Made by a program: the position numbers and the translations under genes | Notes under the pieces: generated by a model | What the model saw: only the letters and a program-made list of their open reading frames with translations | Database searches by the model: none | Told to the model about the DNA's origin: nothing | Part shown: one piece after another, positions 1 through 64,000 of the stretch | Position numbering within the stretch: the first letter of the stretch is position 1 | Layout of the letters: the number at the start of each line of letters is the position of its first letter | Source of the DNA: an uncultured Chthonomonas sp. | GTDB lineage: Bacteria > Armatimonadota > Chthonomonadetes > Chthonomonadales > CAJBBX01 | Assembly (NCBI GenBank): GCA_903885605.1 | Contig: CAISJD010000158.1 | Span: 1 to 64,000 of the forward strand | Length of the DNA stretch: 64,000 bases | Direction: 5' to 3'

Positions 1-309
1 ACTCACCCAGGAACCGCGCCCCTTCTCAGGAGACGCTCCGGCAACACCCCACTACGTCAGGCGCGAAGAACATAGTACCAACTACCTGCACCCTGTGTCA
101 ACACCCGGGCCGGCTTTTCGAGAATTCTGCTCTCGGTCAGCTCGGTGGGTCCTCAGGGACCGTCCGTCCCCGACGCGGCAACAAGGGTCCAACATCGGCC
201 TCGGGATCAACAGAATACCACAAGCGCCGGGCTATGCAAGGCCCTGGCGGCCAATTCGGCAGGCAATCTTCCCATGACCAGGGTGACCGTGCGCGATGGC
301 ATGTTCCGG
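1..309. other. Non-coding left edge of the window
   Basis: No ORF here has a convincing start and ribosome site; the short frames listed overlap the 3' end of the next gene on the opposite strand. The stretch holds a minus-strand promoter (listed separately) and the sequence downstream of the minus-strand amidohydrolase gene. A weak 5-bp hairpin (gggac/gtccc, about 156-170) is the only possible termination structure I see. Confidence 0.6.
72..101 (-). promoter_or_regulatory. Sigma-70-type promoter firing left, out of the window
   Basis: On the minus strand the sequence reads TTGACA (96-101), an 18-nt spacer, then TACTAT (72-77), a near-consensus housekeeping promoter. Transcription would start near 65 and leave the window, so the gene it serves is not visible. 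Confidence 0.6.
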
Positions 310-1068
310 CTAGGCCGGAGTGTCCACCTCGTCGAGGCCCAGCAGGCGCGTCGCGTTGTCATAGAGCACGCGCCGCTTGGCTTCGTCGGACAGGGGCGCA
401 TCATGCACCAGCCCAAGCGCCGCCGCTGGATCGACGTGCGGGCATCCTGAGCCGAAGAGCACTCGGTGAACGCCGAGGACCGAGAACGCCGCAGGTAGCT
501 TGGCGCGGTCGGGCGGACCCGATGTCTCGAGGTAGACGTTGGTGGCCGAGTGCGCAGCCGCGATGGCCGCTCGCCAGTCATCCCCGCCCATGCCGAGGAA
601 GACCACCCGGAGCATGGGGAACGACTTGGCAATGTCCAGGGCAGCCAGCACCGAGGCCTCGTTGGGCGTGTAGAGCATCAGCGGCTTCGAGTAGCGTCTA
701 TATGCGTTCAGTATCTCGTCAGCCACCATGCGCGTGATGGGGTCGCCCGGGCGCGGAGGCACTATCACCATGGCCACCATGCGCCTGGAGGCCATCAGTT
801 CGCGCATGATGGTGATAGAGGCCTCGGTGCGGTTGGGATTGGTGGTGATGCAGCCGTAGAGGCCGGGGCCCTGGTTCACCATGGCGCGCAGGATGCGGTT
901 GCCGGAGACGAGGTCGACCGTCCGGGCGTGGGCCGAGATCGCCATGCCCGCCGTCACGTGCCGCTCAAGCATTAGCGATCGGACGGCGTTGGCGTTGTTG
1001 CAGACGCCGGGCACGACGCTGCCGCCGATGTAGCTGTGGATATCGAAGACCTTGATGCCGCTGTCCAT
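310..1068 (-). CDS. Amidohydrolase-fold protein (amidohydrolase_2 type), probably metal-site degenerate
   Basis: 252 aa TIM-barrel protein resembling the amidohydrolase_2 family, which normally hydrolyses or decarboxylates small substrates with a bound metal. The C-terminal part keeps the family layout (strand, then FGSGCPH, then a helix ending in DNATRLLGL). Two metal ligands look lost: the N-terminal His-X-His is reduced to DIHSY and the usual GSD near residue 218 is GSG. It starts at ATG behind GGAGG. It lies 24 nt downstream of a paralogous gene with the same losses, in one transcription unit with gltX. Substrate unknown; a non-catalytic role is possible. Confidence 0.65.
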   Translation of the reverse strand: MDSGIKVFDIHSYIGGSVVPGVCNNANAVRSLMLERHVTAGMAISAHARTVDLVSGNRILRAMVNQGPGLYGCITTNPNRTEASITIMRELMASRRMVAMVIVPPRPGDPITRMVADEILNAYRRYSKPLMLYTPNEASVLAALDIAKSFPMLRVVFLGMGGDDWRAAIAAAHSATNVYLETSGPPDRAKLPAAFSVLGVHRVLFGSGCPHVDPAAALGLVHDAPLSDEAKRRVLYDNATRLLGLDEVDTPA

Positions 1069-1092
1069 ACCTGCCTCCTGGCCGCTGTGGCC

Positions 1093-1815
1093 CTACAGGC
1101 CCAGCAGGCGAGCCGCGTTGCCGCCCAGAACCATCTCCGCCTCGATCTCTGTGAGTTGCGCGTGGCGGAGGATCCCCAGGGCGCCGGACATGGGCTGCGC
1201 CGGGGCGCCCGAGCCGTACAGCACACGGTCGGCGCCGGCGGCGTCGATCATCATGCGGACCGATCCAACCGCCACCAGCCGTGATGTCTCAACGTGGAGG
1301 CGCGCGTCGCCCGCGATGAGCGCCGCGGCTTCGGAGAGGCTTCGCTCGTGGACGCCCGCAAGGATGATGGTGCATCCGTAGTCACTCGTCGCCCGGGCGA
1401 TCCGGCTCGCTGCACCACAGTCCCGCACATCGACCATGATCGGCATGCCAGACCTGGCGGCCAGCGAGGCGAGTTGCCTGAACGGTTCGTAGTCGACCTG
1501 CCAGCCCTGATCCTCGGGGAAGAACCGCAGCATGCGGAAGCCGGCCTCCCGCAGGGCGTCGACCGCTCGATTGTCGCCGAACCAGGCTTGCGGGTTGAGC
1601 GTCGCCGTGGGGATCAGGCTCTGCGTCTCGGATGCCGCGGCATTGGTCGCCGCGTTGCCCATAGATGCATCCAGCAGGATGCCCACTGTGGAGAGAGTGC
1701 AACAGGCCTGCACCTCGTTCTGGTGCATCAGGGCCACCAGGTCATCCACAGAGAGGTCGGCCGCGCCGGTCGGCAAGGGGCCGAAGCGCGTGTTGATATC
1801 GATGATGGTGCTCAT
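1093..1815 (-). CDS. Second amidohydrolase-fold protein, metal-site degenerate, coupled to gltX
   Basis: 240 aa paralogue of the preceding protein, with the same C-terminal pattern (LYGSGAPAQ, then GGNAARLLGL). The N-terminal metal motif is gone altogether: IIDINTRFG has no His where the family has His-X-His, and GSD is GSG. I start it at the ATG at 1815 rather than the listed 1830, because that ATG overlaps the gltX stop as ATGA, showing translational coupling. Function unknown. The fold assignment is fairly sure, an enzymatic role is not. Confidence 0.62.
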   Translation of the reverse strand: MSTIIDINTRFGPLPTGAADLSVDDLVALMHQNEVQACCTLSTVGILLDASMGNAATNAAASETQSLIPTATLNPQAWFGDNRAVDALREAGFRMLRFFPEDQGWQVDYEPFRQLASLAARSGMPIMVDVRDCGAASRIARATSDYGCTIILAGVHERSLSEAAALIAGDARLHVETSRLVAVGSVRMMIDAAGADRVLYGSGAPAQPMSGALGILRHAQLTEIEAEMVLGGNAARLLGL

Positions 1816-3281
1816 GCTTCCGCCACCCATTCCCGGGCTCGCTGCAGGCGTGCCATGACGCGCGCCTTGCCCAGTACGCTCAGCAGTTCGAACAGGCCCG
1901 GCCCTGCGGTTGCGCCAGTGGCCGCGATCCGGGTCGTGTGGATGAATGGCGCCCGCGACTCGCCCTCTCCGGGCAGTGCGTCGATGATCTGTTCGGCAGC
2001 CTCCGGCGTCAGCGGGTCAGGCGCCGCGGCGAACGCGTTAATGATGCGCTCCAGTCGGGCGGCCCCTTCGCTCCCCGTAAGCCACTTGCGGCGGCCCTTG
2101 GGTTCGGCCTCGGAGGGCTCCTCGAAGAAGTACCGGCTTGCGTCGGCGATCTCGGAGAGCACCTTGAGCCTGTCGGCGACCAGCGGGATCACGGCGGCCA
2201 CGTAGGCGGCCTCGGCCTCGGTGGGGGACCCACTCATGAGTCCGGCCTCGCGGAGGTAGGGGAGGCAGAGGGCCGCGATGCGCTGCGGGTCAGCGGCGCG
2301 GATGTACTCGCCGTTCATCCAGCGGAGCTTATCGTAGTCGAAGACCGCCGGGTTCCGACTGATCCCCTCCAGGCTGAAGGCTTCGATGATCTCTTCGCGC
2401 GACATGATCTGGCGATCGTCGCCGGGCGACCAGCCGAGCAGCACCAGGAAGTTGAACATGGCGTCCGGAAGGTAGCCCTGGCGGATGAAGTCGACGAACT
2501 GCGTGGAGCCATGGCGCTTTCCCAGCTTCTTGCGGTCCTTGCCCAGCGTCAGAGGGATGTGTACCCAGGCGGGCTGCGGCCACTGCAGGGCGTCGTAGAT
2601 GAGCACCTGCTTGGGCGTGCTGGGCATCCAGTCCTCGCCGCGAATCACGTGCGTGATGCCCATATGGTGGTCGTCGACGACGACGCCCAGATGGTAGGTC
2701 GGCCAGCCGTTGGACTTGAGCAGCACCTGGTCGTCGACGTTTCGGTTCTCGAACGTGATGTCGCCATAGACCGCGTCGCCGTAGGTGGTGGAGCCTTCGC
2801 GCGGGACCGCCAGTCGGACGGTGAACGGCGCGCCTGCCGCGGCCTTCGCATCGGCTTCTTCGCGGCTGAGCCCGCGGCAGTGGCGGTCGTAGCCGGTGGG
2901 GGATCCGGCCGCCTGCTGGGCCTCCCGCATGGCGGCCAGGCGCTCCTCGGTGCAGAAGCAGCGGTACGCCATGCCCATGTCCATCAGGCGCCGACCGGCC
3001 TCCTGATAGAGGGGTAGGCGCTCGGACTGCACGTAGGGGCCGTAGTCGCCGCCGGAGACCCACCACTCGTCGGGAGTGACGCCGAGCCACGCGAGGCTCT
3101 GCTCGATGTCGCCGATGAACTCGGGCTTGTAGCGCGTGGGATCGCGGTCCGTGTCCTCCAGCCGCGCCACGAAGGCTCCGCCGGTCTTGCGCGCCAGCAG
3201 CCAGTCGTAGACTGCGGTGCGCAGGTTGCCCACGTGCGGCGATCCGGTCGGGCTGGGTGCGTAGCGAACTCGAGCCGACAA
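1812..3281 (-). CDS. gltX: Glutamyl-tRNA synthetase
   Basis: 489 aa class I aminoacyl-tRNA synthetase that charges tRNA-Glu (and in many bacteria tRNA-Gln as well). The ATP-binding HIGH-type motif is visible as SPTGSPHVGN near residue 12 and the KMSKS-type loop as DRKKLGKRHGS near residue 245; the length matches bacterial GltX. The start is TTG with a strong GGAGGAG 4 nt upstream. Whether it is discriminating or makes Glu-tRNA-Gln cannot be read from the motifs; no gatCAB or glnS is in the window. The downstream amidohydrolase gene overlaps its stop. Confidence 0.97.
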   Translation of the reverse strand: MSARVRYAPSPTGSPHVGNLRTAVYDWLLARKTGGAFVARLEDTDRDPTRYKPEFIGDIEQSLAWLGVTPDEWWVSGGDYGPYVQSERLPLYQEAGRRLMDMGMAYRCFCTEERLAAMREAQQAAGSPTGYDRHCRGLSREEADAKAAAGAPFTVRLAVPREGSTTYGDAVYGDITFENRNVDDQVLLKSNGWPTYHLGVVVDDHHMGITHVIRGEDWMPSTPKQVLIYDALQWPQPAWVHIPLTLGKDRKKLGKRHGSTQFVDFIRQGYLPDAMFNFLVLLGWSPGDDRQIMSREEIIEAFSLEGISRNPAVFDYDKLRWMNGEYIRAADPQRIAALCLPYLREAGLMSGSPTEAEAAYVAAVIPLVADRLKVLSEIADASRYFFEEPSEAEPKGRRKWLTGSEGAARLERIINAFAAAPDPLTPEAAEQIIDALPGEGESRAPFIHTTRIAATGATAGPGLFELLSVLGKARVMARLQRAREWVAEA

Positions 3282-3316
3282 GGCGCTCCTCCGGTGTCAG
3301 GTCTGGTTAAGTGCAG

Positions 3317-3342
3317 GGGGCCGGAACCCAGGTTCCGGCCCC
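3317..3342 (-). terminator. Terminator-like hairpin after the 605-aa hypothetical gene
   Basis: Perfect 11-bp stem (ggggccggaac / gttccggcccc) with a CCAG loop, 12 nt past the stop of the minus-strand hypothetical gene and upstream of gltX. There is no T-run on either side, so it would be a non-canonical terminator or an RNA-stabilising 3' end. Confidence 0.5.
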
Positions 3343-3354
3343 GATCGACGAACT

Positions 3355-5172
3355 CTACGCCTCCTTGCGGAGGTACTTCCGCTTGGCGCGGTCGAAGCCC
3401 TGGGACAGCTTGCGGGCATCGTACACCCAGGCCTTGTTGCGCTGGAAGAAGCAGTGGTACCCGGCAAGCAGGGAGGCCACGGTGCGGCGCGAGGCCCGTC
3501 GGGCGATGTTGACCTCGGTATGGGCCGTGATGAACTCGATGCCCTTCCGATAGTGCTCCATGATCTCGCGGAGGATCTCGAACGTCGGCAGTTCCTCGGC
3601 CTCGGCCCGCTGTCCCAGTTCCTGCAACTCCAGGACGCGGTTCCGGCTCACGAACATGGTGGGCTCGGTCTCATCGCCGCACCGCAAGATGAACTGATCG
3701 GGCTCCTGGCGCTCAAGGTAGAAGACCGCGCCGGAGTCGATGGGCAGTGAGTTGTACCAATCCAGAAGGCCGTAGAGCAACCGTGTGCTGTTGTTGACCC
3801 AGCACTCGGCGCGCTGGCCGTTCGGCAGCACCACTGTGACCTGGGCGATGTCCGGCGTCGCGGGGAAGAAGCCCGCGGGCACCGAGCAAAGCGGCAGCGT
3901 GCCGATCTCCTTGTGGTGCAGCTTGAGGACGCACCGAGCGGTGACCGGCGGCGTCGGATCTGGCTCCAGGACCGGCTCTTCGTCGAGCGCGTCCTGCGCG
4001 GCCGGGTTCATCTCCTCCTTGTCAAGGCCGCCGCTAAGGCCCTCCATCTCAAGGAGGAGGTCGACGGCGTTGCCTTCCATGTCGAGGTAGTTGGACTCGG
4101 GGATGGCCAGCATCTCGGGTACCGAGATCACGTAGGCAGGGGCGGCGCCCGCAGGCACGAAGCGCTCGGCGCCAACCCACATGACGCGGTCATCGGCCTG
4201 CAGGGCGGACACGATGCTGTCGCGGTCCGCCTCGTAGGTCGGATCGCCGGGAGAGACCTCGAAGATTTCGTCCAGCATCTGCCCGGCGCGGGTGGTGCCG
4301 TCGGCCTCGAGCACGTGGGCAACCAGCTGCTCGATCTCGGCCTCGGTCACCACCAGCGGCATGGCGGGCTCGGCGGCCTCGACCTCGTTAGGCTCTTCGA
4401 CTTCGCGCTTGGAGAGGTCCGGGAACATCGACACCAGCGTCTGCGCCAGGGTCGGGCCGATCCACGTGCCATCCGACAGCCACTGGGAGCGGCCGTCCGC
4501 CAGTAGCGCGGAAACGAAGCTGGTGGGCTTGAACCGGGCAGGCTTGGCTCGCCAGGCCATGTATTGCAGGGCCTTGTTGGGTACCGGGGCGCCTACCGCG
4601 TCCAGGAACCGGCCGACGCCGGCCGGATCGCACGGGTCAAGGGCGGCCGCCGCTGCGTCGTAGGCGTCAAGGTCGCACTCGTCGAGGAAGTTGTCGTAGA
4701 CCACATCCTCCTGCGTGGCCCCGTTGGTATCGAGCAACCACTCGGCCATGCCATACCGGCCGTCGGCAGTCTGGAAGTACCACTGGGTCTGGCTCAGCAC
4801 CTTGGGCAGGGCCTCAAGGTAGTGGTCCACCGACCGGCCGTAGACGGCGCACATCTCGTAGGCCAGGGCATCGACGGCGATGGGCTTACCGTAGCTGCCC
4901 AGCACACGCCCGAGGTTGAAGTCCATGGTGCTCTTGGGGCTGCCCTGCCGGCTACGCGTGGTCCACTTGCGCTCCAGGGCGGAGAACCGGTCCTGGCTGG
5001 CGGCCAGAACGACCCGGGCGAGTTTGAGGTCCACCGACGGATGGCCGGCCAGGCGGGCCGCCTCGGAGGCCTTGAGCGGGCCCGGCGCGCTGAGGAGGGC
5101 GCCGTGAATGGTGTCGCCCGCGTACCGGAGCGCCAGGTTCTCGTATGGTGTTAGTTCTACGGCAACAGTCAC
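3355..5172 (-). CDS. Uncharacterised 605-aa protein with probable winged-helix N-terminus
   Basis: I do not recognise this family. The N-terminal ~75 residues (YENLALRYAGD..., ...ARLAGHPSVDLKLARVVL) have the spacing of a winged helix, and a second similar helical segment follows around residue 265-345. The middle (about 360-390) is very acidic and Pro-rich, like a linker; the C-terminal ~220 residues look like a mixed alpha/beta domain ending in a basic tail (FDRAKRKYLRKEA). No signal peptide or membrane segment. The listed ATG at 5253 would overlap rimO by 68 nt; a GTG at 5172 preceded by GGGGAGG is much better. It follows rimO by 13 nt. Confidence 0.75.
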   Translation of the reverse strand: MTVAVELTPYENLALRYAGDTIHGALLSAPGPLKASEAARLAGHPSVDLKLARVVLAASQDRFSALERKWTTRSRQGSPKSTMDFNLGRVLGSYGKPIAVDALAYEMCAVYGRSVDHYLEALPKVLSQTQWYFQTADGRYGMAEWLLDTNGATQEDVVYDNFLDECDLDAYDAAAAALDPCDPAGVGRFLDAVGAPVPNKALQYMAWRAKPARFKPTSFVSALLADGRSQWLSDGTWIGPTLAQTLVSMFPDLSKREVEEPNEVEAAEPAMPLVVTEAEIEQLVAHVLEADGTTRAGQMLDEIFEVSPGDPTYEADRDSIVSALQADDRVMWVGAERFVPAGAAPAYVISVPEMLAIPESNYLDMEGNAVDLLLEMEGLSGGLDKEEMNPAAQDALDEEPVLEPDPTPPVTARCVLKLHHKEIGTLPLCSVPAGFFPATPDIAQVTVVLPNGQRAECWVNNSTRLLYGLLDWYNSLPIDSGAVFYLERQEPDQFILRCGDETEPTMFVSRNRVLELQELGQRAEAEELPTFEILREIMEHYRKGIEFITAHTEVNIARRASRRTVASLLAGYHCFFQRNKAWVYDARKLSQGFDRAKRKYLRKEA

Positions 5173-5185
5173 TGCCAAACCTCCC

Positions 5186-6616
5186 CTACCGCGACGCAGC
5201 GCCGGCCAGAGCTTCCGCTCCAGGCGGCGGGTTCCCGCGTTCCGCGGTGACACTCGCTACTAAGTCATATACGTCCGCATCGGTGACCCGTGCGGTCACA
5301 AACTCACCCGGTCGGGCGCCCGGCCCGGTCAGGAGCACGGACCCGTCAATCTCAGGCGCGTCGCGGTGCGACCTGCCCAGCGCCGTTGGAGCAGTCGGCT
5401 TGCGGCCTTCGGAGCGACGTGTGCGGCCGGCCGGCGCCGCAAGGCCCTCGACCAGCACGTCGATCTCCCTGCCGATCCATGCCCGGTTGCGGCCCAGCGA
5501 AATGGGCTGCTGCAGGCGCATCAACCGGTCTTTGCGTCGGGCGATCACTGCGGGAGGCACTTTGCCCGGTAGCGACGAACTGGCCGCGCCTCGCTCGTCG
5601 GAGTATTCGAACACGCCGACGCGGTCGAACTCGGCCTGCTCGACGAAGCGCAGGAGGTCGGCGAAGCGCTCCTCGGTCTCCCCGGGGAAGCCCACGATGA
5701 AGGTCGTGCGGATCGCGATGTCGGGCGATGCGTCGCGAAGCGCGCGAATCTGCTCCAGGTACCGGCCGCCGTTGGCGGGGCGCCGCATGCTCCTCAGCAG
5801 TGCATCCTCCGAATGCTGCAGGGGGATATCCACGTACCGGCATACGCCTGGTGTCCCGGCGATGGCCTCGATCACCTGTCTCGACATGCGGGAGGGGTGG
5901 CAGTAGAGCAACCGAAGCCAACCGTCTGCGATGATCGGCGACAGCTCACGAAGTAGCTCGGGCAAGCGGGTTTCGGTACTCACGTCGTACCCGTACTGCG
6001 TGGAATCCTGGGCGATCAGGTTCAGTTCGCGCACACCCCTGGCGACCAATCCTGCAGCCTCGGTCAGGACGCGGTCAAGCGGCTTGCTCCGGTGCCGACC
6101 ACGGATCGAGGGGATGGTGCAGAATGAGCAGTCGTGGTCGCACCCTTCAGAGATCTTCAGGTATGCGGTCCAGGGCGGCGTGGAGAGGACGCGGTCGCAG
6201 CCGTCCAGCCAGCGGTGGTGCGGCTCGGCGTCCGCGACGGTGCCCTGGGCGTCCGGCCCGACGAGTGTGGCGATCTCCGCCATGCGGCCGGGCCCCATGA
6301 ACGCATCGACGGCGGGGAAGCGCTCGGAAAGCTCCGTGGCATGATGCTGAACCATGCAACCCGTGACGACTACGCGGACTGCGCGGCCCTGGCGCTTGCG
6401 CCGTACCGCGTCCTGCACGGCTGCGGTGCTCTCCGCCCGCGCGGGGCCGATGAACCCACAGGTGTTCACCACCAGCACGTCCGCATCCTCACCGGGCGGA
6501 GCAATCGTCCAGCCGTGCCCAACCAGAACGCCGAGCATCTCTTCGGCATCCACGACATTCTTGGCGCAGCCCAGATTGATCATCTGGACGCGATGGCGGT
6601 AAGAGGCGGTCGGCAT
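5186..6616 (-). CDS. rimO: Ribosomal protein S12 methylthiotransferase
   Basis: 476 aa radical-SAM methylthiotransferase that modifies an aspartate of ribosomal protein S12. It shows the N-terminal UPF0004 domain (MINLGCAKNVVDAE, NTCGFI, VVTGCM, giving three Cys for the second Fe-S cluster), the radical-SAM triad CDHDCSFC near residue 155, and a C-terminal TRAM-like domain. RimO is favoured over MiaB because of the INLGCAKN and TTFIVGFPGE contexts. A ~30-residue insertion (SEGRKPTAPTALGRSHRD) precedes the last TRAM strands. Start chosen at ATG 6616, since the upstream 24 residues have no family match. Confidence 0.93.
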   Translation of the reverse strand: MPTASYRHRVQMINLGCAKNVVDAEEMLGVLVGHGWTIAPPGEDADVLVVNTCGFIGPARAESTAAVQDAVRRKRQGRAVRVVVTGCMVQHHATELSERFPAVDAFMGPGRMAEIATLVGPDAQGTVADAEPHHRWLDGCDRVLSTPPWTAYLKISEGCDHDCSFCTIPSIRGRHRSKPLDRVLTEAAGLVARGVRELNLIAQDSTQYGYDVSTETRLPELLRELSPIIADGWLRLLYCHPSRMSRQVIEAIAGTPGVCRYVDIPLQHSEDALLRSMRRPANGGRYLEQIRALRDASPDIAIRTTFIVGFPGETEERFADLLRFVEQAEFDRVGVFEYSDERGAASSSLPGKVPPAVIARRKDRLMRLQQPISLGRNRAWIGREIDVLVEGLAAPAGRTRRSEGRKPTAPTALGRSHRDAPEIDGSVLLTGPGARPGEFVTARVTDADVYDLVASVTAERGNPPPGAEALAGAASR

Positions 6617-6668
6617 GGGAACGCGCGGGCGTGGGTACCTTTCGATGGTCGACGCTCTGCAAACGTTG

Positions 6669-6674
6669 ATTATA
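6669..6674 (-). promoter_or_regulatory. -10 element upstream of rimO
   Basis: The minus strand carries a perfect TATAAT about 50 nt before the rimO start, in a 91-nt gap. No good -35 hexamer is visible at 16-18 nt, so this is a partial promoter call. Confidence 0.4.
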
Positions 6675-6707
6675 CCCGTTCGGCCCACCGCGCCGCCTCT
6701 CCGTGGC

Positions 6708-7274
6708 TCAGGCGCCCACGGCGGCCAGGCCGTACCCTCCTTCAGCCGACCATGCCGCCAGCTGGGCCAGCTCGGCCAGGAGGTCCCTGTCCGGCTCCTG
6801 TGCCACCAGCTGTGCGACGATCCGCATGAAGCCGCGCGGGGCCTGCGCCTTCGGCCCTCGCGACGTGGCTCCCGCCATGAGCCGCGCCAGGTGGCGGGTG
6901 CCGTCTTCGGTCATTATGCCCATGAGGCCGGATTCGGAGCGGAACCACCCCTGCGTGTTCATGCCGCTCAGCACCAGGTCGGTGAGCTGGTCGGCGGCAT
7001 CGACGGCCCCCGACCGGCGTAGTGCACGGAGCTCGTCGAACAGCGTACCGTGGAAGACGATGCCCGACCTCAGGCAGCAGAGCTCAAGCGCCACGGCGTT
7101 GCAGACCTGCTCCAGCGGGAGCCCGGCTTCCAGTTCGGCAAGCACCGGCTGTGCCGCAGCCAGCCGCGGGTCGCTGAAGTCGCCGGTCCGGTAGCCCTTG
7201 GCGAGTGGCGCCGCAAGGCCCCGGAACTGCGCCCAGTCGAACGGGTGGAAGCCATAGGTCTGCGCCACGGTCAC
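6708..7274 (-). CDS. Uncharacterised 188-aa protein coupled to the ATL gene
   Basis: I do not recognise this family. The protein begins TVAQTYGFHPFDWAQF and is alpha-helical in character, with no signal peptide, membrane span or obvious catalytic motif. The GTG start at 7274 overlaps the stop of the ATL gene as GTGA and sits just behind AGGAG, so the two are translationally coupled. The rest of the listed 306-aa frame is the shadow of the ATL gene. Its context hints at a part in DNA damage handling, but nothing in the sequence itself shows it. Confidence 0.7.
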   Translation of the reverse strand: MTVAQTYGFHPFDWAQFRGLAAPLAKGYRTGDFSDPRLAAAQPVLAELEAGLPLEQVCNAVALELCCLRSGIVFHGTLFDELRALRRSGAVDAADQLTDLVLSGMNTQGWFRSESGLMGIMTEDGTRHLARLMAGATSRGPKAQAPRGFMRIVAQLVAQEPDRDLLAELAQLAAWSAEGGYGLAAVGA

Positions 7275-7630
7275 TCCTGCGTCAGGCCCGGCAGGTCGCC
7301 GGGTACGCACCGGTGGGCGGCCATATCGATGCGGCCGGAGCTCAGGAAGCCCACTCCGTCGGCGGAAAGCCTCGCACGCTGCTCGGCCTCGGCGGCGGGA
7401 CTGAGCTTGCCGATAGGCAGAAGTCCGCCCGAACCCACGACCCGGTGCCAGGGCACCCCTTCGGGGCAGAGCGACATGAGCCGTCCTACCTGCCGCGCCG
7501 TGAGCCTGACGGTCGTCGTGAACTCGGCGACGTCGCCGTAGGTCGCCACCTTGCCCGCAGGGATCGTGCGAACGGCGGCCCAGAGCTCCTCCTGGACGGA
7601 TTGCGCCCCTGCGGCGGGCTGTGCGCACAT
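7271..7630 (-). CDS. Alkyltransferase-like protein (ATL), Cys replaced by Trp
   Basis: 119 aa protein with the DNA-binding domain of O6-alkylguanine-DNA alkyltransferases. The helix-turn-helix region (IPAGKVATYGDVAE, TARQVGRLM) is intact, but the acceptor motif PCHRV reads PWHRVV (Trp61), the hallmark of ATL proteins. In known ATLs this form binds O6-alkylguanine without repairing it and hands lesions to nucleotide excision repair. The true start is ATG 7630 with GGAGGG 5 nt upstream, not the 224-aa frame listed. No uvr gene is adjacent in this window. Confidence 0.9.
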   Translation of the reverse strand: MCAQPAAGAQSVQEELWAAVRTIPAGKVATYGDVAEFTTTVRLTARQVGRLMSLCPEGVPWHRVVGSGGLLPIGKLSPAAEAEQRARLSADGVGFLSSGRIDMAAHRCVPGDLPGLTQE

Positions 7631-7641
7631 GCCAACCCTCC

Positions 7642-8670
7642 TCAGAAGGTGTAGGCCTGCCCGGTCCGGGCGGCCTGGTAGCAGCCCTGCATCATCTGGG
7701 TCAGGTTCCAGCCGTCCTGCAGGGTGATCGTCATCTCCGAGCCCTCGCGAATGGCCGAAATCCACTGCTCCATGGGGCTGGGCAGAGCCGGTGGTAGGGA
7801 AGAGGGCAGGATGGCGCCCGAGACGCCCGCGGCGGCGGCACGCGAGCTCTCCAGCACGATCCGCGGGCCCGGGCCCATGTCGATGGTCAGGTAGCCTTCG
7901 GTGCCGTATATCTCCAGCGGGTTGGGACCGCTGCGATGCACCCACGAGACATCGAGGATGCCCAGCGCCTTGTTCTGGAACTCCACCACCGCCACCATGT
8001 TGTCGTCGATGGGGTAGGCGCCGCTGAAGTTGTTCATGCGGGCCACGACCGATGCCGGCTCACCCAGGAACCAGCGCATCACATCCACGCGGTGGCAGCC
8101 CAGGTCGAAGAACGCGCCGCCGCCCGCCGCGGCCTCGTCGCCGAACCAGGTGGTGCCTGAGTGATCGGGGCCGGGGTTGAACCAGTGGTCCAGCGCTGCG
8201 TTGTGGGCGATGCGGGCGCGCATCTCGGTGACGCGACCGAGCAGCCCCTCGTCCAGCACCTTCTTCGCGAAGAGCGTCTCGGACCGTGTGCGCGCCGGAA
8301 GCGAGATCATGAACTTGACCCCGGCCTGCCGGACTGCGTCAGCCACGATATCGGCCTCGGCCTGGGTGATCGTGAGCGCCTTCTCCGTGAAGATGTGCTT
8401 GCCGGCCTTGGCTGCGGCGGTCAGGACCTCGGTGTGGAGGTTCGTAGGCGCATCCACCACCACGGCGTCGATATCGGCCCTGGCCAGCACGGTCTCCAGA
8501 CTCGACTCGAAGGGCAGGTTGCGCTTGGCTGCCTCGGCCGCTCCCCGGATGGGATCGTCGTCCCATACGGCGCGCAGTTCGGCGTGGGGGTTGGCGGACG
8601 CCTGGTCGGCGTACCCCGGCGCATGAACGTGCGCGAACGACAGCATGGCAATACCGATCTTGGCGCTCAT
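7642..8670 (-). CDS. Gfo/Idh/MocA-family NAD(P)-dependent oxidoreductase
   Basis: 342 aa sugar or polyol dehydrogenase-like protein. The N-terminal Rossmann part (KIGIAMLSFAHVHAPGY) has a degenerate nucleotide loop, with a His-rich segment in place of the usual GxGxxG. The conserved EKA motif (HIFTEKALT, near residue 95) carries the catalytic-type lysine, and GGGAFFDLGCHRVDVMRW near 182 is the family's second conserved block. Start chosen at ATG 8670 behind AGGAGA; the listed extension has no match. It ends 12 nt before the ATL gene, so the three genes likely share an mRNA. Substrate unknown. Confidence 0.85.
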   Translation of the reverse strand: MSAKIGIAMLSFAHVHAPGYADQASANPHAELRAVWDDDPIRGAAEAAKRNLPFESSLETVLARADIDAVVVDAPTNLHTEVLTAAAKAGKHIFTEKALTITQAEADIVADAVRQAGVKFMISLPARTRSETLFAKKVLDEGLLGRVTEMRARIAHNAALDHWFNPGPDHSGTTWFGDEAAAGGGAFFDLGCHRVDVMRWFLGEPASVVARMNNFSGAYPIDDNMVAVVEFQNKALGILDVSWVHRSGPNPLEIYGTEGYLTIDMGPGPRIVLESSRAAAAGVSGAILPSSLPPALPSPMEQWISAIREGSEMTITLQDGWNLTQMMQGCYQAARTGQAYTF

Positions 8671-8744
8671 GGCAGCTTCTCCTGACCCGTGACAAGTGGC
8701 GATGCACGGAGTATACGTCGCCTCCTGCGCCAATTCCTGCCGGG

Positions 8745-10505
8745 CTACTGGCGCGGGAAGCGGACCGTGGCCTCGATGCCGTTCCGGCTACTCATCTCGA
8801 AGGAGCCCCCAAGCCCTCCACGGACGAGGTCGTTCACGATCCGCAGCCCCAGGCGGTCGTTCGCCGCGGGGTTGAAGCCCTCCGGCAGCGGCCTCCCGTC
8901 GTTCGTCACGCGAATCTCGATGCGGCCGTCGGCGTCGTCAAGGTCGACGTGCACCTTGCCCTGGGTCCGCTCCTTGAAGCCGTGTTCGACGGCATTCTGC
9001 ACGAGCTCGTTCAGCACCAGGGCCACCGAGGTAGCCTGCGCCAGCGGCAACCAGACCTCCGGCCCGGAGACCTGCATCTGGATGCTCGTGTTCGGCTGAA
9101 CCACGCTCTGCTTGGTCGCCGTCAGGATCTGCTCCGCAAGGCGGTTGACGCAGACGCTCTCCAGGTCATCTCGCAGCAGTAGTTCGTGGACGGCCGCGAT
9201 GGCCAGGATGCGGTTCAGCGTGTCCGTCATGGCGTCTTCCACCGTGATGTACTTGCTGAACTTCGCCTGCAGTCGCACCAGCCCCACGATCTGCTGGAGG
9301 TTGTTTTTCACCCGGTGGTGCATCTCGCGGACGACGGCGGACTTCATCATGAACTTGGCTGCCACGATGGCCAGCGCCGCCTGCGCCCCCAGCGATCGGA
9401 GTATCGAGATCTCTTCCGGGGTGAACTCGTGGACCGCCTCGGTGTAGCAGTTCAGGACACCGATGATATCGCCCTTGTAGGTCAGCGGCACCGCTGCCAT
9501 GGAGCAGAGCCCCGCCCGCTCCGCGATGTCCGGGAACCGGTACTCCGGGTGGGTCCGCACGTCGCGGACCATCACCACCGTGCCCGTCTCCACGGCCTGG
9601 CCCGAGATGCTCTCACCGATGCGCACCCGCGGCTTGTTGGTGTACTCCAGGCTGCTGCTCTGCGTCGCTTTGATCTCCAGTTCGCCGGTGGACTTGTCCG
9701 CCAGCATCACGGTGCAGACCTTGTAGTTCATGGTCCGAGCCGTCATGTCCACGAGCGACTGGAGCATCTCATCGACGTAGACATTCTCGGTGACGGTCTT
9801 GCTCACCTCGGAGAGGTTGCGAAGGTGGGCGGCCGTGGTCTCCAGCCGCCGCGTGCGCCGGGCCTTGTCGATGGCGCCCGCCACCTGGTTTGCGATACCG
9901 GAGAGCATTCGGACCTGGATCCGGCTGTACTCGTGCGGCTTTCGGGTCCGCACGTTCACGACGCCGATCAGCTCGTTGCGCGAGACGAGCGGGACCGAGA
10001 GGATGCTCTCATACTCCTCCTCGCGGATCTCCGGGAAGTAGCGGAAACGGTGGTCGCGCGTGGCGTTCCGCGAGATGGCCACATAGCGCCGCTCACGCGC
10101 CACCCAGCCTGTGATGCCCTCGCCCAGCTTCAGCCGGATGCGCCGCACCATGGACTGCCCCGTCTCGTCGGCCGCGCGGAGTACGAGGTCGTCGTTGGCG
10201 CGGTCGTAGAGGTAGACCTGGCAGCTGTCAGTCTCGGTGACCTGGATGGCGATATCGGCCGTGACCTTGAGGATCTCCTCGAGGTCGAACGCCGAGCCGG
10301 TGGCTTCACCCACGCGCCGGAGGGCGTCGGCCTCGGCCTCGCGCTCCTCGATCTCGGCCTGCATCACCTCAATGAGCGCCATGGCCTCGGACATCTGCCG
10401 GTCGCGCTCCTCCAGGGCGGCTCGGAGCTTGCCGGGATCGGTCTCCGAGCGCCATGAGGTGCGCGGCGAGAGGCGCAGGCGGTGCGGTCGCGGTGTATGG
10501 GCCAC
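8745..10505 (-). CDS. GAF-GAF sensor histidine kinase (HisKA_2 type)
   Basis: 586 aa soluble kinase. After a short coiled coil (about 25-65) come two GAF domains (about 70-205 and 230-375), then a HisKA_2 dimerisation/phosphoacceptor helix with EMHHRVKNNLQQI near residue 397 (first His after Glu-Met the likely phosphosite), then an HATPase_c domain (N box ELVQNAVEHGF, G box DRLGLRIVNDLV). No membrane span, so it senses a cytoplasmic ligand. It starts at GTG 12 nt after the ANTAR regulator gene; kinases of this type commonly pair with ANTAR regulators, as in EutW/EutV. Confidence 0.92.
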   Translation of the reverse strand: MAHTPRPHRLRLSPRTSWRSETDPGKLRAALEERDRQMSEAMALIEVMQAEIEEREAEADALRRVGEATGSAFDLEEILKVTADIAIQVTETDSCQVYLYDRANDDLVLRAADETGQSMVRRIRLKLGEGITGWVARERRYVAISRNATRDHRFRYFPEIREEEYESILSVPLVSRNELIGVVNVRTRKPHEYSRIQVRMLSGIANQVAGAIDKARRTRRLETTAAHLRNLSEVSKTVTENVYVDEMLQSLVDMTARTMNYKVCTVMLADKSTGELEIKATQSSSLEYTNKPRVRIGESISGQAVETGTVVMVRDVRTHPEYRFPDIAERAGLCSMAAVPLTYKGDIIGVLNCYTEAVHEFTPEEISILRSLGAQAALAIVAAKFMMKSAVVREMHHRVKNNLQQIVGLVRLQAKFSKYITVEDAMTDTLNRILAIAAVHELLLRDDLESVCVNRLAEQILTATKQSVVQPNTSIQMQVSGPEVWLPLAQATSVALVLNELVQNAVEHGFKERTQGKVHVDLDDADGRIEIRVTNDGRPLPEGFNPAANDRLGLRIVNDLVRGGLGGSFEMSSRNGIEATVRFPRQ

Positions 10506-10517
10506 AGGCGTGCCCTG

Positions 10518-11114
10518 CTAGACGTTATGCGCGATGATGATAGCCTCGGCTATCTCGCGCATCGTCTTGCGGGTGTTCATGCTCTGGAGTTGGATGCGCC
10601 GGAACGCCTCCTGCTCCTTCAGCCCGTACTGGTCCATGAGGATGCCCTTGGCCCGGTCCACGACCTTGCGGGTCTCCAGCCGATCCTCCAGGTCCCGCGC
10701 TTCCTTGCTCAGCGCCTGGTGCTCGTTCCACCGCGACAGGGTCAACTCGATGGCGGGCACGAGGTCGGCTTCCTTGTAGGGCTTCACTAGGTAGCAGTAG
10801 ACGCCGGCGTCCTTGGCTCGGTTCACCAGGTCGATCTGGCTATAGGCCGTCAGGAGGAGCACCGGAGCGATCTTCTCCTCGCCGATGGCCTTGGCAGCTT
10901 CCAGTCCGTCCATGGCCGGCATCTTGATATCCATGATGACGACGTCGGGGTCCAGGGTGCGGGCCAATTCCAGGGCGCGGACGCCGTCGCCGGCCTCGCC
11001 CACGATGTCGTAGCCTGCATCCTCAAGCATCCTCTTCAGGTCCATGAGGATGATCGGCTCGTCATCGGCTATCAGTACGCGGGTTCGCGGTGTCGTGCTG
11101 GTGCCTTCAATCAC
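10518..11114 (-). CDS. Response regulator with ANTAR RNA-binding domain
   Basis: 198 aa. An N-terminal receiver domain (VLIADDEP with the acidic pair, VIMDIKMP with the phospho-Asp, LLTAY, and the Lys in LVKPY) is followed by a C-terminal ANTAR three-helix domain (VVDRAKGILMDQYGLKEQEAFRRIQ, about 140-195). ANTAR regulators act by antitermination, binding paired hairpins in nascent mRNA leaders. The GTG at 11114, behind AGGA, replaces the listed 254-aa start, whose first 56 residues are low-complexity. It is cotranscribed with the downstream kinase. Its RNA targets are not evident in this window. Confidence 0.92.
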   Translation of the reverse strand: MIEGTSTTPRTRVLIADDEPIILMDLKRMLEDAGYDIVGEAGDGVRALELARTLDPDVVIMDIKMPAMDGLEAAKAIGEEKIAPVLLLTAYSQIDLVNRAKDAGVYCYLVKPYKEADLVPAIELTLSRWNEHQALSKEARDLEDRLETRKVVDRAKGILMDQYGLKEQEAFRRIQLQSMNTRKTMREIAEAIIIAHNV

Positions 11115-11382
11115 TGGCGGTGGTCCTTTCCTGGGTGAGTTCACCCGATTGGAGGGCCGTGGTGCGGAAGTGGTGGAAAGCAACTTGAGCGGATTCGCAA
11201 GAACGGCGACTGCGGGCAGGCAGACAGACGGGGCCGCACCGTGGCGGTATGGCAGCGGGATCGGCGTTGACCCAGCGCACAATGGGCGCCCGGAGCGTCG
11301 GATGCGCTCACAGGCCGTGGGTGTATTATGTGTTCATGAGAGGCGCAATGTCAAACCCAATGCCCCTTCGGGGCGCCGTAAG

Positions 11383-12315
11383 TTGAGCGAGACACCAACG
11401 CATGGGGCGCCCGCCGCCCCGGCGCCCAGCCCAACATGGGCCGCGGCCGCCGCCACGGGCCTGCTCTATCTCGTCTTGTGGCAGGTGGCGCCGAGGATTC
11501 GCTGGGAGAGCCACGTTCCCACGGTGATCTCCACGCTGGGTTCCGTGACGCTTGCGCTGCTCTTCGGCGCCTATCTGGCCCGCTCGGCGTCGTCGGCCCG
11601 CGTAGCCCTCTGGCTCACCGGTGTGGCGACCCTCTGCGCCGTGCCCCTGCGGTTGGGAGCGGCCTTCGGCGCCATGCCGCAGCCGTGGCGGCTCATGGCG
11701 GGCGTGCCGGGGCTGCCGGACCTCTGTGTGGTGGCCCTGGCCGCCGGGCTGGGCGTGCAGCTCTCGAGGCTGCTGCGTGCGCCGAACCTGATCCTCCCTG
11801 TGGCGGTCGTCCTGGCCCTGACCGACATCTGGACCGTGATGCTCAACGGCCCCGTACAGCGGATCATGCAGAGCCAGACCGAGGCCGCGCAGCGCGTTAC
11901 GGCCGCCATGATGGTCGGCCTGCCGCCCAAGGAGCTCCAGACCGGCGCCGCACCCATGGCCGGAGCCGGGTTCGCGGACTTCCTCTTTGTGGCCTTCTTC
12001 GTGGCCTGCATCACGCGGTTCGCCCCGGCGGACGCCCTCTTCCGCTCAACCGTGAAGTGGGTTGTGGGGGTCCTGTCCCTCTACGTGCTGGTCGTCATGT
12101 TCAGCGGCCTGGCTCTGCCGGCACTGGTGCCCATCGCGGTAACGGTCATCGTCCTGCACCGGCGCCTCTTCACCTACACGCGCGCCGAGCTCTTCGCCAT
12201 GATCTACGCACTGCTGCTGTTGGCCGCCGTGATCGGGGGGATGTGGATGCTGTCGCGGCCCGGACCTGCGGCGCCGCGGCCGGCAGGGGAGCGAACCGGG
12301 GCGACTACGGGCTGA
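11383..12315 (+). CDS. Multi-pass membrane protein with presenilin/SPP-like aspartyl protease signatures
   Basis: About 310 aa with roughly nine hydrophobic segments. Three features line up, in order and spacing, with the A22 (presenilin/signal peptide peptidase) family: an Asp inside a membrane helix followed by a Gly-Pro turn (LALTDIWTVMLNGPVQR, Asp148), a second Asp in a hydrophobic context about 51 residues later (GAGFADFLFVAFF, Asp199; GxGD is degenerate), and a PAL motif (LALPALVPIAV, about 244-249). Known members cleave peptide bonds inside the membrane. The start is uncertain: TTG 11383 is my choice; the listed 11044 start overlaps the divergent regulator gene. Its 3' end overlaps the kinase gene's end by 11 nt. 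Confidence 0.6.
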   Translation: MSETPTHGAPAAPAPSPTWAAAAATGLLYLVLWQVAPRIRWESHVPTVISTLGSVTLALLFGAYLARSASSARVALWLTGVATLCAVPLRLGAAFGAMPQPWRLMAGVPGLPDLCVVALAAGLGVQLSRLLRAPNLILPVAVVLALTDIWTVMLNGPVQRIMQSQTEAAQRVTAAMMVGLPPKELQTGAAPMAGAGFADFLFVAFFVACITRFAPADALFRSTVKWVVGVLSLYVLVVMFSGLALPALVPIAVTVIVLHRRLFTYTRAELFAMIYALLLLAAVIGGMWMLSRPGPAAPRPAGERTGATTG

Positions 12316-14086
12316 ACGACGGCTCCGGCTGGTGGGAGTTAAGCCTCTCCTGCGCCGTCAGTGCCGGGGGCGTGCCCGGTGCGGCGGCCACGGCGCGTTG
12401 CCAGTGGTTGCGGGCTTCGGTCAGCGCTCCGCCCTGAAGGCACTGGTCGCCGGCCGATAGCTCCTGTTGCGCCGTGGCGGCGCGCGCCTCGAACACCGAC
12501 ATGTCGCCGGGCGCCATCGGGTCAGCCGCGCCCGATGCGCCGCCGTCGCCGCCGAGCCCTTCGGCGCCAAGATCGCCCAGCGCCTGCCGGGCCATCTGCA
12601 GGTTGTACCGGATGTCCTCGCGTAGCTTGTCGGCCGTGGCATCGCCGGCCGGCACGGCGCTGATCTGCGTCTCCGCCTCACGGAAGTACTGCGCCGCAGT
12701 GGTGGCGTCGCGCAGTTGAAGGGCCCTCAGTCCTGCCCGGTTCTGCAGGTCTGCCAGACCTACCCTCGCAGCCACCGAGGTCGGGCCAGTCGGTGATGCG
12801 CGAAGCGCCGATCGGTACGCGGTCTCGGCGCTCTCCAGATCACCCGCCTCGAAGGCCCGGTTTCCCGCGGTCAGCGCCTGGTTGGCTGCCATCTGGGCGC
12901 CGGCGCTCTGCTGCTGTTCCCACGCCTTCAGGAAGAGCAGCACCATCCCGACCACGGCCCCGGCCACGAGCACCGTGATCAGGAAGCCGTTCCAGAACGT
13001 CCGCACGCCGACGGGCATAGGGCGCCGGGCTCGCGTGGGCAGGGGAGGGGGCGCCGTCATGGTTGGAGCCATCGTGGTGATGCCCGGCCCGGCGGGAGGC
13101 GGTCCCGGATGCGGGGCGTAGCCTGTGTGCGTGTACCCGGTCGAGGCGGGCTGCGGCGGCGGGCCCCACGCCGGGGCCGGTTGCGGGCTCCAGGGCGCGG
13201 GCTGCGGCGCGGCGCCGTAGGGCTGCTGCGGGAAGGACTGCGTCTGGTAGACCGGCGGCATGGCAGCCTGCGGCGCGGTCTCGGCGGCTCGAAGCGCCGT
13301 CCGCATGGCGTCGGCCGTGGGCCACCGCTGGTCCGGCGTCTTGGAGAGCGCGCGCATCACGACCTGCTCCACGGCTCCCGAGGCGCCCGTCAGCGGCGGC
13401 GGCGTGGCGTGCATGATGGCGTGGGCGATGCCGATGACGCTGTCGCCGGTGAACGGCTTCCGGCCGGCGAGCATCTCGTAGAGCACCACGCCCAGGGCGA
13501 AGACGTCGGACCGCTGGTCCACCGGCTTGCCCTCGATCTGTTCCGGCGCCATGTAGCTGGGAGTGCCGAAGACCTGGCCGTCCGACGTGAGCGACGCCTC
13601 CTCGGTGAGCCGCGCGATGCCGAAGTCGGTGAGCTTGGGGTAGCCGTCGGGCTGCAGGTGGATGTTGTCCGGCTTCACGTCCCGATGCACCACGTTGTGG
13701 CTGTGGGCATGGGAGAGCGCGGAGAGCACCTGGCAGGCGATGTCGATGGCCTCGCGCAGGGGCAGGGCGCCGCGCATCTGGAGGGCGTCGCGCAGTGTGC
13801 CGCCGTCCAGGTACTCCATGGCGATGAAGTAGCGCCCCGCATCCTCGCCGAAGTCGTAGACGGTGACGATGCAGGGGTGGGAGAGCTTCCCGGCGGCGCG
13901 CGCCTCGCGGTTGAAGCGCTCGATGCGCTCCCGCCGCGCCGCGCCCTGCAGGTTCGGCGGGATGAGCAGCTCTTTGATGGCCAGCCGCCGGCCCATGGCC
14001 ACGTCGATCGCCTCGTACACGACATCGTTGGACCGCGCGATCTCCCGCACGATCCTGTACTTGCCGGCGATCGAGTCCGTGCTCAT
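12305..14086 (-). CDS. Membrane Hanks-type serine/threonine protein kinase with altered glycine loop
   Basis: 593 aa. Kinase domain about 10-270 with the catalytic Lys38 (AIKEL), HRDVKPDN (134-141), DFG (154-156) and APE (180-182). The ATP-binding glycine loop is unusual: where GxGxxG is expected it reads EIARSNDVVYEA. A Pro/Gln/Ala-rich linker (about 275-365) leads to one transmembrane helix (about 370-392) and a ~200-residue C-terminal region with TPR-like helices (ALTAGNRAFEAGDLESAETAY), predicted outside the membrane. The ATG overlaps the kptA stop (ATGA). It is the last gene of the FHA/PP2C/vWA operon, whose phosphatase and FHA proteins are its likely partners. Confidence 0.93.
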   Translation of the reverse strand: MSTDSIAGKYRIVREIARSNDVVYEAIDVAMGRRLAIKELLIPPNLQGAARRERIERFNREARAAGKLSHPCIVTVYDFGEDAGRYFIAMEYLDGGTLRDALQMRGALPLREAIDIACQVLSALSHAHSHNVVHRDVKPDNIHLQPDGYPKLTDFGIARLTEEASLTSDGQVFGTPSYMAPEQIEGKPVDQRSDVFALGVVLYEMLAGRKPFTGDSVIGIAHAIMHATPPPLTGASGAVEQVVMRALSKTPDQRWPTADAMRTALRAAETAPQAAMPPVYQTQSFPQQPYGAAPQPAPWSPQPAPAWGPPPQPASTGYTHTGYAPHPGPPPAGPGITTMAPTMTAPPPLPTRARRPMPVGVRTFWNGFLITVLVAGAVVGMVLLFLKAWEQQQSAGAQMAANQALTAGNRAFEAGDLESAETAYRSALRASPTGPTSVAARVGLADLQNRAGLRALQLRDATTAAQYFREAETQISAVPAGDATADKLREDIRYNLQMARQALGDLGAEGLGGDGGASGAADPMAPGDMSVFEARAATAQQELSAGDQCLQGGALTEARNHWQRAVAAAPGTPPALTAQERLNSHQPEPSFSP

Positions 14087-14763
14087 TTCCGTCTTCGGCG
14101 ATGCTTGGGTGTGGCGAACTTCCTCGGGCCGAGCTGCGGCCGTCGGCTATGGTGGGCGCCCGTGTCGGATTGCGAGTCGTCATCGGTCTCGCTGTGCTGG
14201 CCTACGGGTTCGAGGAACTGCGGCGGGATCGGCTCGCTGAGCCAGATGCCCCGGCCGCGCGGGTAGAAAGCCACGCCGCCGTTGTAGGCCGCATGGGCAT
14301 CCACGCGGAAGACCCAGCCGACGACGCCGCGCCGCGTGGCGACCTCGGCGGCGCCGGATCGGCTGGTGGCCAGGTGCACATGCTGACGCCGCACGGGCTC
14401 GATGCCGGCGATCGACACCTTTGCCGCGTACTTGGGGCTCACGCCGTAGAAGAGTGAAGCCGGGGGCATGCCCGGCACCAGCGGCGCCGTCAGTTCCAGC
14501 GAATGGCCGAAGCGCGCCCGAAGCCGCCCATCCTCCAGCTCGAACCGATGCTTGGGATCGCCCCGGACGATGGCCAGCAGCTGCTCGTGGGGCGTCGGGA
14601 GTTCCGTCCTCTCCAGCGCGGCAATGATCGCCTCGCAGTCGACCCACCCGTTTTCATCCAGCGTCAGGCCCCCGCTTTCGGGCTTGTGCCGCAGCCAGAA
14701 CGCCAGCTTGCGGCGTCGGGCCGCGTAGTCCTCGTCCTCAATGTCCCAGATATTGTTTCCCAT
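14083..14763 (-). CDS. kptA: RNA 2'-phosphotransferase, Tpt1/KptA family
   Basis: 226 aa. KptA/Tpt1 enzymes move a 2'-phosphate from RNA to NAD+, giving ADP-ribose 1'',2''-cyclic phosphate; in eukaryotes this finishes tRNA splicing, while the bacterial role is unsettled. Motifs seen: LRHKPE (Arg25-His26), NGWVD, LRARFGHS (Arg82), and RRQHVHLATS (Arg125/126). The usual LYHGT reads LFYGV, so its His is Tyr here. The last ~45 residues are a polar, basic tail not usual for the family. It is coupled on both sides, TAATG to the PP2C stop and ATGA to the kinase, so it is an integral part of the signalling operon. Confidence 0.88.
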   Translation of the reverse strand: MGNNIWDIEDEDYAARRRKLAFWLRHKPESGGLTLDENGWVDCEAIIAALERTELPTPHEQLLAIVRGDPKHRFELEDGRLRARFGHSLELTAPLVPGMPPASLFYGVSPKYAAKVSIAGIEPVRRQHVHLATSRSGAAEVATRRGVVGWVFRVDAHAAYNGGVAFYPRGRGIWLSEPIPPQFLEPVGQHSETDDDSQSDTGAHHSRRPQLGPRKFATPKHRRRRK

Positions 14764-15740
14764 TAGCGAATTCCAAACAGTCCTTTCCGCGCCGGAGCCG
14801 TCTTTGCGGCTCGGGAGGCGGCTTCAGCCGGCGCGGCGTCTGCGGCCTCGGCAGGCGCCTCCAGGGGCGCAGCCGTCCGTTCCACACCCAGAATATGGGC
14901 AATCAGCACGGTCACGTTGTCGCGCCCGCCCCGGCTGCACGCCAGCTGCACGAGTTGGCGGCACGCCTCGGAGGGGCACTCGCCCGTTGCGATTGCCCGT
15001 ATCTCATCGGCCTGCACATGGCCGGTAAGCCCGTCGGAGCAGAGCACCCAGCGGTCATCCCGTCGAACCTCGGCTGCGTAGACGTCCGCCTCCACGGCGG
15101 GCTGGTTGCCGATGCACCGGGTGATGATGTTCCGGTAGGGCGAGCACTCCGCCTGCGCCTCGGTCATCTGTCCCAGGCGAATCTGCTCGCCCACCCAGGA
15201 GTGGTCCTCGGTCACCTGCTGCACGGATCCCTCCCGCAACAGGTACGCGCGGCTGTCGCCGATCTGCGTCACGAAGGCCTGGCCGTTCACCAGCGTCAGC
15301 GCGGTGAGGGTCGTGCCCATGCCCGCTCGAGCCTGAACCGCCGTGGAGGCCCCAAAGACCTGGGCGTTGGCCTCCGCTGCCGCCGCCTTCAGCGCGGCTT
15401 CGAGTTCCGTCTCGGCCGAGCCGTAGTAGGAGGCCAGGAAGGTCTTGATAGCCATCTCGCTGGCGATCTGCCCGGCTGCGTGCCCTCCCATGCCGTCCGC
15501 TACGATGTAGACGCAGCCCCGGGCGGCCAGCAGGTCGGGCCGCTCAGGTTCATAGTACTCTGCCTTGTCTTCGTTGTTCTCGCGGATGCATCCCAGGTCT
15601 GTCTTCACGCCCACGCGCACGGTGACGCTGCAGGTCGGCGGACCGGCCTCGATGGCGGGGTAGCCGCGGACCAGCTCCGAGCGGTCGAACTTTGCGGTGA
15701 TCTCGTCGTCGCACCGGGTCTCGCCGGGCGCGTAGGTCAT
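14763..15740 (-). CDS. PP2C-type protein phosphatase
   Basis: 325 aa metal-dependent Ser/Thr phosphatase. A ~40-residue N-terminal extension precedes the PPM domain: GCIRENNEDKAEYY (metal Asp), VYIVADGMGGHAAG, TQIGDSRAYLLR, DGLTGHV and GGRDNVTVLI follow in family order. After about residue 285 comes an Ala/Pro-rich tail. It is the natural antagonist of the kinase two genes downstream. The ATG overlaps the stop of the double-FHA gene (ATGA). Confidence 0.95.
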   Translation of the reverse strand: MTYAPGETRCDDEITAKFDRSELVRGYPAIEAGPPTCSVTVRVGVKTDLGCIRENNEDKAEYYEPERPDLLAARGCVYIVADGMGGHAAGQIASEMAIKTFLASYYGSAETELEAALKAAAAEANAQVFGASTAVQARAGMGTTLTALTLVNGQAFVTQIGDSRAYLLREGSVQQVTEDHSWVGEQIRLGQMTEAQAECSPYRNIITRCIGNQPAVEADVYAAEVRRDDRWVLCSDGLTGHVQADEIRAIATGECPSEACRQLVQLACSRGGRDNVTVLIAHILGVERTAAPLEAPAEAADAAPAEAASRAAKTAPARKGLFGIR

Positions 15741-16687
15741 GGTTCCTGGTCCCCGTCGGCCGGGCTGGGCAGGGCGGCATCGGTCGGCTCGGCCGTCTCC
15801 GGTGCGGCGGCCCCGGTCCAGCGGAAGACGAAGGAGCGCCGGCCGATCTGCACCTCGTCGCCGTCCAGCAGCGACTCGGGCTGCATGGGCGCCAGGCGCT
15901 TGCCGTTCATCAGCGTGCCGTTCGTGCTGCCGGTGTCCGTCAGGGTGCAGCCCAACTCATCGCAGGTCACGAGCGCGTGCAGGCCCGAGACGTAGGGGTC
16001 ATTGGCCAGCGGCACGGTGCAGGTCTGGCGCCTGCCCAGGGTCGTGTCGCCACAGGGAAGCGCGATCACGAACGACGCATCGGCCGTGTCAGTCAGCGTG
16101 GCCCGCGCGTCTCCCTGGTACTCGGCTGCCGCGGGTTCGTCCGGCGCGGGCGTCGGCGCCGCTTCTGCCGCGATCCGCCCCGGGGCGCTGACGGTGAGCG
16201 ACGATGAGCCGAACCGGATGACGGAGCCGTGCCCGGCGGGCGTGGGCTGGTTGGCCGGCACGGGGGAGCCGTCGACCTGGGTGCCGTTGGTGCTCCCGAA
16301 GTCGGTCACCGTGAGGCCGCGCTCGGCCAGCGTGACCGCGGCGTGCCTGCGCGAGACCGTGGCGTCGAGCAGTAGCACGTCGCATCCCTCGCGGCCCACG
16401 GTGTTGTCGCCGGCGTGCAGCGCGAAGGCGCGCCCCGTCCGGTCATCGGTCAGGCTGCAGCCGCTCTCCTCGGCCTGCGGCTCCGCCTCTGCGCCGGGCG
16501 TCGATCCGAGCAGGAAGCCACACTCGGAGCAGTAGGTCTCCAAATGCGAGTTCATGGTCCGGCAGATCGGGCAGGCCACGGAGGCCCCCATCTGCGTCGC
16601 TCCGCCGCCCGGCAGGCCCACCGCGCCCGCCACCAGCGTGGCCTCGGCGGCCGTCGTCTGGATCGTCCTATCCTGGATGTCGCTCAT
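15737..16687 (-). CDS. Zinc-ribbon protein with two FHA domains
   Basis: 316 aa. A zinc ribbon (CPICRTMNSHLETYCSECG, about 39-57) precedes two FHA domains, each with the phosphothreonine-binding signature: GREGCDV...SRRHAAV...DFGSTNGT (about 92-165) and GRRQTCTV...SGLHALV...DTGSTNGT (about 215-290). FHA domains bind phosphothreonine peptides, so this is a likely adaptor and substrate of the operon's kinase. GGAGG lies 7 nt before the ATG. No membrane span. Confidence 0.92.
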   Translation of the reverse strand: MSDIQDRTIQTTAAEATLVAGAVGLPGGGATQMGASVACPICRTMNSHLETYCSECGFLLGSTPGAEAEPQAEESGCSLTDDRTGRAFALHAGDNTVGREGCDVLLLDATVSRRHAAVTLAERGLTVTDFGSTNGTQVDGSPVPANQPTPAGHGSVIRFGSSSLTVSAPGRIAAEAAPTPAPDEPAAAEYQGDARATLTDTADASFVIALPCGDTTLGRRQTCTVPLANDPYVSGLHALVTCDELGCTLTDTGSTNGTLMNGKRLAPMQPESLLDGDEVQIGRRSFVFRWTGAAAPETAEPTDAALPSPADGDQEP

Positions 16688-16704
16688 TCCGCTGCCTCCG
16701 CGTC

Positions 16705-18054
16705 CTATGCCTTCGACTTGCCCTGATCGAGGTTGTGGATGGTGCCGATCAGCGTCTTCTCCGCCTCGCCGCCCTGCTGGATGGCCCCGATGGCCATGGT
16801 GACCTCGTTGGCCTGGTCCACGCGTCCGGCCTGCATCAGCGTCATGCGCGTCTTCTGCAACTCGCCGATGGCTCCCATGGCGGTCAGCTGCTGGGTCCGC
16901 ATGCCCATCATCGTCTTCTCGAGGTTCCGCGACGCCAGGTGGACCTCCAGTTCGCGCTGCACGACCGGGTTCTTCGACGCCTCCACGGCCGCCCGGTCGG
17001 CAACGAACTCCAGCGCGACATCGGCGCCCAGGGTCTCGGTGCGGCCCGATACCGCGTCATCGTAGGTCACGTCCACCCGAGCCACGCGGTAGACGCCCGC
17101 GGTGTGGGCGGCGAACTCCATCTCGGTCAGGTTCGTCACCGCCGCGCCGCGCTCTACGTCCGGCAGCGTGAACTCAACGGTTCGTCGGTCGAGCCGCGGC
17201 GACGGCACGCCGTAGACATAGCGGCACTGGACGCCGCGCGGCAGCGTGAAGCGCACGCGGACGTTCTTGGCCGAGATGGTCATCAGCGTCTCCATCTCGC
17301 GCCGGAAGACCTCCGGGATCAGCGACGGCTGCGCGATGTAGTAGTAGTTCCCGCCGCTCCGCCGGGCCATGCCGGCCATCAGCTCCTCGTTGTACTCGCC
17401 GCCGAAGCCCAGCGCGGTGACCACTACGCCCCGCTGCTTCAGCTCGCCGACCTGGTTCACGATCGATTGGAAGTCCTTGATCCCGGCTGTGGGCTCGCCG
17501 TCGGTGAGCACCAGGACGCGGCTCAGGTAGCCCGCGGCGCCCACGGAGGCCACCTGCGCCCCTGCGGCGACAATGCCGTCGTAGACGTTGGTGGTGTTGC
17601 CCGCCTGGATCCTCGCGATATGCTCCTTGATCAGCGCCTTGTTGAGCACCCGGCGCGCCGGCATCACGATGTCGACGCCCTCTTCGAACGTGACCACGGA
17701 GAGCACGTCCGACGGCTCCAGCAGGTCCACCACGTAGGAGCACGCCCGCTTCACGAACTCCAGCGGCTCGCCCTCCATGGAGCCCGAGCGGTCGATGGCG
17801 AGGCAGATGTTCAGCGGCATGCGCCGTCCCGCGGCGGCGCCGGACGCCCGCAGCGCGAGGAGCATATGCTCGCGAGAGCCGGCAAGCGTCAGGGCCTTCT
17901 GGGCGCCCGCAACGGCCTCCAGCTCCAGTGCGCGCAGGGGAGCGCCCATGGCCGTCCGCTGCAGGTCCATCGGCGGCGCCTGCCCGGTCAGCATGGTCCG
18001 GTCGGGGGAGCCTGCTGCGGGCATGCCGGTCATCGCCAGTGTTCGATCTTCCAT
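16705..18054 (-). CDS. von Willebrand factor A domain protein
   Basis: 449 aa, cytoplasmic by the absence of a signal peptide. The vWA domain (about 78-255) has the complete MIDAS: DRSGSMEG (near 88), a Thr in AGNTTNVYDG, and LTDGEPTAG. C-terminal to it is a beta-rich segment and an Ala/Gln/Met-rich helical tail. vWA proteins linked to PP2C and a Ser/Thr kinase form the TerY-P type triad described in comparative genomics; here the triad is extended by FHA proteins. It is 17 nt upstream of the double-FHA gene, with GGAG before its own ATG. Confidence 0.9.
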   Translation of the reverse strand: MEDRTLAMTGMPAAGSPDRTMLTGQAPPMDLQRTAMGAPLRALELEAVAGAQKALTLAGSREHMLLALRASGAAAGRRMPLNICLAIDRSGSMEGEPLEFVKRACSYVVDLLEPSDVLSVVTFEEGVDIVMPARRVLNKALIKEHIARIQAGNTTNVYDGIVAAGAQVASVGAAGYLSRVLVLTDGEPTAGIKDFQSIVNQVGELKQRGVVVTALGFGGEYNEELMAGMARRSGGNYYYIAQPSLIPEVFRREMETLMTISAKNVRVRFTLPRGVQCRYVYGVPSPRLDRRTVEFTLPDVERGAAVTNLTEMEFAAHTAGVYRVARVDVTYDDAVSGRTETLGADVALEFVADRAAVEASKNPVVQRELEVHLASRNLEKTMMGMRTQQLTAMGAIGELQKTRMTLMQAGRVDQANEVTMAIGAIQQGGEAEKTLIGTIHNLDQGKSKA

Positions 18055-18093
18055 TCGGTGGCTCCATGGCCCGGCGCGGCGCCGGGCATCGGT

Positions 18094-19551
18094 CTACTCG
18101 TACCTGAACATGCTGCGGCCGATGTGGATCACATCGCCGGGGGCCAGCGCCTGATCTGTGATACGGACGCCATTGACAAAGGTGCCGTTGGACGATCCGT
18201 CATCATGCACCAGATGGCCGATGGCGGTCGCGGCGATGGTGGCATGGTTCCGCGAGACGGTGCTGTCCGCGGCCAGGACCACGGTCCGGTCGGACGCCCG
18301 GCCGATCGTCACGGGGCTACGGTCCAGCGGGAACGTGCTCCCCGCCAGCGGCCCCTCCATGCACTGCAGCCGTCCTGAGGTCGGCGGGCCGCCGGCGCTG
18401 GACCAGCCCGGCGGAGCCATGGCCGCCGGCTCCGCGAAGGCGCCGGGTCCCGGTGCGGCAGGGGCCACGCTGCACTGGCAGGCGCCGGAAGCGTCCTTCG
18501 GCGTCCCGCAGAAGGGACAGAGGTGCGAGGGGACGGCCACAGAGCCCGAGAGCGGTGCGGAGCCGCCCACATCGACGGGTTGCCGGAACCTGGACGCGGT
18601 GGCCTTCTCGCGGTAGGCCAGCCGTATTTGACCCAGTTGCAGCATGTCGCCGTCCTTAAGAATCTGCTGCTGCACCGGGCGGCCGTTCACCAGGCACGCC
18701 GCTCCGCCTGCGCCGGTATGCAGCACGAACCGGCCGCCCTCGGCGCGGATGGCGCACTGCTCGGGCGCAAGGGCGGGGTCGCCGAAGAGCGGGATATCTG
18801 CGCGCTCGTTGCGGCCCAGCACGGTGATGGGCTTGGAGAGGATGTGGTCGCGCCCCTCGCCTGAGCCGCTGAGCACCCGAATCCATGCCTGCTTCAGCCA
18901 CTCGTCCACCAGGCCGATGAAGAGGCCCGTCATGCCGCCGATCAGCGTGAACCCGATGGCTCGGCTGGGGCCGCCGATCTCCACCGATCCCCGCCCGGCC
19001 AGCATTCCCGCCGCGCCCTGCACCGGCTGGGCGATCAGTGTGGCGACCAGGTCGAAGACGAAACCGCCCAGGAAGCCGCCGATGAGCCCGCCGCAGAGGC
19101 CGTGCAAGGCCCGCCGTGTCGACCTGGTCGAAGCGCCCACCGCCAGGCCCGGCAGCGCGCCGAGGAAGGTCCAGCCCAATGCCCGGGCCAGCACCATATG
19201 CGTGAAATCGAGCAGCGACCCCTGCTGTTGCATGAGGACAGGGCTCTTGCCGAAGAGCGCCAGGTTGTAGACGGCTCCGCCGATGATCACGCCGAAGATG
19301 CCGGCGAACGCGCCGATCAGCGCGCCCAGCGCCGCCCCGCGCAGCAGCACTCGCGGCGAACCCAGGGCCGCTCCCTCTATGCATCCGAGCCCCAGCCCGA
19401 GCATCGCCCCTACCAGCAGGCCCAGCCGAGCCATGTCCGCCGCCGTGGGCATCAGCACCGCATCATGCGGCACCGACACCTCCTGCAGCAGGTAGCCCAG
19501 GAAGCCTGCGCCGGCTCCGAAGATCAAGCCCAGCAGGACGCGTGATCGCAT
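18094..19551 (-). CDS. Membrane protein with glycine-zipper helices and two FHA domains
   Basis: 485 aa. The N-terminal ~220 residues contain about five to six Gly/Ala-rich membrane helices (for example LIFGAGAGFLGYLL, LIGAFAGIFGVIIGG, GLIGGFLGGFVFDLVA). A first, weaker FHA domain follows (ITVLGRNERADIPL, about 245-315), then a two-pair Cys segment (CPFCGTPKDASGACQC, about 347-362) and a C-terminal FHA with the full signature (GRASDRTVVL, SRNHATI, DDGSSNGTFVNG, about 410-480). It likely anchors phospho-dependent complexes at the membrane. GAGG lies before the ATG; it is 39 nt upstream of the vWA gene. Confidence 0.9.
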   Translation of the reverse strand: MRSRVLLGLIFGAGAGFLGYLLQEVSVPHDAVLMPTAADMARLGLLVGAMLGLGLGCIEGAALGSPRVLLRGAALGALIGAFAGIFGVIIGGAVYNLALFGKSPVLMQQQGSLLDFTHMVLARALGWTFLGALPGLAVGASTRSTRRALHGLCGGLIGGFLGGFVFDLVATLIAQPVQGAAGMLAGRGSVEIGGPSRAIGFTLIGGMTGLFIGLVDEWLKQAWIRVLSGSGEGRDHILSKPITVLGRNERADIPLFGDPALAPEQCAIRAEGGRFVLHTGAGGAACLVNGRPVQQQILKDGDMLQLGQIRLAYREKATASRFRQPVDVGGSAPLSGSVAVPSHLCPFCGTPKDASGACQCSVAPAAPGPGAFAEPAAMAPPGWSSAGGPPTSGRLQCMEGPLAGSTFPLDRSPVTIGRASDRTVVLAADSTVSRNHATIAATAIGHLVHDDGSSNGTFVNGVRITDQALAPGDVIHIGRSMFRYE

Positions 19552-19586
19552 CAGTGCCTCACCATCCCCGCCTCGCCATGCCGCAC

Positions 19587-20888
19587 CTACAGCTCCAGCC
19601 TGAACTGCGTGGCGCCGATCTGCACCTCGTCGCCCGGGCGCAGCGCCTGACTACCACTGATCCGCACACCATTGACAAATACGCCGTTCGAGGAGCCTTC
19701 GTCCGTGATGCTCAACCCGCCGCCGTCGGCCCGGAGCGTCGCGTGGCAGCGGCTCACGGTGGTGTCGTCCACCAGCGCCGCCGCGCAGTCGGGGGACCGG
19801 CCGAACGTCAGCTCGGAGCCGCCCAGCTCAAAGATTCGGCCGGAGTAGACGCCGGCCACTCCCATAAGCCGCGGGCGTGTCGGCGCCGGCGTCGGCGCTC
19901 CGGCGGGAACCGCGCCCACGGAGCAGGCGCATCCGCCGTCCGGGCCTTTGGTCTCACCGCAGAACTGGCATCGCGTCGGGTCCGCCACCACGGGCGGCGG
20001 GGGCGCCGACTGCTGCCAGGGCGTGCCCGTAGCGTCCGGTGGGGGAGCGCCGCTCACCTCAATGCCGGCCCTCTTCAGCGTGGCCGCCATGCCGCCGGAC
20101 TGCGTCCAACGGTATAGGGCGTAACCGATCCCGCCGATCACGGCCAGGCCCAGCAGCGTGCTCACGAGTGACGTGAAGCCGCCCGAGGCAGGTTGGGCCG
20201 GCGCCCCGCTTGCGACGCCTGGACCTGCCGGCGCCGAGCCCTCGGGAGCCGTCGCGGCTGGACCTGCGTTGGCGGTCTCCAGCGTGGGTACCTTGGATCC
20301 CAGCGGCGCGTTGATGGTGAGGCGGGCGACGGCGTGGTCGGTGGTGATCTCCGCGTCCAGCGTGCTCCTGACGCCCTCGCCTGCCACGACCGTCACCTGG
20401 GCGCGGCCCACGGCCACATCCTCGAAGGTCGCCACGCCTGCCTTGGTGGGGTCCAGCGTGACGGACGTGGGCTTGCCGCCCGCTGAGGTCAGCGTCACGC
20501 GGGCCACGCGAACGGGCTTGCTGTCGTAGGTGACCTTCACGTCCACCTGCCGCACATGGTCGAAATCGCTGGACCGCAGCATGATGAGGCCGTCGGCGGA
20601 GCTCAGGTCCACGGTGCGCACGGCTGTGTTGCCGGACTTCACGTCGTCCACCATGACCATGGGCTTCTGGCCCACGGCCTTGGTATCGATGCTCACATTC
20701 GTGGTCGGATCGGTGAAGCGGCTCGGAAGCGGCTCTGGACCGGGCGCGCCCTGTGCGGGCTTCACTCGGACGAGGTAGTCGCCCTCGGCGGGCGCCTTGA
20801 TGGTCAGCCCGCGCTTGGCGGCGGTCTGGGCTCCGGCGGCGGCGGCCAGGCAGGCCATCAGCGCCGTCAGTGCGGCAGCTCTCCTCAT
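19587..20888 (-). CDS. Secreted/anchored protein with C-terminal FHA domain
   Basis: 433 aa. A cleavable-looking signal peptide (MRRAAALTALMACLAAAAGAQ) starts the protein, followed by ~200 residues of beta-rich, possibly Ig-like repeats, one transmembrane helix (LVSTLLGLAVIGGIGYALY, about 245), a Pro-rich stretch with a CQFCGETKGPDGGCAC cysteine motif, and a C-terminal FHA domain (GRSPDCAAAL, SRCHATL, DEGSSNGVFVNG). The layout puts the beta domain outside and the FHA inside. Start fixed by ATGA overlap with nnr; the listed 481-aa start is a read-through into nnr. Confidence 0.88.
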   Translation of the reverse strand: MRRAAALTALMACLAAAAGAQTAAKRGLTIKAPAEGDYLVRVKPAQGAPGPEPLPSRFTDPTTNVSIDTKAVGQKPMVMVDDVKSGNTAVRTVDLSSADGLIMLRSSDFDHVRQVDVKVTYDSKPVRVARVTLTSAGGKPTSVTLDPTKAGVATFEDVAVGRAQVTVVAGEGVRSTLDAEITTDHAVARLTINAPLGSKVPTLETANAGPAATAPEGSAPAGPGVASGAPAQPASGGFTSLVSTLLGLAVIGGIGYALYRWTQSGGMAATLKRAGIEVSGAPPPDATGTPWQQSAPPPPVVADPTRCQFCGETKGPDGGCACSVGAVPAGAPTPAPTRPRLMGVAGVYSGRIFELGGSELTFGRSPDCAAALVDDTTVSRCHATLRADGGGLSITDEGSSNGVFVNGVRISGSQALRPGDEVQIGATQFRLEL

Positions 20889-22402
20889 GCTTCCATCCTC
20901 TCCAAGCGGGCCAGCGTTCCGGCCAATTGGTCGATGACATCCACCGCGGTAACGGCCTCGGACCCCAGACGCTTCGCGGCGCGCCGGCCCGCCATGCCGT
21001 GCGCCCAGGCGGCGGCCCTTGCGGCATCCCACGGGTCACACCCCCGCGCCAGCAGCGACGCCACGATACCTGTCAGCACGTCACCCGTGCCCGCGGTGGC
21101 CAGCGCCGGTGTGCCGGTGTTGACGATCGCCACCGGCGCGTCGCCAACGGAAACGCGGCCGTCGCAGACCAGCGTCGGACTGCCCTTCAGCAGCGCCACG
21201 ACACCAAAACGCTCCGCGACCGCGCGTACAGCCGTCAGCGGATCGGCGGCCACTGCCTCGGCAGTCGAGCCCAGAAGCCGGGCCGCCTCGCCGTGGTGCG
21301 GCGTCATCACGCAGGGCCGCGCCGGCTTGGCCTGCGGCATTCGGCTCAGCGCGTACAGCCCGTCGGCATCCAGGACCAACGGCGCTCCCGCTACGCCCGA
21401 CACGGCCCGAACCAGCCTCAGCGCCGCCTCGCTGCGGCCCAGCCCCGGGCCCAGGGCGACGACCGTATGCCGACCGTCGATGGCCTCGGCGGCGCGCTCG
21501 TCCAGCGAGCCGTCGGCGTCAGGCAATGGAGCCGCCATGAGCGCCGGACAGGCTCCAATCACCGACGCCGCGCCGGCTGCCGGTGTTCCCACCGTCACCA
21601 GGCCCGCACCCGAGCGCAGGGCGGCGTGTCCCGCCAGGATCGGCGCACCCAGCATCCTCGCCGAGCCGCCCAGCACCAGGACGTGGCCGTAGGAGCCCTT
21701 GTGCGCGGTTCTGCGCCGGGGCCGCCAGCAGGCCGCGGCTACCTCGCTGCCCACCAGCGAGTAAGGGCTACCGGCGCCGTAGGCGGTCCAGTCGCATCCG
21801 ATCGGGTCCACAGCCACGTCGCCGCAGAGGTCCGGCCCGCATCCCAGCAGCATCCCCAGCTTGATGGCCCCGAACGTTATCGTTCGCGATGCGCGCACGA
21901 CAGGCCCGGGCGCGAACCCGCTGGTGGCGTCGAGCCCCGAGGGGAGGTCCACCGCCAGGATCGGCGCGCCCCAGGCCGCCATGGCCTCGATGGCCTCCGC
22001 GGCGGCCCCGCGCGGGGCACCCGCGGCGCCGGTTCCCAGCACGCAGTCGAGGACCAGGTCAGGCGTTCGCGGCGGCCGGGCGATTCGGGCGCTCGAGGCG
22101 GCCAGGCTGCGGTACTGGATCAGCGCGTCGCCGCGCAGGCGCTCCGGTTCGGCGGTCAGCTCCACGGTCACGTTGTGTCCGGCGACCGCCAGCCGGCGAG
22201 CCGCGCAGAAGCCGTCCCCGCCGTTGTTGCCCGGCCCGCAGACCACGTGGATGCTCGCGCGGGCCTTCGGTCCGAGCATCCGCACCGCGGCGGTTGCGGC
22301 GGCCGCGCCCGCGTTCTCCATGAGCGCGATGCCCGGCATTCCGCCCTCAGCCATGGCCCGGCGGTCCATCTCCCGCATCATGTCGGCTGTCACGACCAGC
22401 AT
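20885..22402 (-). CDS. nnr: Bifunctional NAD(P)H-hydrate repair enzyme (epimerase + ADP/ATP-dependent dehydratase)
   Basis: 505 aa fusion. The N-terminal YjeF_N domain epimerises R-NAD(P)HX (VCGPGNNGGDGFCAARRL near residue 54; DCVLGTG; DLPSGLD). The C-terminal ribokinase-like YjeF_C domain dehydrates S-NAD(P)HX (KGSYGHVLVLGGS; GPGLGRSEAAL; NTGTPALATAGTGDVLTGI near residue 435). This is the usual bacterial fused form. It starts at ATG behind GGGAGAGG and is the first gene of the FHA/kinase operon, coupled to the next gene by ATGA. Confidence 0.95.
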   Translation of the reverse strand: MLVVTADMMREMDRRAMAEGGMPGIALMENAGAAAATAAVRMLGPKARASIHVVCGPGNNGGDGFCAARRLAVAGHNVTVELTAEPERLRGDALIQYRSLAASSARIARPPRTPDLVLDCVLGTGAAGAPRGAAAEAIEAMAAWGAPILAVDLPSGLDATSGFAPGPVVRASRTITFGAIKLGMLLGCGPDLCGDVAVDPIGCDWTAYGAGSPYSLVGSEVAAACWRPRRRTAHKGSYGHVLVLGGSARMLGAPILAGHAALRSGAGLVTVGTPAAGAASVIGACPALMAAPLPDADGSLDERAAEAIDGRHTVVALGPGLGRSEAALRLVRAVSGVAGAPLVLDADGLYALSRMPQAKPARPCVMTPHHGEAARLLGSTAEAVAADPLTAVRAVAERFGVVALLKGSPTLVCDGRVSVGDAPVAIVNTGTPALATAGTGDVLTGIVASLLARGCDPWDAARAAAWAHGMAGRRAAKRLGSEAVTAVDVIDQLAGTLARLERMEA

Positions 22403-22445
22403 CGCGGCCCTCTCCCTCGGCGGCGCTCCCTTGAGCGCTTGGTAC

Positions 22446-22451
22446 TATAAT
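22446..22451 (+). promoter_or_regulatory. -10 element for coaBC
   Basis: A perfect TATAAT lies 48 nt before the coaBC start in the 96-nt divergent gap with nnr. No consensus -35 is visible at 16-18 nt. Confidence 0.45.
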
Positions 22452-22498
22452 GCCCTGTTTGGCCCACAGGTTGCATGGGCCGGGCCACGGGAGGCGCC

Positions 22499-23734
22499 AT
22501 GGATACACCAGGTCTGGCCGGCAAGAGGGTGCTGCTGGGCGTCACCGGGAGCATCGCGGCCTATCGCGCCGCCGATGTCGCCGGCAAGCTGTCGGCCCTG
22601 GGCGCCGATGTGCATGTGGTCCTGACGCAGAGCGGCGCCACGTTCATCGGCCCCGCCACCTTCCGCGCGCTTACCGGCAACCCGGTTCTGACCGGCGTCT
22701 TCGACGAGCCCTATGGCTCCCGTGTTGCCCATATCCACATCGCCCAGAGCTGCGACCTCTTCCTCGTCGCCCCCGCCACGGCCAACGTGCTGGCCAAGCT
22801 GGCCAACGGCATCGCCGACGACATGCTGACCACGCTGGCGCTCGCCACCACCGCGCCGCTATGCCTGGCGCCGGCCATGAATACCGTGATGCTCCAGCAC
22901 CCGGCCACGCAGGCGAACCTCCGCACGCTGATCGACCGCGGCGCTCACGTGATCGAGCCGGCGGTGGGCCGCTTGGCCTGCGGAACGGAGGGGCAGGGGA
23001 GGCTCGCGCCGGTGGACGCCATCGTGCAGCGGGCGTCCGAGCTGCTCCGTCCGAAGGCAGACCTGGCCGGGGTTCGAGTGCTCGTCACCGCGGGGCCGAC
23101 CCAGGAGCCGCTGGACCCGGTGCGCTACCTGACCAACCGCTCCTCAGGCAAGCAGGGCTTCGCCGTGGCGCAGGCGGCCCTGGAGCGCGGCGCGCAGGTG
23201 GTTCTGGTGGCTGGTCCCACGTCGGCTCAGCCGCCCGCAGGCGTTGAGCTGGTCCGTGTTCGCACCACGGCTGAGATGCTCCAGGCGGCTCGGGAGGCCT
23301 TCGGGAGCTGCCGGCTGGTGGTGGCGGCCGGGGCCCCGGCCGACTACGCTCCGGTGGAGGTCGCCGCCTCCAAGCTGAAGAAGGACCCATCGGGCGCGCC
23401 GCTCCGGCTGGAACTGGCGCAGACGCCGGACATCCTGGCCGATCTGGCTGCCCGGCGCACGGGTCAGGTGCTGGTGGGTTTCGCCGCCGAGACGGATGAT
23501 GTGCTGGCGGGAGCCCGCGCGAAGCTCGCAAAGAAGGGGCTTGACCTGATCGTGGCGAACGACGTCTCCCGCACCGATGCCGGCTTCGATGTAGACACGA
23601 ACGCAGCCGTCATCCTGGGAGCCGACGGCTCGCGTTTCGAGGTGCCCGTGGGGCCCAAGATCGCCCTGGCGCACGCCATCCTCGACCGCTCGCTCCCGCT
23701 TCTCAGGGAGCGGGGTCTTCCGACCGCGCGCTGA
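22499..23734 (+). CDS. coaBC: Bifunctional phosphopantothenoylcysteine decarboxylase/phosphopantothenate-cysteine ligase
   Basis: 411 aa. CoaC flavoprotein half: GVTGSIAAYRAADV (FMN loop), the HIHIAQ catalytic-His region, and LAPAMNTVML. CoaB half from about residue 190: VTAGPTQEPLDPVRYLTNRSSGKQG (CTP/phosphate binding), AAPADY region (AGAPADYAPV) and KLKKD. It converts 4'-phosphopantothenate plus Cys to 4'-phosphopantetheine. Start at ATG 22499 behind GGGAGG. It converges on panB-panC-panD, so pantothenate-to-CoA genes face one another; the 3' ends of coaBC and panD overlap by 32 nt. Confidence 0.97.
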   Translation: MDTPGLAGKRVLLGVTGSIAAYRAADVAGKLSALGADVHVVLTQSGATFIGPATFRALTGNPVLTGVFDEPYGSRVAHIHIAQSCDLFLVAPATANVLAKLANGIADDMLTTLALATTAPLCLAPAMNTVMLQHPATQANLRTLIDRGAHVIEPAVGRLACGTEGQGRLAPVDAIVQRASELLRPKADLAGVRVLVTAGPTQEPLDPVRYLTNRSSGKQGFAVAQAALERGAQVVLVAGPTSAQPPAGVELVRVRTTAEMLQAAREAFGSCRLVVAAGAPADYAPVEVAASKLKKDPSGAPLRLELAQTPDILADLAARRTGQVLVGFAAETDDVLAGARAKLAKKGLDLIVANDVSRTDAGFDVDTNAAVILGADGSRFEVPVGPKIALAHAILDRSLPLLRERGLPTAR

Positions 23735-24077
23735 GCATCCGGTCGAACCGGTTGCCGCCGTCCACGAGGACGATCCGGGGATCCTCCGGCTCATCGGTCA
23801 ACACGAATGCGGCAATGATCGCTTTGTGGCCCACTTCCACACGTCGGGCGGCCGCGCCGTTAACCGAGATCTGGCCCGAGCCGCGCGGCGCGATGATGAC
23901 GTAGGTCTCGAACCGCTGCCCGTTGTCTACGTCCCAGACGTGCACCAACTCCCCGGCGCAGAGGCCGGCGCGTTCCACCAGGTCGGCGTCGATTCCGATG
24001 CTGCCCACGTAGTCCACATTGGCCTCGGTGACGGTGACGCCGTGGATCTTGCTCTTCAGCAGGTTGAGGAGGCGCAT
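23703..24077 (-). CDS. panD: Aspartate 1-decarboxylase
   Basis: 124 aa pyruvoyl enzyme that makes beta-alanine from aspartate. The self-processing site is visible as Gly-Ser in DYVGSIGID near residue 24, and Lys9-type residue in KSKIHG and the NGAAAR motif are present. The ATG at 24077 is used; the listed 161-aa start reaches into panC. It follows panC by 28 nt. Confidence 0.96.
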   Translation of the reverse strand: MRLLNLLKSKIHGVTVTEANVDYVGSIGIDADLVERAGLCAGELVHVWDVDNGQRFETYVIIAPRGSGQISVNGAAARRVEVGHKAIIAAFVLTDEPEDPRIVLVDGGNRFDRMLSARSEDPAP

Positions 24078-24105
24078 GGCCGGTGGTTCCTGTGCGCGAA
24101 TGCGC

Positions 24106-24948
24106 CTATGGTAGGACGATGTTGTCAATGAGGCGTGTGGAACCGAGACGGATCGCGCCCAGGGCGACCGCGGGGCCCGTGACGGCACTCACCGGCTCCA
24201 GCGTCTGCGCGTCCGCCACGTCGGCATAGACGATCTCCACGTCGCGCTCGCCGCTCAGCCGGGCGTGCATGGCCTCCCGCAGTATGGCGGCGTCGCGCTC
24301 GCCTGCACTATGGAGCGCTGCCGCTTTGTTCAGCGCCTGGTGGAGGCAGGTCGCCGTGGCGCGGTGTTCCGGCGAGAGGTAGGCGTTGCGCGAGGACATA
24401 GCCAACCCGTCGGCCTCACGAACGGTGGGAACGGGCACCACGGAGAGGCCCATGTGCAGGTCGGCCACCATGCGCTCGACCACGCGGTACTGCTGGTAGT
24501 CCTTCATGCCGAAGTAGGCGTACCGGGGCTGGATGATGCAGAACAGCTTGGCGCAGACGGTGGTGACCCCGCGGAAGTGGCCGGGCCGGCAGGCCCCTTC
24601 CCAGTGCGTCGTCAGCGGGCCCACCTCCACGGTAGCGTCCGGACCGAACGGGTACATCACCTCCGCCGGCGGCGCGAACATGGCGTCTACGCCCAGCTCC
24701 TGCGCCATTCGCGAGTCGGCCTCCAGCGTGCGCGGGTACTTGGAGTAGTCCTCCTGCGGCCCGAACTGCGTGGGGTTCACGAAGATTGAGACGACCACCT
24801 CGTCGCACTCGGTCCTGGCCTTGCGGATCAGGCTGCGGTGACCGTCGTGGAGGGCGCCCATGGTGGGCACAAATCCGATCACGCGGCCGCTCTGCCACGA
24901 GACGCGCAGGTGGGCGCGGAGGTCCTTGATCTGGTGGTACGTACGCAA
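24106..24948 (-). CDS. panC: Pantothenate synthetase
   Basis: 280 aa, ATP-dependent joining of pantoate and beta-alanine. HIGH-type motif in FVPTMGALHDGHRSLI near residue 27, then VSIFVNPTQFGPQEDYSKYPR, GHFRGV, FGMKDYQQ and the KMSKS-equivalent MSSRNAYLS. The start codon is TTG, with AGGAAGG 8 nt upstream. Middle gene of panB-panC-panD. Confidence 0.97.
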   Translation of the reverse strand: MRTYHQIKDLRAHLRVSWQSGRVIGFVPTMGALHDGHRSLIRKARTECDEVVVSIFVNPTQFGPQEDYSKYPRTLEADSRMAQELGVDAMFAPPAEVMYPFGPDATVEVGPLTTHWEGACRPGHFRGVTTVCAKLFCIIQPRYAYFGMKDYQQYRVVERMVADLHMGLSVVPVPTVREADGLAMSSRNAYLSPEHRATATCLHQALNKAAALHSAGERDAAILREAMHARLSGERDVEIVYADVADAQTLEPVSAVTGPAVALGAIRLGSTRLIDNIVLP

Positions 24949-24984
24949 AGGTATTGCCTTCCTGGCTGCTTCGGTAACTTCGCG

Positions 24985-25785
24985 CTAGCTGGAGTGATCC
25001 GGGCCCGGGAACTCGCCGGACCGGACCTCGTCCGCGTAGCGCTTCATGGCGTCGGTAATGGCCTGGCCGACCTCACAATACCTCTTGGCGTGACGGTACC
25101 GGCGGTCCGGGTAGAGGCCCAGCAGGTCGTGCAGCACCTGCACCTGGCCGTCACACTCGGGACCGGAGCCGATGCCGATGGTAGGTATGGACGACTCCGA
25201 GGTGATCTGCGCCGCAACAGGCCGGCTAATGAGCTCCAGTACGATCGCGAATGCCCCGGCATCGGCCAGCGCACGGGCATCCTCGACCAGCCGCGCCGCC
25301 TGGCTCCCCTCCTTGCCCTGCGTCCGGTACCCGCCGAGGCTGTGGACCGACTGCGGCGTCAGCCCGATGTGCCCCACCACGGGTACGCCCGCTGTCACGA
25401 GCCGGGCAACAGTGGGCGCCATCTGCAGGCCGCCCTCCACCTTCACAGCTTCGACCTCGGCCTCCTGCATCAGGCGGCCCGCGTTGCGGAGCGCGTCCTC
25501 GGCGGAGGCCTGGTAGCTCATGAACGGCATATCGGCCACCACCATGGCGCGCTCGGACCCCTTGCGGACCGCACGGGCGTGGTGAACCATCATATCCATC
25601 GTTACGGGCACCGTGGTCTCGAATCCGAGCACGGCCTGGCCCAGGCTGTCGCCCACGAGGAGCATGTCGATCCCTGCGGCGTCCAGAAGTAGCGCCGACG
25701 GGTAGTCATAGCAGGTAGCCATGACGACCTTGCGGCCCTCGGCCTTCATCCTCGCGATGCTCGTCACCGTCAGCCTGCCGGCCAT
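24985..25785 (-). CDS. panB: 3-methyl-2-oxobutanoate hydroxymethyltransferase
   Basis: 266 aa; makes ketopantoate from alpha-ketoisovalerate and methylene-THF, the branch from valine synthesis to CoA. Family blocks: MATCYDYPSALLLD, LLVGDSLGQAVLGF, VADMPFMSYQ, AVKVEGG, GHIGLTPQSVHSLGGYRTQGK and GIGSGPECDGQVQVLHDLLG. ATG 25785 behind GGGAGGG replaces the listed start, which adds 20 unmatched residues. First gene of the pan operon. Confidence 0.97.
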   Translation of the reverse strand: MAGRLTVTSIARMKAEGRKVVMATCYDYPSALLLDAAGIDMLLVGDSLGQAVLGFETTVPVTMDMMVHHARAVRKGSERAMVVADMPFMSYQASAEDALRNAGRLMQEAEVEAVKVEGGLQMAPTVARLVTAGVPVVGHIGLTPQSVHSLGGYRTQGKEGSQAARLVEDARALADAGAFAIVLELISRPVAAQITSESSIPTIGIGSGPECDGQVQVLHDLLGLYPDRRYRHAKRYCEVGQAITDAMKRYADEVRSGEFPGPDHSS

Positions 25786-25905
25786 CGTGCCCTCCCGTGC
25801 CCCGCCTGCGCCCTCGATTCTACTCCCGCTTCGTTTCCGAGTCAAACGCGGCCCCGGCGCGTGCCGTACCTAGTCCACGGTGCACCCCCCCAATTCACGC
25901 ACCAG

Positions 25906-25935
25906 TTGACACTTCACGGCGCGGTCCTCTATACT
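25906..25935 (+). promoter_or_regulatory. Sigma-70-type promoter of the sugar-binding lipoprotein gene
   Basis: TTGACA (25906-25911), 18-nt spacer, TATACT (25930-25935). Transcription would begin near 25943, leaving a ~48-nt leader that ends in a GGAGGAGG ribosome site. Confidence 0.75.
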
Positions 25936-25990
25936 CGCCCGGCGCCGGTTGTCTGTGCCGGCTCGCCATCCCCGTATGGAGGAGGTCGTG

Positions 25991-26998
25991 ATGCTGACTA
26001 AGGTTCGATTGGCCGGTCTGGCGCTGACCGCTGCCGGCGTCTCGCTGGCGCTGGCGGCTTGCACTCCATCCGCCAAGCCGGAGGCGCCGGCAGGCGACGG
26101 CGGGAAGGCTGCCGCCACCAAGACCGTAGCCGTGATCCCCAAGGGCACGAGCCAGTCATTCTGGCTCGCAGTCAAGGCCGGCGCCGATGCTGCCGGCGTT
26201 GAGGACGGAGCCACCATCGAGTGGGCGGGCCCCACCGAGGAGACCGACGTCGACGGCCAGATTCGTATCTTGCAGAACGCCATCACGCGGAAGGTCACCG
26301 CCATCGTCCTGGCCGCGTGCGACGCCAAGAGCCTCGTACCCTACGTGAAGCAGGCCGTCGCGGCGGGCATTCCCGTGGTTACCATCGACTCGGGCCTCCA
26401 GCCGGACGTCAGTTCGGCCTTTCTCGCCACCGACAACGTCAAGGGCGGGCAGGTCGCCGCCGAGGCGCTGGCCGAAGTCCTGGGCGGCAAGGGCAAGGTG
26501 GGCCTGCTCCCGTTTGTCAAGGGCGCCGGATCCTCTGATGACCGCGAGAAGGGCTTTACCGAGGGCATCAAGAAGTTTCCGGGCCTGGACCTCGGCTCCC
26601 GCGTGCTCTACTCCAACAGCGACGTCGCGCAGGGGCTGGACAAGTCGAAGTCGATGATCACCTCCACGCCCGACCTGGCCGGCATCTTTGCCGCGAACCA
26701 GGGCGGCGCCGAGGGGGCCGTGCAGGCCGTCCGCCAGATGGGCAAGGTGGGCAAGGTGAAGCTGGTCTGCTACGACGCCTCGGACCTGGAGATCGGCGCA
26801 CTGAAGGACGGGTCGGTGAGCGCGCTCATCGTCCAGAACCCGTACCGGATGGGATATGAGGGCGTGAAGACCGCCATGCGCCTGGTGAAGGGCGAGAAGC
26901 TGCCGTCGCGCTTCATCGATACCGGCGTCACCAAGGTCACGAAGGAGAACCTGGAGACGCCCGAGATCAAGAAGCTGCTGGACCCGGTCGCGAAGTAG
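25991..26998 (+). CDS. Sugar ABC transporter substrate-binding lipoprotein (RbsB-like)
   Basis: 335 aa. A lipoprotein signal with lipobox LALAAC puts Cys near residue 24; after a low-complexity linker comes a periplasmic-binding-protein type I fold (VAVIPKGTSQSFWLAVKAGA..., AGIPVVTIDSGL, DNVKGGQVAAEALA, GIFAANQGGAEGAVQAVRQ, ALIVQNPYRMGYEGV) like ribose and xylose binding proteins. GGAGGAGG precedes ATG 25991. No permease or ATPase gene is near, so it is an orphan that must use components coded elsewhere. Substrate not determinable. Confidence 0.9.
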   Translation: MLTKVRLAGLALTAAGVSLALAACTPSAKPEAPAGDGGKAAATKTVAVIPKGTSQSFWLAVKAGADAAGVEDGATIEWAGPTEETDVDGQIRILQNAITRKVTAIVLAACDAKSLVPYVKQAVAAGIPVVTIDSGLQPDVSSAFLATDNVKGGQVAAEALAEVLGGKGKVGLLPFVKGAGSSDDREKGFTEGIKKFPGLDLGSRVLYSNSDVAQGLDKSKSMITSTPDLAGIFAANQGGAEGAVQAVRQMGKVGKVKLVCYDASDLEIGALKDGSVSALIVQNPYRMGYEGVKTAMRLVKGEKLPSRFIDTGVTKVTKENLETPEIKKLLDPVAK

Positions 26999-27004
26999 GG
27001 CTGT

Positions 27005-27047
27005 CGCAGGGCCGCTCCCGGCGTCGAGATGCGGGGGCGGCCCTGTG
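27005..27047. terminator. Hairpin between the converging lipoprotein and aroQ genes
   Basis: Left arm cagggccgctcccg (27007-27020) pairs with cgggggcggccctg (27032-27045) around an 11-nt loop, with one G-T pair. It begins 7 nt after the lipoprotein stop and ends 4 nt before the aroQ stop, so it can serve both strands. No T-run follows. Confidence 0.55.
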
Positions 27048-27050
27048 CGG

Positions 27051-27497
27051 CTAGCGGCGGCTCTCTTCCAGCAGGTCGCGCATGGCGTGCAGGGCCAGCA
27101 GGTAGCTGTTGGCGCTGAACCCGACGATCTGGCCGTAGACCACCGGGGCGACCACGGAATGGCGCCGGAACTCCTCGCGCCCATGCACATTGCTGATATG
27201 CACTTCGATCACCGGCATGCGGATGGCCGCGATGGCATCCCGGATGGCGTACGAGTAGTGCGTGAAGGCGCCGGGGTTGATGATGACGCCGTCGCCCCAC
27301 TCCAGCGCGCCGTGGATGGCGCCGATGATGTCGGCCTCGGGGTTGGACTGGCTGGTCCGCACTTCGATCGACAGCTCCTGCGCCTTCTCGTGGATGCGCT
27401 CGTTGAGCTGTGCCAGCGTGCAGCGGCCGTAGACGTCCGGCTCACGCACGCCGAGCAGGTTGAGGTTGGGGCCGTGGATCACGAGTACTCGGGTCAT
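27051..27497 (-). CDS. aroQ: 3-dehydroquinate dehydratase, type II
   Basis: 148 aa dodecameric-type enzyme of the shikimate pathway. Signatures: IHGPNLNLLGVREPDVYG (catalytic Tyr at its end), SNPEADIIGAIH, INPGAFTHYSYAIRDA, and VEVHISNVHGREEFRRHS (catalytic His). The ATG overlaps the stop of the upstream Trm112-like gene (ATGA). Confidence 0.97.
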   Translation of the reverse strand: MTRVLVIHGPNLNLLGVREPDVYGRCTLAQLNERIHEKAQELSIEVRTSQSNPEADIIGAIHGALEWGDGVIINPGAFTHYSYAIRDAIAAIRMPVIEVHISNVHGREEFRRHSVVAPVVYGQIVGFSANSYLLALHAMRDLLEESRR

Positions 27498-27694
27498 TGG
27501 GTGTGGGCGCCTCCGCCCTCGGTGCCGCCGGCCGGCGGGAGGGCGCTGTCGACGAGCATCTGGACGATGCCGTCAATGATCGGATATCGCCGGCCGCACC
27601 TGTCGCATACGACAGCTTCGCCGTCCAGCCGCACCGGCGGGCGGTCGTCGCATGCCGGGCAGGCAAGCGCGTCAAGCACCAGCGGGTCTATCAT
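27494..27694 (-). CDS. Trm112/YcaR-like zinc-ribbon protein
   Basis: 66 aa. MIDPLVLDALACPACDDRPPVRLDGEAVVCDRCGRRYPIIDGIVQML has the four-Cys zinc ribbon and the PI.DGI ending typical of the Trm112/UPF0434 family. Eukaryotic and archaeal relatives activate methyltransferases; the bacterial role is unclear. The start at ATG 27694 fits the family; the listed 91-aa start adds 25 unmatched residues. Coupled to aroQ. Confidence 0.88.
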   Translation of the reverse strand: MIDPLVLDALACPACDDRPPVRLDGEAVVCDRCGRRYPIIDGIVQMLVDSALPPAGGTEGGGAHTQ

Positions 27695-27803
27695 GGTATG
27701 GTCCCCTGTGCCGCGCAGTCGCGTCGCGCGGCCTCCACATTCTACCGGCCAATCACGTCGGTCCCGCACACCCGGCTCAGGCGTCGACGGTGGCTTCCGA
27801 GGT

Positions 27804-27833
27804 TTGACTCGTCACCATGGCTGAGGGTATAGT
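27804..27833 (+). promoter_or_regulatory. Sigma-70-type promoter ahead of recG
   Basis: TTGACT (27804-27809), 18-nt spacer, TATAGT (27828-27833). Predicted start near 27840, only a few bases before a terminator-like hairpin. Confidence 0.65.
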
Positions 27834-27844
27834 TGCGGGGTTCG

Positions 27845-27872
27845 AGGGCGGCATTCAATGCCGTCCCTTTTT
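27845..27872 (+). terminator. Intrinsic-terminator-like hairpin in the recG leader
   Basis: gggcggcat-tca-atgccgtccc forms a 9-bp stem with one bulged T and a 3-nt loop, followed directly by TTTTT (27868-27872). It lies right after the promoter start site and 85 nt before recG. With no upstream plus-strand gene to terminate, it may attenuate recG or end a very short transcript. Confidence 0.6.
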
Positions 27873-27956
27873 GTCGGCTGTGCCGCATACCGGCCCTGCC
27901 CATGCGATCCTTGATAACCCAATCGTCGGAATGGCGCTGAGGCGCACGGACGGGCC

Positions 27957-29981
27957 ATGAGCTTGCCGGTGACGGCCATCCGTGGCATCGGGCCCGCTGT
28001 GGCCGAGATGATGCAGCAGCAGGGGATCGGCAGCGTTCAGGAGCTGTTGACGTTTCGTCCTCGGCGCTACGAGGACCGTTCGCGATTCGTCCTGCTCAAC
28101 GCGCTGACGCCGGGCGTTCCCGCGCTGGTCTGTGCCGTCGTCCAGGGCGTCGAGACCCACTACTCAAAGCGGTCCGGCCTGGCCGTGACCACCGTCCGAC
28201 TGCGCGACACGGGCGGCGAGGCCGATGCCCCGTTCTTCGGCCAAACGTACGTGGCGGCTAGCTTCCGTGAGCTGGTGCGCTCGGGCTCCAGCATCGTGGC
28301 CTGGGGTTCCGCCCGACGTAGCCGAGCCGGAGGGCTATGGTTTGACATCCGGGAGTGGGAGCCGTGGGACCCCGAGGATGACCCGCTCTCCGTTGGGCGC
28401 CTGGTGCCCATCTACCCGGCACTGTCCGGTGTGAGCCAGAAGCGCCTCCGCCGGTGGATGCTCTCCGCACTCGATCTCTGCGCCGCCACCATGCCCGAGG
28501 CGCTGCCTCGCGGGATGCGAGTGGCCCAGCGGCTGCTTCCCGTGGAGGCGGCCTGGCGCAACCTCCACTTTCCGGTTTCGGCGGAGCTCGCCGAGAGCGC
28601 CCGTGTGCGCCTGGCCTTCGAGGAACTCCTGATCCTCCAGTTGCGGTTGGCGCGCCTGCGGCATTCGCGCGGCGGCGCCGACCCGGTGACCGCCGATGTC
28701 GGTGCAGTCATCGCGGCGACGCAGCAGGCGTTGGGCTTCACATTCACGCAGGGGCAGGCCGAGGCCACAGGAGCGCTGGTGCGAGGCATGGCCCCGGGCC
28801 GCTCGCTCCACTGCCTCCTTCAGGGCGATGTGGGAAGCGGCAAGACAGCCGTCTGCCTGGCGGCCGCCCTTGCGGTGCTCCGGTCCGGCGGCTCGGTGGC
28901 CCTGATGGCTCCGACCGAGGTGCTTGCCCTCCAGCACTTCCGAAAGGCGCAGGCGGCGTTCGCGCCGCTCGGCATCGGAGTGGGGCTGATAACCGGCGGG
29001 CGGAGCGAAGGGCGCATCGACGGCGGGCCTAGCCTCCTGGTCGGTACCCACGCGCTGATCTTCGGCGACGGCGACCTCCCCGGCGTGGGCCTGGTCATCG
29101 TGGATGAGCAGCACCGGTTCGGCGTCCAGCAACGGGAGGCGCTCCGAGCGCGGTGCGGCAACCCCCACCTGTTGGTAACGACTGCGACGCCCATCCCGCG
29201 CTCCCTGGCGCTGGCGCTGTACGGCGACCTGGATGTGGTCGCCCTGCGGCAGTTGCCGCCCGGCAGGTCTCGAGTGCGAACACACTGGAGGAGGCCCGCC
29301 CAGCGCGAGCAGGTCTACGCCGGAGTGGCCGAGGTGCTGCGTCGGGGTAGGCAGGCCTATGTCGTATGTCCGGCGATCGATGCCGACGGTTCTGCCTCCG
29401 TCACCGCGACGGCCCAGAGGCTGCAACGGGGCGCGCTGGCGGCCTGGACCGTGGCGGTGCTCCACGGCCGTGTGCCCGCCGCCGAGCGCGACGCCGTGTT
29501 GGCGAGGTTCTGCGACGGGAAGACCGATGTGCTTGTGGCGACCACCCTGGTGGAGGTCGGTGTGGACGTACCCAATGCGGCGGTCATGGTAGTGGAGGAC
29601 GCTGATCGCTTTGGCCTGGCGCAGTTGCACCAGTTGCGGGGGCGTGTGGGGCGCGGTCCCCATGCCTCCTACTGCGTGCTGGTCGCCGATCCGGCGACCG
29701 AGCAGGGCGTGGCACGCATGGAGGCGCTGGTTCGGACCAGTGATGGCTTTGAGATCGCCGAGGCCGACCTGCTCCTTCGAGGCGCCGGCGAGTTGGACGG
29801 AGTGCGGCAGAGCGGCGCATCGGGCCTGAGGTTCGCCGACCTTGGCCGCGACGTTGACCTCTTGGAGCGCGCACGCCGCCTGGCGCGAGACGTCACGCGG
29901 AGGGATCCGGAGCTCAGGCAGACCGAGCACCGACTGCTGGCCGAGGCGCTACACGGGCAGGGCGTCGGCGGCCCGGCCTGA
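27957..29981 (+). CDS. recG: ATP-dependent DNA helicase RecG
   Basis: 674 aa. N-terminal wedge/OB domain (about 1-230; IRGIGPAVAEMM helix-hairpin-helix start) and SF2 helicase core: LLQGDVGSGKTAVC (Walker A, near 290), MAPTEVLALQHF, VIVDEQHRFGVQQR (motif II with the RecG-specific DEQHRFG), TTATPIPRSL, ATTLVEVGVDVPNA, QLHQLRGRVGRG. It reverses stalled forks and processes branched DNA. Slightly shorter than the usual ~690 aa, mostly in the N-terminal domain. coaD follows after 27 nt. Confidence 0.97.
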   Translation: MSLPVTAIRGIGPAVAEMMQQQGIGSVQELLTFRPRRYEDRSRFVLLNALTPGVPALVCAVVQGVETHYSKRSGLAVTTVRLRDTGGEADAPFFGQTYVAASFRELVRSGSSIVAWGSARRSRAGGLWFDIREWEPWDPEDDPLSVGRLVPIYPALSGVSQKRLRRWMLSALDLCAATMPEALPRGMRVAQRLLPVEAAWRNLHFPVSAELAESARVRLAFEELLILQLRLARLRHSRGGADPVTADVGAVIAATQQALGFTFTQGQAEATGALVRGMAPGRSLHCLLQGDVGSGKTAVCLAAALAVLRSGGSVALMAPTEVLALQHFRKAQAAFAPLGIGVGLITGGRSEGRIDGGPSLLVGTHALIFGDGDLPGVGLVIVDEQHRFGVQQREALRARCGNPHLLVTTATPIPRSLALALYGDLDVVALRQLPPGRSRVRTHWRRPAQREQVYAGVAEVLRRGRQAYVVCPAIDADGSASVTATAQRLQRGALAAWTVAVLHGRVPAAERDAVLARFCDGKTDVLVATTLVEVGVDVPNAAVMVVEDADRFGLAQLHQLRGRVGRGPHASYCVLVADPATEQGVARMEALVRTSDGFEIAEADLLLRGAGELDGVRQSGASGLRFADLGRDVDLLERARRLARDVTRRDPELRQTEHRLLAEALHGQGVGGPA

Positions 29982-30008
29982 GCAATGAGACGGCGAGGTG
30001 CCCGTAGG

Positions 30009-30521
30009 ATGTATGAGTATGACCCGGAGTTGGCGGACGTAGAGTATGATGCGATCGTGCCGGGCAGTTTCGACCCGGTGACGAATGGCCACATCGACAT
30101 CATCGCCCGTGCGGCGACGATGTTTGACCGCGTCAACGTGGCGGTGGCGTGCAACAGCTCGAAGAAGCCGATGTTCGGCGACGAGGAGCGGATCGTCATG
30201 CTCCGCGAGGCGTGTATGCCGTTCGCCAATGTGACCGTCAGCGCGTTTCGCGGCCTGTTGGTCGAGTACGCCGTGCGGCACAAGGCACGCGTCATCGTGC
30301 GCGGACTGCGCGCCGTGTCAGACTTTGAGTACGAGTTGCAGATGGCGCATACGAACCGCCGCCTCTCGCAAGATGTGGAGACTGTGTTCGTCATGGCCTC
30401 TACGGACTACTCGTTTCTCAGTTCGAGCATAGTGAAGGAGATCGCCCGGTTGGGCGGCTCCGTGGAAGGTTTGGTGCCAGACTGTGTCAAACGACGCCTC
30501 GGGGCAGAACCCAGTGCATGA
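30009..30521 (+). CDS. coaD: Phosphopantetheine adenylyltransferase
   Basis: 170 aa; adenylates 4'-phosphopantetheine to dephospho-CoA. The nucleotidyltransferase motif VPGSFDPVTNGHIDII (T/HxGH) is at residue ~18, with the ISSTxVR-type end FLSSSIVKEIARLGG. I prefer ATG 30009 (GAGGTG 8 nt before) to ATG 29985. Even so, ~12 residues (MYEYDPELADVE) precede the normal N-terminus. It lacks the common rsmD neighbour and sits between recG and a coiled-coil gene. Confidence 0.94.
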   Translation: MYEYDPELADVEYDAIVPGSFDPVTNGHIDIIARAATMFDRVNVAVACNSSKKPMFGDEERIVMLREACMPFANVTVSAFRGLLVEYAVRHKARVIVRGLRAVSDFEYELQMAHTNRRLSQDVETVFVMASTDYSFLSSSIVKEIARLGGSVEGLVPDCVKRRLGAEPSA

Positions 30522-31155
30522 CGGCAAGGGCGCTCCCGCCGCCGCTCAGGCGCCCGCGCCGGAGGGCAAGGAGCCATATCGGTCGTCCAGCGAGCACGTG
30601 GACGTCTTCCGCCTGCTGGATCAGTTGGAAGGGCTGCCGGAGAAGGCCAAGCACCTCCCGCTGAACACCCTGGTGGGTTTCGACCACGAGCAGTTCTACT
30701 ACTTGGTGCTGAAGATCCGCGCAAACCTTCCCGAGGATATGAAGGTGGCCGAGCGCGTCCGGCGCGACCACGTCCGCATCCTGGACGACGCCCGTGCATC
30801 TGCCGCCGATGAGTTGGCCAAGGCCTCGGACGATGCGGCTCGCGCAGTGGCCGCTGCGCAGGGCGAGGCCGAGCGGCTGGTGGCGGCGGCACACGAGCAG
30901 GCCGACCGCGTCCTGGTCGATGCCCGAGACGAGGCCCTCCGCTTGGTCTCGGAGACGGAAGTGTACAGGATGGCCGAGGCCTCGGCTCAGGAGATGGTCT
31001 CGAAAGCGCAGACAGAGGCCGACGAAACCCGCGACGGCGCCGATCAGTATGTGCGGGACGTCCTGGGCTTCCTGGAGGGCCAGGCGGATAAGGTGCGGGA
31101 CGCTGTGCAGGATGCTCGGTACGAACTGGATCGCCGGCGCGGTGGCGCGGCCTGA
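30484..31155 (+). CDS. Coiled-coil protein with ATP synthase b-subunit/DivIVA-like helix
   Basis: 223 aa. After a disordered Pro/Ala N-terminus, residues ~38-85 (VFRLLDQLEGLPEKAK..., FDHEQFYYLVLKIRANLPEDM) form a short globular segment, then a long Ala/Glu/Arg-rich heptad region to residue ~215. There is no membrane span. Similar proteins are found beside yceD-rpmF in some lineages, but I cannot assign a function. The GTG start at 30484 lies inside the end of coaD (38-nt overlap); a GTG at 30514 is an alternative. Confidence 0.75.
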   Translation: MSNDASGQNPVHDGKGAPAAAQAPAPEGKEPYRSSSEHVDVFRLLDQLEGLPEKAKHLPLNTLVGFDHEQFYYLVLKIRANLPEDMKVAERVRRDHVRILDDARASAADELAKASDDAARAVAAAQGEAERLVAAAHEQADRVLVDARDEALRLVSETEVYRMAEASAQEMVSKAQTEADETRDGADQYVRDVLGFLEGQADKVRDAVQDARYELDRRRGGAA

Positions 31156-31189
31156 CGGACGCGGCATAGCCGCAACGGGTACACACTAG

Positions 31190-31741
31190 ATGAGACTGGA
31201 CCTTTCGGAAGTTCTGTCGACCGTCGGCATGCGGATCGCGTGTCCGGTGGAGGAGCCGCCGCTCGTAGATGAGGACCTGGAGTGCGCGGCGCCCGTTGTC
31301 GGCGAGTTGGTCTTCACGAACACCGGCAACGCGTTACTCATAGGCGGCATCCTCACCACAGAGGTCGTCCTGTCATGTGCCCGTTGCCTCCGCTACTTCA
31401 GGCAGCCGCTTGAGGTTGAGATCGAGGAGCAATTCTCCTTGCGCACACGGCCCATGGGGCCCGGCGCCAGGAAGGCCACCGTCGAGGTCGAGGAGGAGGA
31501 GGATGCCAACACGGGCAGCCTCTTCACAGGCCCGGTGATGGACCTGACCGACCTGCTGCGGCAGTCGCTGACCCTGGTGCTGCCGCTCGGGCCGTTGCAT
31601 GATCCGGATTGCGCGGGTCTCTGCGTACGCTGCGGCGCCGACCTCAATGAGGCGGCGTGCGGTTGTGACACCGGGCGCGATGGTCGCGCCCTCAGTGGTC
31701 TTGGCGCGCTCCTGCACGGGGGCGAGCAAGAGCCGAACTGA
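31190..31741 (+). CDS. yceD: YceD family protein (DUF177), probable 23S rRNA accumulation factor
   Basis: 183 aa. DUF177 proteins bear a conserved mid-protein CARC (VLSCARCLRYF, near residue 62) and a C-terminal zinc-like set (CAGLCVRCGADLNEAACGC). Escherichia coli YceD affects 23S rRNA levels. Its place directly before rpmF is the family's near-universal context. A very acidic insert (EVEEEEDANTG) separates the two halves. Confidence 0.9.
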   Translation: MRLDLSEVLSTVGMRIACPVEEPPLVDEDLECAAPVVGELVFTNTGNALLIGGILTTEVVLSCARCLRYFRQPLEVEIEEQFSLRTRPMGPGARKATVEVEEEEDANTGSLFTGPVMDLTDLLRQSLTLVLPLGPLHDPDCAGLCVRCGADLNEAACGCDTGRDGRALSGLGALLHGGEQEPN

Positions 31742-31797
31742 GCGTCGGGGAGACCCGGCGCCCAATCCCTATAGAACAATAAGATTGAGGTGCATCC

Positions 31798-31989
31798 ATG
31801 CCGCTGCCAAAGCGACGTCACTCAAACAAGCGAACCCGCCTGCGCCGGACCCACTACAAGCTCACCCTGCCTCTGGTGGGTGAGTGCCCACAGTGCCATT
31901 CGCCTCGCCGCGCCCATCACGCATGTCCGGCGTGCGGCTTCTACAACGGGCGCAAGGCCATCGCCGTCAAGAGCGCCAAGGCTAGCTAG
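31798..31989 (+). CDS. rpmF: 50S ribosomal protein L32
   Basis: 63 aa, zinc-binding C+ form: MPLPKRRHSNKRTRLRRTHYKL, then CPQC and CPAC pairs (residues ~30-46). GAGGTG lies 5 nt before the ATG. Follows yceD and precedes plsX, as in many bacteria, tying ribosome and lipid synthesis together. Confidence 0.96.
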   Translation: MPLPKRRHSNKRTRLRRTHYKLTLPLVGECPQCHSPRRAHHACPACGFYNGRKAIAVKSAKAS

Positions 31990-32010
31990 GCGACCCTCAG
32001 TACGGTACGG

Positions 32011-33057
32011 ATGGCCTCTTCTCGGACCTGCATTGCCGTAGATGTCATGGGTGGCGATCTCGGCCCTGCCGAGATCGTCCGCGGCTGCGTGTCTGCCGCG
32101 CGCGACCTTGAGGGGTCGGGCGACCTCATCATCGTTGGTGATGAGCAGGCCATCGGGGCGGAACTGGCCAGGCATCGCGACCGTCCGTCGTGCATCAGGG
32201 TCCAGCACGCCTCGCAGGTCATCGAGATGTGCGACCGCCCCAGCGAGGTCTATCGGCGAAAGCGCGATGCCTCGGTGGCGGTGGCCGCCCGCCTCGTCAA
32301 GGAAGGCGAGGCCCGGGCGTTCATCTCGATCGGCAATACCGGCGCAGCCATGGCGGCCTCGGTGTATATGCTCCGGCCCATCGAGGGGATCGATAGGCCG
32401 GCCATAGCTACGCCGCTTCCGTCGCTGACGGGGCACTGTGTCCTGCTCGATGCCGGCGCCAATGTGGACTGCCTGCCGCGGCAGTTGGTGGACTTCGCCA
32501 TCATGGGGCTAAGCTACGCCAGGCTCGTGCAGGGGAAGCCGAATCCCACGGTGGGGCTGCTCTCCAATGGCGAGGAATCGAGCAAAGGCAATGCCCTCAC
32601 CCGCGAGGCGCATGCCCTGCTGCGGCAGTACGTGCCCGAGTTCCAGGGCAACATCGAGGGACGCGATGTCTTCACCGGGCGCACCGACGTCATCGTCTGC
32701 GATGGGTTCGACGGCAACATCGTACTCAAGACGGCCGAAGGCGGCATCGGCATGGTACTCAAGCTGATCAAGCAAGACCTGATGAAACACGCGTGGATGA
32801 AGCTGCTCCTCCTGCCCTTGCGAGGTGAGTTGCGGCGCCTCACCGCTCGGATGGACTATCGCCACTTCGGCGGAGCCCCGCTCCTGGGCGTGAACGGCCT
32901 CTGTATCGTGGGCCACGGAAGGTCCGATGCCGACGCGGTTCGCAATGCGATCCGCGTCGCCCGAACATCGGTCGACGCAGGCCTGGTTGCGGACATCGCG
33001 CGGTCTGCCGCCGCTCTGCACACCGCCATGCCCCCGGCCGGGGCGGGCAGGGAGTAG
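32011..33057 (+). CDS. plsX: Phosphate acyltransferase PlsX
   Basis: 348 aa; makes acyl-phosphate from acyl-ACP for phospholipid synthesis. Signatures: IAVDVMGGDLGPAEIVRG, FISIGNTGAAMAAS, LLDAGANVDCLP, LLSNGEESSKGN, CDGFDGNIVLKTAEG and GGAPLLGVNGLCIVGHG. First enzyme gene of the plsX-fabHDG-acpP-fabF cluster; fabH follows by 5 nt. Confidence 0.97.
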   Translation: MASSRTCIAVDVMGGDLGPAEIVRGCVSAARDLEGSGDLIIVGDEQAIGAELARHRDRPSCIRVQHASQVIEMCDRPSEVYRRKRDASVAVAARLVKEGEARAFISIGNTGAAMAASVYMLRPIEGIDRPAIATPLPSLTGHCVLLDAGANVDCLPRQLVDFAIMGLSYARLVQGKPNPTVGLLSNGEESSKGNALTREAHALLRQYVPEFQGNIEGRDVFTGRTDVIVCDGFDGNIVLKTAEGGIGMVLKLIKQDLMKHAWMKLLLLPLRGELRRLTARMDYRHFGGAPLLGVNGLCIVGHGRSDADAVRNAIRVARTSVDAGLVADIARSAAALHTAMPPAGAGRE

Positions 33058-33062
33058 CCGTT

Positions 33063-34064
33063 TTGACCCTTCAGATGGGCGCCGGAATACTAGGCGTCGG
33101 TATGGCGGTACCCGATCGCGTTGTCACCAATGCGGATCTGGAGGCCATGGTTGATACGTCGGACGAGTGGATCGTCGAGCGTACAGGCATCCGGCAGCGC
33201 CACGTCTCGGCGCCGGACGAGACCTCGTCCGATCTGGCTACGCGCGCGGCCCTGGCGGCGCTGGCAGACGCGGGCATTGAGGCGGGCGAGATCGATCTCG
33301 TCATCTGCGCCACCACCACCGGCGACTGCCTCTGGCCCGCTACCGCCTGCCTCGTGCAGCATCGGATCGGCGCAGGGCACGCCGCCGCTTTCGACATCAG
33401 CGCGGCTTGCTCAGGCTTCTGCTACGGCCTGGCCATCGCACGGGATATGGTGCTGGCAGGCACCGCGACGCGCGCCCTCGTCATCGGCGCCGACACGCTC
33501 ACAAAGCATGTCGATTGGACCGACCGCACGACGTGCATCCTCTTCGGCGACGGCGCGGGGGCAGTGGTCGTCGGACCATGTGAGGCCGGACGCGGCATTC
33601 TGGCCAGCGAACTCCGAGCCGACGGAAGCAAGTATGAGGCCGTCTGGCTTCCCGCAGGCGGCACCAGGCGGCCGCTGACGCCCGAGATGCTGGCCGCCGG
33701 TCAGGGCAAGCTGGCCATGCACGGAGCCGAGGTCTTTAAGTTCGCCGTGCGCATCATGGGTGAGATCAGCCTCTCAGTCCTGGCGCGAGCAGGACTGGGG
33801 CCGGACGATGTATCGCTCTTTGTGCCGCATCAGGCCAACGCCAGGATCATCGCCGCCGCAGCCGAACGCATGCGCCTCACGCCGGACCGGGTCATGCGCA
33901 ACGTGGAGCGCTACGGCAACACCAGCGCGGCGTCGATCCCCATCGCGCTGACCGAGGCCTTGGCCGCCGGGCGCGTTGGGTACGATGACGTCCTGGTGCT
34001 CGTGGGCTTCGGCGCGGGCCTCACCTGGGGCGCCAATGTCGTGCGCTGGTCGAGGGGCGACTAA
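33063..34064 (+). CDS. fabH: 3-oxoacyl-ACP synthase III
   Basis: 333 aa; starts fatty-acid elongation by joining an acyl-CoA with malonyl-ACP. Catalytic triad in context: Cys in FDISAACSGFCYGL (near 117), His in FVPHQANARII (near 257), Asn in YGNTSAASIPIAL (near 287). TTG start with GGGAG 8 nt upstream; the ATG four codons later has no ribosome site. Confidence 0.97.
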   Translation: MTLQMGAGILGVGMAVPDRVVTNADLEAMVDTSDEWIVERTGIRQRHVSAPDETSSDLATRAALAALADAGIEAGEIDLVICATTTGDCLWPATACLVQHRIGAGHAAAFDISAACSGFCYGLAIARDMVLAGTATRALVIGADTLTKHVDWTDRTTCILFGDGAGAVVVGPCEAGRGILASELRADGSKYEAVWLPAGGTRRPLTPEMLAAGQGKLAMHGAEVFKFAVRIMGEISLSVLARAGLGPDDVSLFVPHQANARIIAAAAERMRLTPDRVMRNVERYGNTSAASIPIALTEALAAGRVGYDDVLVLVGFGAGLTWGANVVRWSRGD

Positions 34065-34065
34065 T

Positions 34066-35013
34066 ATGGGAAAGGTAGCTTATCTATTCCCCGGCCAGGG
34101 CGCACAGAAGGTCGGCATGGCCGCCGACTTCCGGTTGCCCGGCTCGGGCGGCCGCCGGATGTACGACCGCGCCGCCGAGACGCTGGGCTGGGATCTGGCA
34201 TCGATGTGCGACGGCGGCCCCGAGGAGGCGCTGCGGCAGACCATCCACACCCAGCCTGCGCTCTATGTGGCCTCGTGCGCGGCGTATGAGGAGCTACGGC
34301 TCCGTGCGCCGCAGGTGCGGCCGTACGCCATGGCCGGGCACAGCGTGGGCGAGTACGCCGCCCTATACGCGGCGGGCGCCATCGATTTCGAGGTGGGCCT
34401 GAGGCTCGTCGCTCGTCGGGCCGTCCTGATGCAGGAGGCGGCATCGGCGCGTCCCGGCGCCATGGCTGCAGTCATCGGGTTGGCCGCCGAGGCCGTCGCC
34501 GAGGCGTGCGTGGAGGCGGCTGAGGCAGGCATCGTGGGCGTCGCCAACTACAACTGCCCCGGCCAGGTTGTGATCTCAGGCGAGGAGCCGGCCGTCGAGC
34601 AGGCATCGGCAGGCGCCAAGGCCCGCGGCGCACGCATGGTCACGCGGCTGCAGGTCTCCGGCGGGTTCCATTCGCCGCTGATGGCCGCCGCCGGCGATGC
34701 GCTCTACCCGGACCTGCGCGAGGCGGCCTTCCGCCCCACGGATGTGCCTGTAGTCGTCAACGTCGAGGCCGCCTACTGCTCCAACGGCATCGACGTGGCG
34801 CCCTTCCTGACCATGCAGGTAAGCGGCAGCGTCCGGTGGGAGGAGTCGATGCGGCTCCTGATCGCGGACGGCTGCGATACGTTTGTCGAACTGGGCTGCG
34901 GCAACGTGCTCAGCGGCCTGATGAAGAGGATCGACCGCAGCGTGCGGTCGCTTGTCGTGGAGGACTCTGCCACGCTTGAGGCGGCCTGCGCCGCCCTGGC
35001 GTCCGCCGAGTAA
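34066..35013 (+). CDS. fabD: Malonyl CoA-ACP transacylase
   Basis: 315 aa. YLFPGQGAQKVGM at the N-terminus, nucleophile in AGHSVGEYAAL (near 96), Arg in RAVLMQEA and catalytic His in GGFHSPLM (near 205). ATG 34066 lies one base past the fabH stop behind GAGGGG; the listed 345-aa start reads through fabH. Confidence 0.97.
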   Translation: MGKVAYLFPGQGAQKVGMAADFRLPGSGGRRMYDRAAETLGWDLASMCDGGPEEALRQTIHTQPALYVASCAAYEELRLRAPQVRPYAMAGHSVGEYAALYAAGAIDFEVGLRLVARRAVLMQEAASARPGAMAAVIGLAAEAVAEACVEAAEAGIVGVANYNCPGQVVISGEEPAVEQASAGAKARGARMVTRLQVSGGFHSPLMAAAGDALYPDLREAAFRPTDVPVVVNVEAAYCSNGIDVAPFLTMQVSGSVRWEESMRLLIADGCDTFVELGCGNVLSGLMKRIDRSVRSLVVEDSATLEAACAALASAE

Positions 35014-35026
35014 CAAGGAGATCACC

Positions 35027-35779
35027 ATGAAGCTGCAGGGCAAGGTAGCCATTGTCACCGGCGCCGGTCGCGATACCCGCGGCATCGGCCGCCGCATCGC
35101 CCACGCCCTGGCCGGCGAGGGAGCCGACATCGTCATCTCGGACTTCGTGCCGGAGAACGCCTCCGCCGCCGCGGCCGAGATCACCGAGGCCACCGGGCGC
35201 CGCGCCGTTGCGGTTCAGGGCGACGTTGCGTCCGAAGCCGATGTCGAGCGCCTGTTCGCCACCGCCCAGGCCGAGTTCGGGCACGTTGACATCCTGGTGA
35301 ACAACGCGGGCATCACCCGTGACGGCCTTCTTCTGCGGATGACGGAGGAAGCATGGGACGCGGTGTTGAACTGCAACCTCAAGGGCGCGTTCCTCTGCAC
35401 CCGGGCAGCGGCCAAGGTCATGCTGAAGCAGAGGTCGGGCCGCATCGTGAACATTGCGTCGGTCATGGGTCGGGTGGGGAATGCCGGCCAGGCCAACTAC
35501 TCCGCGTCCAAAGCGGGCCTCATCGGCCTGACGAAGTCCACGGCGAAGGAACTCGGCTCTCGTGGCGTGACGGCCAACGCGGTGGCGCCGGGGTTCATCC
35601 AGACCGCGATGACCGATGCGCTGTCGGAGGATTTGCGCGAACAAATGAAGAAGCAGGTCCCGCTGGGCAGGCTGGGAACGGCCGACGACGTCGCCCGGGT
35701 GGTGCTCTTCTTCTGTACGGATGATGCTGCGTATGTGACCGGCCAGGTGCTGTCCATTGATGGCGGTCTGTTCATGTAG
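35027..35779 (+). CDS. fabG: 3-oxoacyl-ACP reductase
   Basis: 250 aa short-chain dehydrogenase. NADP loop TGAGRDTRGIGRRIA (near 12, three residues longer than the common TGASRGIG), NNAGITRDGLL, catalytic Ser in IVNIASVMG and YSASKAG (Tyr-X3-Lys, near 159). AAGGAG lies 6 nt before ATG 35027. Confidence 0.96.
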   Translation: MKLQGKVAIVTGAGRDTRGIGRRIAHALAGEGADIVISDFVPENASAAAAEITEATGRRAVAVQGDVASEADVERLFATAQAEFGHVDILVNNAGITRDGLLLRMTEEAWDAVLNCNLKGAFLCTRAAAKVMLKQRSGRIVNIASVMGRVGNAGQANYSASKAGLIGLTKSTAKELGSRGVTANAVAPGFIQTAMTDALSEDLREQMKKQVPLGRLGTADDVARVVLFFCTDDAAYVTGQVLSIDGGLFM

Positions 35780-35846
35780 TTGGTCCGGGCCTGAGAAGCG
35801 GCCGTCACGGCCGCCGTGTGAGTCTGAATACTAACTGGAGGGAAGC

Positions 35847-36083
35847 ATGTCTACATTCGATCGAGTTAAGAAAGTGATTCTCGAGCATCTGGAAGCCAAG
35901 GACGAGCAGGTAACCAGCGAAGCGTCGTTCGTGGCCGATCTCGGCGCGGACTCGCTGGACGTCGTGGAGCTGGTCATGGGCCTTGAGGACGAGTTCGAGA
36001 TCGAGATTCCGGACGAGGACGCCGAGAAGATCCAGACCGTCAAGGACGCCGTCTCGTACATCGACGGCAAGGCGCAGGGCTGA
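35847..36083 (+). CDS. acpP: Acyl carrier protein
   Basis: 78 aa acidic protein; the phosphopantetheine site is Ser in [21 protein letters not shown] (near 37). TGGAGGGA precedes the ATG. Placed between fabG and fabF as usual. Confidence 0.98.
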
Positions 36084-36102
36084 CCCTCCTGCAACCCGAC
36101 GA

Positions 36103-36155
36103 CAGGGCCCTGAACTGGCTGCCGCCATGCTCGGTCGGCCGCCGAATGGGCCCTG
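36103..36155 (+). other. Inverted repeat in the acpP-fabF gap
   Basis: cagggccc (36103-36110) and gggccctg (36148-36155) can pair around a GC-rich inner stem in the 118-nt gap. It has no T-run. It may protect the abundant acpP mRNA or reduce read-through into fabF. Confidence 0.35.
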
Positions 36156-36201
36156 CTTGCCCTGAACGAGCCGCAACCCACACCAACCAGAGGTCAACGC
36201 C

Positions 36202-37440
36202 ATGAAACGACGAGTTGTCATCACCGGTCGCGGTGTCGCCACTGCCCTGGGCCTCACAGTGGACGATCTGTGGCAGAGCCTTCTCGCCGGCCGCTCGGGC
36301 GTTGGCCCCATCACCGCTTTCGACGCCTCTGACTATGCCACGCGCATCGCCGCCGAGATCCCCGACTTCCGGCCTGAGGACTTCATGGATCGCAAAGAGG
36401 CCCGCCACATGGACCGTTTCGTCCAGCTGGCGGTGGCCGCCATGCGGGGAGCCGTGGCTGAGGCGAAACTGACGATCACGCCCGAGGAGGCGCCCCGCGT
36501 GGGCGTACTCATCGGCTCCGGCATCGGTGGGATCATCACCATCGAGAAGCAGCTTGAGATCCTGCTGGCGAAAGGGCCGAGCCGCGTGAGCCCGTTCTTC
36601 ATCCCCATGCTGATAGCCGATATGGCCGCGGGCCAGGTCTCGATCATGCTGGGGGCGCAGGGGCCCAACCTCTGCGTGACCACCGCCTGTGCCACCGGTA
36701 CCCACGCACTGGGTGATGCCGCCCAGATCATAGCGCGCGGCGACGCCGACGTCATGGTGGCCGGCGGCGCCGAGGCGCCCATCAGCCGTATGGGCCTGGG
36801 TGGCTTCTGCGCGGCCCGCGCGCTGTCGTCGCGCAATGACGATCCGCAGCGTGCCTGCAGGCCGTTCGACGCCGACCGCGACGGCTTCGTCATGGGCGAG
36901 GGCGCCGGCATCGTGGTCCTGGAGGAACTGGAGCACGCCGTAGCTCGCGGCGCGCGCATCTACGGCGAGATCCTCGGCTACGGCGCCACGGGCGATGCCT
37001 ACCACATCACGGCTCCCGCGCCGGATGGCGGCGGCGCGGCTCGCTCCATGCGCATGGCGCTCAGTACCGCCGGGCTGGAACCCGAGGCGATCGACTACAT
37101 CAATGCCCATGGCACCTCCACGGAGCACAACGACAAGCTGGAGACGCTGGGCATCAAGACCGTCTTCGGCGACCGTGCCTATGAGATACCGGTGAGTTCC
37201 ACCAAGTCGATGACGGGCCACCTGTTGGGCGCGGCGGGCGCTGTGGAGGCCGTGGTTTGTAGCCTCACCATGCAGCACGGCGTCATCCCGGCCACGATCA
37301 ACTACACCACGCCGGACCCGGAGTGCGACCTGAACTACGTGCCCAACGACCCGATTGAACGGCAGGTTCGAACAACGATGTCCAACTCCTTCGGGTTCGG
37401 CGGCCACAACGCCACCCTGGTGATCGGCTCCGTAGACTAG
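36202..37440 (+). CDS. fabF: 3-oxoacyl-ACP synthase II
   Basis: 412 aa condensing enzyme for chain elongation. Cys-His-His triad: [11 protein letters not shown] (near 163), [12 protein letters not shown] (near 304) and [12 protein letters not shown] (near 341). Clear ATG with AGAGG upstream. The next gene starts 7 nt later. Confidence 0.97.
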
Positions 37441-37447
37441 CGCTGCT

Positions 37448-38128
37448 ATGAACTGCCCCGCATGCGGAGGGCTGAACCCCGTCGACGCGGTCTACTGCGG
37501 CTTCTGCGCTGCGGCGCTGCATCCCGATGCCGCCGAGCAGGAGCCGCCGCTCCCCGGACAGGGCGCACCGGCCTTCACGCCGGCCGCTGCCGCCGCCGGG
37601 CTTGAGACGGCTCAGTGCGCCGTCTGCGGGTACCTGATGGCCGTGGCCGACACGGCCTGCCCTCGGTGCGGCACGCCGCGCGGTATGCGCCTCGACCCGG
37701 CGGCGGCCCTGCCGGGCTCGTATGCCCCGGCGGCAGGCTACGGCGGCCAGTACGACACCAACACCTCGGGCACCCGGGGCGCGGTGCCGCTTGAACTGAA
37801 GGGCGGATGGAACTGGGGCGCCTTCTGGTACAGCTGGATCTGGGGGCTCAACCACAAGACCCCTATCACGCTTGCGGCGCTTCTCTTCAGCCTGGCGGGC
37901 CGCCTCGTTCCGTTTCTTGGACTGGTGAACCTCGGTCTGGCTGTCTGGTTCGGCGTTCGCGGCAACGAGTGGGCCTGGCAGAACCGGCGGTTCGATAGCA
38001 TTGACCACTTCCGGGCCGTCCAGCGGGCATGGGCCATGTGGGTGCTGGGCAGCTTCATTTTGGTTCTGGTCCTGTTCGCCATCGGTGTGGCCATCGGCCT
38101 AGCGGGCGCCCTGGAATCGCTGCAATGA
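37448..38128 (+). CDS. Zinc-ribbon membrane protein (DUF2628-like)
   Basis: 226 aa. Two N-terminal zinc ribbons (CPACGG...CGFC and CAVCGY...CPRCG, residues 3-76), a Pro/Ala/Gly linker, then WNWGAFWYSWIWGLNHK and two to three hydrophobic helices typical of DUF2628-like membrane proteins. Function unknown. Its stop overlaps the rnc start (ATGA), so it is translated together with RNase III. Confidence 0.85.
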   Translation: MNCPACGGLNPVDAVYCGFCAAALHPDAAEQEPPLPGQGAPAFTPAAAAAGLETAQCAVCGYLMAVADTACPRCGTPRGMRLDPAAALPGSYAPAAGYGGQYDTNTSGTRGAVPLELKGGWNWGAFWYSWIWGLNHKTPITLAALLFSLAGRLVPFLGLVNLGLAVWFGVRGNEWAWQNRRFDSIDHFRAVQRAWAMWVLGSFILVLVLFAIGVAIGLAGALESLQ

Positions 38129-38859
38129 CGGAGGTCACGGCGCCGCCGTTGGGCGTCGATGACGCGCTGGCGTACCTGGCCAGGAGGCTGGGGGTCGGGC
38201 TACGTCAGCCGGAGCTCTACGCTACCGCGCTGCGGCACCGGTCGGCGGCGTCTGAGCAGCAGGCGGTGAGCAACGAGCGGCTGGAGTACCTGGGCGATGC
38301 GGTCGTGGGTCTGGCTGTGGCGAGCCACCTGTTCCGTACGCTACCCGAGGCCCAGGAGGGCGTGCTGTCGCGGCGCAAGGGCTACCTGGTCAGCGAGGCC
38401 GCGCTCTCCCAGGCGGCGTTGCGGCTGGGGCTCGACCGGTGTGTGCAGTTGAGCGCCGTGGAGGCAGCCTCCGGCGGCCGCGCCAGGCCGAGCATCCTGT
38501 GCGACGTGTTCGAGGCGCTCGTAGGGGCGCTCTACCTGGATTGGGGCGCAAGGGTGGCGGCCGCGGCGGTGCGGCGTGCACTGGGTCCCGTGATTGACGT
38601 GACGGATATGGGATTGCCGGACTTCAAAACGCGCCTGCAGGAGCGGATGCAGGCGTCCGGTGGTAATCTGCCTCAGTACACGACCGTTCAGGTCACGGGG
38701 CCCGACCATCAGCGCGAGTTCAGTGTGGAGGTCCACCTGCACGGCGAGTTGGCCGGCTTCGGCGTCGGGAAGAGCAAGAAATCGGCGGAGCAGGCCGCGG
38801 CCGAAGCGGCGCTGGCGAGCTTCGCCGACAGGGAGAAGCGGGATGACGACGGCCGCTAG
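38125..38859 (+). CDS. rnc: Ribonuclease III
   Basis: 244 aa. Catalytic domain signature NERLEYLGDAVVGL (near 51) and the second acidic site DVFEALVGALYLD (near 128); C-terminal double-stranded RNA-binding domain (FKTRLQERMQ... GKSKKSAEQAAAEAAL). Cuts rRNA precursors and regulatory duplexes. ATG 38125 overlaps the preceding stop. Confidence 0.97.
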   Translation: MTEVTAPPLGVDDALAYLARRLGVGLRQPELYATALRHRSAASEQQAVSNERLEYLGDAVVGLAVASHLFRTLPEAQEGVLSRRKGYLVSEAALSQAALRLGLDRCVQLSAVEAASGGRARPSILCDVFEALVGALYLDWGARVAAAAVRRALGPVIDVTDMGLPDFKTRLQERMQASGGNLPQYTTVQVTGPDHQREFSVEVHLHGELAGFGVGKSKKSAEQAAAEAALASFADREKRDDDGR

Positions 38860-39655
38860 AGCCGATATCGCGGTGGTAGGAGGCAGCGGGTTCTACAGCC
38901 TGCTCGACGACGCACGCGAAGTCGTGGTCGAGACGCCCTACGGTGACCCGAGCGACGCGATCGTGCTGGCCGAGCTGGACGGCCGGACCGTGGCGTTCCT
39001 CCCGCGGCACGGCCGGTCGCACACCGTACCACCGCATCAGATCAACTACCGGGCCAACATCTGGGCGCTGAAGAGCCTCGGCGTCAGAGCCCTCATCAGC
39101 CCGTGCGCCGCCGGTAGCCTGCAGCCCCACGTGAAGCCCGAGCACTTCGTCGTCCTCGACCAGTATGTCGATCGCACCCGCGGCCGCATGGACACCTTCT
39201 TCGAGGGTCCAGACGTATACCATGTGTCGGCGGCCGATCCCTACTGCCCCCATCTCCGCCGCATCGCCACGGGCGTCATCAAGGGCCATGGGATCGAAGT
39301 GCACGAGACCGGGACCATCGTGGTGATCAACGGGCCGAGGTTCTCCACAAAGGCCGAAAGCAAGTGGTTCTCCTCCCAGGGCTGGGAGGTCATCGGTATG
39401 ACGCAGTATCCCGAAGTCGCGCTCGCGCTGGAGCTTGAGATCGCTCCGCTGGGCATCGCCCTGATCACCGACTATGACAGCGGCCTCTTCGCCGAGGGGC
39501 TCGTGGCCCCGTGTACCACCGAGGAGATCTACGCGGTGTTCTCCAAGAACGCTCACCGGATCAAGGCCGTCGTCCTCGATATCATCCGCGCGATCCCGGC
39601 GGGCTTTGAGAGCCCGTGCCACAGGTCGCTTCAGTTCGCAAAGGTAGGCGTCTGA
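38843..39655 (+). CDS. mtnP: S-methyl-5'-thioadenosine phosphorylase
   Basis: 270 aa PNP/MTAP family enzyme: splits methylthioadenosine into adenine and methylthioribose-1-phosphate. VVGGSGFYSLL N-terminus, FLPRHGRSHTVPPHQINYRANI, GPRFSTKAES and MTQYPEVALALE match the MTAP subclass. The ATG at 38843 overlaps rnc by 17 nt (the listed 38660 start lies deep in rnc). Next to mtnA and apt, which supports MTAP over other PNP activities. Confidence 0.93.
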   Translation: MTTAARADIAVVGGSGFYSLLDDAREVVVETPYGDPSDAIVLAELDGRTVAFLPRHGRSHTVPPHQINYRANIWALKSLGVRALISPCAAGSLQPHVKPEHFVVLDQYVDRTRGRMDTFFEGPDVYHVSAADPYCPHLRRIATGVIKGHGIEVHETGTIVVINGPRFSTKAESKWFSSQGWEVIGMTQYPEVALALELEIAPLGIALITDYDSGLFAEGLVAPCTTEEIYAVFSKNAHRIKAVVLDIIRAIPAGFESPCHRSLQFAKVGV

Positions 39656-40740
39656 TGGGAGCCGATCTGACGGACATCTCGGCGGTCCCTCGCACGGTCG
39701 ACTGGGTCGAGGGCCGCCTGCGGTTGATCGATCAGAACGCCCTGCCCGACCGCCTCGCCATGGTGGACCTCACCACGTGGCAGGCCGCAAGGAACGCCAT
39801 CGCCGACATGACCGTCCGCGGCGCGCCGGCCATCGGCTGCACCGCCGCGCTGGGCATGGCCCTTGCCGCACACGGCTACAGCGCCCTCCAGCCCGCCCAG
39901 TTCGTACAGGCCGTGTCCGCCGCCGCCGCCGACATCCGCTCCGCCCGACCCACCGCCGTCAACCTCATGTGGGCCGTTGACCGCATCGCCGCTGTCGTCG
40001 CCGCGTCGCCGACGCCCGCGGAGGGCGCCGCCCGGGCCGAGGCCGCCGCCGTTGCCATGCTCGCCGAGGACGTGGCCGCCAACGTCGCCATGGGCCGCTA
40101 CGGCGCGGAGCTGCTGCCCGATGAGGGATCGGTGCTGACCCACTGCAACGCGGGCGCGCTGGCAACCGTCGGCTACGGCACGGCGCTGGGCGTCATTCGC
40201 GCCGCTGTGGCCATGGGCAAGGCGATCCATGTCTACTCCGACGAGACGCGGCCGCGCCTGCAAGGCATGCGGCTCACCACGTGGGAGTTGCAGCGCGACG
40301 GAATCCCCGTCACCGCGATCACGGACAGCATGGCCGCCGTCCTCATGCGGCAGGGGCGCATCGCCTGTGTCGTGGTCGGCGCGGATCGCGTCGCCGCCAA
40401 CGGCGACGCCGCTAACAAGATCGGCACCTACGCTGCCGCCGTGGCGGCTCACCACCATGGCGTGCCCTTCTACGTGGCCGCACCCCTATCGACGGTCGAC
40501 ATGGCGCTGCCCACAGGCGACGGCATCCCCATCGAGGAGCGCGACCCGGCAGAGGTTACCTGCATCGCCGGCGTCCGCCTGGCGCCAGAGGGCGTGCCGG
40601 CCTGGAACCCGTCATTTGACGTGACGCCTGCGGCGTTGATCGCTGCGATCATCACCGGGCAGGGGGTCGTGCGGCCACCCTTCGGCCCGGGCCTCGCCCG
40701 GCTGGCCGGCAGGGCCGCCGCGCAGGGAGGAGCATCGTGA
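39655..40740 (+). CDS. mtnA: Methylthioribose-1-phosphate isomerase
   Basis: 361 aa, eIF2B-alpha/MtnA fold. RTVDWVEGRLRLIDQ, DMTVRGAPAIG, THCNAGALATVGYGTALG (catalytic Cys), DETRPRLQGMRLT and VVVGADRVAANGDAANKIGTY (catalytic Asp) are present. It turns methylthioribose-1-phosphate into methylthioribulose-1-phosphate. Start overlaps the mtnP stop (TGATG). Later steps (mtnBCD or a shunt aldolase) are not in the window. Confidence 0.96.
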   Translation: MGADLTDISAVPRTVDWVEGRLRLIDQNALPDRLAMVDLTTWQAARNAIADMTVRGAPAIGCTAALGMALAAHGYSALQPAQFVQAVSAAAADIRSARPTAVNLMWAVDRIAAVVAASPTPAEGAARAEAAAVAMLAEDVAANVAMGRYGAELLPDEGSVLTHCNAGALATVGYGTALGVIRAAVAMGKAIHVYSDETRPRLQGMRLTTWELQRDGIPVTAITDSMAAVLMRQGRIACVVVGADRVAANGDAANKIGTYAAAVAAHHHGVPFYVAAPLSTVDMALPTGDGIPIEERDPAEVTCIAGVRLAPEGVPAWNPSFDVTPAALIAAIITGQGVVRPPFGPGLARLAGRAAAQGGAS

Positions 40741-41258
40741 TGCCGCTATTGGCCAGGGATCTGATCCGTGACGTCCCGGACTTCCCCAAGCCGGGCATCG
40801 TGTTCAAGGATATCACGCCGGTCCTGGCAAGTCCCGCCGCCATGCGGGAGGTCACGGACCGCTTCGAGGCGTTCGCTGCCGGACTGCGGCCCGATGTGAT
40901 CGCAGGCATTGAGTCGCGCGGCTTCGTCCTCGGGGCTCCGCTCGCCATGCAGATGGGCCTGCCGTTCGCGCCCGTCCGCAAGGCAGGCAAGCTGCCGTGG
41001 CGGACCGTCCGCGAGGAGTACGCCCTGGAGTACGGCACGGCTGCTATGGAGATGCACGAGGATGCCCTGGCCGCGGGCAGCCGCGTGCTGATCGTCGATG
41101 ATCTGCTGGCCACGGGAGGGACGGCAGCCGCTGCCTCCCGGCTCGTGGAGAGGCTGGGAGGCCGGGTCGTGGGCCTCTGCTTCATGGTCGAGCTCGCCTT
41201 CCTCAAGGGGCGCGATGCGCTGGCGGAGCGCACCATTGAGGCTCTGATCGAGTATTAG
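40740..41258 (+). CDS. apt: Adenine phosphoribosyltransferase
   Basis: 172 aa. DFPKPGIVFKDITP start block, GIESRGFVLGAPLA, and the PRPP-binding VLIVDDLLATGGTAAAA (near 117). It recaptures the adenine freed by MtnP. GGAGGA lies 8 nt before ATG 40740 (GTG three bases earlier is possible). The three genes mtnP-mtnA-apt form a compact methylthioadenosine salvage unit. Confidence 0.96.
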   Translation: MPLLARDLIRDVPDFPKPGIVFKDITPVLASPAAMREVTDRFEAFAAGLRPDVIAGIESRGFVLGAPLAMQMGLPFAPVRKAGKLPWRTVREEYALEYGTAAMEMHEDALAAGSRVLIVDDLLATGGTAAAASRLVERLGGRVVGLCFMVELAFLKGRDALAERTIEALIEY

Positions 41259-41363
41259 GCCGGATGACGTGCGCAGGCGCAGGCCTGCGGCAGGGAAGTA
41301 CCCGTAAGGGAGCCGGTGTTCGCACCGAGCGCCCGCGGCATCAAAGACGGGAGGGGAACAGAC
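41259..41363 (+). other. Structured leader between apt and the NodB-fold gene
   Basis: The 105-nt gap can form small hairpins, including cggtg-TTCG-caccg (41314-41327) and ccc-GTAA-ggg (41301-41310), before a GGGAGGGG ribosome site. I cannot match it to a known riboswitch. Confidence 0.3.
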
Positions 41364-42095
41364 ATGCCGACCGTTGTACTCAGCGTGGATTGCGTTGCAG
41401 CCGGCGCCGGGAAGTGCTATGCCCGCGAAATCGTGCGCGTGGCCGAGGAGTTTACGATCCCATTGACGTGGCTCATCGCTGTCAACCAGGCGAGCCCCAT
41501 GGCCAATGTCACCATGTACCATACCGAGTACCTGCACGGTATTCCTGCCTGGCATGAAGTTGGCCTGGCGGTTAGCTTCCAGAACGGCCATGGCTACATT
41601 GCAGATCCCAAGGTCCGAGCCGACCTCCTGCGCCTCGGCAAGGATGTGCTGAAGCAGTGCCACATCAAGCCCACTGCGTTCCGCGCGAGCAACCATGATG
41701 TTATGGCGGATGACGTTCGTGCGCTTGAGGACATCGGGATCCTCGTCGACGCCTCGGCGTGCCCCGGCGCCACAGACAGCCATGACGTCCGCTGGCCCGA
41801 CGGCGAGCGCGACCCGTACCATCCCTCCTACACCGACATTAACACGCATGGCGACGCCTCGCTGCTGATGGTTCCCCTTGCCACCCACAACGGCGTCTGC
41901 GGCAACCTGGACCTCGGGTGGGAGAAGGTCGGCCCTGTCGTCGAGTCCGCCCTGGCTGCCCGCGAGGTCGTAGCCCTAACGCTCAGCGATGTGGCCCAGA
42001 ACACTGACGCACTCCGCGCCGCCATCCAGGCCGGCCGCGCCGCAGGGGCGCGGTTCACGACGCTGACGGCGTTGGCCGCCGGCCTGCGCAAGTAG
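41364..42095 (+). CDS. NodB/polysaccharide-deacetylase-fold protein, active site degenerate
   Basis: 243 aa. The strand order resembles polysaccharide deacetylases: LSVDC at the first motif (one Asp kept, second lost), IPAWHEVGLAVSFQNGHGYI at the His motif, and TAFRASNHDVMADDVRALEDIGILVDAS at the Arg motif. The metal His pair is not in canonical HSxxH form, so esterase activity is doubtful. No signal peptide. ATG 41364 follows GGGAGGGG. Function unknown. Confidence 0.6.
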   Translation: MPTVVLSVDCVAAGAGKCYAREIVRVAEEFTIPLTWLIAVNQASPMANVTMYHTEYLHGIPAWHEVGLAVSFQNGHGYIADPKVRADLLRLGKDVLKQCHIKPTAFRASNHDVMADDVRALEDIGILVDASACPGATDSHDVRWPDGERDPYHPSYTDINTHGDASLLMVPLATHNGVCGNLDLGWEKVGPVVESALAAREVVALTLSDVAQNTDALRAAIQAGRAAGARFTTLTALAAGLRK

Positions 42096-42204
42096 CCCCA
42101 CCTTCGATCGGGCTCGCCTCGCTCCCGAGGGTGCGAGGCGAGCCGGTCGAGCCCCGGATACCCCTGCGTCGTCCGCATCGTCGGGCTCCGCTGAGGAACC
42201 GCCT

Positions 42205-42918
42205 GTGCAGAGCAACCTGCAGCCGTGCCTCTATTGCGGCCTCGCCATGGGGCGCACCGAGCCCGTGGCCCTATGCGGCGCCTGCTGGGCCGTGGTGCAT
42301 GACCGTTGCCTTCAGCACGCCGGCCGGTGCAGTACGGTGCAGTGCCCGGGCGACCCTGCGACGATGGTTCCGGCGGATGTCGCGGTTGTCGTCGGCGCCC
42401 GCATCGCGACCGCCAATGCGGAACCCGCCACTTGCCCCGCCTGCGGCGCCGCGACCGACTACGGGCGGCTGGTTCCTCCGGCGCGCCGGCTCTGGATGCG
42501 CATGACGCCGGGCATCTGGTTTGAGGCCGCGCAGGGCGGCCCCGTGGGCGCCGGGCGCAGATCCGGATGGCACGTTCCGGCGGCCGGCTTGCCCGGGCGC
42601 AGGTGCCGCGCATGCCGCGCGCTGTACCTGGCCGGCCAGCCGGTGGATGCGCGCCGCTCCCAGTCCGGCGCCGTGTTCCCCTACTGCCCGCAGTGCAGTG
42701 CGCCCTTCACTTCGGGCTGGTTCGACCTTCAGCGCTATGGCTCAGGGGCGGTGGGCTTCGTGCCCCAGGCTCCGCCCGGCTCGTCCGAACTGCGCGGGCA
42801 TCGGGCGACGCCGAACCGGTTCGCCACGGGCGCTGGACGCCAGTCGGTGGCTCGCATTGCCGGGCAGTGCTGCTCCCGGTGCCTCTTCTCGCTGGTTTCC
42901 GGCCTCCCAGTACCATGA
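42205..42918 (+). CDS. RING-like zinc-finger protein (Prok-RING type)
   Basis: 237 aa with three Cys-rich modules. The first (CLYCGLAMGRTEPVALCGACWAVVHDRCLQHAGRCSTVQC, about 8-47) has the C-x2-C...C-x2-C-x4-H-x2-C...C layout of prokaryotic RING fingers. Then CPACG, CRACR and CPQC pairs, and CCSRC near the C-terminus. No membrane span. GTG start. Function unknown; protein-protein binding is the common guess for such modules. Confidence 0.7.
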   Translation: MQSNLQPCLYCGLAMGRTEPVALCGACWAVVHDRCLQHAGRCSTVQCPGDPATMVPADVAVVVGARIATANAEPATCPACGAATDYGRLVPPARRLWMRMTPGIWFEAAQGGPVGAGRRSGWHVPAAGLPGRRCRACRALYLAGQPVDARRSQSGAVFPYCPQCSAPFTSGWFDLQRYGSGAVGFVPQAPPGSSELRGHRATPNRFATGAGRQSVARIAGQCCSRCLFSLVSGLPVP

Positions 42919-42942
42919 TCGCTGTGCGGGAGCGGTGGTTCA

Positions 42943-42951
42943 TGCGATAAT
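42943..42951 (+). promoter_or_regulatory. Extended -10 promoter of khpA
   Basis: TGCGATAAT has an extended -10 form (TG-n-GATAAT); an alternative TAGAAT lies at 42955-42960. No clear -35. Start near 42958 would give khpA a leader of about 245 nt. Confidence 0.4.
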
Positions 42952-43203
42952 CGGTAGAATGGAGTGCACTCCTCGCGTGCATGGAGGAATCTGCGGCACA
43001 GACGCTGAACGACGCAGTGACTGGTGCAGCAGTCGGGCTGGAATGCGCCTGAGGCGCAGTGACAGGCACACCCAGGTGATGGCCGGCAGGGAAACCGTTA
43101 GTGAGATGATCCCATCTGGACAGATGAGTAGCTGAAGGAAGCGGCTGAGTAGTGACCCGTGCCATTGGCCATCGTCGAACAACCGCAGTAGGAGGAGAGC
43201 AGG

Positions 43204-43458
43204 ATGAAGGCGTTCATCGAGTACTTGGTGCAGGCTGTGGTGGACCTGCCGGAAGAAGTCCGTGTCGATGAGGAACCAGGCGAGATCGCGACGACCTATC
43301 GGGTGCATGTCGCCCCCAGCGACCTGGGTAAGGCAATCGGCAAGCAGGGCCGGATCGCCAACGCGATGCGGGTTCTTGCCAAGGCGAGCGCAATGAAGCA
43401 CAAGCGCCGGGTCTACCTGGAAGTAGTAGGGGCTCCGGCCGAGGTAAACGCTGACTGA
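43204..43458 (+). CDS. khpA: KH-domain RNA-binding protein KhpA
   Basis: 84 aa single KH domain; the GxxG loop is in DLGKAIGKQGRIANAMRVL (GKQG). In Gram-positive bacteria KhpA pairs with KhpB (Jag) as an RNA chaperone affecting cell division and length. TAGGAGGAGAGCAGG precedes the ATG. The usual rpsP/ffh neighbours are absent; it is alone between a zinc-finger gene and the T-box. Confidence 0.93.
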   Translation: MKAFIEYLVQAVVDLPEEVRVDEEPGEIATTYRVHVAPSDLGKAIGKQGRIANAMRVLAKASAMKHKRRVYLEVVGAPAEVNAD

Positions 43459-43484
43459 CCCATCATGGGGTGACAGCCATCCAC

Positions 43485-43508
43485 GGGGGGCCGCCCACGC
43501 GGCCCCCT
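43485..43508 (+). terminator. Terminator-like hairpin after khpA
   Basis: ggggccgc and gcggcccc pair with a CCAC loop 28 nt after the khpA stop. There is no T-run after it. It insulates khpA from the ilv operon promoter that follows. Confidence 0.5.
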
Positions 43509-43540
43509 ATGCATCTGTGGCAGCCAAGCACGGCTGGGTG

Positions 43541-43570
43541 TTGACCGGTGCCCGCAAACGATGCCATACT
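43541..43570 (+). promoter_or_regulatory. Sigma-70-type promoter of the ilv-leu operon
   Basis: TTGACC (43541-43546), 18-nt spacer, CATACT (43565-43570). The predicted start near 43577 coincides with the 5' base of the T-box leader. Confidence 0.7.
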
Positions 43571-43576
43571 GAAGCC

Positions 43577-43858
43577 AATCTGGATTTGTAGAGGCTGTGA
43601 AGAGGCTAGTACGCGCTCAAACCTACTTCAGAGAGCCGTCGCCTGGTGCGAGACGGTGTGGGTAGGCGCGGAATCTCACCTCGGAGCCGGCCGCCTGAAC
43701 GTCATCCGACGCTAGGGCTGTCCGGGCGCGCCCGTTATAGCGCGAAGAGTGGAGTCTGCTCGGGTGTGCCCAACGGCGCCCCGACGCCGCAGGCTCTACA
43801 AGGGTGGTACCGCGTGAGTGAACCTCTCGTCCCTTGGGATGAGGGGTTTTTTCGTTTT
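43577..43858 (+). promoter_or_regulatory. T-box riboswitch, probable leucine (CUC) specifier
   Basis: A ~280-nt leader with the T-box landmarks in order: GAAGAGG-AGTA near the 5' end; AGAGAGCC...CTGGTGCGAGACGG (distal Stem I) at 43631-43655; the specifier loop GGAATCTCACCTCGGAGC (43670-43687), where CTC precedes ACC as in other T-boxes; and the 14-nt T-box AGGGTGGTACCGCG (43801-43814) that pairs with the tRNA acceptor end. An intrinsic terminator follows (cctctcgtcc/ggatgagggg, then TTTTTT, 43823-43858). Uncharged tRNA-Leu binding would favour the antiterminator and turn the operon on. The extra T before CTC leaves some doubt about the register. Confidence 0.92.
43823..43858 (+). terminator. 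Regulated intrinsic terminator of the T-box leader
   Basis: cctctcgtcc pairs with ggatgagggg (two G-T pairs) and is followed by TTTTTTCGTTTTT. Its 5' arm is next to the T-box sequence, so the antiterminator and terminator are mutually exclusive. Confidence 0.9.
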
Positions 43859-43912
43859 TCAGGGGCTTTCCGGACCGCGCCGGAGCGCCCCCGAACGAGA
43901 GGAATTAACGTG

Positions 43913-45715
43913 ATGAGCCTGTCTGGTGCCCAGATCATGCTGGAGTGCCTGCGTCGCGAGGGTGTGGCGCACGTTTTCGGCTATCCCGGCGGCGCCGTCC
44001 TGCCGATCTACGACGCCCTGTACGACTGCCACGATATCATGCACGTGCTGGTGCGCCACGAGCAGGGAGCCGCGCACATGGCTGACGGTTACGCCCGGGC
44101 CACCGGCAAGGTCGGCGTCTGCCTGGCCACCAGCGGGCCGGGCGCGACCAATCTCGTGACCGGCATCGCCAATGCCTATATGGACTCGATCCCCATCGTG
44201 GCCATCACCGGGCAGGTGCGCACCACGGTGATCGGCAAGGACGCCTTCCAGGAGGCCGACATCACCGGGATCACCATTCCGGTCACGAAGCACAACTTCC
44301 TGGTGAAGGATGCCGCCGACCTGCCGCGCACGTTTGCCGAGGCCTTCCATGTGGCGCGCACGGGCCGTCCCGGCCCTGTCCTCGTGGACATGCCGCTGGA
44401 CGTGAGCCAGCAGCGCATCGAGTGGAGCGGCGACCAGTACCCGCAGAAGGTCGATATGCCCTCCTACAGGCCCACCACGCGCGGGCACGAGGTGCAGATC
44501 AAGCGCGCGGCGGCGGCCATCGCTGCGGCGACACGCCCGGTGCTCTATGTCGGCGGCGGCGCTATCAGTTCCGGTGCGCAGGCCGAGGTGACGGAGCTTG
44601 CCGAGCGGACCAATATCCTGGTGACGACCACGCTTCTCGGCAAAGGCGCCATCAGCGAGGCCCACCCGCTATGCATGGGCATGCTGGGCATGCACGGCAC
44701 CGCATACGCCAACCATGCCGTACACAACTGCGACCTGCTGATCGCCATCGGCGCTCGGTTCGATGATCGCGTCACCGGCAAGGTGGACCGCTTCGCCCCC
44801 GGCGCCAAAGTAATCCATATCGATATCGACCCCGCTGAGATCGGCAAGGTCCGCCAGCCCGAGATCCCCATCGTGGGTGACGTCAAGACGGTGCTGCAGG
44901 TGCTGCTGAAGCATGTGGAGGCGCGCCCGGCCGGCGAGTGGAATGAGCAGATCGAGGAGTGGCGGCAGCGGTTCCCGCTGGTCTACCCGCGCGACGGCGG
45001 GCTCTACACCGAGGCCATCGTCGAGCACATCGGCGAGGCCACGGAGTGGAAGGCCGTCATGGCCACCGACGTGGGCCAGCACCAGATGTGGGCGGCGCAG
45101 TACTTCCGAACCCGCGCCCCGCGGCAGTGGATCACGTCCGGCGGGCTCGGAACGATGGGGTACGGGTTGCCCGCGGCCATCGGAGCGCAGTTCGCACGGC
45201 CCGACGAGCGCGTCATCTGCCTCTCCGGCGACGGCTCCTTCCAGATGTGCACGCAGGAGCTGATGACCGCGTCGATTTATGGCCTGCCGCTCATCGTCTG
45301 CATTTCCAACAACCGGTCGCTGGGCATGGTGCGGCAGTGGCAGGAGATGTTCTACCATGAGCGCTATAGCCATGTGAACCTGGAGCAGTCACCGGACTTC
45401 GTGAAGCTGGCGGAGGCCTACAACTGCATCGGCTACCGTGTGACCACGCTGGAGGAGTTCCGTGCGGCCTTTTCGGCGGCGATGGCGCAGACCAGCCGGC
45501 CGGTGGTGATCGATTGCTCCGTGACCGGCGGCGAGAACGTCTTCCCGATGATCCCGAGCGGGCAGACCGTGAACGAGATGCGAATGCACTCGCGCCTCGA
45601 GGAGCTCCGGTCGGCGCCGAACGCGGACCCGGAGGGCTGGTCCTACGATGAGGAAGACCAGAAGCTCAGCCAGATCGTCGATGCCGGGCACTGCGGCGCG
45701 CAGAAGGAGAACTGA
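43913..45715 (+). CDS. ilvB: Acetolactate synthase, large subunit
   Basis: 600 aa ThDP enzyme, first common step of valine, leucine and isoleucine synthesis. FGYPGGAVLPIYDAL, catalytic Glu in VRHEQGAAHMADGYAR (near 50), FQEADITGITIPVTKHN, and the ThDP motif GDGSFQM...SNN (about 442-472). ATG 43913 behind AGAGGA; the listed 43646 start lies inside the T-box. ilvN follows by 2 nt. Confidence 0.97.
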   Translation: MSLSGAQIMLECLRREGVAHVFGYPGGAVLPIYDALYDCHDIMHVLVRHEQGAAHMADGYARATGKVGVCLATSGPGATNLVTGIANAYMDSIPIVAITGQVRTTVIGKDAFQEADITGITIPVTKHNFLVKDAADLPRTFAEAFHVARTGRPGPVLVDMPLDVSQQRIEWSGDQYPQKVDMPSYRPTTRGHEVQIKRAAAAIAAATRPVLYVGGGAISSGAQAEVTELAERTNILVTTTLLGKGAISEAHPLCMGMLGMHGTAYANHAVHNCDLLIAIGARFDDRVTGKVDRFAPGAKVIHIDIDPAEIGKVRQPEIPIVGDVKTVLQVLLKHVEARPAGEWNEQIEEWRQRFPLVYPRDGGLYTEAIVEHIGEATEWKAVMATDVGQHQMWAAQYFRTRAPRQWITSGGLGTMGYGLPAAIGAQFARPDERVICLSGDGSFQMCTQELMTASIYGLPLIVCISNNRSLGMVRQWQEMFYHERYSHVNLEQSPDFVKLAEAYNCIGYRVTTLEEFRAAFSAAMAQTSRPVVIDCSVTGGENVFPMIPSGQTVNEMRMHSRLEELRSAPNADPEGWSYDEEDQKLSQIVDAGHCGAQKEN

Positions 45716-45717
45716 CC

Positions 45718-46242
45718 ATGGCCCTCACGCTCTCGGGCCCTAGCTCCGTTCAGGGCCAGCAGCACATTATCACGGTGCTCGTTGAGAACCACCCGGGCGT
45801 CCTCGCCAGGGTCTCCGGCCTCTTCGCGCGGCGCGGCTACAACATCGAGTCGCTGACGGTCTCCATCACCGAGAACCCCGACGTCAGCCGCATGACGATC
45901 GTCGTCGGCGGCGACGAGCTGGTGCTGGAGCAGATCACCAAGCAGCTGAACAAGCTGATCGAGGTGATGCGCGTCGTCGACTACACCGAGTTCGCTGCGG
46001 TGGAGCGCGAACTGGCGCTCATCAAGGTGAACGCCGAGCCGCGCGATCGGGCCGAGATCATGCAGATCGTGGAGGTCTTCCGCGCCCGTATCATCGACAT
46101 GGGCGAGCGGGCCTTCATCATCGAAGTGACCGGCGGGACGGACAAGATCGATAAGATCCGCGACCTGCTGGCTCCGCACGGCATCCGCGAGATGGTGCGC
46201 ACGGGCGTCATCGCCATGGCCCGCGGTTCCAGGACGGCCTGA
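45718..46242 (+). CDS. ilvN: Acetolactate synthase, small regulatory subunit
   Basis: 174 aa. The N-terminal ACT domain (ITVLVENHPGVLARVSGLFARRGYNIESLTV) binds valine for feedback inhibition; the C-terminal ALS_ss domain (EIMQIVEVFRARIIDMGERAFIIEVTG) follows. Normal length; pairs with IvlB encoded just upstream. Confidence 0.96.
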   Translation: MALTLSGPSSVQGQQHIITVLVENHPGVLARVSGLFARRGYNIESLTVSITENPDVSRMTIVVGGDELVLEQITKQLNKLIEVMRVVDYTEFAAVERELALIKVNAEPRDRAEIMQIVEVFRARIIDMGERAFIIEVTGGTDKIDKIRDLLAPHGIREMVRTGVIAMARGSRTA

Positions 46243-46246
46243 AGCC

Positions 46247-46603
46247 ATGGACGATATGCGCGAACTGGTTACGGTGGAGCAAGCCACGCGCCTCTTCGTG
46301 CTTGTGGCGATCGTGCTGCCGCTCCTGGGAGCCGCCCTGGGCTCCTGGGTCGGCGCTCGTCGCGGCAACCTGCGCAGGGGCCTGGCCATCGGGCTTCTGG
46401 CCGGTCTGGCCGGTCCGGGCAACCTCGTCCTCTGGCGGATGTATAATGGCATCACAGACCGGCTCGGCCTCGATACAGTGCGCAACCTGCTCACCAACCT
46501 CGCCCTCTTCGCCGCCATCGGCGTCGTGATTGGCGTCGCCGTGGGTTTCGTAGCGCGCCGCATGGGCACGAACGGCCAATCTGGCCGGTCGCCAGGTGCG
46601 TGA
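46247..46603 (+). CDS. Small membrane protein inside the ilv operon
   Basis: 118 aa with three hydrophobic helices (LFVLVAIVLPLLGAALGSWVG, GLAIGLLAGLAGPGNLVLW, LALFAAIGVVIGVAVGFVA). No family recognised. It starts 4 nt after ilvN and ends 2 nt before the CheY-like gene's ATG, so it is cotranscribed. Possibly linked in function with that regulator, but nothing shows this. Confidence 0.72.
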   Translation: MDDMRELVTVEQATRLFVLVAIVLPLLGAALGSWVGARRGNLRRGLAIGLLAGLAGPGNLVLWRMYNGITDRLGLDTVRNLLTNLALFAAIGVVIGVAVGFVARRMGTNGQSGRSPGA

Positions 46604-46605
46604 GC

Positions 46606-47031
46606 ATGGGCAAACGAGTACTTGTCGTAGATGATGAGAAGCACATCCCGGTCCTGCTGCGCTCCGCGCTGGAGCGCGAGGGATATGAGGTCACGGTCGC
46701 CAGCGACGGACTGGAGGCGCTCCAGAAGGTCGCCGAAGAGCGGCCCGACCTGATCGTGCTGGATGTCGCTATGCCTAACATGGATGGCTTCGAGGTGCTG
46801 CGGAGGCTCAAAGCCAGCATCACAACCTGCGCCATTCGTGTGGTCATGCTCACCGCGCGGGACGAGGACGCCGATGTGGCCCGAGGGTGGCAGCAGGGGG
46901 CCGACGCCTACATCGTCAAGCCCTTCGTGCCTGCCGACCTCGTGGCCGTCGTGAAGAACGTGCTGGGTGATGCAGCCGCCGGCGCTGCCTCCCCGGCCGC
47001 CTGGCCGAAGCAACCGGGCGCCAAGGGCTAG
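46606..47031 (+). CDS. Stand-alone receiver-domain response regulator (CheY-like)
   Basis: 141 aa. Receiver only: VLVVDDEKHIPVLL (acidic pair), LIVLDVAMPNMDG (phospho-Asp near 55), VVMLTAR (Thr), DAYIVKPF (Lys). An Ala/Pro tail replaces any output domain. AGGTG lies 7 nt before ATG 46606. There is no histidine kinase gene nearby. Its place between ilvN and ilvC is unusual. Confidence 0.92.
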   Translation: MGKRVLVVDDEKHIPVLLRSALEREGYEVTVASDGLEALQKVAEERPDLIVLDVAMPNMDGFEVLRRLKASITTCAIRVVMLTARDEDADVARGWQQGADAYIVKPFVPADLVAVVKNVLGDAAAGAASPAAWPKQPGAKG

Positions 47032-47076
47032 CCGCCGCCATTCCCGGTGGCCTATGTGATAAGAAGAGGAGAATCG

Positions 47077-48129
<1,053 letters not shown>

Positions 48130-48142
48130 GGGATCGCACGTG

Positions 48143-48202
48143 CCGGCGCCTGAGGGCGCCCGGTGTCGTACCGGCCGGTTCGCCGAACCAGGCGGCCGGC
48201 CG
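48143..48202 (+). other. Strong hairpins between ilvC and leuA
   Basis: Two hairpins fill the 95-nt gap: ggcgcc-TGAG-ggcgcc (48145-48160) and a long one built from ccggccggttcg and its complement (about 48171-48202). Neither has a T-run. They may be a processing or stability element separating the ilv and leu parts. Confidence 0.45.
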
Positions 48203-48224
48203 GATTGCTTATGGGGTAACACCA

Positions 48225-49772
48225 ATGTCCAGCAGAATCCACATCTTCGATACCACGCTCCGCGACGGCGAGCAGTCTCCCGGCGCCTCGCTGAACGTGC
48301 CGGAGAAGATCGAGATCGCGCGGCAGCTTGAGCGTCTCGGGGTCGATATCATCGAAGCCGGTTTCCCGATCTCTTCGCCGGGTGATTTCCACGCGGTGGA
48401 GGAGGTGTCGCGGGTCGTCCAGAACGCCGTCGTCTGCGGCCTGACGCGGGCGCGCGAGAAGGACATCGACGTGGCGGCCGATGCCCTCAAGTCGGCCCGC
48501 CGCCCGCGCATCCACACCGGCCTGGGCGTCTCGGACAACCATCTCCGATTCAAGCTGAAGATGAGCCGCGAGGAAGCGCTGGCCATGGGCGTGGCCGCCG
48601 TGAAGCACGCGCGTAAGTACGTCGAGGATGTGGAGTACTTCCTGGAGGACTCCGGCCGCGCCGATATCGACTACCTCTGCCTCGTTGTCGAGCGGGTCAT
48701 CGAGGCCGGCGCCACGGTGATCAACGTGCCCGATACCACGGGCTACGCCCTGCCGCACGAGTTCGCGGGCCGCATCCGCGCGATCATGAACCGGGTACCC
48801 AACGTCGACAGGGCGATCATCTCCGTCCACTGCCACGATGACCTGGGCCTCGCGGTCGCGAACTCGCTCGAGTGCGTGCTGGCCGGCGCCCGGCAGGTCG
48901 AGTGCACCATCAACGGCATCGGTGAGCGCGCGGGCAATACGAGCCTCGAAGAGATCGTCATGGCCATCAAGGTCCGAGCCGACCTCCTCGACGCCGACAC
49001 CGGGATCGTGACGCAGGAGATTTACAAGACCAGCCGCCTGGTCTCCAACCTCACGGGCATCTTGGTTCAGCCCAACAAGGCCATCGTCGGGGCCAACGCC
49101 TTCGCGCACTCCTCGGGCATCCACCAGGACGGCGTACTGAAGGAGCGGAGCACCTACGAGGTGATCGATCCGCAGGACGTGGGCATCCACGAGAGCAAGA
49201 TCGTCCTCACGGCGCGCTCGGGCAGGCACGCGCTGGTGCACCGGATCAGCGAACTGGGCTACCACCTAGCGGACGACAAACTGGAGCGCGTCTACGAGCG
49301 CTTCCTGGAGGTGGCCGACCGCAAGAAGACCGTGTATGACGAGGATCTGGAGGCCATTGTGGCCGACGAGACCTCGGCCATCATGGTCAGCTACGAGATG
49401 CAGCAGGTGCAGGTCTGCTGTGGCGATAACAGCATCCCCACCGCCACCGTGGTGCTCAAGGGGCCGGATGGCGTCGTCGTAACGGACTCCGACCATGGCA
49501 CCGGTCCCGTGGATGCGATCTACCGCGCCGTGAACCGCATCGTGAAGTACCGCAATGAGCTGATCGAGTTCTCGATCCAGTCAGTCACCGAGGGTATCGA
49601 CGCACTGGCCGAGGTGACCATCCGCATCCGGCGGGATCACGACATCTACACCGGCCGCGCCGCGCACTCCGACATCTGCGTGGCCAGCGCCCGCGCCTAT
49701 CTGCACGCCCTGAACCGGCTGATCGAGCGAGTGGGCAGCACGTCGCCCGCCGAGGCGCTGGACCAGGTCTAG
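48225..49772 (+). CDS. leuA: 2-isopropylmalate synthase
   Basis: 515 aa; first committed step to leucine. [33 protein letters not shown] (metal His pair), [26 protein letters not shown], and the C-terminal LeuA allosteric domain (about 385-510) that binds leucine. ATG 48225 fits the family start; the listed start overlaps ilvC. The ribosome site (GGGG) is weak. Confidence 0.96.
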
Positions 49773-49801
49773 CGACTGAACCCGACAACGAGGTGATGCC
49801 C

Positions 49802-51211
49802 GTGGCTGAACCACTAACGCTCTTCGACAAGATCTGGCGGACCCACGTGGTCCGCCAGGCGTCCGGCGAGCCCGCGACGCTCTACATCGACCTGCACCTG
49901 GTGCATGAGGTCACGTCGGCCCAGGCGTTCGACGGCCTGCGGCTGGCCGGGCGCAAGGTCCGCAGGCCGGACCTGACGCTGGCCACCATGGACCACAACA
50001 TCCCGACCACCGACCGGTCCGTGCCCGTGGCAGACCCCATCAGCGCCCGTCAGATGGACGTGCTGGAGGCCAATTGCCGCGAGTTCGGCGTTGAGCTGCT
50101 CGGCCTCCACCACCCGCTCCAGGGCGTGGTGCATATCGTGGGACCGGAACTCGGGCTGACGCAGCCGGGCATGACCGTCGTCTGCGGCGACAGCCACACC
50201 GCCACGCACGGAGCCTTCGGGGCGCTGGCCTTCGGCATCGGCACCTCCGAGGTGGAGCACGTGCTGGCCACGCAGTGCCTGCCCCAGTCGCGGCCGAAGA
50301 CGATGCTCATCGAGCTTCAGGGCGACGCCGCGCCGGGCGTCACAGCGAAGGACATCATCCTGGCCGTCATCGGGCGCATCGGCACCGACGGCGCCACGGG
50401 CCATGTCGTCGAGTATGCCGGCCCGGCCATTCGCGCCCTCTCCATGGAGGGCCGCATGACCGTCTGCAATATGTCCATCGAGGCAGGCGCCCGAGCCGGC
50501 ATGATCGCGCCGGACGAGACCACGTTCGCCTACCTCAAGGGGCGGGCCTGTGCGCCCTCCGGCGCGGACTGGGATCGCGCAGTGGAGGCCTGGCGGCTCC
50601 TGGCCGGCGATCCCGGCGCCCGGTTCGACACGGTGGTCACGCTCAACGCCGCCGATCTGGCGCCGCACGTCACCTGGGGCACCAACCCCGGCCAGAGCGT
50701 GCCGGTCACCGGTTGTGTGCCCGACCCCGCCGCCATCGCCGATCCATCCGCGGCGTCTGCCGCCGAGCACGCTTTGAGGTACATGGCCCTTCAGCCGGGC
50801 ACGCCGATCAAGGAGATCACCGTTAACCGCGTCTTCATCGGCTCCTGCACCAACGGGCGCATCGAGGACCTTCGCGCCGCCGCCCGGGTAGCCGAGGGGC
50901 GCAAGGTGAGCGCCTCCGTGGAGGCCCTGGTCGTTCCCGGCTCCGGCATGGTGAAGCGCCAGGCCGAGGAGGAGGGGCTCGACCGCATCTTCAAGGCCGC
51001 GGGCTTCCAGTGGCGCGAACCCGGATGCTCCATGTGCCTTGGCATGAACGCCGACATCCTCTCGCCCGGCGACCGTTGCGCCTCGACCTCGAACCGCAAC
51101 TTCGAGGGTCGGCAGGGCAAGGGCGGACGCACACACCTGGTGAGCCCGGAGATGGCCGCCGCAGCCGCCATCGAGGGGCGCTTCGTGGACGTGCGCGGCT
51201 GGCCGGCATAG
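49802..51211 (+). CDS. leuC: 3-isopropylmalate dehydratase, large subunit
   Basis: 469 aa aconitase-type protein. [12 protein letters not shown] start, [31 protein letters not shown], and the three [4Fe-4S] Cys in GSCTNGR (near 347) and GCSMCLGMN (near 408). GTG 49802 with GAGGTG 6 nt upstream is preferred to the listed GTG at 49793. Confidence 0.96.
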
Positions 51212-51221
51212 AGGAGCGCAT

Positions 51222-51842
51222 ATGGAACCATTCATCCGCATGACCGGCATCGCGGCGCCGCTGGATCGCGCCAACGTGGACACCGACCAGATCATTCCGA
51301 AGCAGTTCCTCAAGCGCGTGGAGCGGACGGGCTTCGGCGAGTTCCTCTTCTTCGACTGGCGCTACCTGGCGGACGGTTCGCCCAACCCGGACTTCACCTT
51401 GAACGCGCCGGCCTACCGCGGTGCGTCGGTCCTGGTGGCGGGCCGCAACTTCGGCAGCGGATCCTCGCGCGAGCATGCGCCCTGGGCGCTGCTGGAGTAC
51501 GGCTTCCGGGCCATCATCGCACCGTCATTTGCTGACATCTTCTACAACAACTGCTTCCAGAACGGTGTGCTGCCGGTGGTCCTGCCGGAGCCGGCGGTCC
51601 AGGCCATCATGGCCCGCACCACCGAGGAGCCGGGCTGGAGCCTTACCGTGGACCTGGAGACCCAGACGGTCTCCAGCGCCGACGGCATGTCGGAGCGCTT
51701 CGAGGTGGACGCCCACCGGCGCTACTGCATGCTCAACGGCCTGGACAGCGTGGGCCTGACGCTGCTCCACGCCGACGCCATCGACCGCTACGAGCGGGAG
51801 CGCCCGACGTGGAAGCCACGGGTCAAGCTGCCGGCCAGCTGA
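51222..51842 (+). CDS. leuD: 3-isopropylmalate dehydratase, small subunit
   Basis: 206 aa swivel domain: [40 protein letters not shown] and [19 protein letters not shown]. This is the longer (~200 aa) LeuD form, which normally serves leucine synthesis. Together with LeuC it could also process citramalate from CimA. Confidence 0.96.
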
Positions 51843-52345
51843 CGGGGCCGGTGGAAGTCCGGCCGGCGCGTGCGGGGGACATTCCCGGTATGACGGACCT
51901 GTGGGGCCTGATGATGGCCGAGCATCGGGCGCTGGACCCGCGCCTGCGGTTCGCGGCCGGTGCGCCCCAGGCGGCGGCCAGGCAGATGCGCGGCAGCCTG
52001 CGTGACCGGGACACGGCTCTGCTGGTGGCCGAGGCCGCCGGCCGCGTCGTGGGGTATGTGCTGGCGTACCGGCAGCAGAGGCCGCCCGTGGCGCCGCTCG
52101 GGGATTTCGCGTTCGTGGCGGAGCTCTTCGTACACCCGGAGTTCCGGCGCGCCGGCGTCGGCACACGGCTTGTGCGCGCCGCCATGGAGGCGCTCCGGGG
52201 CCGGGGCGCACGCTCGTTTGAGCTGCTGGCGTCTCACGCCAACGCGGCCGCGGTGGGCTTCTGGCGCTCGCTGGGCTTCTCGGACTATATGCTGCTGCTC
52301 CGGGCCGACCTGCCGGGAGCCGACGGGGAAGGGGATCGACCATGA
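51809..52345 (+). CDS. GNAT-family N-acetyltransferase
   Basis: 178 aa. [17 protein letters not shown] start block, [25 protein letters not shown] (acetyl-CoA motif A with RRAGVG, about 110-135), and [14 protein letters not shown] (motif B). Substrate unknown. GTG 51809 (GGGAG 8 nt before) overlaps leuD by 34 nt; GTG 51851 right after leuD is an equally possible start. Its stop overlaps the PII gene (ATGA). Confidence 0.88.
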
Positions 52346-52680
52346 AGCGCGTCGAATGCGTCATTCGGCCGACCAAGATCGACGAGGTCAAGGAGGCGCT
52401 CATCGCTGTGGGCGTCACGGGCATGACCGTCACGGATGTCCGAGGCTACGGGCGGCAGCGTGGGCGCACCGAGAAGTACCGGGGCAACACATATATTGTG
52501 AATCTGCTCCCGAAGGTGAAGATCGAGTTCGTCGTCGCCGATTCCCTCGTGGACGCCGCCATGGAGGCCGCGTTGGAGGCCGCCCGCACCGGCGAGATCG
52601 GCGACGGCAAGGTGTTTGTTTCGGCGGTGGAGGATGCCGTCCGCATCCGCACCGGCGACCGGGGCGAGAGCGCCCTCTAG
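52342..52680 (+). CDS. glnB: Nitrogen regulatory PII protein
   Basis: 112 aa. [21 protein letters not shown]-loop EKYRGNTYIVNLLPKVKIEFVV with the uridylylation-type Tyr near residue 51, GKVFVSAVEDAVRIRTGDRGESAL with the C-terminal RTG. PII reads ATP/ADP and 2-oxoglutarate. Escherichia coli GlnB/GlnK and the present protein cannot be told apart here. No amtB, glnA or glnD is near; instead it sits between leuCD and cimA, suggesting it links nitrogen state to branched-chain amino acids. Confidence 0.94.
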   Translation: MKRVECVIRPTKIDEVKEALIAVGVTGMTVTDVRGYGRQRGRTEKYRGNTYIVNLLPKVKIEFVVADSLVDAAMEAALEAARTGEIGDGKVFVSAVEDAVRIRTGDRGESAL

Positions 52681-52720
52681 TCCCGGCGGCCCCGTGGCCG
52701 CGACGGAAGGTGGTAAGCGT

Positions 52721-54319
52721 TTGGCCGACCGCGTCACGATCTACGATACGACCCTCCGCGACGGCTCGCAGGGCGAGGGGATCAGCTTTTCCATCGAGGA
52801 CAAGCTGCGCATCGCCCACAAGCTGGACGAGTTCGGCGTCGACTACGTGGAGGCCGGCTGGCCCGGCTCCAACCCGAAGGACGACGAGCTCTTTCAGCGC
52901 CTGGCGGGGGCTCCGTTGACCAGGGCGCGTCTGGCCGCGTTCGGCAGCACCCGCCGCCCCAGGACCCCCGCCAATGAGGACCCCACCCTCCTGAGCCTCG
53001 TGCGCGCCTCGGCTCCGGTCTGCACCATCTTCGGCAAGTCGTGGGATATGCACGTCACCCACGCCCTGAAGGTAAGCCTGGCCGAGAACCTGGAGATGAT
53101 CGCCGACTCGGTGGCCTACCTGCGCGGGCATGTCGACGAGGTGGTCTACGATGCCGAGCACTTCTTCGACGGCTACAAGCGCAACCCCGATTACGCGATG
53201 CGTACCCTTGCAGCCGCCCACAAGGCAGGCGCGTCGGCGCTGGTGCTCTGCGACACGAATGGCGGATGCCTCCCGCACGAGGTGGCCGAAATCACCGAGG
53301 CCGTGGTGGCCCGGTTCGGAGGCATCGTGGGCATCCACACGCACGACGACTCCGGGTGCGGCGTGGCGAACGCTCTGGCAGCGGTTCGGAGCGGCGCCCG
53401 GCACGTGCAGGGGACCATCAACGGTTACGGAGAGCGGTGCGGCAACGCGAACCTCTGCGTCGTGGCGCCCAATCTGCGGCTCAAGCTGGGCATGGAGTGC
53501 CTGGAGCCCGACGCGCTGCAGCATCTGACCGGCCTCTCGCAGTATATCGACGAGGTGGCCAACCTGTCGCCGACCGGCCGGCAGCCCTACGTCGGCAAGA
53601 GCGCCTTCGCCCACAAGGCCGGCGTGCATGTGGACGCCGTGCTGAAGCACCGCGCCACGTATGAGCACATCGATCCCGAGCAGGTGGGCAACTCCCGGCG
53701 GATGCTCGTGTCGGAGCTGTCCGGCGGCAGCATGGTCGTCAACAAGGCGGCCGAGCGGCATATCGACCTCCAGAAGAAGTCGCCCGAAACGCGCCACCTG
53801 TTGCGCCGGGTCGCCGACATGGAGAAGGACGGCTACTCCTTCGAGGGCGCCGAGGCCTCCTTCGAGCTGCTGCTGATGAACGCCATCGGCACCTACCGCA
53901 GCCTCGTGGAGATCAGCGGCTTCCGCGTCATCGTCGAGAAGCGCAAGGGCGAGGAACCCACCACGGAGGCGACCATCAAGCTCTCGGTCGACGGCCTGCA
54001 GCGGCTCACCGTGGCCGAGGGCGACGGTCCCGTCCATGCGCTGGATACCGCGCTTCGCAAGGCGCTGCTGGAGTTCTATCCACAGCTGGAGGGCATCTGG
54101 CTTACGGACTTCAAGGTCCGCGTCGTCAACGTTCGCGCGGGTACCGCCGCACGGGTCCGGGCCATCGTGGACTCCTCCAACGGCGATACCACGTGGAGCA
54201 CCGTGGGCGTCTCGCACAACATGGTGGAGGCCGGCTGGCACGCACTGCTGGACGGCATCATCTACGGCCTGCTTCGCGCCGGTGTGCAGCCATACAGCGC
54301 CGCCGGCGAGGGCGCTTAG
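52721..54319 (+). CDS. cimA: (R)-citramalate synthase
   Basis: 532 aa LeuA-like enzyme making citramalate from pyruvate and acetyl-CoA, the threonine-independent start of isoleucine synthesis. TIYDTTLRDGSQGEGISFSIEDKLRIA, EAGWPGSNPKD, KSWDMHVTHAL, IHTHDDSGCGVANA and INGYGERCGNANL are CimA-specific rather than LeuA. C-terminal allosteric LeuA_dimer domain. TTG 52721 with AAGGTGG 6 nt upstream is the best start. No ilvA lies in the window, consistent with this route. Confidence 0.95.
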   Translation: MADRVTIYDTTLRDGSQGEGISFSIEDKLRIAHKLDEFGVDYVEAGWPGSNPKDDELFQRLAGAPLTRARLAAFGSTRRPRTPANEDPTLLSLVRASAPVCTIFGKSWDMHVTHALKVSLAENLEMIADSVAYLRGHVDEVVYDAEHFFDGYKRNPDYAMRTLAAAHKAGASALVLCDTNGGCLPHEVAEITEAVVARFGGIVGIHTHDDSGCGVANALAAVRSGARHVQGTINGYGERCGNANLCVVAPNLRLKLGMECLEPDALQHLTGLSQYIDEVANLSPTGRQPYVGKSAFAHKAGVHVDAVLKHRATYEHIDPEQVGNSRRMLVSELSGGSMVVNKAAERHIDLQKKSPETRHLLRRVADMEKDGYSFEGAEASFELLLMNAIGTYRSLVEISGFRVIVEKRKGEEPTTEATIKLSVDGLQRLTVAEGDGPVHALDTALRKALLEFYPQLEGIWLTDFKVRVVNVRAGTAARVRAIVDSSNGDTTWSTVGVSHNMVEAGWHALLDGIIYGLLRAGVQPYSAAGEGA

Positions 54320-55657
54320 GTGCGCCGCCCGCCGTTGCTGGGCCTGCCCGTCGTGGCGGTCGATCCGGGTTCCCCGGCGCATGACGCAGGCATCGCGCCC
54401 GGCGACCTGGTCCGCGCAGTGGACGGCGTCCCGATCAGCGACCTGCTGGACTTCCAGTTCCGCACGGCCGACGGCGCCCGCACGCTCACGGTAGTGCGCG
54501 GCGGCGCCGACCTGGAGCTACGGGTGGCCTTTGAAGCGGGGGAGGACGCGGGCCTGGAGTTCGGTGAAGAGTTGGCCGACGGCATCCACTCCTGCGTCAA
54601 CAAGTGCGTCTTCTGCTTCATCCACCAGATGCCGCGGGGCATGCGCCGCTCACTCTATGTGATGGACGACGACTTCCGGCTCTCCTTCACCCACGGCAAC
54701 TACGTCACGCTCACGAACCTGACGCCGGAGGAGTTCGACCGCATCCTGGAGCAGCGCCTGTCGCCGCTCTATGTCTCCGTGCATGCCACCGATCCCGACC
54801 TGCGCGGCCGCCTGCTGGGCAAGAAGGAGCCCGCGCCGATCCTGCCCGCGCTACGGACGCTGGCCGAGCATCGGATCGATGTCAACGCTCAGGTGGTGCT
54901 ATGCCCCGGCCTCAACGACGGTGCGGCCCTGCGCCGGACCGTGCATGAGTTGGCCGAGCTCCACCCCGGCGCCTCGGGCCTGCGTTGCGGCGTGCAGTCC
55001 GTGGCCGTCGTGCCGGTGGGTCTCACGCGTTTCCGGGAGCGTCTGCCGAAGCTCGAGGCCGCCGATGCCGCCTACGCCGCGGCCATGCTGCGCGAGGTCA
55101 CCCGCTGGGGCGTCGCCCTGGCCCGGCGCATCGGCACCCGCTTCGTCTGGCTATCGGATGAGTGGTACAACCTGGCCGCCAAGCCCGTGCCCTCGGCCCG
55201 GCACTATGAGGATTTCCCGCAGTACGAAGACGGCGTGGGCACGATCCGCTCCTTCCTCGACGCCGCCCGCCGGGTGGAGCGCCGCCTGCCGCCCGAGGCC
55301 GCCGCGCCGGTGACGGGGTCTGTGATCACCGCAAGGCTGGCCGCTCCGGTGGTCTCCAGCTTCGTGGATCGCCTCAATGCCGTGGAGGGCGTCTCCCTGC
55401 AGACGCTCGTCGTTACCAACCGCTTCTTCGGTGATACCATCAACGTGGCAGGCCTGATGACCGGTCAGGACATCCTCGCCACCCTTTGCGAACATCCCGG
55501 CCCCGGCCCTGTCTACCTGCCCTCCATCTGCGTGAAGGATGGCGACATCTTCCTGGACGATATGACGGTGGGCGGCCTCGCCTCCGCCACGGGCCGCCGG
55601 ATCATCATCGTCGATATCACCCCAGCCTCCCTGGCGCAGGCTGTCGGCCTCCTCTAG
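54320..55657 (+). CDS. DUF512 protein: PDZ domain plus radical-SAM-like Fe-S domain
   Basis: 445 aa. N-terminal PDZ-like module (VVAVDPGSPAHDAGIAPGDLVRAVDG), a cysteine motif CVNKCVFCFI near residue 92 that recalls radical-SAM CxxxCxxC, a TIM-barrel-like middle (FTHGNYVTLTNLT, PLYVSVHATDPDLR, VVLCPGLNDG) and the C-terminal DUF512 region. Family members are widespread but uncharacterised. It begins with GTG directly after the cimA stop behind GAGGG, so it closes the operon. Confidence 0.9.
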   Translation: MRRPPLLGLPVVAVDPGSPAHDAGIAPGDLVRAVDGVPISDLLDFQFRTADGARTLTVVRGGADLELRVAFEAGEDAGLEFGEELADGIHSCVNKCVFCFIHQMPRGMRRSLYVMDDDFRLSFTHGNYVTLTNLTPEEFDRILEQRLSPLYVSVHATDPDLRGRLLGKKEPAPILPALRTLAEHRIDVNAQVVLCPGLNDGAALRRTVHELAELHPGASGLRCGVQSVAVVPVGLTRFRERLPKLEAADAAYAAAMLREVTRWGVALARRIGTRFVWLSDEWYNLAAKPVPSARHYEDFPQYEDGVGTIRSFLDAARRVERRLPPEAAAPVTGSVITARLAAPVVSSFVDRLNAVEGVSLQTLVVTNRFFGDTINVAGLMTGQDILATLCEHPGPGPVYLPSICVKDGDIFLDDMTVGGLASATGRRIIIVDITPASLAQAVGLL

Positions 55658-55700
55658 CCGCCCTCGGCACGGCCTTCTCCCACCGCCGCCTGCGCCCCTT

Positions 55701-55759
55701 CAGGTTCTACGCCAGTTGCGTAGAACCTGTTGACATCTGCCTCCATATTGGTGTACAAA
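55701..55759 (+). promoter_or_regulatory. Promoter with overlapping inverted-repeat operator for imuB-dnaE2
   Basis: A perfect inverted repeat, caggttctac-N9-gtagaacctg (55701-55729), abuts a consensus TTGACA (55730-55735). An 18-nt spacer leads to TACAAA (55754-55759). The start would be near 55766, 39 nt before imuB. The placement suits a repressor; given the mutasome genes, LexA is the obvious candidate, but the repeat is not a known LexA consensus. Confidence 0.7.
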
Positions 55760-55804
55760 GATGCGTGTACTACCGCTCTCTGTCTACTCCAATGGGGTGC
55801 TCGC

Positions 55805-57223
55805 ATGTCCGTCGCGTGTTTCATCGTTCCGCATATGGGCGTCGTCGCTGCGTGCCGCCGCAGGCCGGATCTGGCCGGCTCGCCCCTGGCGTTGGTCGAT
55901 GAGAAAGGGCGCGTGGTCACGGTCTCGCCCGAGGCCGATCGGGCGGGGGTGCACCTGGGGCAGGCCGAGACGGCGGCGCGCTCCCTGTGCCGCGACCTGG
56001 TCGTGGTCCCGTATGACCGCGAGGGCGCGGATGAGGCGGCCCGGGAGATGTGGGACATCCTGGCCGTGGAGACCTCCTATGTGGAGCCTTCCTCGCCGGA
56101 GGTCTGCTATGCCGAGATCGCCGGGTTGCAGGTGCTGGAGCGCTCCGAGGTGGCCGCGGCGGCCATCCGCAGGCAGTTGGGCGGCCCCGTGCATGTGGGG
56201 CTCGGGCGTACGCTGTTCGTGGCCCGCATGGCCGCCCGGCAGGCGCGCGACGGGGTGGTGGCGGTCCCGTCCGGCATGGAGGCCGCCTTTCTGGCCCCCA
56301 TCCCTCTGGCAGGTGTGGAGGAGCTGGAGGGCAAGCTGAAGGATGCCCTGGCGCGGCTGGGCGTGAAGACGCTGGGCGACGTGGCCGCCCTGGACCGGCA
56401 AGACCTGAACCGCCGCTTCAAGGCCAACGGGGAGAAGCTCCGCGCCCTGGCATCCGGCGGTCCCCGGACGCCGGTTCGCCCCGTCTGGCCGCCCAGGTTC
56501 GTGGAGCGGCGCGCCCACTTCGACGACCGGGAGGTGGAGGACCTGCTCCTCATCGAGGAGGCCATGCGCCGATGCGCCGCCTCGGTCTCCGAGACGCTGC
56601 TGGCGGGGCACGAGTTCTGCCGGACCCTTACGCTCAGTGTCCGCTTTGCCGATAACACCTGGCAGGCCCTGCCGGAGCGCCTGGCCCTGCCGCTGAACAG
56701 GCCCGAACCCCTCTACCGCGCAGCGCTCCGTCTCTACAAGCGGATGGAGCCCGGGCGGCCCATCACAGAAGTGCGCCTCAGGGCCGCGGACCTGGGTCCT
56801 GCGGGCGGCATCCAGCTGGCCCTGCTGGATGACAACCAGTCCCAGCGCGGCCTCCCGCACGAGAGGAAGCGGCGCCTGCATAAGGCGCTGGAGACCATCG
56901 GGAAGCGGTTCGGGGCCGCCTGTGTGCGGCACGCCGGAGGCTTCGATACGGGCGGCAGGACGGACCTCTGGACCTACCCGCTGGGGCATCGCATGAACGT
57001 GCCGGTGGATGTGGTCACCAATGACGCCGGCGAGCCCGTCCGCTATCGCCTGCGTGAATGCTCCTGGGATGTCACCTCCATACAGAACCGATGGTGCGAA
57101 GCGGAATGGGATTGGGAGCGCATGCGCGAGCGCACGATCTACCGTGTGGAGACATGGCCCGCCGGCCTGTGCGAGCTTTCCAAGCAGGACGGTTCCTGGC
57201 GCATCGCCGCCATTGCCGACTGA
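55805..57223 (+). CDS. imuB: ImuB-like Y-family polymerase homologue, catalytic Asp residues missing
   Basis: 472 aa. The Y-family fold is visible (palm 1-~170, HhH VEELEGKLKDALARLGVKTLGDVAAL near 180-205, little finger to ~370) with a C-terminal ImuB-type tail (RECSWDVTSIQNRWCEAEWDW...RVETWPAGLCEL). The first active-site block, normally HxDxDxFyasVE, reads IVPHMGVVAACR, and the SxDE block reads SSPEVCYAE; so the metal-binding acids are lost, as in ImuB. ImuB acts as the scaffold of the DnaE2 mutasome. ATG 55805 is the start. dnaE2 follows by 10 nt; no imuA is present. Confidence 0.88.
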   Translation: MSVACFIVPHMGVVAACRRRPDLAGSPLALVDEKGRVVTVSPEADRAGVHLGQAETAARSLCRDLVVVPYDREGADEAAREMWDILAVETSYVEPSSPEVCYAEIAGLQVLERSEVAAAAIRRQLGGPVHVGLGRTLFVARMAARQARDGVVAVPSGMEAAFLAPIPLAGVEELEGKLKDALARLGVKTLGDVAALDRQDLNRRFKANGEKLRALASGGPRTPVRPVWPPRFVERRAHFDDREVEDLLLIEEAMRRCAASVSETLLAGHEFCRTLTLSVRFADNTWQALPERLALPLNRPEPLYRAALRLYKRMEPGRPITEVRLRAADLGPAGGIQLALLDDNQSQRGLPHERKRRLHKALETIGKRFGAACVRHAGGFDTGGRTDLWTYPLGHRMNVPVDVVTNDAGEPVRYRLRECSWDVTSIQNRWCEAEWDWERMRERTIYRVETWPAGLCELSKQDGSWRIAAIAD

Positions 57224-57233
57224 GGCGGAGCCA

Positions 57234-60200
57234 ATGTTCGTCCATCTGCACACCCATAGCCCCTACAGCTTCCTTGACGGCGCCACGGAGGTCGAGCGCC
57301 TGGTCCGCCGCGCCGCCGAGCTGGGCATGCCCGCCATGGCCCTCACCGACCACGACAACCTCTGCGGCATGGTCAAGTTCACGTCCGCCTGCCGCAATTA
57401 CGGCGTCCGGCCCATCCTGGGCGCCGAGGTCACCATGGAGGACCAGAGCCATCTCACGCTCCTGGCGCTGGATTCCACCGGCTACTCCAACCTCTGCTCC
57501 CTGCTGACCCGCACCCATGCCAACGGGGGGCGCCTCAACCCGCTGCTGCCCTGGAACGCGCTGCCCGAGCGGGCCTCGGGCCTCGTCTGCCTCACCGGCT
57601 GCCGCAAGGGGCAGATACCCTCCCTGGTGCGCCGCCGCGAGCACGCCCAGGCCGCAGAACGCGCCATGGAGCTGCGCCGCATCTTCGGCCGGTCGGGGCT
57701 GGTGGTGGAGATGCAGGATGACATGACGCCCGACAGCCGACGCGTCTGCGCCGACCTTCAGGCACTGGCGGGGCAGCTCGGCGTGCGCGCCGTGGCCACC
57801 AACAACGTGCACCATGCCGGCCGCGACGGCTACGCCACCTACGACATCCTCAAGTGCATCCAGGCCTGCATCCCGGTCTCGGAGCCGCACCGGAACCGGC
57901 CGCTGAACGCCGAGCGCTACCTCAAGTCCGCGGCCGAGATGGAGGATCTCTTCGGCTGGGCGCCGCAGGTTCTGGCCGATACGGCCTCCGTGGCCCTGGA
58001 GTGCGGCGACGTGCTCCCCTCGGCGTGCGATATCACACCCCGCTACCCCGTGCCCAACGGAGGCGACGACGCCTCCTACCTGCGTCACCTCACCTACAAG
58101 GGCGCCGCCTACCGATACGGCCCCCTCAGCGACGCAGTGCGGACGCGCATCGAGCACGAGCTGGCGCTCATCATCGAAATGGGCTATGCCGGATACTTCC
58201 TCATGGTCTGGGACATCGTGCGCTGGGCGAGGCGGCAGGGCATCCGATGCACCGGCCGGGGCTCCGCCGCCGACTCCTGCGTGGCCTACTGCCTCTACCT
58301 GACGGATGTGGATGTCATCTCGCGCAACCTCCCCTTCGCCCGTTTCCTGGTGCCCGGCAAGACGCCGGATATCGACATCGACTTTCCAAGCGATAAGCGT
58401 GACGATGTCTTCCGGCATATCGCGGAGCTCTACGGCCAGGAGTGCGTGGGCATGGTCTGCACCTTCCACACCTTCTGGTCGCGGTCGGCCGTGCGCGACG
58501 TGGGCAAGGCGCTGGCCCTGCCCACCGAGGCCCTCAACTTCCTGGCCAAGCGGCTACACCACAGCGTCCGCGCGGATCGCATCTCGGAGGCCTTCGACCG
58601 CTTCTCCGAACTGCGCGAGCACAAAGCCCTCCGTGAGCGGTTTGAGCTGCTCATGCGCCTCTGCAAGGGCCTTGCCGGCTTTCCGCGGCACATCGGCACG
58701 CATTCGTCCGGCATCGTCATCAGCCGGATGCCGCTGGAGCGCATCGCGCCGCTGCAGCCCTCGGCGCGGGGCATCACGCGCATCTGGACGCTGGACAAGG
58801 ACGATGCCGAGGATATCGGCGCCATCAAGTTCGATGTGCTCTCCCTGGGCGCACTGGCCGCGGTGGGCGACGCCGAGAGCGAAGCGCGGCTCCACGACCC
58901 CGGCTTCAGCTATGACCGCATTCCCTTCGACGACCGCGAGACCTATCGCATGCTCCAGGCCGGCGCGGCCGTGGGCACGTTCCAGTTCGAGAGTTCCGCC
59001 CAGATGTCGCTGGCCGTCACCCTCCACCCGCGCCACTTCGAGGACCTGGTGGCCGCCGTGGCCCTCATTCGCCCGGGGCCGATCCGCGGCAATGTGGTCC
59101 GCCGGTTCGTGGGCTGCCGCAACGGATGGATGCGGACCGATGTGCTACACCCGGCCCTGCTCAAGACGCTGGCCAAGACCTACGGATGCATCGTCTTCCA
59201 GGAGCAGGTGAACGATGTGGTCGCCGCCATGACCGGTTGCTCGGACGCCGAGGCGGACAAGTTCCGCAAGAGCCTCACCAAGTACGACCGCACCGGCGCC
59301 ATGGATGACGCCCGCACCACCTTCGTGACCCGGGCCATGGAGCGCCACCCCGACCTGACCGACGATGCGGCCAACTCCATCTTCGACCAGATCGAGGGCT
59401 GGAGCGGCTACGGCTTCACCGAGGGGCACGCGGCCAGCTTCTCGGTCACCGGGTACCGCACGGCCTTCCTCTCCACGCACCACCCAGCCGAGTTCTTCTC
59501 AGGCATCATGAACCACCAGCCCATGGGCTACTACGCCAGCAACACGCTGGCCTCCGAGGCGCGGCGCCGGGGCGTGCGCGTGCTGCCCGTGGATATCAAC
59601 ATCAGCGACGACAAGTGCCGCGTGCCGGACCCGGCCACCATCCGCCTGGGGCTGCGCATCGTTGAAGGGCTGGCGGAGGAGGATATCGAGGCCATCCTGG
59701 CGGCGCGCGGGCAGGAGCCCTTCGTCTCGCTGCTGGACTTCTGCACGCGGGTCGTGATGCACCGCGACCGGCTGGAGAACCTGCTCCTCTGCGGTGCGTT
59801 CGATAGCCTGCACGAGGTGCGCCGAGGGCTCCTCTGGCGGCTGGATGAGACCCTCTCGCTGGCCTCGGTCCGGCGCATGGCGGCTGCGAACGCGCCCGGC
59901 ACGCTGCCGCTGGAGCCGCCCGGCGCATCGGAGACGCCCGTGGCCTGGGATGTGCCGGACTTCAGCGTCTGGGATCGCTTCCTCTGGACCTGGCGCGTCA
60001 CCGGCGTCTGCGCCGAGTGTCACGTGCTGGCCTACATGCGCGACTGGCTGGCCACACGCGGCGTCATGACGGTGCAGGAGGCCCTGGCGGTCCGGCCGGG
60101 GACGCGAGTGAACGTGGCAGGCATCAACGTGCGGCCCCACCGCCCACCCACGCGCTCGGGCCGCACGGTGCTCTTCACCCAGGTTGAGGATGAGACCGGC

Positions 60201-60437
60201 CTGCTCCAGGCGACCTGTGCCGGTGAGGCGCTGGACCCATGCACACCCATCTTCCTCACGTCGCCCGTGGTCATCGTCCGGGGAGCCATGCAGAGCAAGG
60301 GCTCCGGCATGAGCATGAAGGTGGAGAAGGTGCGGAGCCTGGCCCTACGGGACATGACGACTGCGGGAGCCACGCCCCAGCCGCCGCCCGAGATGGCTCC
60401 GGAACTGGAGAAGTTGCTGGTGCAGGTGAGCCGGTAG
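57234..60437 (+). CDS. dnaE2: Error-prone DNA polymerase III alpha-like subunit
   Basis: 1067 aa C-family polymerase. PHP domain (HLHTHSPYSFLDG; MALTDHDNLCGMVKF), active-site acids in GKTPDIDIDFPSDKRDD (near 385), GFPRHIGTHSSGIVIS, and YGCIVFQEQVNDV, then a C-terminal OB fold (VNVAGINVRPHRPPTRSGRTVLFTQVEDETG). Length and the RxGxxSP-like features fit DnaE2 of the translesion mutasome, as does the adjacent imuB. ATG 57234 replaces the listed 57009. It ends 7 nt before the converging maf gene. Confidence 0.95.
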   Translation: MFVHLHTHSPYSFLDGATEVERLVRRAAELGMPAMALTDHDNLCGMVKFTSACRNYGVRPILGAEVTMEDQSHLTLLALDSTGYSNLCSLLTRTHANGGRLNPLLPWNALPERASGLVCLTGCRKGQIPSLVRRREHAQAAERAMELRRIFGRSGLVVEMQDDMTPDSRRVCADLQALAGQLGVRAVATNNVHHAGRDGYATYDILKCIQACIPVSEPHRNRPLNAERYLKSAAEMEDLFGWAPQVLADTASVALECGDVLPSACDITPRYPVPNGGDDASYLRHLTYKGAAYRYGPLSDAVRTRIEHELALIIEMGYAGYFLMVWDIVRWARRQGIRCTGRGSAADSCVAYCLYLTDVDVISRNLPFARFLVPGKTPDIDIDFPSDKRDDVFRHIAELYGQECVGMVCTFHTFWSRSAVRDVGKALALPTEALNFLAKRLHHSVRADRISEAFDRFSELREHKALRERFELLMRLCKGLAGFPRHIGTHSSGIVISRMPLERIAPLQPSARGITRIWTLDKDDAEDIGAIKFDVLSLGALAAVGDAESEARLHDPGFSYDRIPFDDRETYRMLQAGAAVGTFQFESSAQMSLAVTLHPRHFEDLVAAVALIRPGPIRGNVVRRFVGCRNGWMRTDVLHPALLKTLAKTYGCIVFQEQVNDVVAAMTGCSDAEADKFRKSLTKYDRTGAMDDARTTFVTRAMERHPDLTDDAANSIFDQIEGWSGYGFTEGHAASFSVTGYRTAFLSTHHPAEFFSGIMNHQPMGYYASNTLASEARRRGVRVLPVDINISDDKCRVPDPATIRLGLRIVEGLAEEDIEAILAARGQEPFVSLLDFCTRVVMHRDRLENLLLCGAFDSLHEVRRGLLWRLDETLSLASVRRMAAANAPGTLPLEPPGASETPVAWDVPDFSVWDRFLWTWRVTGVCAECHVLAYMRDWLATRGVMTVQEALAVRPGTRVNVAGINVRPHRPPTRSGRTVLFTQVEDETGLLQATCAGEALDPCTPIFLTSPVVIVRGAMQSKGSGMSMKVEKVRSLALRDMTTAGATPQPPPEMAPELEKLLVQVSR

Positions 60438-60444
60438 GCGCGGG

Positions 60445-61068
60445 TCAGGCCGGCGCGGACGCCAGCATCTCCAGCAGATCGTCGATGGGCAGGCCCACCA
60501 CGTTGTGGTAGCTCCCCACCACCCGGTGGACGAAGATGGAGGCCCCGCCCTGGATGCCGTAGGCTCCGGCCTTATCGAACGGCTCGCCGGAAGCGATGTA
60601 GGCCTCGACCTCCTCGGCCGACAGGTCGCGGAACGTGACGTGTGTGCTGACCACACGCACCGTCGCTTCGGGTTCGTCCGGGCCGTCGGCCCACGCCAGC
60701 GCGATGCCCGTATGCACCTCGTGGGTCGCGCCGGAGAGGAGTCGCAGCATCCGCCGCGCGTCGTCGGCATCGCTCGGTTTGCCCAGCACCTCGCCGCCCC
60801 GGTCCAACGGCGCGGCAACGACTGTGTCGGCTCCGATCACCAGCCTGGGACCGGAGGTCTGCCGCCATATCTCGGCTGCCTTCCGGCGGGCCACTACGGC
60901 GGCCACGGCCCGGCCATCGGCCAGGAGGCATGCCTCGTCGGCGCATCCGGGTATGACCTCGAAGTTGAGGCCCGCCGCCAGCATGATCTCCCGCCGCCGG
61001 GGTGAGGCCGAGGCCAGGATGAGGCGCCGCGGTCCGGCGGCCGGGGGTGTTTGCGGGGCGTCGGCCAT
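60445..61068 (-). CDS. maf: Maf-family nucleotide pyrophosphatase
   Basis: 207 aa. LILASASPRRREIM start signature, VIGADTVVAAPLDR, DADDARRMLRLLSGATHEVHTGIAL, and FDKAGAYGIQGGASIFV. Hydrolyses non-canonical or house-keeping pyrimidine triphosphates; subfamily (dTTP/UTP type) is favoured by GADTVV. A ~14-residue Pro-rich N-terminal extension is present. It starts 3 nt after cdsA. Confidence 0.95.
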   Translation of the reverse strand: MADAPQTPPAAGPRRLILASASPRRREIMLAAGLNFEVIPGCADEACLLADGRAVAAVVARRKAAEIWRQTSGPRLVIGADTVVAAPLDRGGEVLGKPSDADDARRMLRLLSGATHEVHTGIALAWADGPDEPEATVRVVSTHVTFRDLSAEEVEAYIASGEPFDKAGAYGIQGGASIFVHRVVGSYHNVVGLPIDDLLEMLASAPA

Positions 61069-61071
61069 GGG

Positions 61072-61920
61072 CTACGAGGGCCAGAGGACGATCAGGGCCC
61101 AGATGGCCGGCCCCGTGGCAAGCAGGCTATCGAACCGGTCGAGCACCCCGCCATGCCCGGGCATCGCCACGCCGAAGTCCTTCAGGCCGACTTCCCGCTT
61201 CAGGCAGGACTTGAAGAGGTCGCCGAACTGGCCGAGTGTCCCGCTGATCGAGCCCATCACCAGCCCGCGCGTCCAACTGCCCAGGAAGATGTGGCCGGCG
61301 ATACTTCCCACCAGGATGGCGGCAAGAAGCCCGCCGATGCTTCCTTCCACGGTCTTGCCCGGCGAGAGCTTCGGCGCCAGCTTCCGGTGTCCCATCGACT
61401 TTCCCACGAAGAGCGCCGCGCTATCGACCGCCCAGATGCTCAGGGCCACGACCATCACCACCGCCTGCCCGGTGTCCATGCCGGGCACCATCCCGCCCGA
61501 AGGGCCGGGCAACGTCCGGAGCATGGAGATGCCGCCGAAGAGGCTCACGTACCAGCCGTGGAGCAGTCCGTGGCCCACGCGGTGCGTGACGTTCAGCACA
61601 CCCGTGCGGTAGGCGACGACAACCTCCATCACCATGGCCGCGATGACCATGACCACCAGGCTGGCCATGACGGTTTCGCTGCCGTGGCGGCCCAGGTCCT
61701 CGGAAAACCTCAGAATGAGCGGCAGGGCCGGGCCTGCCAGGCCCATGGCGCAGAGGATCGGGTTGGGCGTGACATTCTCGCGGCGCGACGCCGCGGACAT
61801 CTCCCAGAGGCCCACCACAGCGACCACGCAGAGAGCCCACGCGAAGGCGAGCGGACCGGCGGCACACAGCACGATGAAGAGCGGCATGCCCACCACGGCA
61901 GTCAGCAACCTTAGCGACAT
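61072..61920 (-). CDS. cdsA: Phosphatidate cytidylyltransferase
   Basis: 282 aa with eight or so membrane helices. Makes CDP-diacylglycerol. The family signature is complete: SPGKTVEGSIGGLLA and SCLKREVGLKDFGVAMPGHGGVLDRFDSLL near the C-terminus. GGAGG precedes the ATG. The uppS and dxr genes that usually flank cdsA are absent. Confidence 0.96.
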   Translation of the reverse strand: MSLRLLTAVVGMPLFIVLCAAGPLAFAWALCVVAVVGLWEMSAASRRENVTPNPILCAMGLAGPALPLILRFSEDLGRHGSETVMASLVVMVIAAMVMEVVVAYRTGVLNVTHRVGHGLLHGWYVSLFGGISMLRTLPGPSGGMVPGMDTGQAVVMVVALSIWAVDSAALFVGKSMGHRKLAPKLSPGKTVEGSIGGLLAAILVGSIAGHIFLGSWTRGLVMGSISGTLGQFGDLFKSCLKREVGLKDFGVAMPGHGGVLDRFDSLLATGPAIWALIVLWPS

Positions 61921-61935
61921 CGGGTCGTGCCTCCG

Positions 61936-63231
61936 TTACAGCGTAGTGCGGCGCTCCCGGATGGGCGCCACAAGGGCCGTGCCGGCCAGCATACAGAAGA
62001 GCGCCATGCCCAGCACCAGACGGTAGCCGGCGCCCATCCCCATCCCGGCGTTACCATAGTGTGCCACGATACCGCCCATTACGGGTGCGAGTACCTGCGG
62101 CGCCGTGTAGGCGATGTGCCAGATTCCCATGGAACGGGCCTCATCGCCGTCGGGCAGCAGGTTGGTGGCAAGCGCCCAGTCGACCGCCTGAAAGGCGCCC
62201 CAGCCGATGCCGAACGCCACCGCCCCGGCGATGGCGATCTGGACGCTACTCGTCAGGATGAAGACCAGGGCCGAAGCGCTGGTGATGGCCATGGCGCCGC
62301 GCACCACCCGCTTCTTCGAAGTCCGGTCGCTGAGCACCCCCGCGGGCCAGTTGCCGATGAGCCCGCTACCCGTGGCGGCGAGCATCACGATCGTCAGGAC
62401 GCGCTGATGGTCCGCCGCCGGCACACGCAGCGTGTCAGATAGATAATACGAGAGGAATTCGGTAACGGAGTAGAAGCCCAGGTTGATGGCGAACCGGCTG
62501 GCGATCAGCCAGTAGAAGCTGGGGTTCTCTGACGGTTTAAGCCGAAATCCTGAGGCGATGGCGGCAGACAGCGGGCCCTTCTGCGGCTCGGCCCGAGGCG
62601 GCGTGTCCGGCAAGCGCAGATATGCATGGACCATCGTCCCCACAAGCACGGTGGCCAGCAAGGCGCAAACGGTCAGGAGGCCGCGTCCGCCGGGGCGGTC
62701 GTAGAGCATGCCGCAGAGCATCAGCCCGGCCAGCGTGCCCGCGATGGAAGCCACGCCCAGGTAGGCCGACGCCAGGCCCTGCTTGTCGCGAGGCACCAGG
62801 TCCGGCACCATGGCCTGATATGGGCTGGTGGCCACGTTGGCCGTGAGTTGCAGCATGCAGAATGCGAGTGCCAGCATAGGGATCGAGTGGGCTGTGGCCA
62901 GCATCGCCAGCGCAGGGACCGAGGCCAAGGTGCCCCACAGCAGGTAGCCCTTGCGCCGCCGGCGTGGGTGTGCGGTGCGGTCGCTCAGGGAGCCGATGAC
63001 GAGGCAGATCACCGTCGAGACCGCCGCGCCGCCGCCCAGCGTCCAGCCCAGGTAGAGGTCCTTGGCCTTGTCGCCCACGAGGGCCTGCACCATGTTCTGC
63101 ATCACGATGGTGATGATGCCCGCCCAGAGCAGCGAGAGCGCGAACCAGTAGGCGCTCAGGTCGACATAGAGGCACCAGGTCTGGGGCGGATAGGGTAGGG
63201 GGTCGCCCTCGAACTTGCCGTCGGCGCTCAT
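61936..63231 (-). CDS. Major facilitator superfamily transporter
   Basis: 431 aa with about 12 membrane helices in two halves; the inter-helix 2-3 loop is IGSLSDRTAHPRRRRKGYLLWG, an MFS motif A, and its repeat in the second half is AGVLSDRTSKKRVV. The pattern recalls sugar/cation symporter-like MFS proteins. Substrate unknown. The ATG at 63231 overlaps the stop of the nucleotidyltransferase gene (ATGA); the listed start lies inside that gene. Confidence 0.9.
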   Translation of the reverse strand: MSADGKFEGDPLPYPPQTWCLYVDLSAYWFALSLLWAGIITIVMQNMVQALVGDKAKDLYLGWTLGGGAAVSTVICLVIGSLSDRTAHPRRRRKGYLLWGTLASVPALAMLATAHSIPMLALAFCMLQLTANVATSPYQAMVPDLVPRDKQGLASAYLGVASIAGTLAGLMLCGMLYDRPGGRGLLTVCALLATVLVGTMVHAYLRLPDTPPRAEPQKGPLSAAIASGFRLKPSENPSFYWLIASRFAINLGFYSVTEFLSYYLSDTLRVPAADHQRVLTIVMLAATGSGLIGNWPAGVLSDRTSKKRVVRGAMAITSASALVFILTSSVQIAIAGAVAFGIGWGAFQAVDWALATNLLPDGDEARSMGIWHIAYTAPQVLAPVMGGIVAHYGNAGMGMGAGYRLVLGMALFCMLAGTALVAPIRERRTTL

Positions 63232-63980
63232 GGCTCGGTCCTGCGTGCGAATTCGAGGTCCCTCTCGGTGTCCACGTCGGCGGCCAGTTCGGGCGGCGCG
63301 TTCGGGTCCATGGCGCATCGGAGCCCGGTGATCTGCCCGACGCGGCCGAGGATATCCGCCGTGGTGAGCCGTCGCCCAAGCATCCTCAGCAGGACGCCGA
63401 AGCCGAGGACCGAGACAATCTTCAGCGGGTTCTTGCGCCCCTCGAAGATGCGTTCGATGATGGGCAGTGCGGCTAGCAACGCCGCCACATCGGCCACATA
63501 AGCGCATGCCGGCGCCCACTGGCCATCGGCCAGGCGCGTGTAGGTATTGCTCGTGCCCGGGAAGCGGGCTTCATAGGCCTCCTTGGTCAGCGCGCCGCCG
63601 TAGGCCTGGGCGTCGGCGGGCATCCGCTCAAGGAAGGCCGTCAGGTGCTCGGGAGCCACAAAGGGCAGGTCCGTGGTGAGGACGAGGACCTGCCGGCTCC
63701 CGTTGCGCTGCGCCCACTGGAGGCCGAGGGCCAGGTTTTCGGTGCCCGTGGAGGCGGCCGAGAGCCACTCGTTGCCTGCCTGCTCGACCTCCGGACGGAC
63801 GTCCGGCGGGCCGACGACGCCCACGGCCCCCACGGCCGGGCAGTTCCGGGCGGTGGCCATGGCGCGGCCGAGCAACGTCATGCCCCCGAATGTAAGGTTA
63901 GCCTTGATCCCGCCGTACTGGCCATCGGCGCGCATCAGCCGACCTCCGGCAAGCAGCACGGCGCATAGTGGCGTCGTCAT
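63228..63980 (-). CDS. MobA-like NTP transferase
   Basis: 250 aa. The Rossmann-like nucleotidyltransferase fold begins CAVLLAGGRLMRADGQYGGIKANLTFGG, with the triphosphate loop enlarged but its Lys kept, and has TTDLPFVAPEHL for the metal Asp. The C-terminal half (ADILGRVGQITGLRCAMDPNAPPELAADVDTERDLEFARR) ends with the DVDT...D block of MobA/CofC-like proteins. Substrate unknown; GGGAGG precedes the ATG. Coupled to the MFS gene. Confidence 0.85.
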   Translation of the reverse strand: MTTPLCAVLLAGGRLMRADGQYGGIKANLTFGGMTLLGRAMATARNCPAVGAVGVVGPPDVRPEVEQAGNEWLSAASTGTENLALGLQWAQRNGSRQVLVLTTDLPFVAPEHLTAFLERMPADAQAYGGALTKEAYEARFPGTSNTYTRLADGQWAPACAYVADVAALLAALPIIERIFEGRKNPLKIVSVLGFGVLLRMLGRRLTTADILGRVGQITGLRCAMDPNAPPELAADVDTERDLEFARRTEP

Positions 63981-64000
63981 GGGCGCCTCCCAGCGTCCAC

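Follow-up and report, generated by a model that had tools for sequence, protein, structure and literature searches.

The window analysed here, a stretch of 64,000 nucleotides from an uncultured Chthonomonas sp., carries an imuB-dnaE2 operon whose two mutasome genes, already named in a preliminary description of this DNA, are confirmed by Pfam as encoding an ImuB-type Y-family protein and a DnaE2-type Pol III alpha subunit. The operon, the gene upstream and the features between them are as follows.

54320-55657, + strand: upstream gene encoding a PDZ / radical-SAM-like / DUF512 protein (Pfam), the presumed owner of the hairpin
55701-55729, no strand assigned: perfect inverted repeat with 12-nt arms and a 5-nt loop, proposed to be a U-tract-less 3'-end hairpin of the radical-SAM/DUF512 gene
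55706-55719, no strand assigned: left-arm core TCTACGCCAGTTGC, aligned to TCTACGCAATTGC of the sister genomes
55730-55735, + strand: TTGACA, the -35 hexamer for imuB-dnaE2, unchanged in the two same-genus genomes
55750-55767, + strand: candidate degenerate LexA box GGTGTAC-AAAG-ATGCGTG over the -10, the top match in the promoter (6.1 bits)
55754-55759, + strand: -10-like hexamer TACAAA, after an 18-nt spacer from TTGACA, with the block GGTGTACAAAGATGnGTGTA kept in the genus
55782-55788, - strand: AGTAGAC half-site in the imuB leader, a possible second LexA contact by its rank with an asymmetric matrix
55805-57223, + strand: imuB (Pfam IMS and IMS_C)
57234-60437, + strand: dnaE2 (Pfam DNA_pol3_alpha, PHP, finger and HHH_6)

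There is no imuA-like gene beside imuB-dnaE2 between 54320 and 60437; the neighbours are the radical-SAM/DUF512 gene upstream and, downstream on the opposite strand, a Maf-like gene. The window belongs to an Armatimonadota genome: ImuB proteins 96% identical to this one are encoded by two MAGs, one assigned to Armatimonadetes and originating from Lac Pavin, the other to Chthonomonas sp. When the promoter is aligned with those of the two same-genus genomes (G001 and G002), TTGACATC and GGTGTACAAAGATG are retained in both and the right arm of the repeat is missing, the sequence reading GCGTAGAACCTG in the window versus CCTGnnGACAGG in the sisters. TTGACATC is fully conserved in the genus, as is GGTGTACAAAGATGnGTGTA except for one variable column. 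Conservation of the left-arm core is partial (TCTACGC-A-T; GTCTACGCAATTGC in the sisters).

The inverted repeat upstream of imuB

The repeat had been described as two 10-bp arms separated by nine nucleotides and touching the -35, which is exact: CAGGTTCTAC (55701-55710) and GTAGAACCTG (55720-55729) flank N9, and TTGACA (55730-55735) abuts the 3' end. Its true extent is larger, since N9 conceals two more pairs, giving 12-nt arms around a 5-nt loop (CAGGTTCTACGC-CAGTT-GCGTAGAACCTG). The window contains two perfect repeats whose arms reach 12 nt or more and whose loops measure 3-20 nt, as compared to 0.33 on average in 12 sequences simulated with a first-order Markov model, so the repeat exceeds chance but is not unique in the window; the other, at 42111-42144, also lies shortly past a gene end. 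The predicted RNA fold of 55658-55740 has an energy of -30.6 kcal/mol (z = -3.5).

This repeat is very unlikely to be what it had been suggested to be, an undescribed LexA box of the lineage. Three features speak for that proposal. The arms hold GTAGAA/TTCTAC, one base off the lineage half-site GTAGAC discussed below; the repeat is in contact with the -35; and the intergenic gap holds six half-sites with at most one mismatch from GTAGAC versus 1.1 expected, a number matched by 0.1% of equal-sized stretches, two of the six being the hairpin arms themselves. Against it, the half-sites in the repeat are everted and wrongly spaced, so that as a LexA box it scores -10 to -32 bits, far under background, and the lineage LexA box is a different sequence. 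Allowing up to three mismatches, there is no copy in the genome besides 55701-55729 and none in seven same-family genomes (G001-G007); one match with three mismatches in a genome of the same order (G013) needs no explanation other than chance. The repeat is absent upstream of lexA, recA (200 bp before the gene) and uvrA, and at orthologous imuB operons the right arm is missing in both same-genus genomes and no repeat is found in other genera. Because it is a single copy with an unconserved right arm, we do not regard it as an operator.

The location of the repeat points elsewhere. It begins 44 nt past the stop codon (55657) of the radical-SAM/DUF512 gene and, with its 12-bp stem, has the stable GC-containing stem-loop past a stop codon that is expected of a terminator. 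Perfect repeats with arms of at least 9 and loops of 3-12 nt were counted in 442 kb of this genome (the window and 20 loci). Their density is 1.16/kb in the 60 nt around gene 3' ends, as compared to 0.24/kb in the remaining intergenic DNA and 0.079/kb in coding sequence, with genes called by a home-made codon-score method that makes 3'-end distances somewhat error-prone. This enrichment, which is based on 21 intergenic repeats in one genome, has a binomial p of 4e-4, or 1.1e-3 leaving out the repeat at 55701-55729. Two other hairpins of the window, at 42111-42144 and 3317-3342, are long, perfect and shortly past gene 3' ends, and lack T-runs. In the same gap as our repeat, G002 has an unrelated 7-bp hairpin (CTCGGGC-CTCCGT-GCCCGAG) 36 nt ahead of TTGACA, while in G001 no perfect hairpin there reaches an arm length of 7. 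The G002 hairpin recurs unchanged at a 3' end in this genome (L200:5290); the identical copies CTCGGGCCTCCGTGCCCGAG at L200:5290 and L003:5044, each close to the 3' end of a gene and in separate species of the genus, may be a dispersed 3'-end element. We read the repeat as a 3'-end hairpin because its class clusters at gene 3' ends, because it lies 44 nt past the stop codon and because in G002 the gap holds an alternative hairpin. A textbook intrinsic terminator it is not, because it has no U-tract: the stem is followed by TTGACATC instead, and a terminator scan finds no terminator-like site there. Most other 3'-end repeats likewise have no T-run, and hairpins with T-runs show no enrichment in two 20-kb stretches (5 vs. 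5.2 expected, and 1 vs. 5.2).

Two other explanations of the dyad have to be weighed here. The first, which we consider unlikely, is that it is a recent and functionless mutation, in which the left arm (ancestrally GTCTACGCAATTGC) was copied by template switching to give a perfect palindrome. This would fit the perfect symmetry, the homology of the left core to the sisters and the replacement of the right arm, and about one such repeat is expected per three random 64-kb sequences; however, the concentration of the class at gene 3' ends is not expected from chance or mutation alone. The second, which seems to us quite unlikely, is that the repeat is an operator of another regulator, such as a damage-responsive activator just upstream of the -35. 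The abutting position would suit an activator, the sisters conserve the left-arm core, and uvrA promoters of several genera have GTCTAC upstream of the -35, but the repeat is unique in the genome and the dyad is not conserved in sister species despite their 96% identical ImuB. Conservation of TCTACGC in the left-arm core, which a free-standing terminator does not require, also counts against the hairpin reading.

A putative LexA box in one branch of the Armatimonadota

The idea that this lineage has an undescribed LexA box fails for the repeat but survives in another form, in that GTAGAC-N4-GTCTAC, which is apparently undescribed, seems to be the LexA box of the lineage. Throughout the order it occurs at lexA, in several other genera also at imuB, and in this genus at dnaA. 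The genome has a single LexA, which retains the AAG cleavage site, the GDSM serine and the VKR lysine, and its lexA promoter reads TTGACA-GTAGACGCCTGTAAGTG-TACACT. At lexA, AGTAGAC is directly behind the -35 in family f1 and directly behind the -10 in family f3, and these two promoter positions therefore favour an operator over a promoter element. Searched de novo, the imuB promoters by themselves give TAGTAGACa.ATaTA.AC, and a palindromic matrix whose training set held just the lexA and dnaA sites identifies strong imuB sites in other genera, including AGTATACTACTGTCTACT (G005, 21.9 bits), AGCAGACTTTTGTATACT (G018, 20.6 bits) and AGTAGACAAAAATACACT (G016, 17.4 bits), with further sites at 12 to 15 bits.

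The dnaA palindrome, AGTAGAC-TTCA-GTCTACT (AGTAGACTTCAGTCTACT; L214:3550-3567, contig C116 of this genome, G000), lies ~230 bp ahead of the start of the DnaA match and is kept at equal distance in G001 (CGTAGACTTCAGTCTGTC) and G002 (AGTAGATGTTTGTCTACA) despite differing flanks, a sign that LexA may control dnaA or a transcript next to it. Across the genome itself, AGTAGAC-N4-GT is not enriched (29 matches vs. 32 for the control), and outside long ORFs it occurs only at lexA and dnaA, a third match (C129) being slightly past a gene start; the regulon is therefore small or its sites degenerate. A strong LexA-like site, ATTAGACGGCTGTCTACT (L215:11596-11613, contig C129), is seen upstream of a small ORF, and other intergenic high scorers (in L202, L204, L209 and L215) adjoin a peptidase M48 gene, an integrase gene and other genes.

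In this genus, no lineage box is seen at uvrA or just upstream of recA; recA sits behind other genes, and we did not judge the GTAGAC/GTCTAC words farther upstream to be promoter sites. In G004, G007, G009, G019 and G023 (loci L113, L131, L111, L120 and L122), an isolated GTCTACT, whose second half-site is absent, is found upstream of uvrA ~24 nt ahead of a -10 (TAGAAT), and may be either a LexA half-site or another element. A de novo motif search of uvrA and recA upstream regions returned only coding-sequence motifs, because the regions were untrimmed and not purely intergenic.

The box is associated with the recognition helix of LexA. All readable LexA of families f1, f2, f3, f6 and f14 have the helix SLRGVTVHL, whereas the other readable families have SS(S)xTVxxHL; elsewhere in the Armatimonadota, SSSxTVxxHL helices go with (A/G)AAC-N4-GTTT boxes. 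GTAGAC is present within 150 bp of lexA in 25 of 31 SLRGVTVHL genomes versus one of 16 others, and the canonical (A/G)AAC-N4-GTT(T/C) is at lexA in none of the 31 versus 10 of the 16. The six exceptions with SLRGVTVHL include the near misses AGCAGAC (G006) and AGTAGATT (G015). One branch of the LexA tree divides the two helix groups with a support of 100/100, and the switch of helix and box is probably a single event, which is why a Fisher p of 1e-6 overstates the independence of these counts. We therefore consider it likely that one well-supported branch of the Armatimonadota, comprising the order of the window and two further families, swapped (A/G)AAC-N4-GTTT, the box of the remaining phylum, for GTAGAC-N4-GTCTAC along with a one-time change of the helix to SLRGVTVHL, and that the new box governs lexA and the ImuB-DnaE2 mutasome and, within this genus, also dnaA. 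If true, GTAGAC-N4-GTCTAC would add to the 17 LexA-binding motifs counted in the accessible text of PMC8565304, where it is not named among them. It is probably new as a LexA motif, and a search of open-licence papers turned up no relevant work on LexA or SOS in Armatimonadetes, Armatimonadota or Chthonomonas.

A candidate LexA site at the imuB promoter and comparison with known systems

The most likely LexA box at imuB in the window is the putative degenerate site at 55750-55767. Its score of 6.1 bits, from a model trained without this genus, corresponds to 0.07 expected occurrences per 147 intergenic bp, but only the left half is good, and because the right half is poor the evidence for the site is moderate. 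In G001 and G002 the top site is at the equivalent position (4.0 bits), and at imuB in G006 (AGTGTACATATATACACG) and G009 (AGTGTACATATATAGACG) the box likewise overlaps the -10. The GTGTAC direct repeat that had been put forward as a second candidate is present in both copies (55751-55756 and 55765-55770), and the copy at 55751 falls inside this best LexA-like site of the promoter. By an asymmetric 20-mer matrix derived from lexA, two sites in the imuB leader are in the top ten of the 64 kb, and the 20-nt site at 55769-55788 on the - strand, which includes the AGTAGAC half-site, ranks sixth; the exact half-site at 55782-55788 is unconserved in the sister genomes. Palindromic models, which we trust above the asymmetric matrix, support only the -10 site.

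A further explanation connects this site with the repeat. The left-arm core, where the sisters have GTCTAC, might be an upstream LexA half-site that has decayed and cooperates with the -10 site, the hairpin having grown from the core. In line with this, both G001 and G002 have a perfect GTCTAC at nearly the distance to the -35 seen in the window, and similar isolated GTCTAC sites occur at uvrA in five genera, but the second half at N4 is missing, the critical C is lost in the window copy, and palindromic models give low scores to the sites of G001 and G002, which together make the explanation decidedly improbable.

The reading that we prefer, with slightly better than even confidence, is that the repeat is a U-tract-less 3'-end hairpin and not an imuB operator, and that imuB-dnaE2 is repressed by LexA at 55750-55767. 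The repeat would fold as a stem-loop in the 3' end of the mRNA of the upstream gene, where it would be either a terminator without a U-tract or a 3'-end mark or protection blocking read-through into imuB. That the hairpin ends where the -35 of imuB starts would be a coincidence, the hairpin having no part as a mutasome operator. LexA would sit over the -10 on a degenerate GTAGAC-N4-GTCTAC and repress the operon, which would be released upon DNA damage by self-cleavage of LexA. The geometry of the hairpin, its position 44 nt from the stop codon, its absence elsewhere, the 3'-end enrichment of its class, the lineage box and the association of box and helix are read directly from the DNA. That the hairpin has termination activity, that LexA binds, and that the operon is repressed and induced are inferences.

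While the inverted repeat is in itself ordinary, the box that came to light as a by-product matters more. First, it is a concrete candidate SOS operator for a phylum for which we found no description of the damage response in the open-licence literature. Second, the apparent single switch of box and helix offers a clean case of a repressor changing specificity without loss of its regulon. Third, if dnaA does have a LexA site, damage would be tied directly to replication initiation.

Comparison with known systems highlights both similarities and differences. Like intrinsic (Rho-independent) terminators, the repeat is a stable stem-loop soon past a stop codon, of a class enriched at gene 3' ends; unlike them, it has no T-run after the stem. 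The lineage box resembles the Gram-positive LexA box GAAC-N4-GTTC in being an N4 dyad with an AC-N4-GT core located at lexA and imuB, and the lineage LexA belongs to the same autocleaving family. However, its half-site is GTAGAC/GTCTAC and not CGAAC, and its helix is SLRGVTVHL and not SSSxTVxxHL. The cyanobacterial LexA box is of the AGTAC-N4-GTTC type. It too is an N4 dyad, and the imuB box of G022 (GTGTAC-TTTA-GTACAC) resembles it, although the lineage consensus at lexA and dnaA differs in being GTAGAC-N4-GTCTAC.
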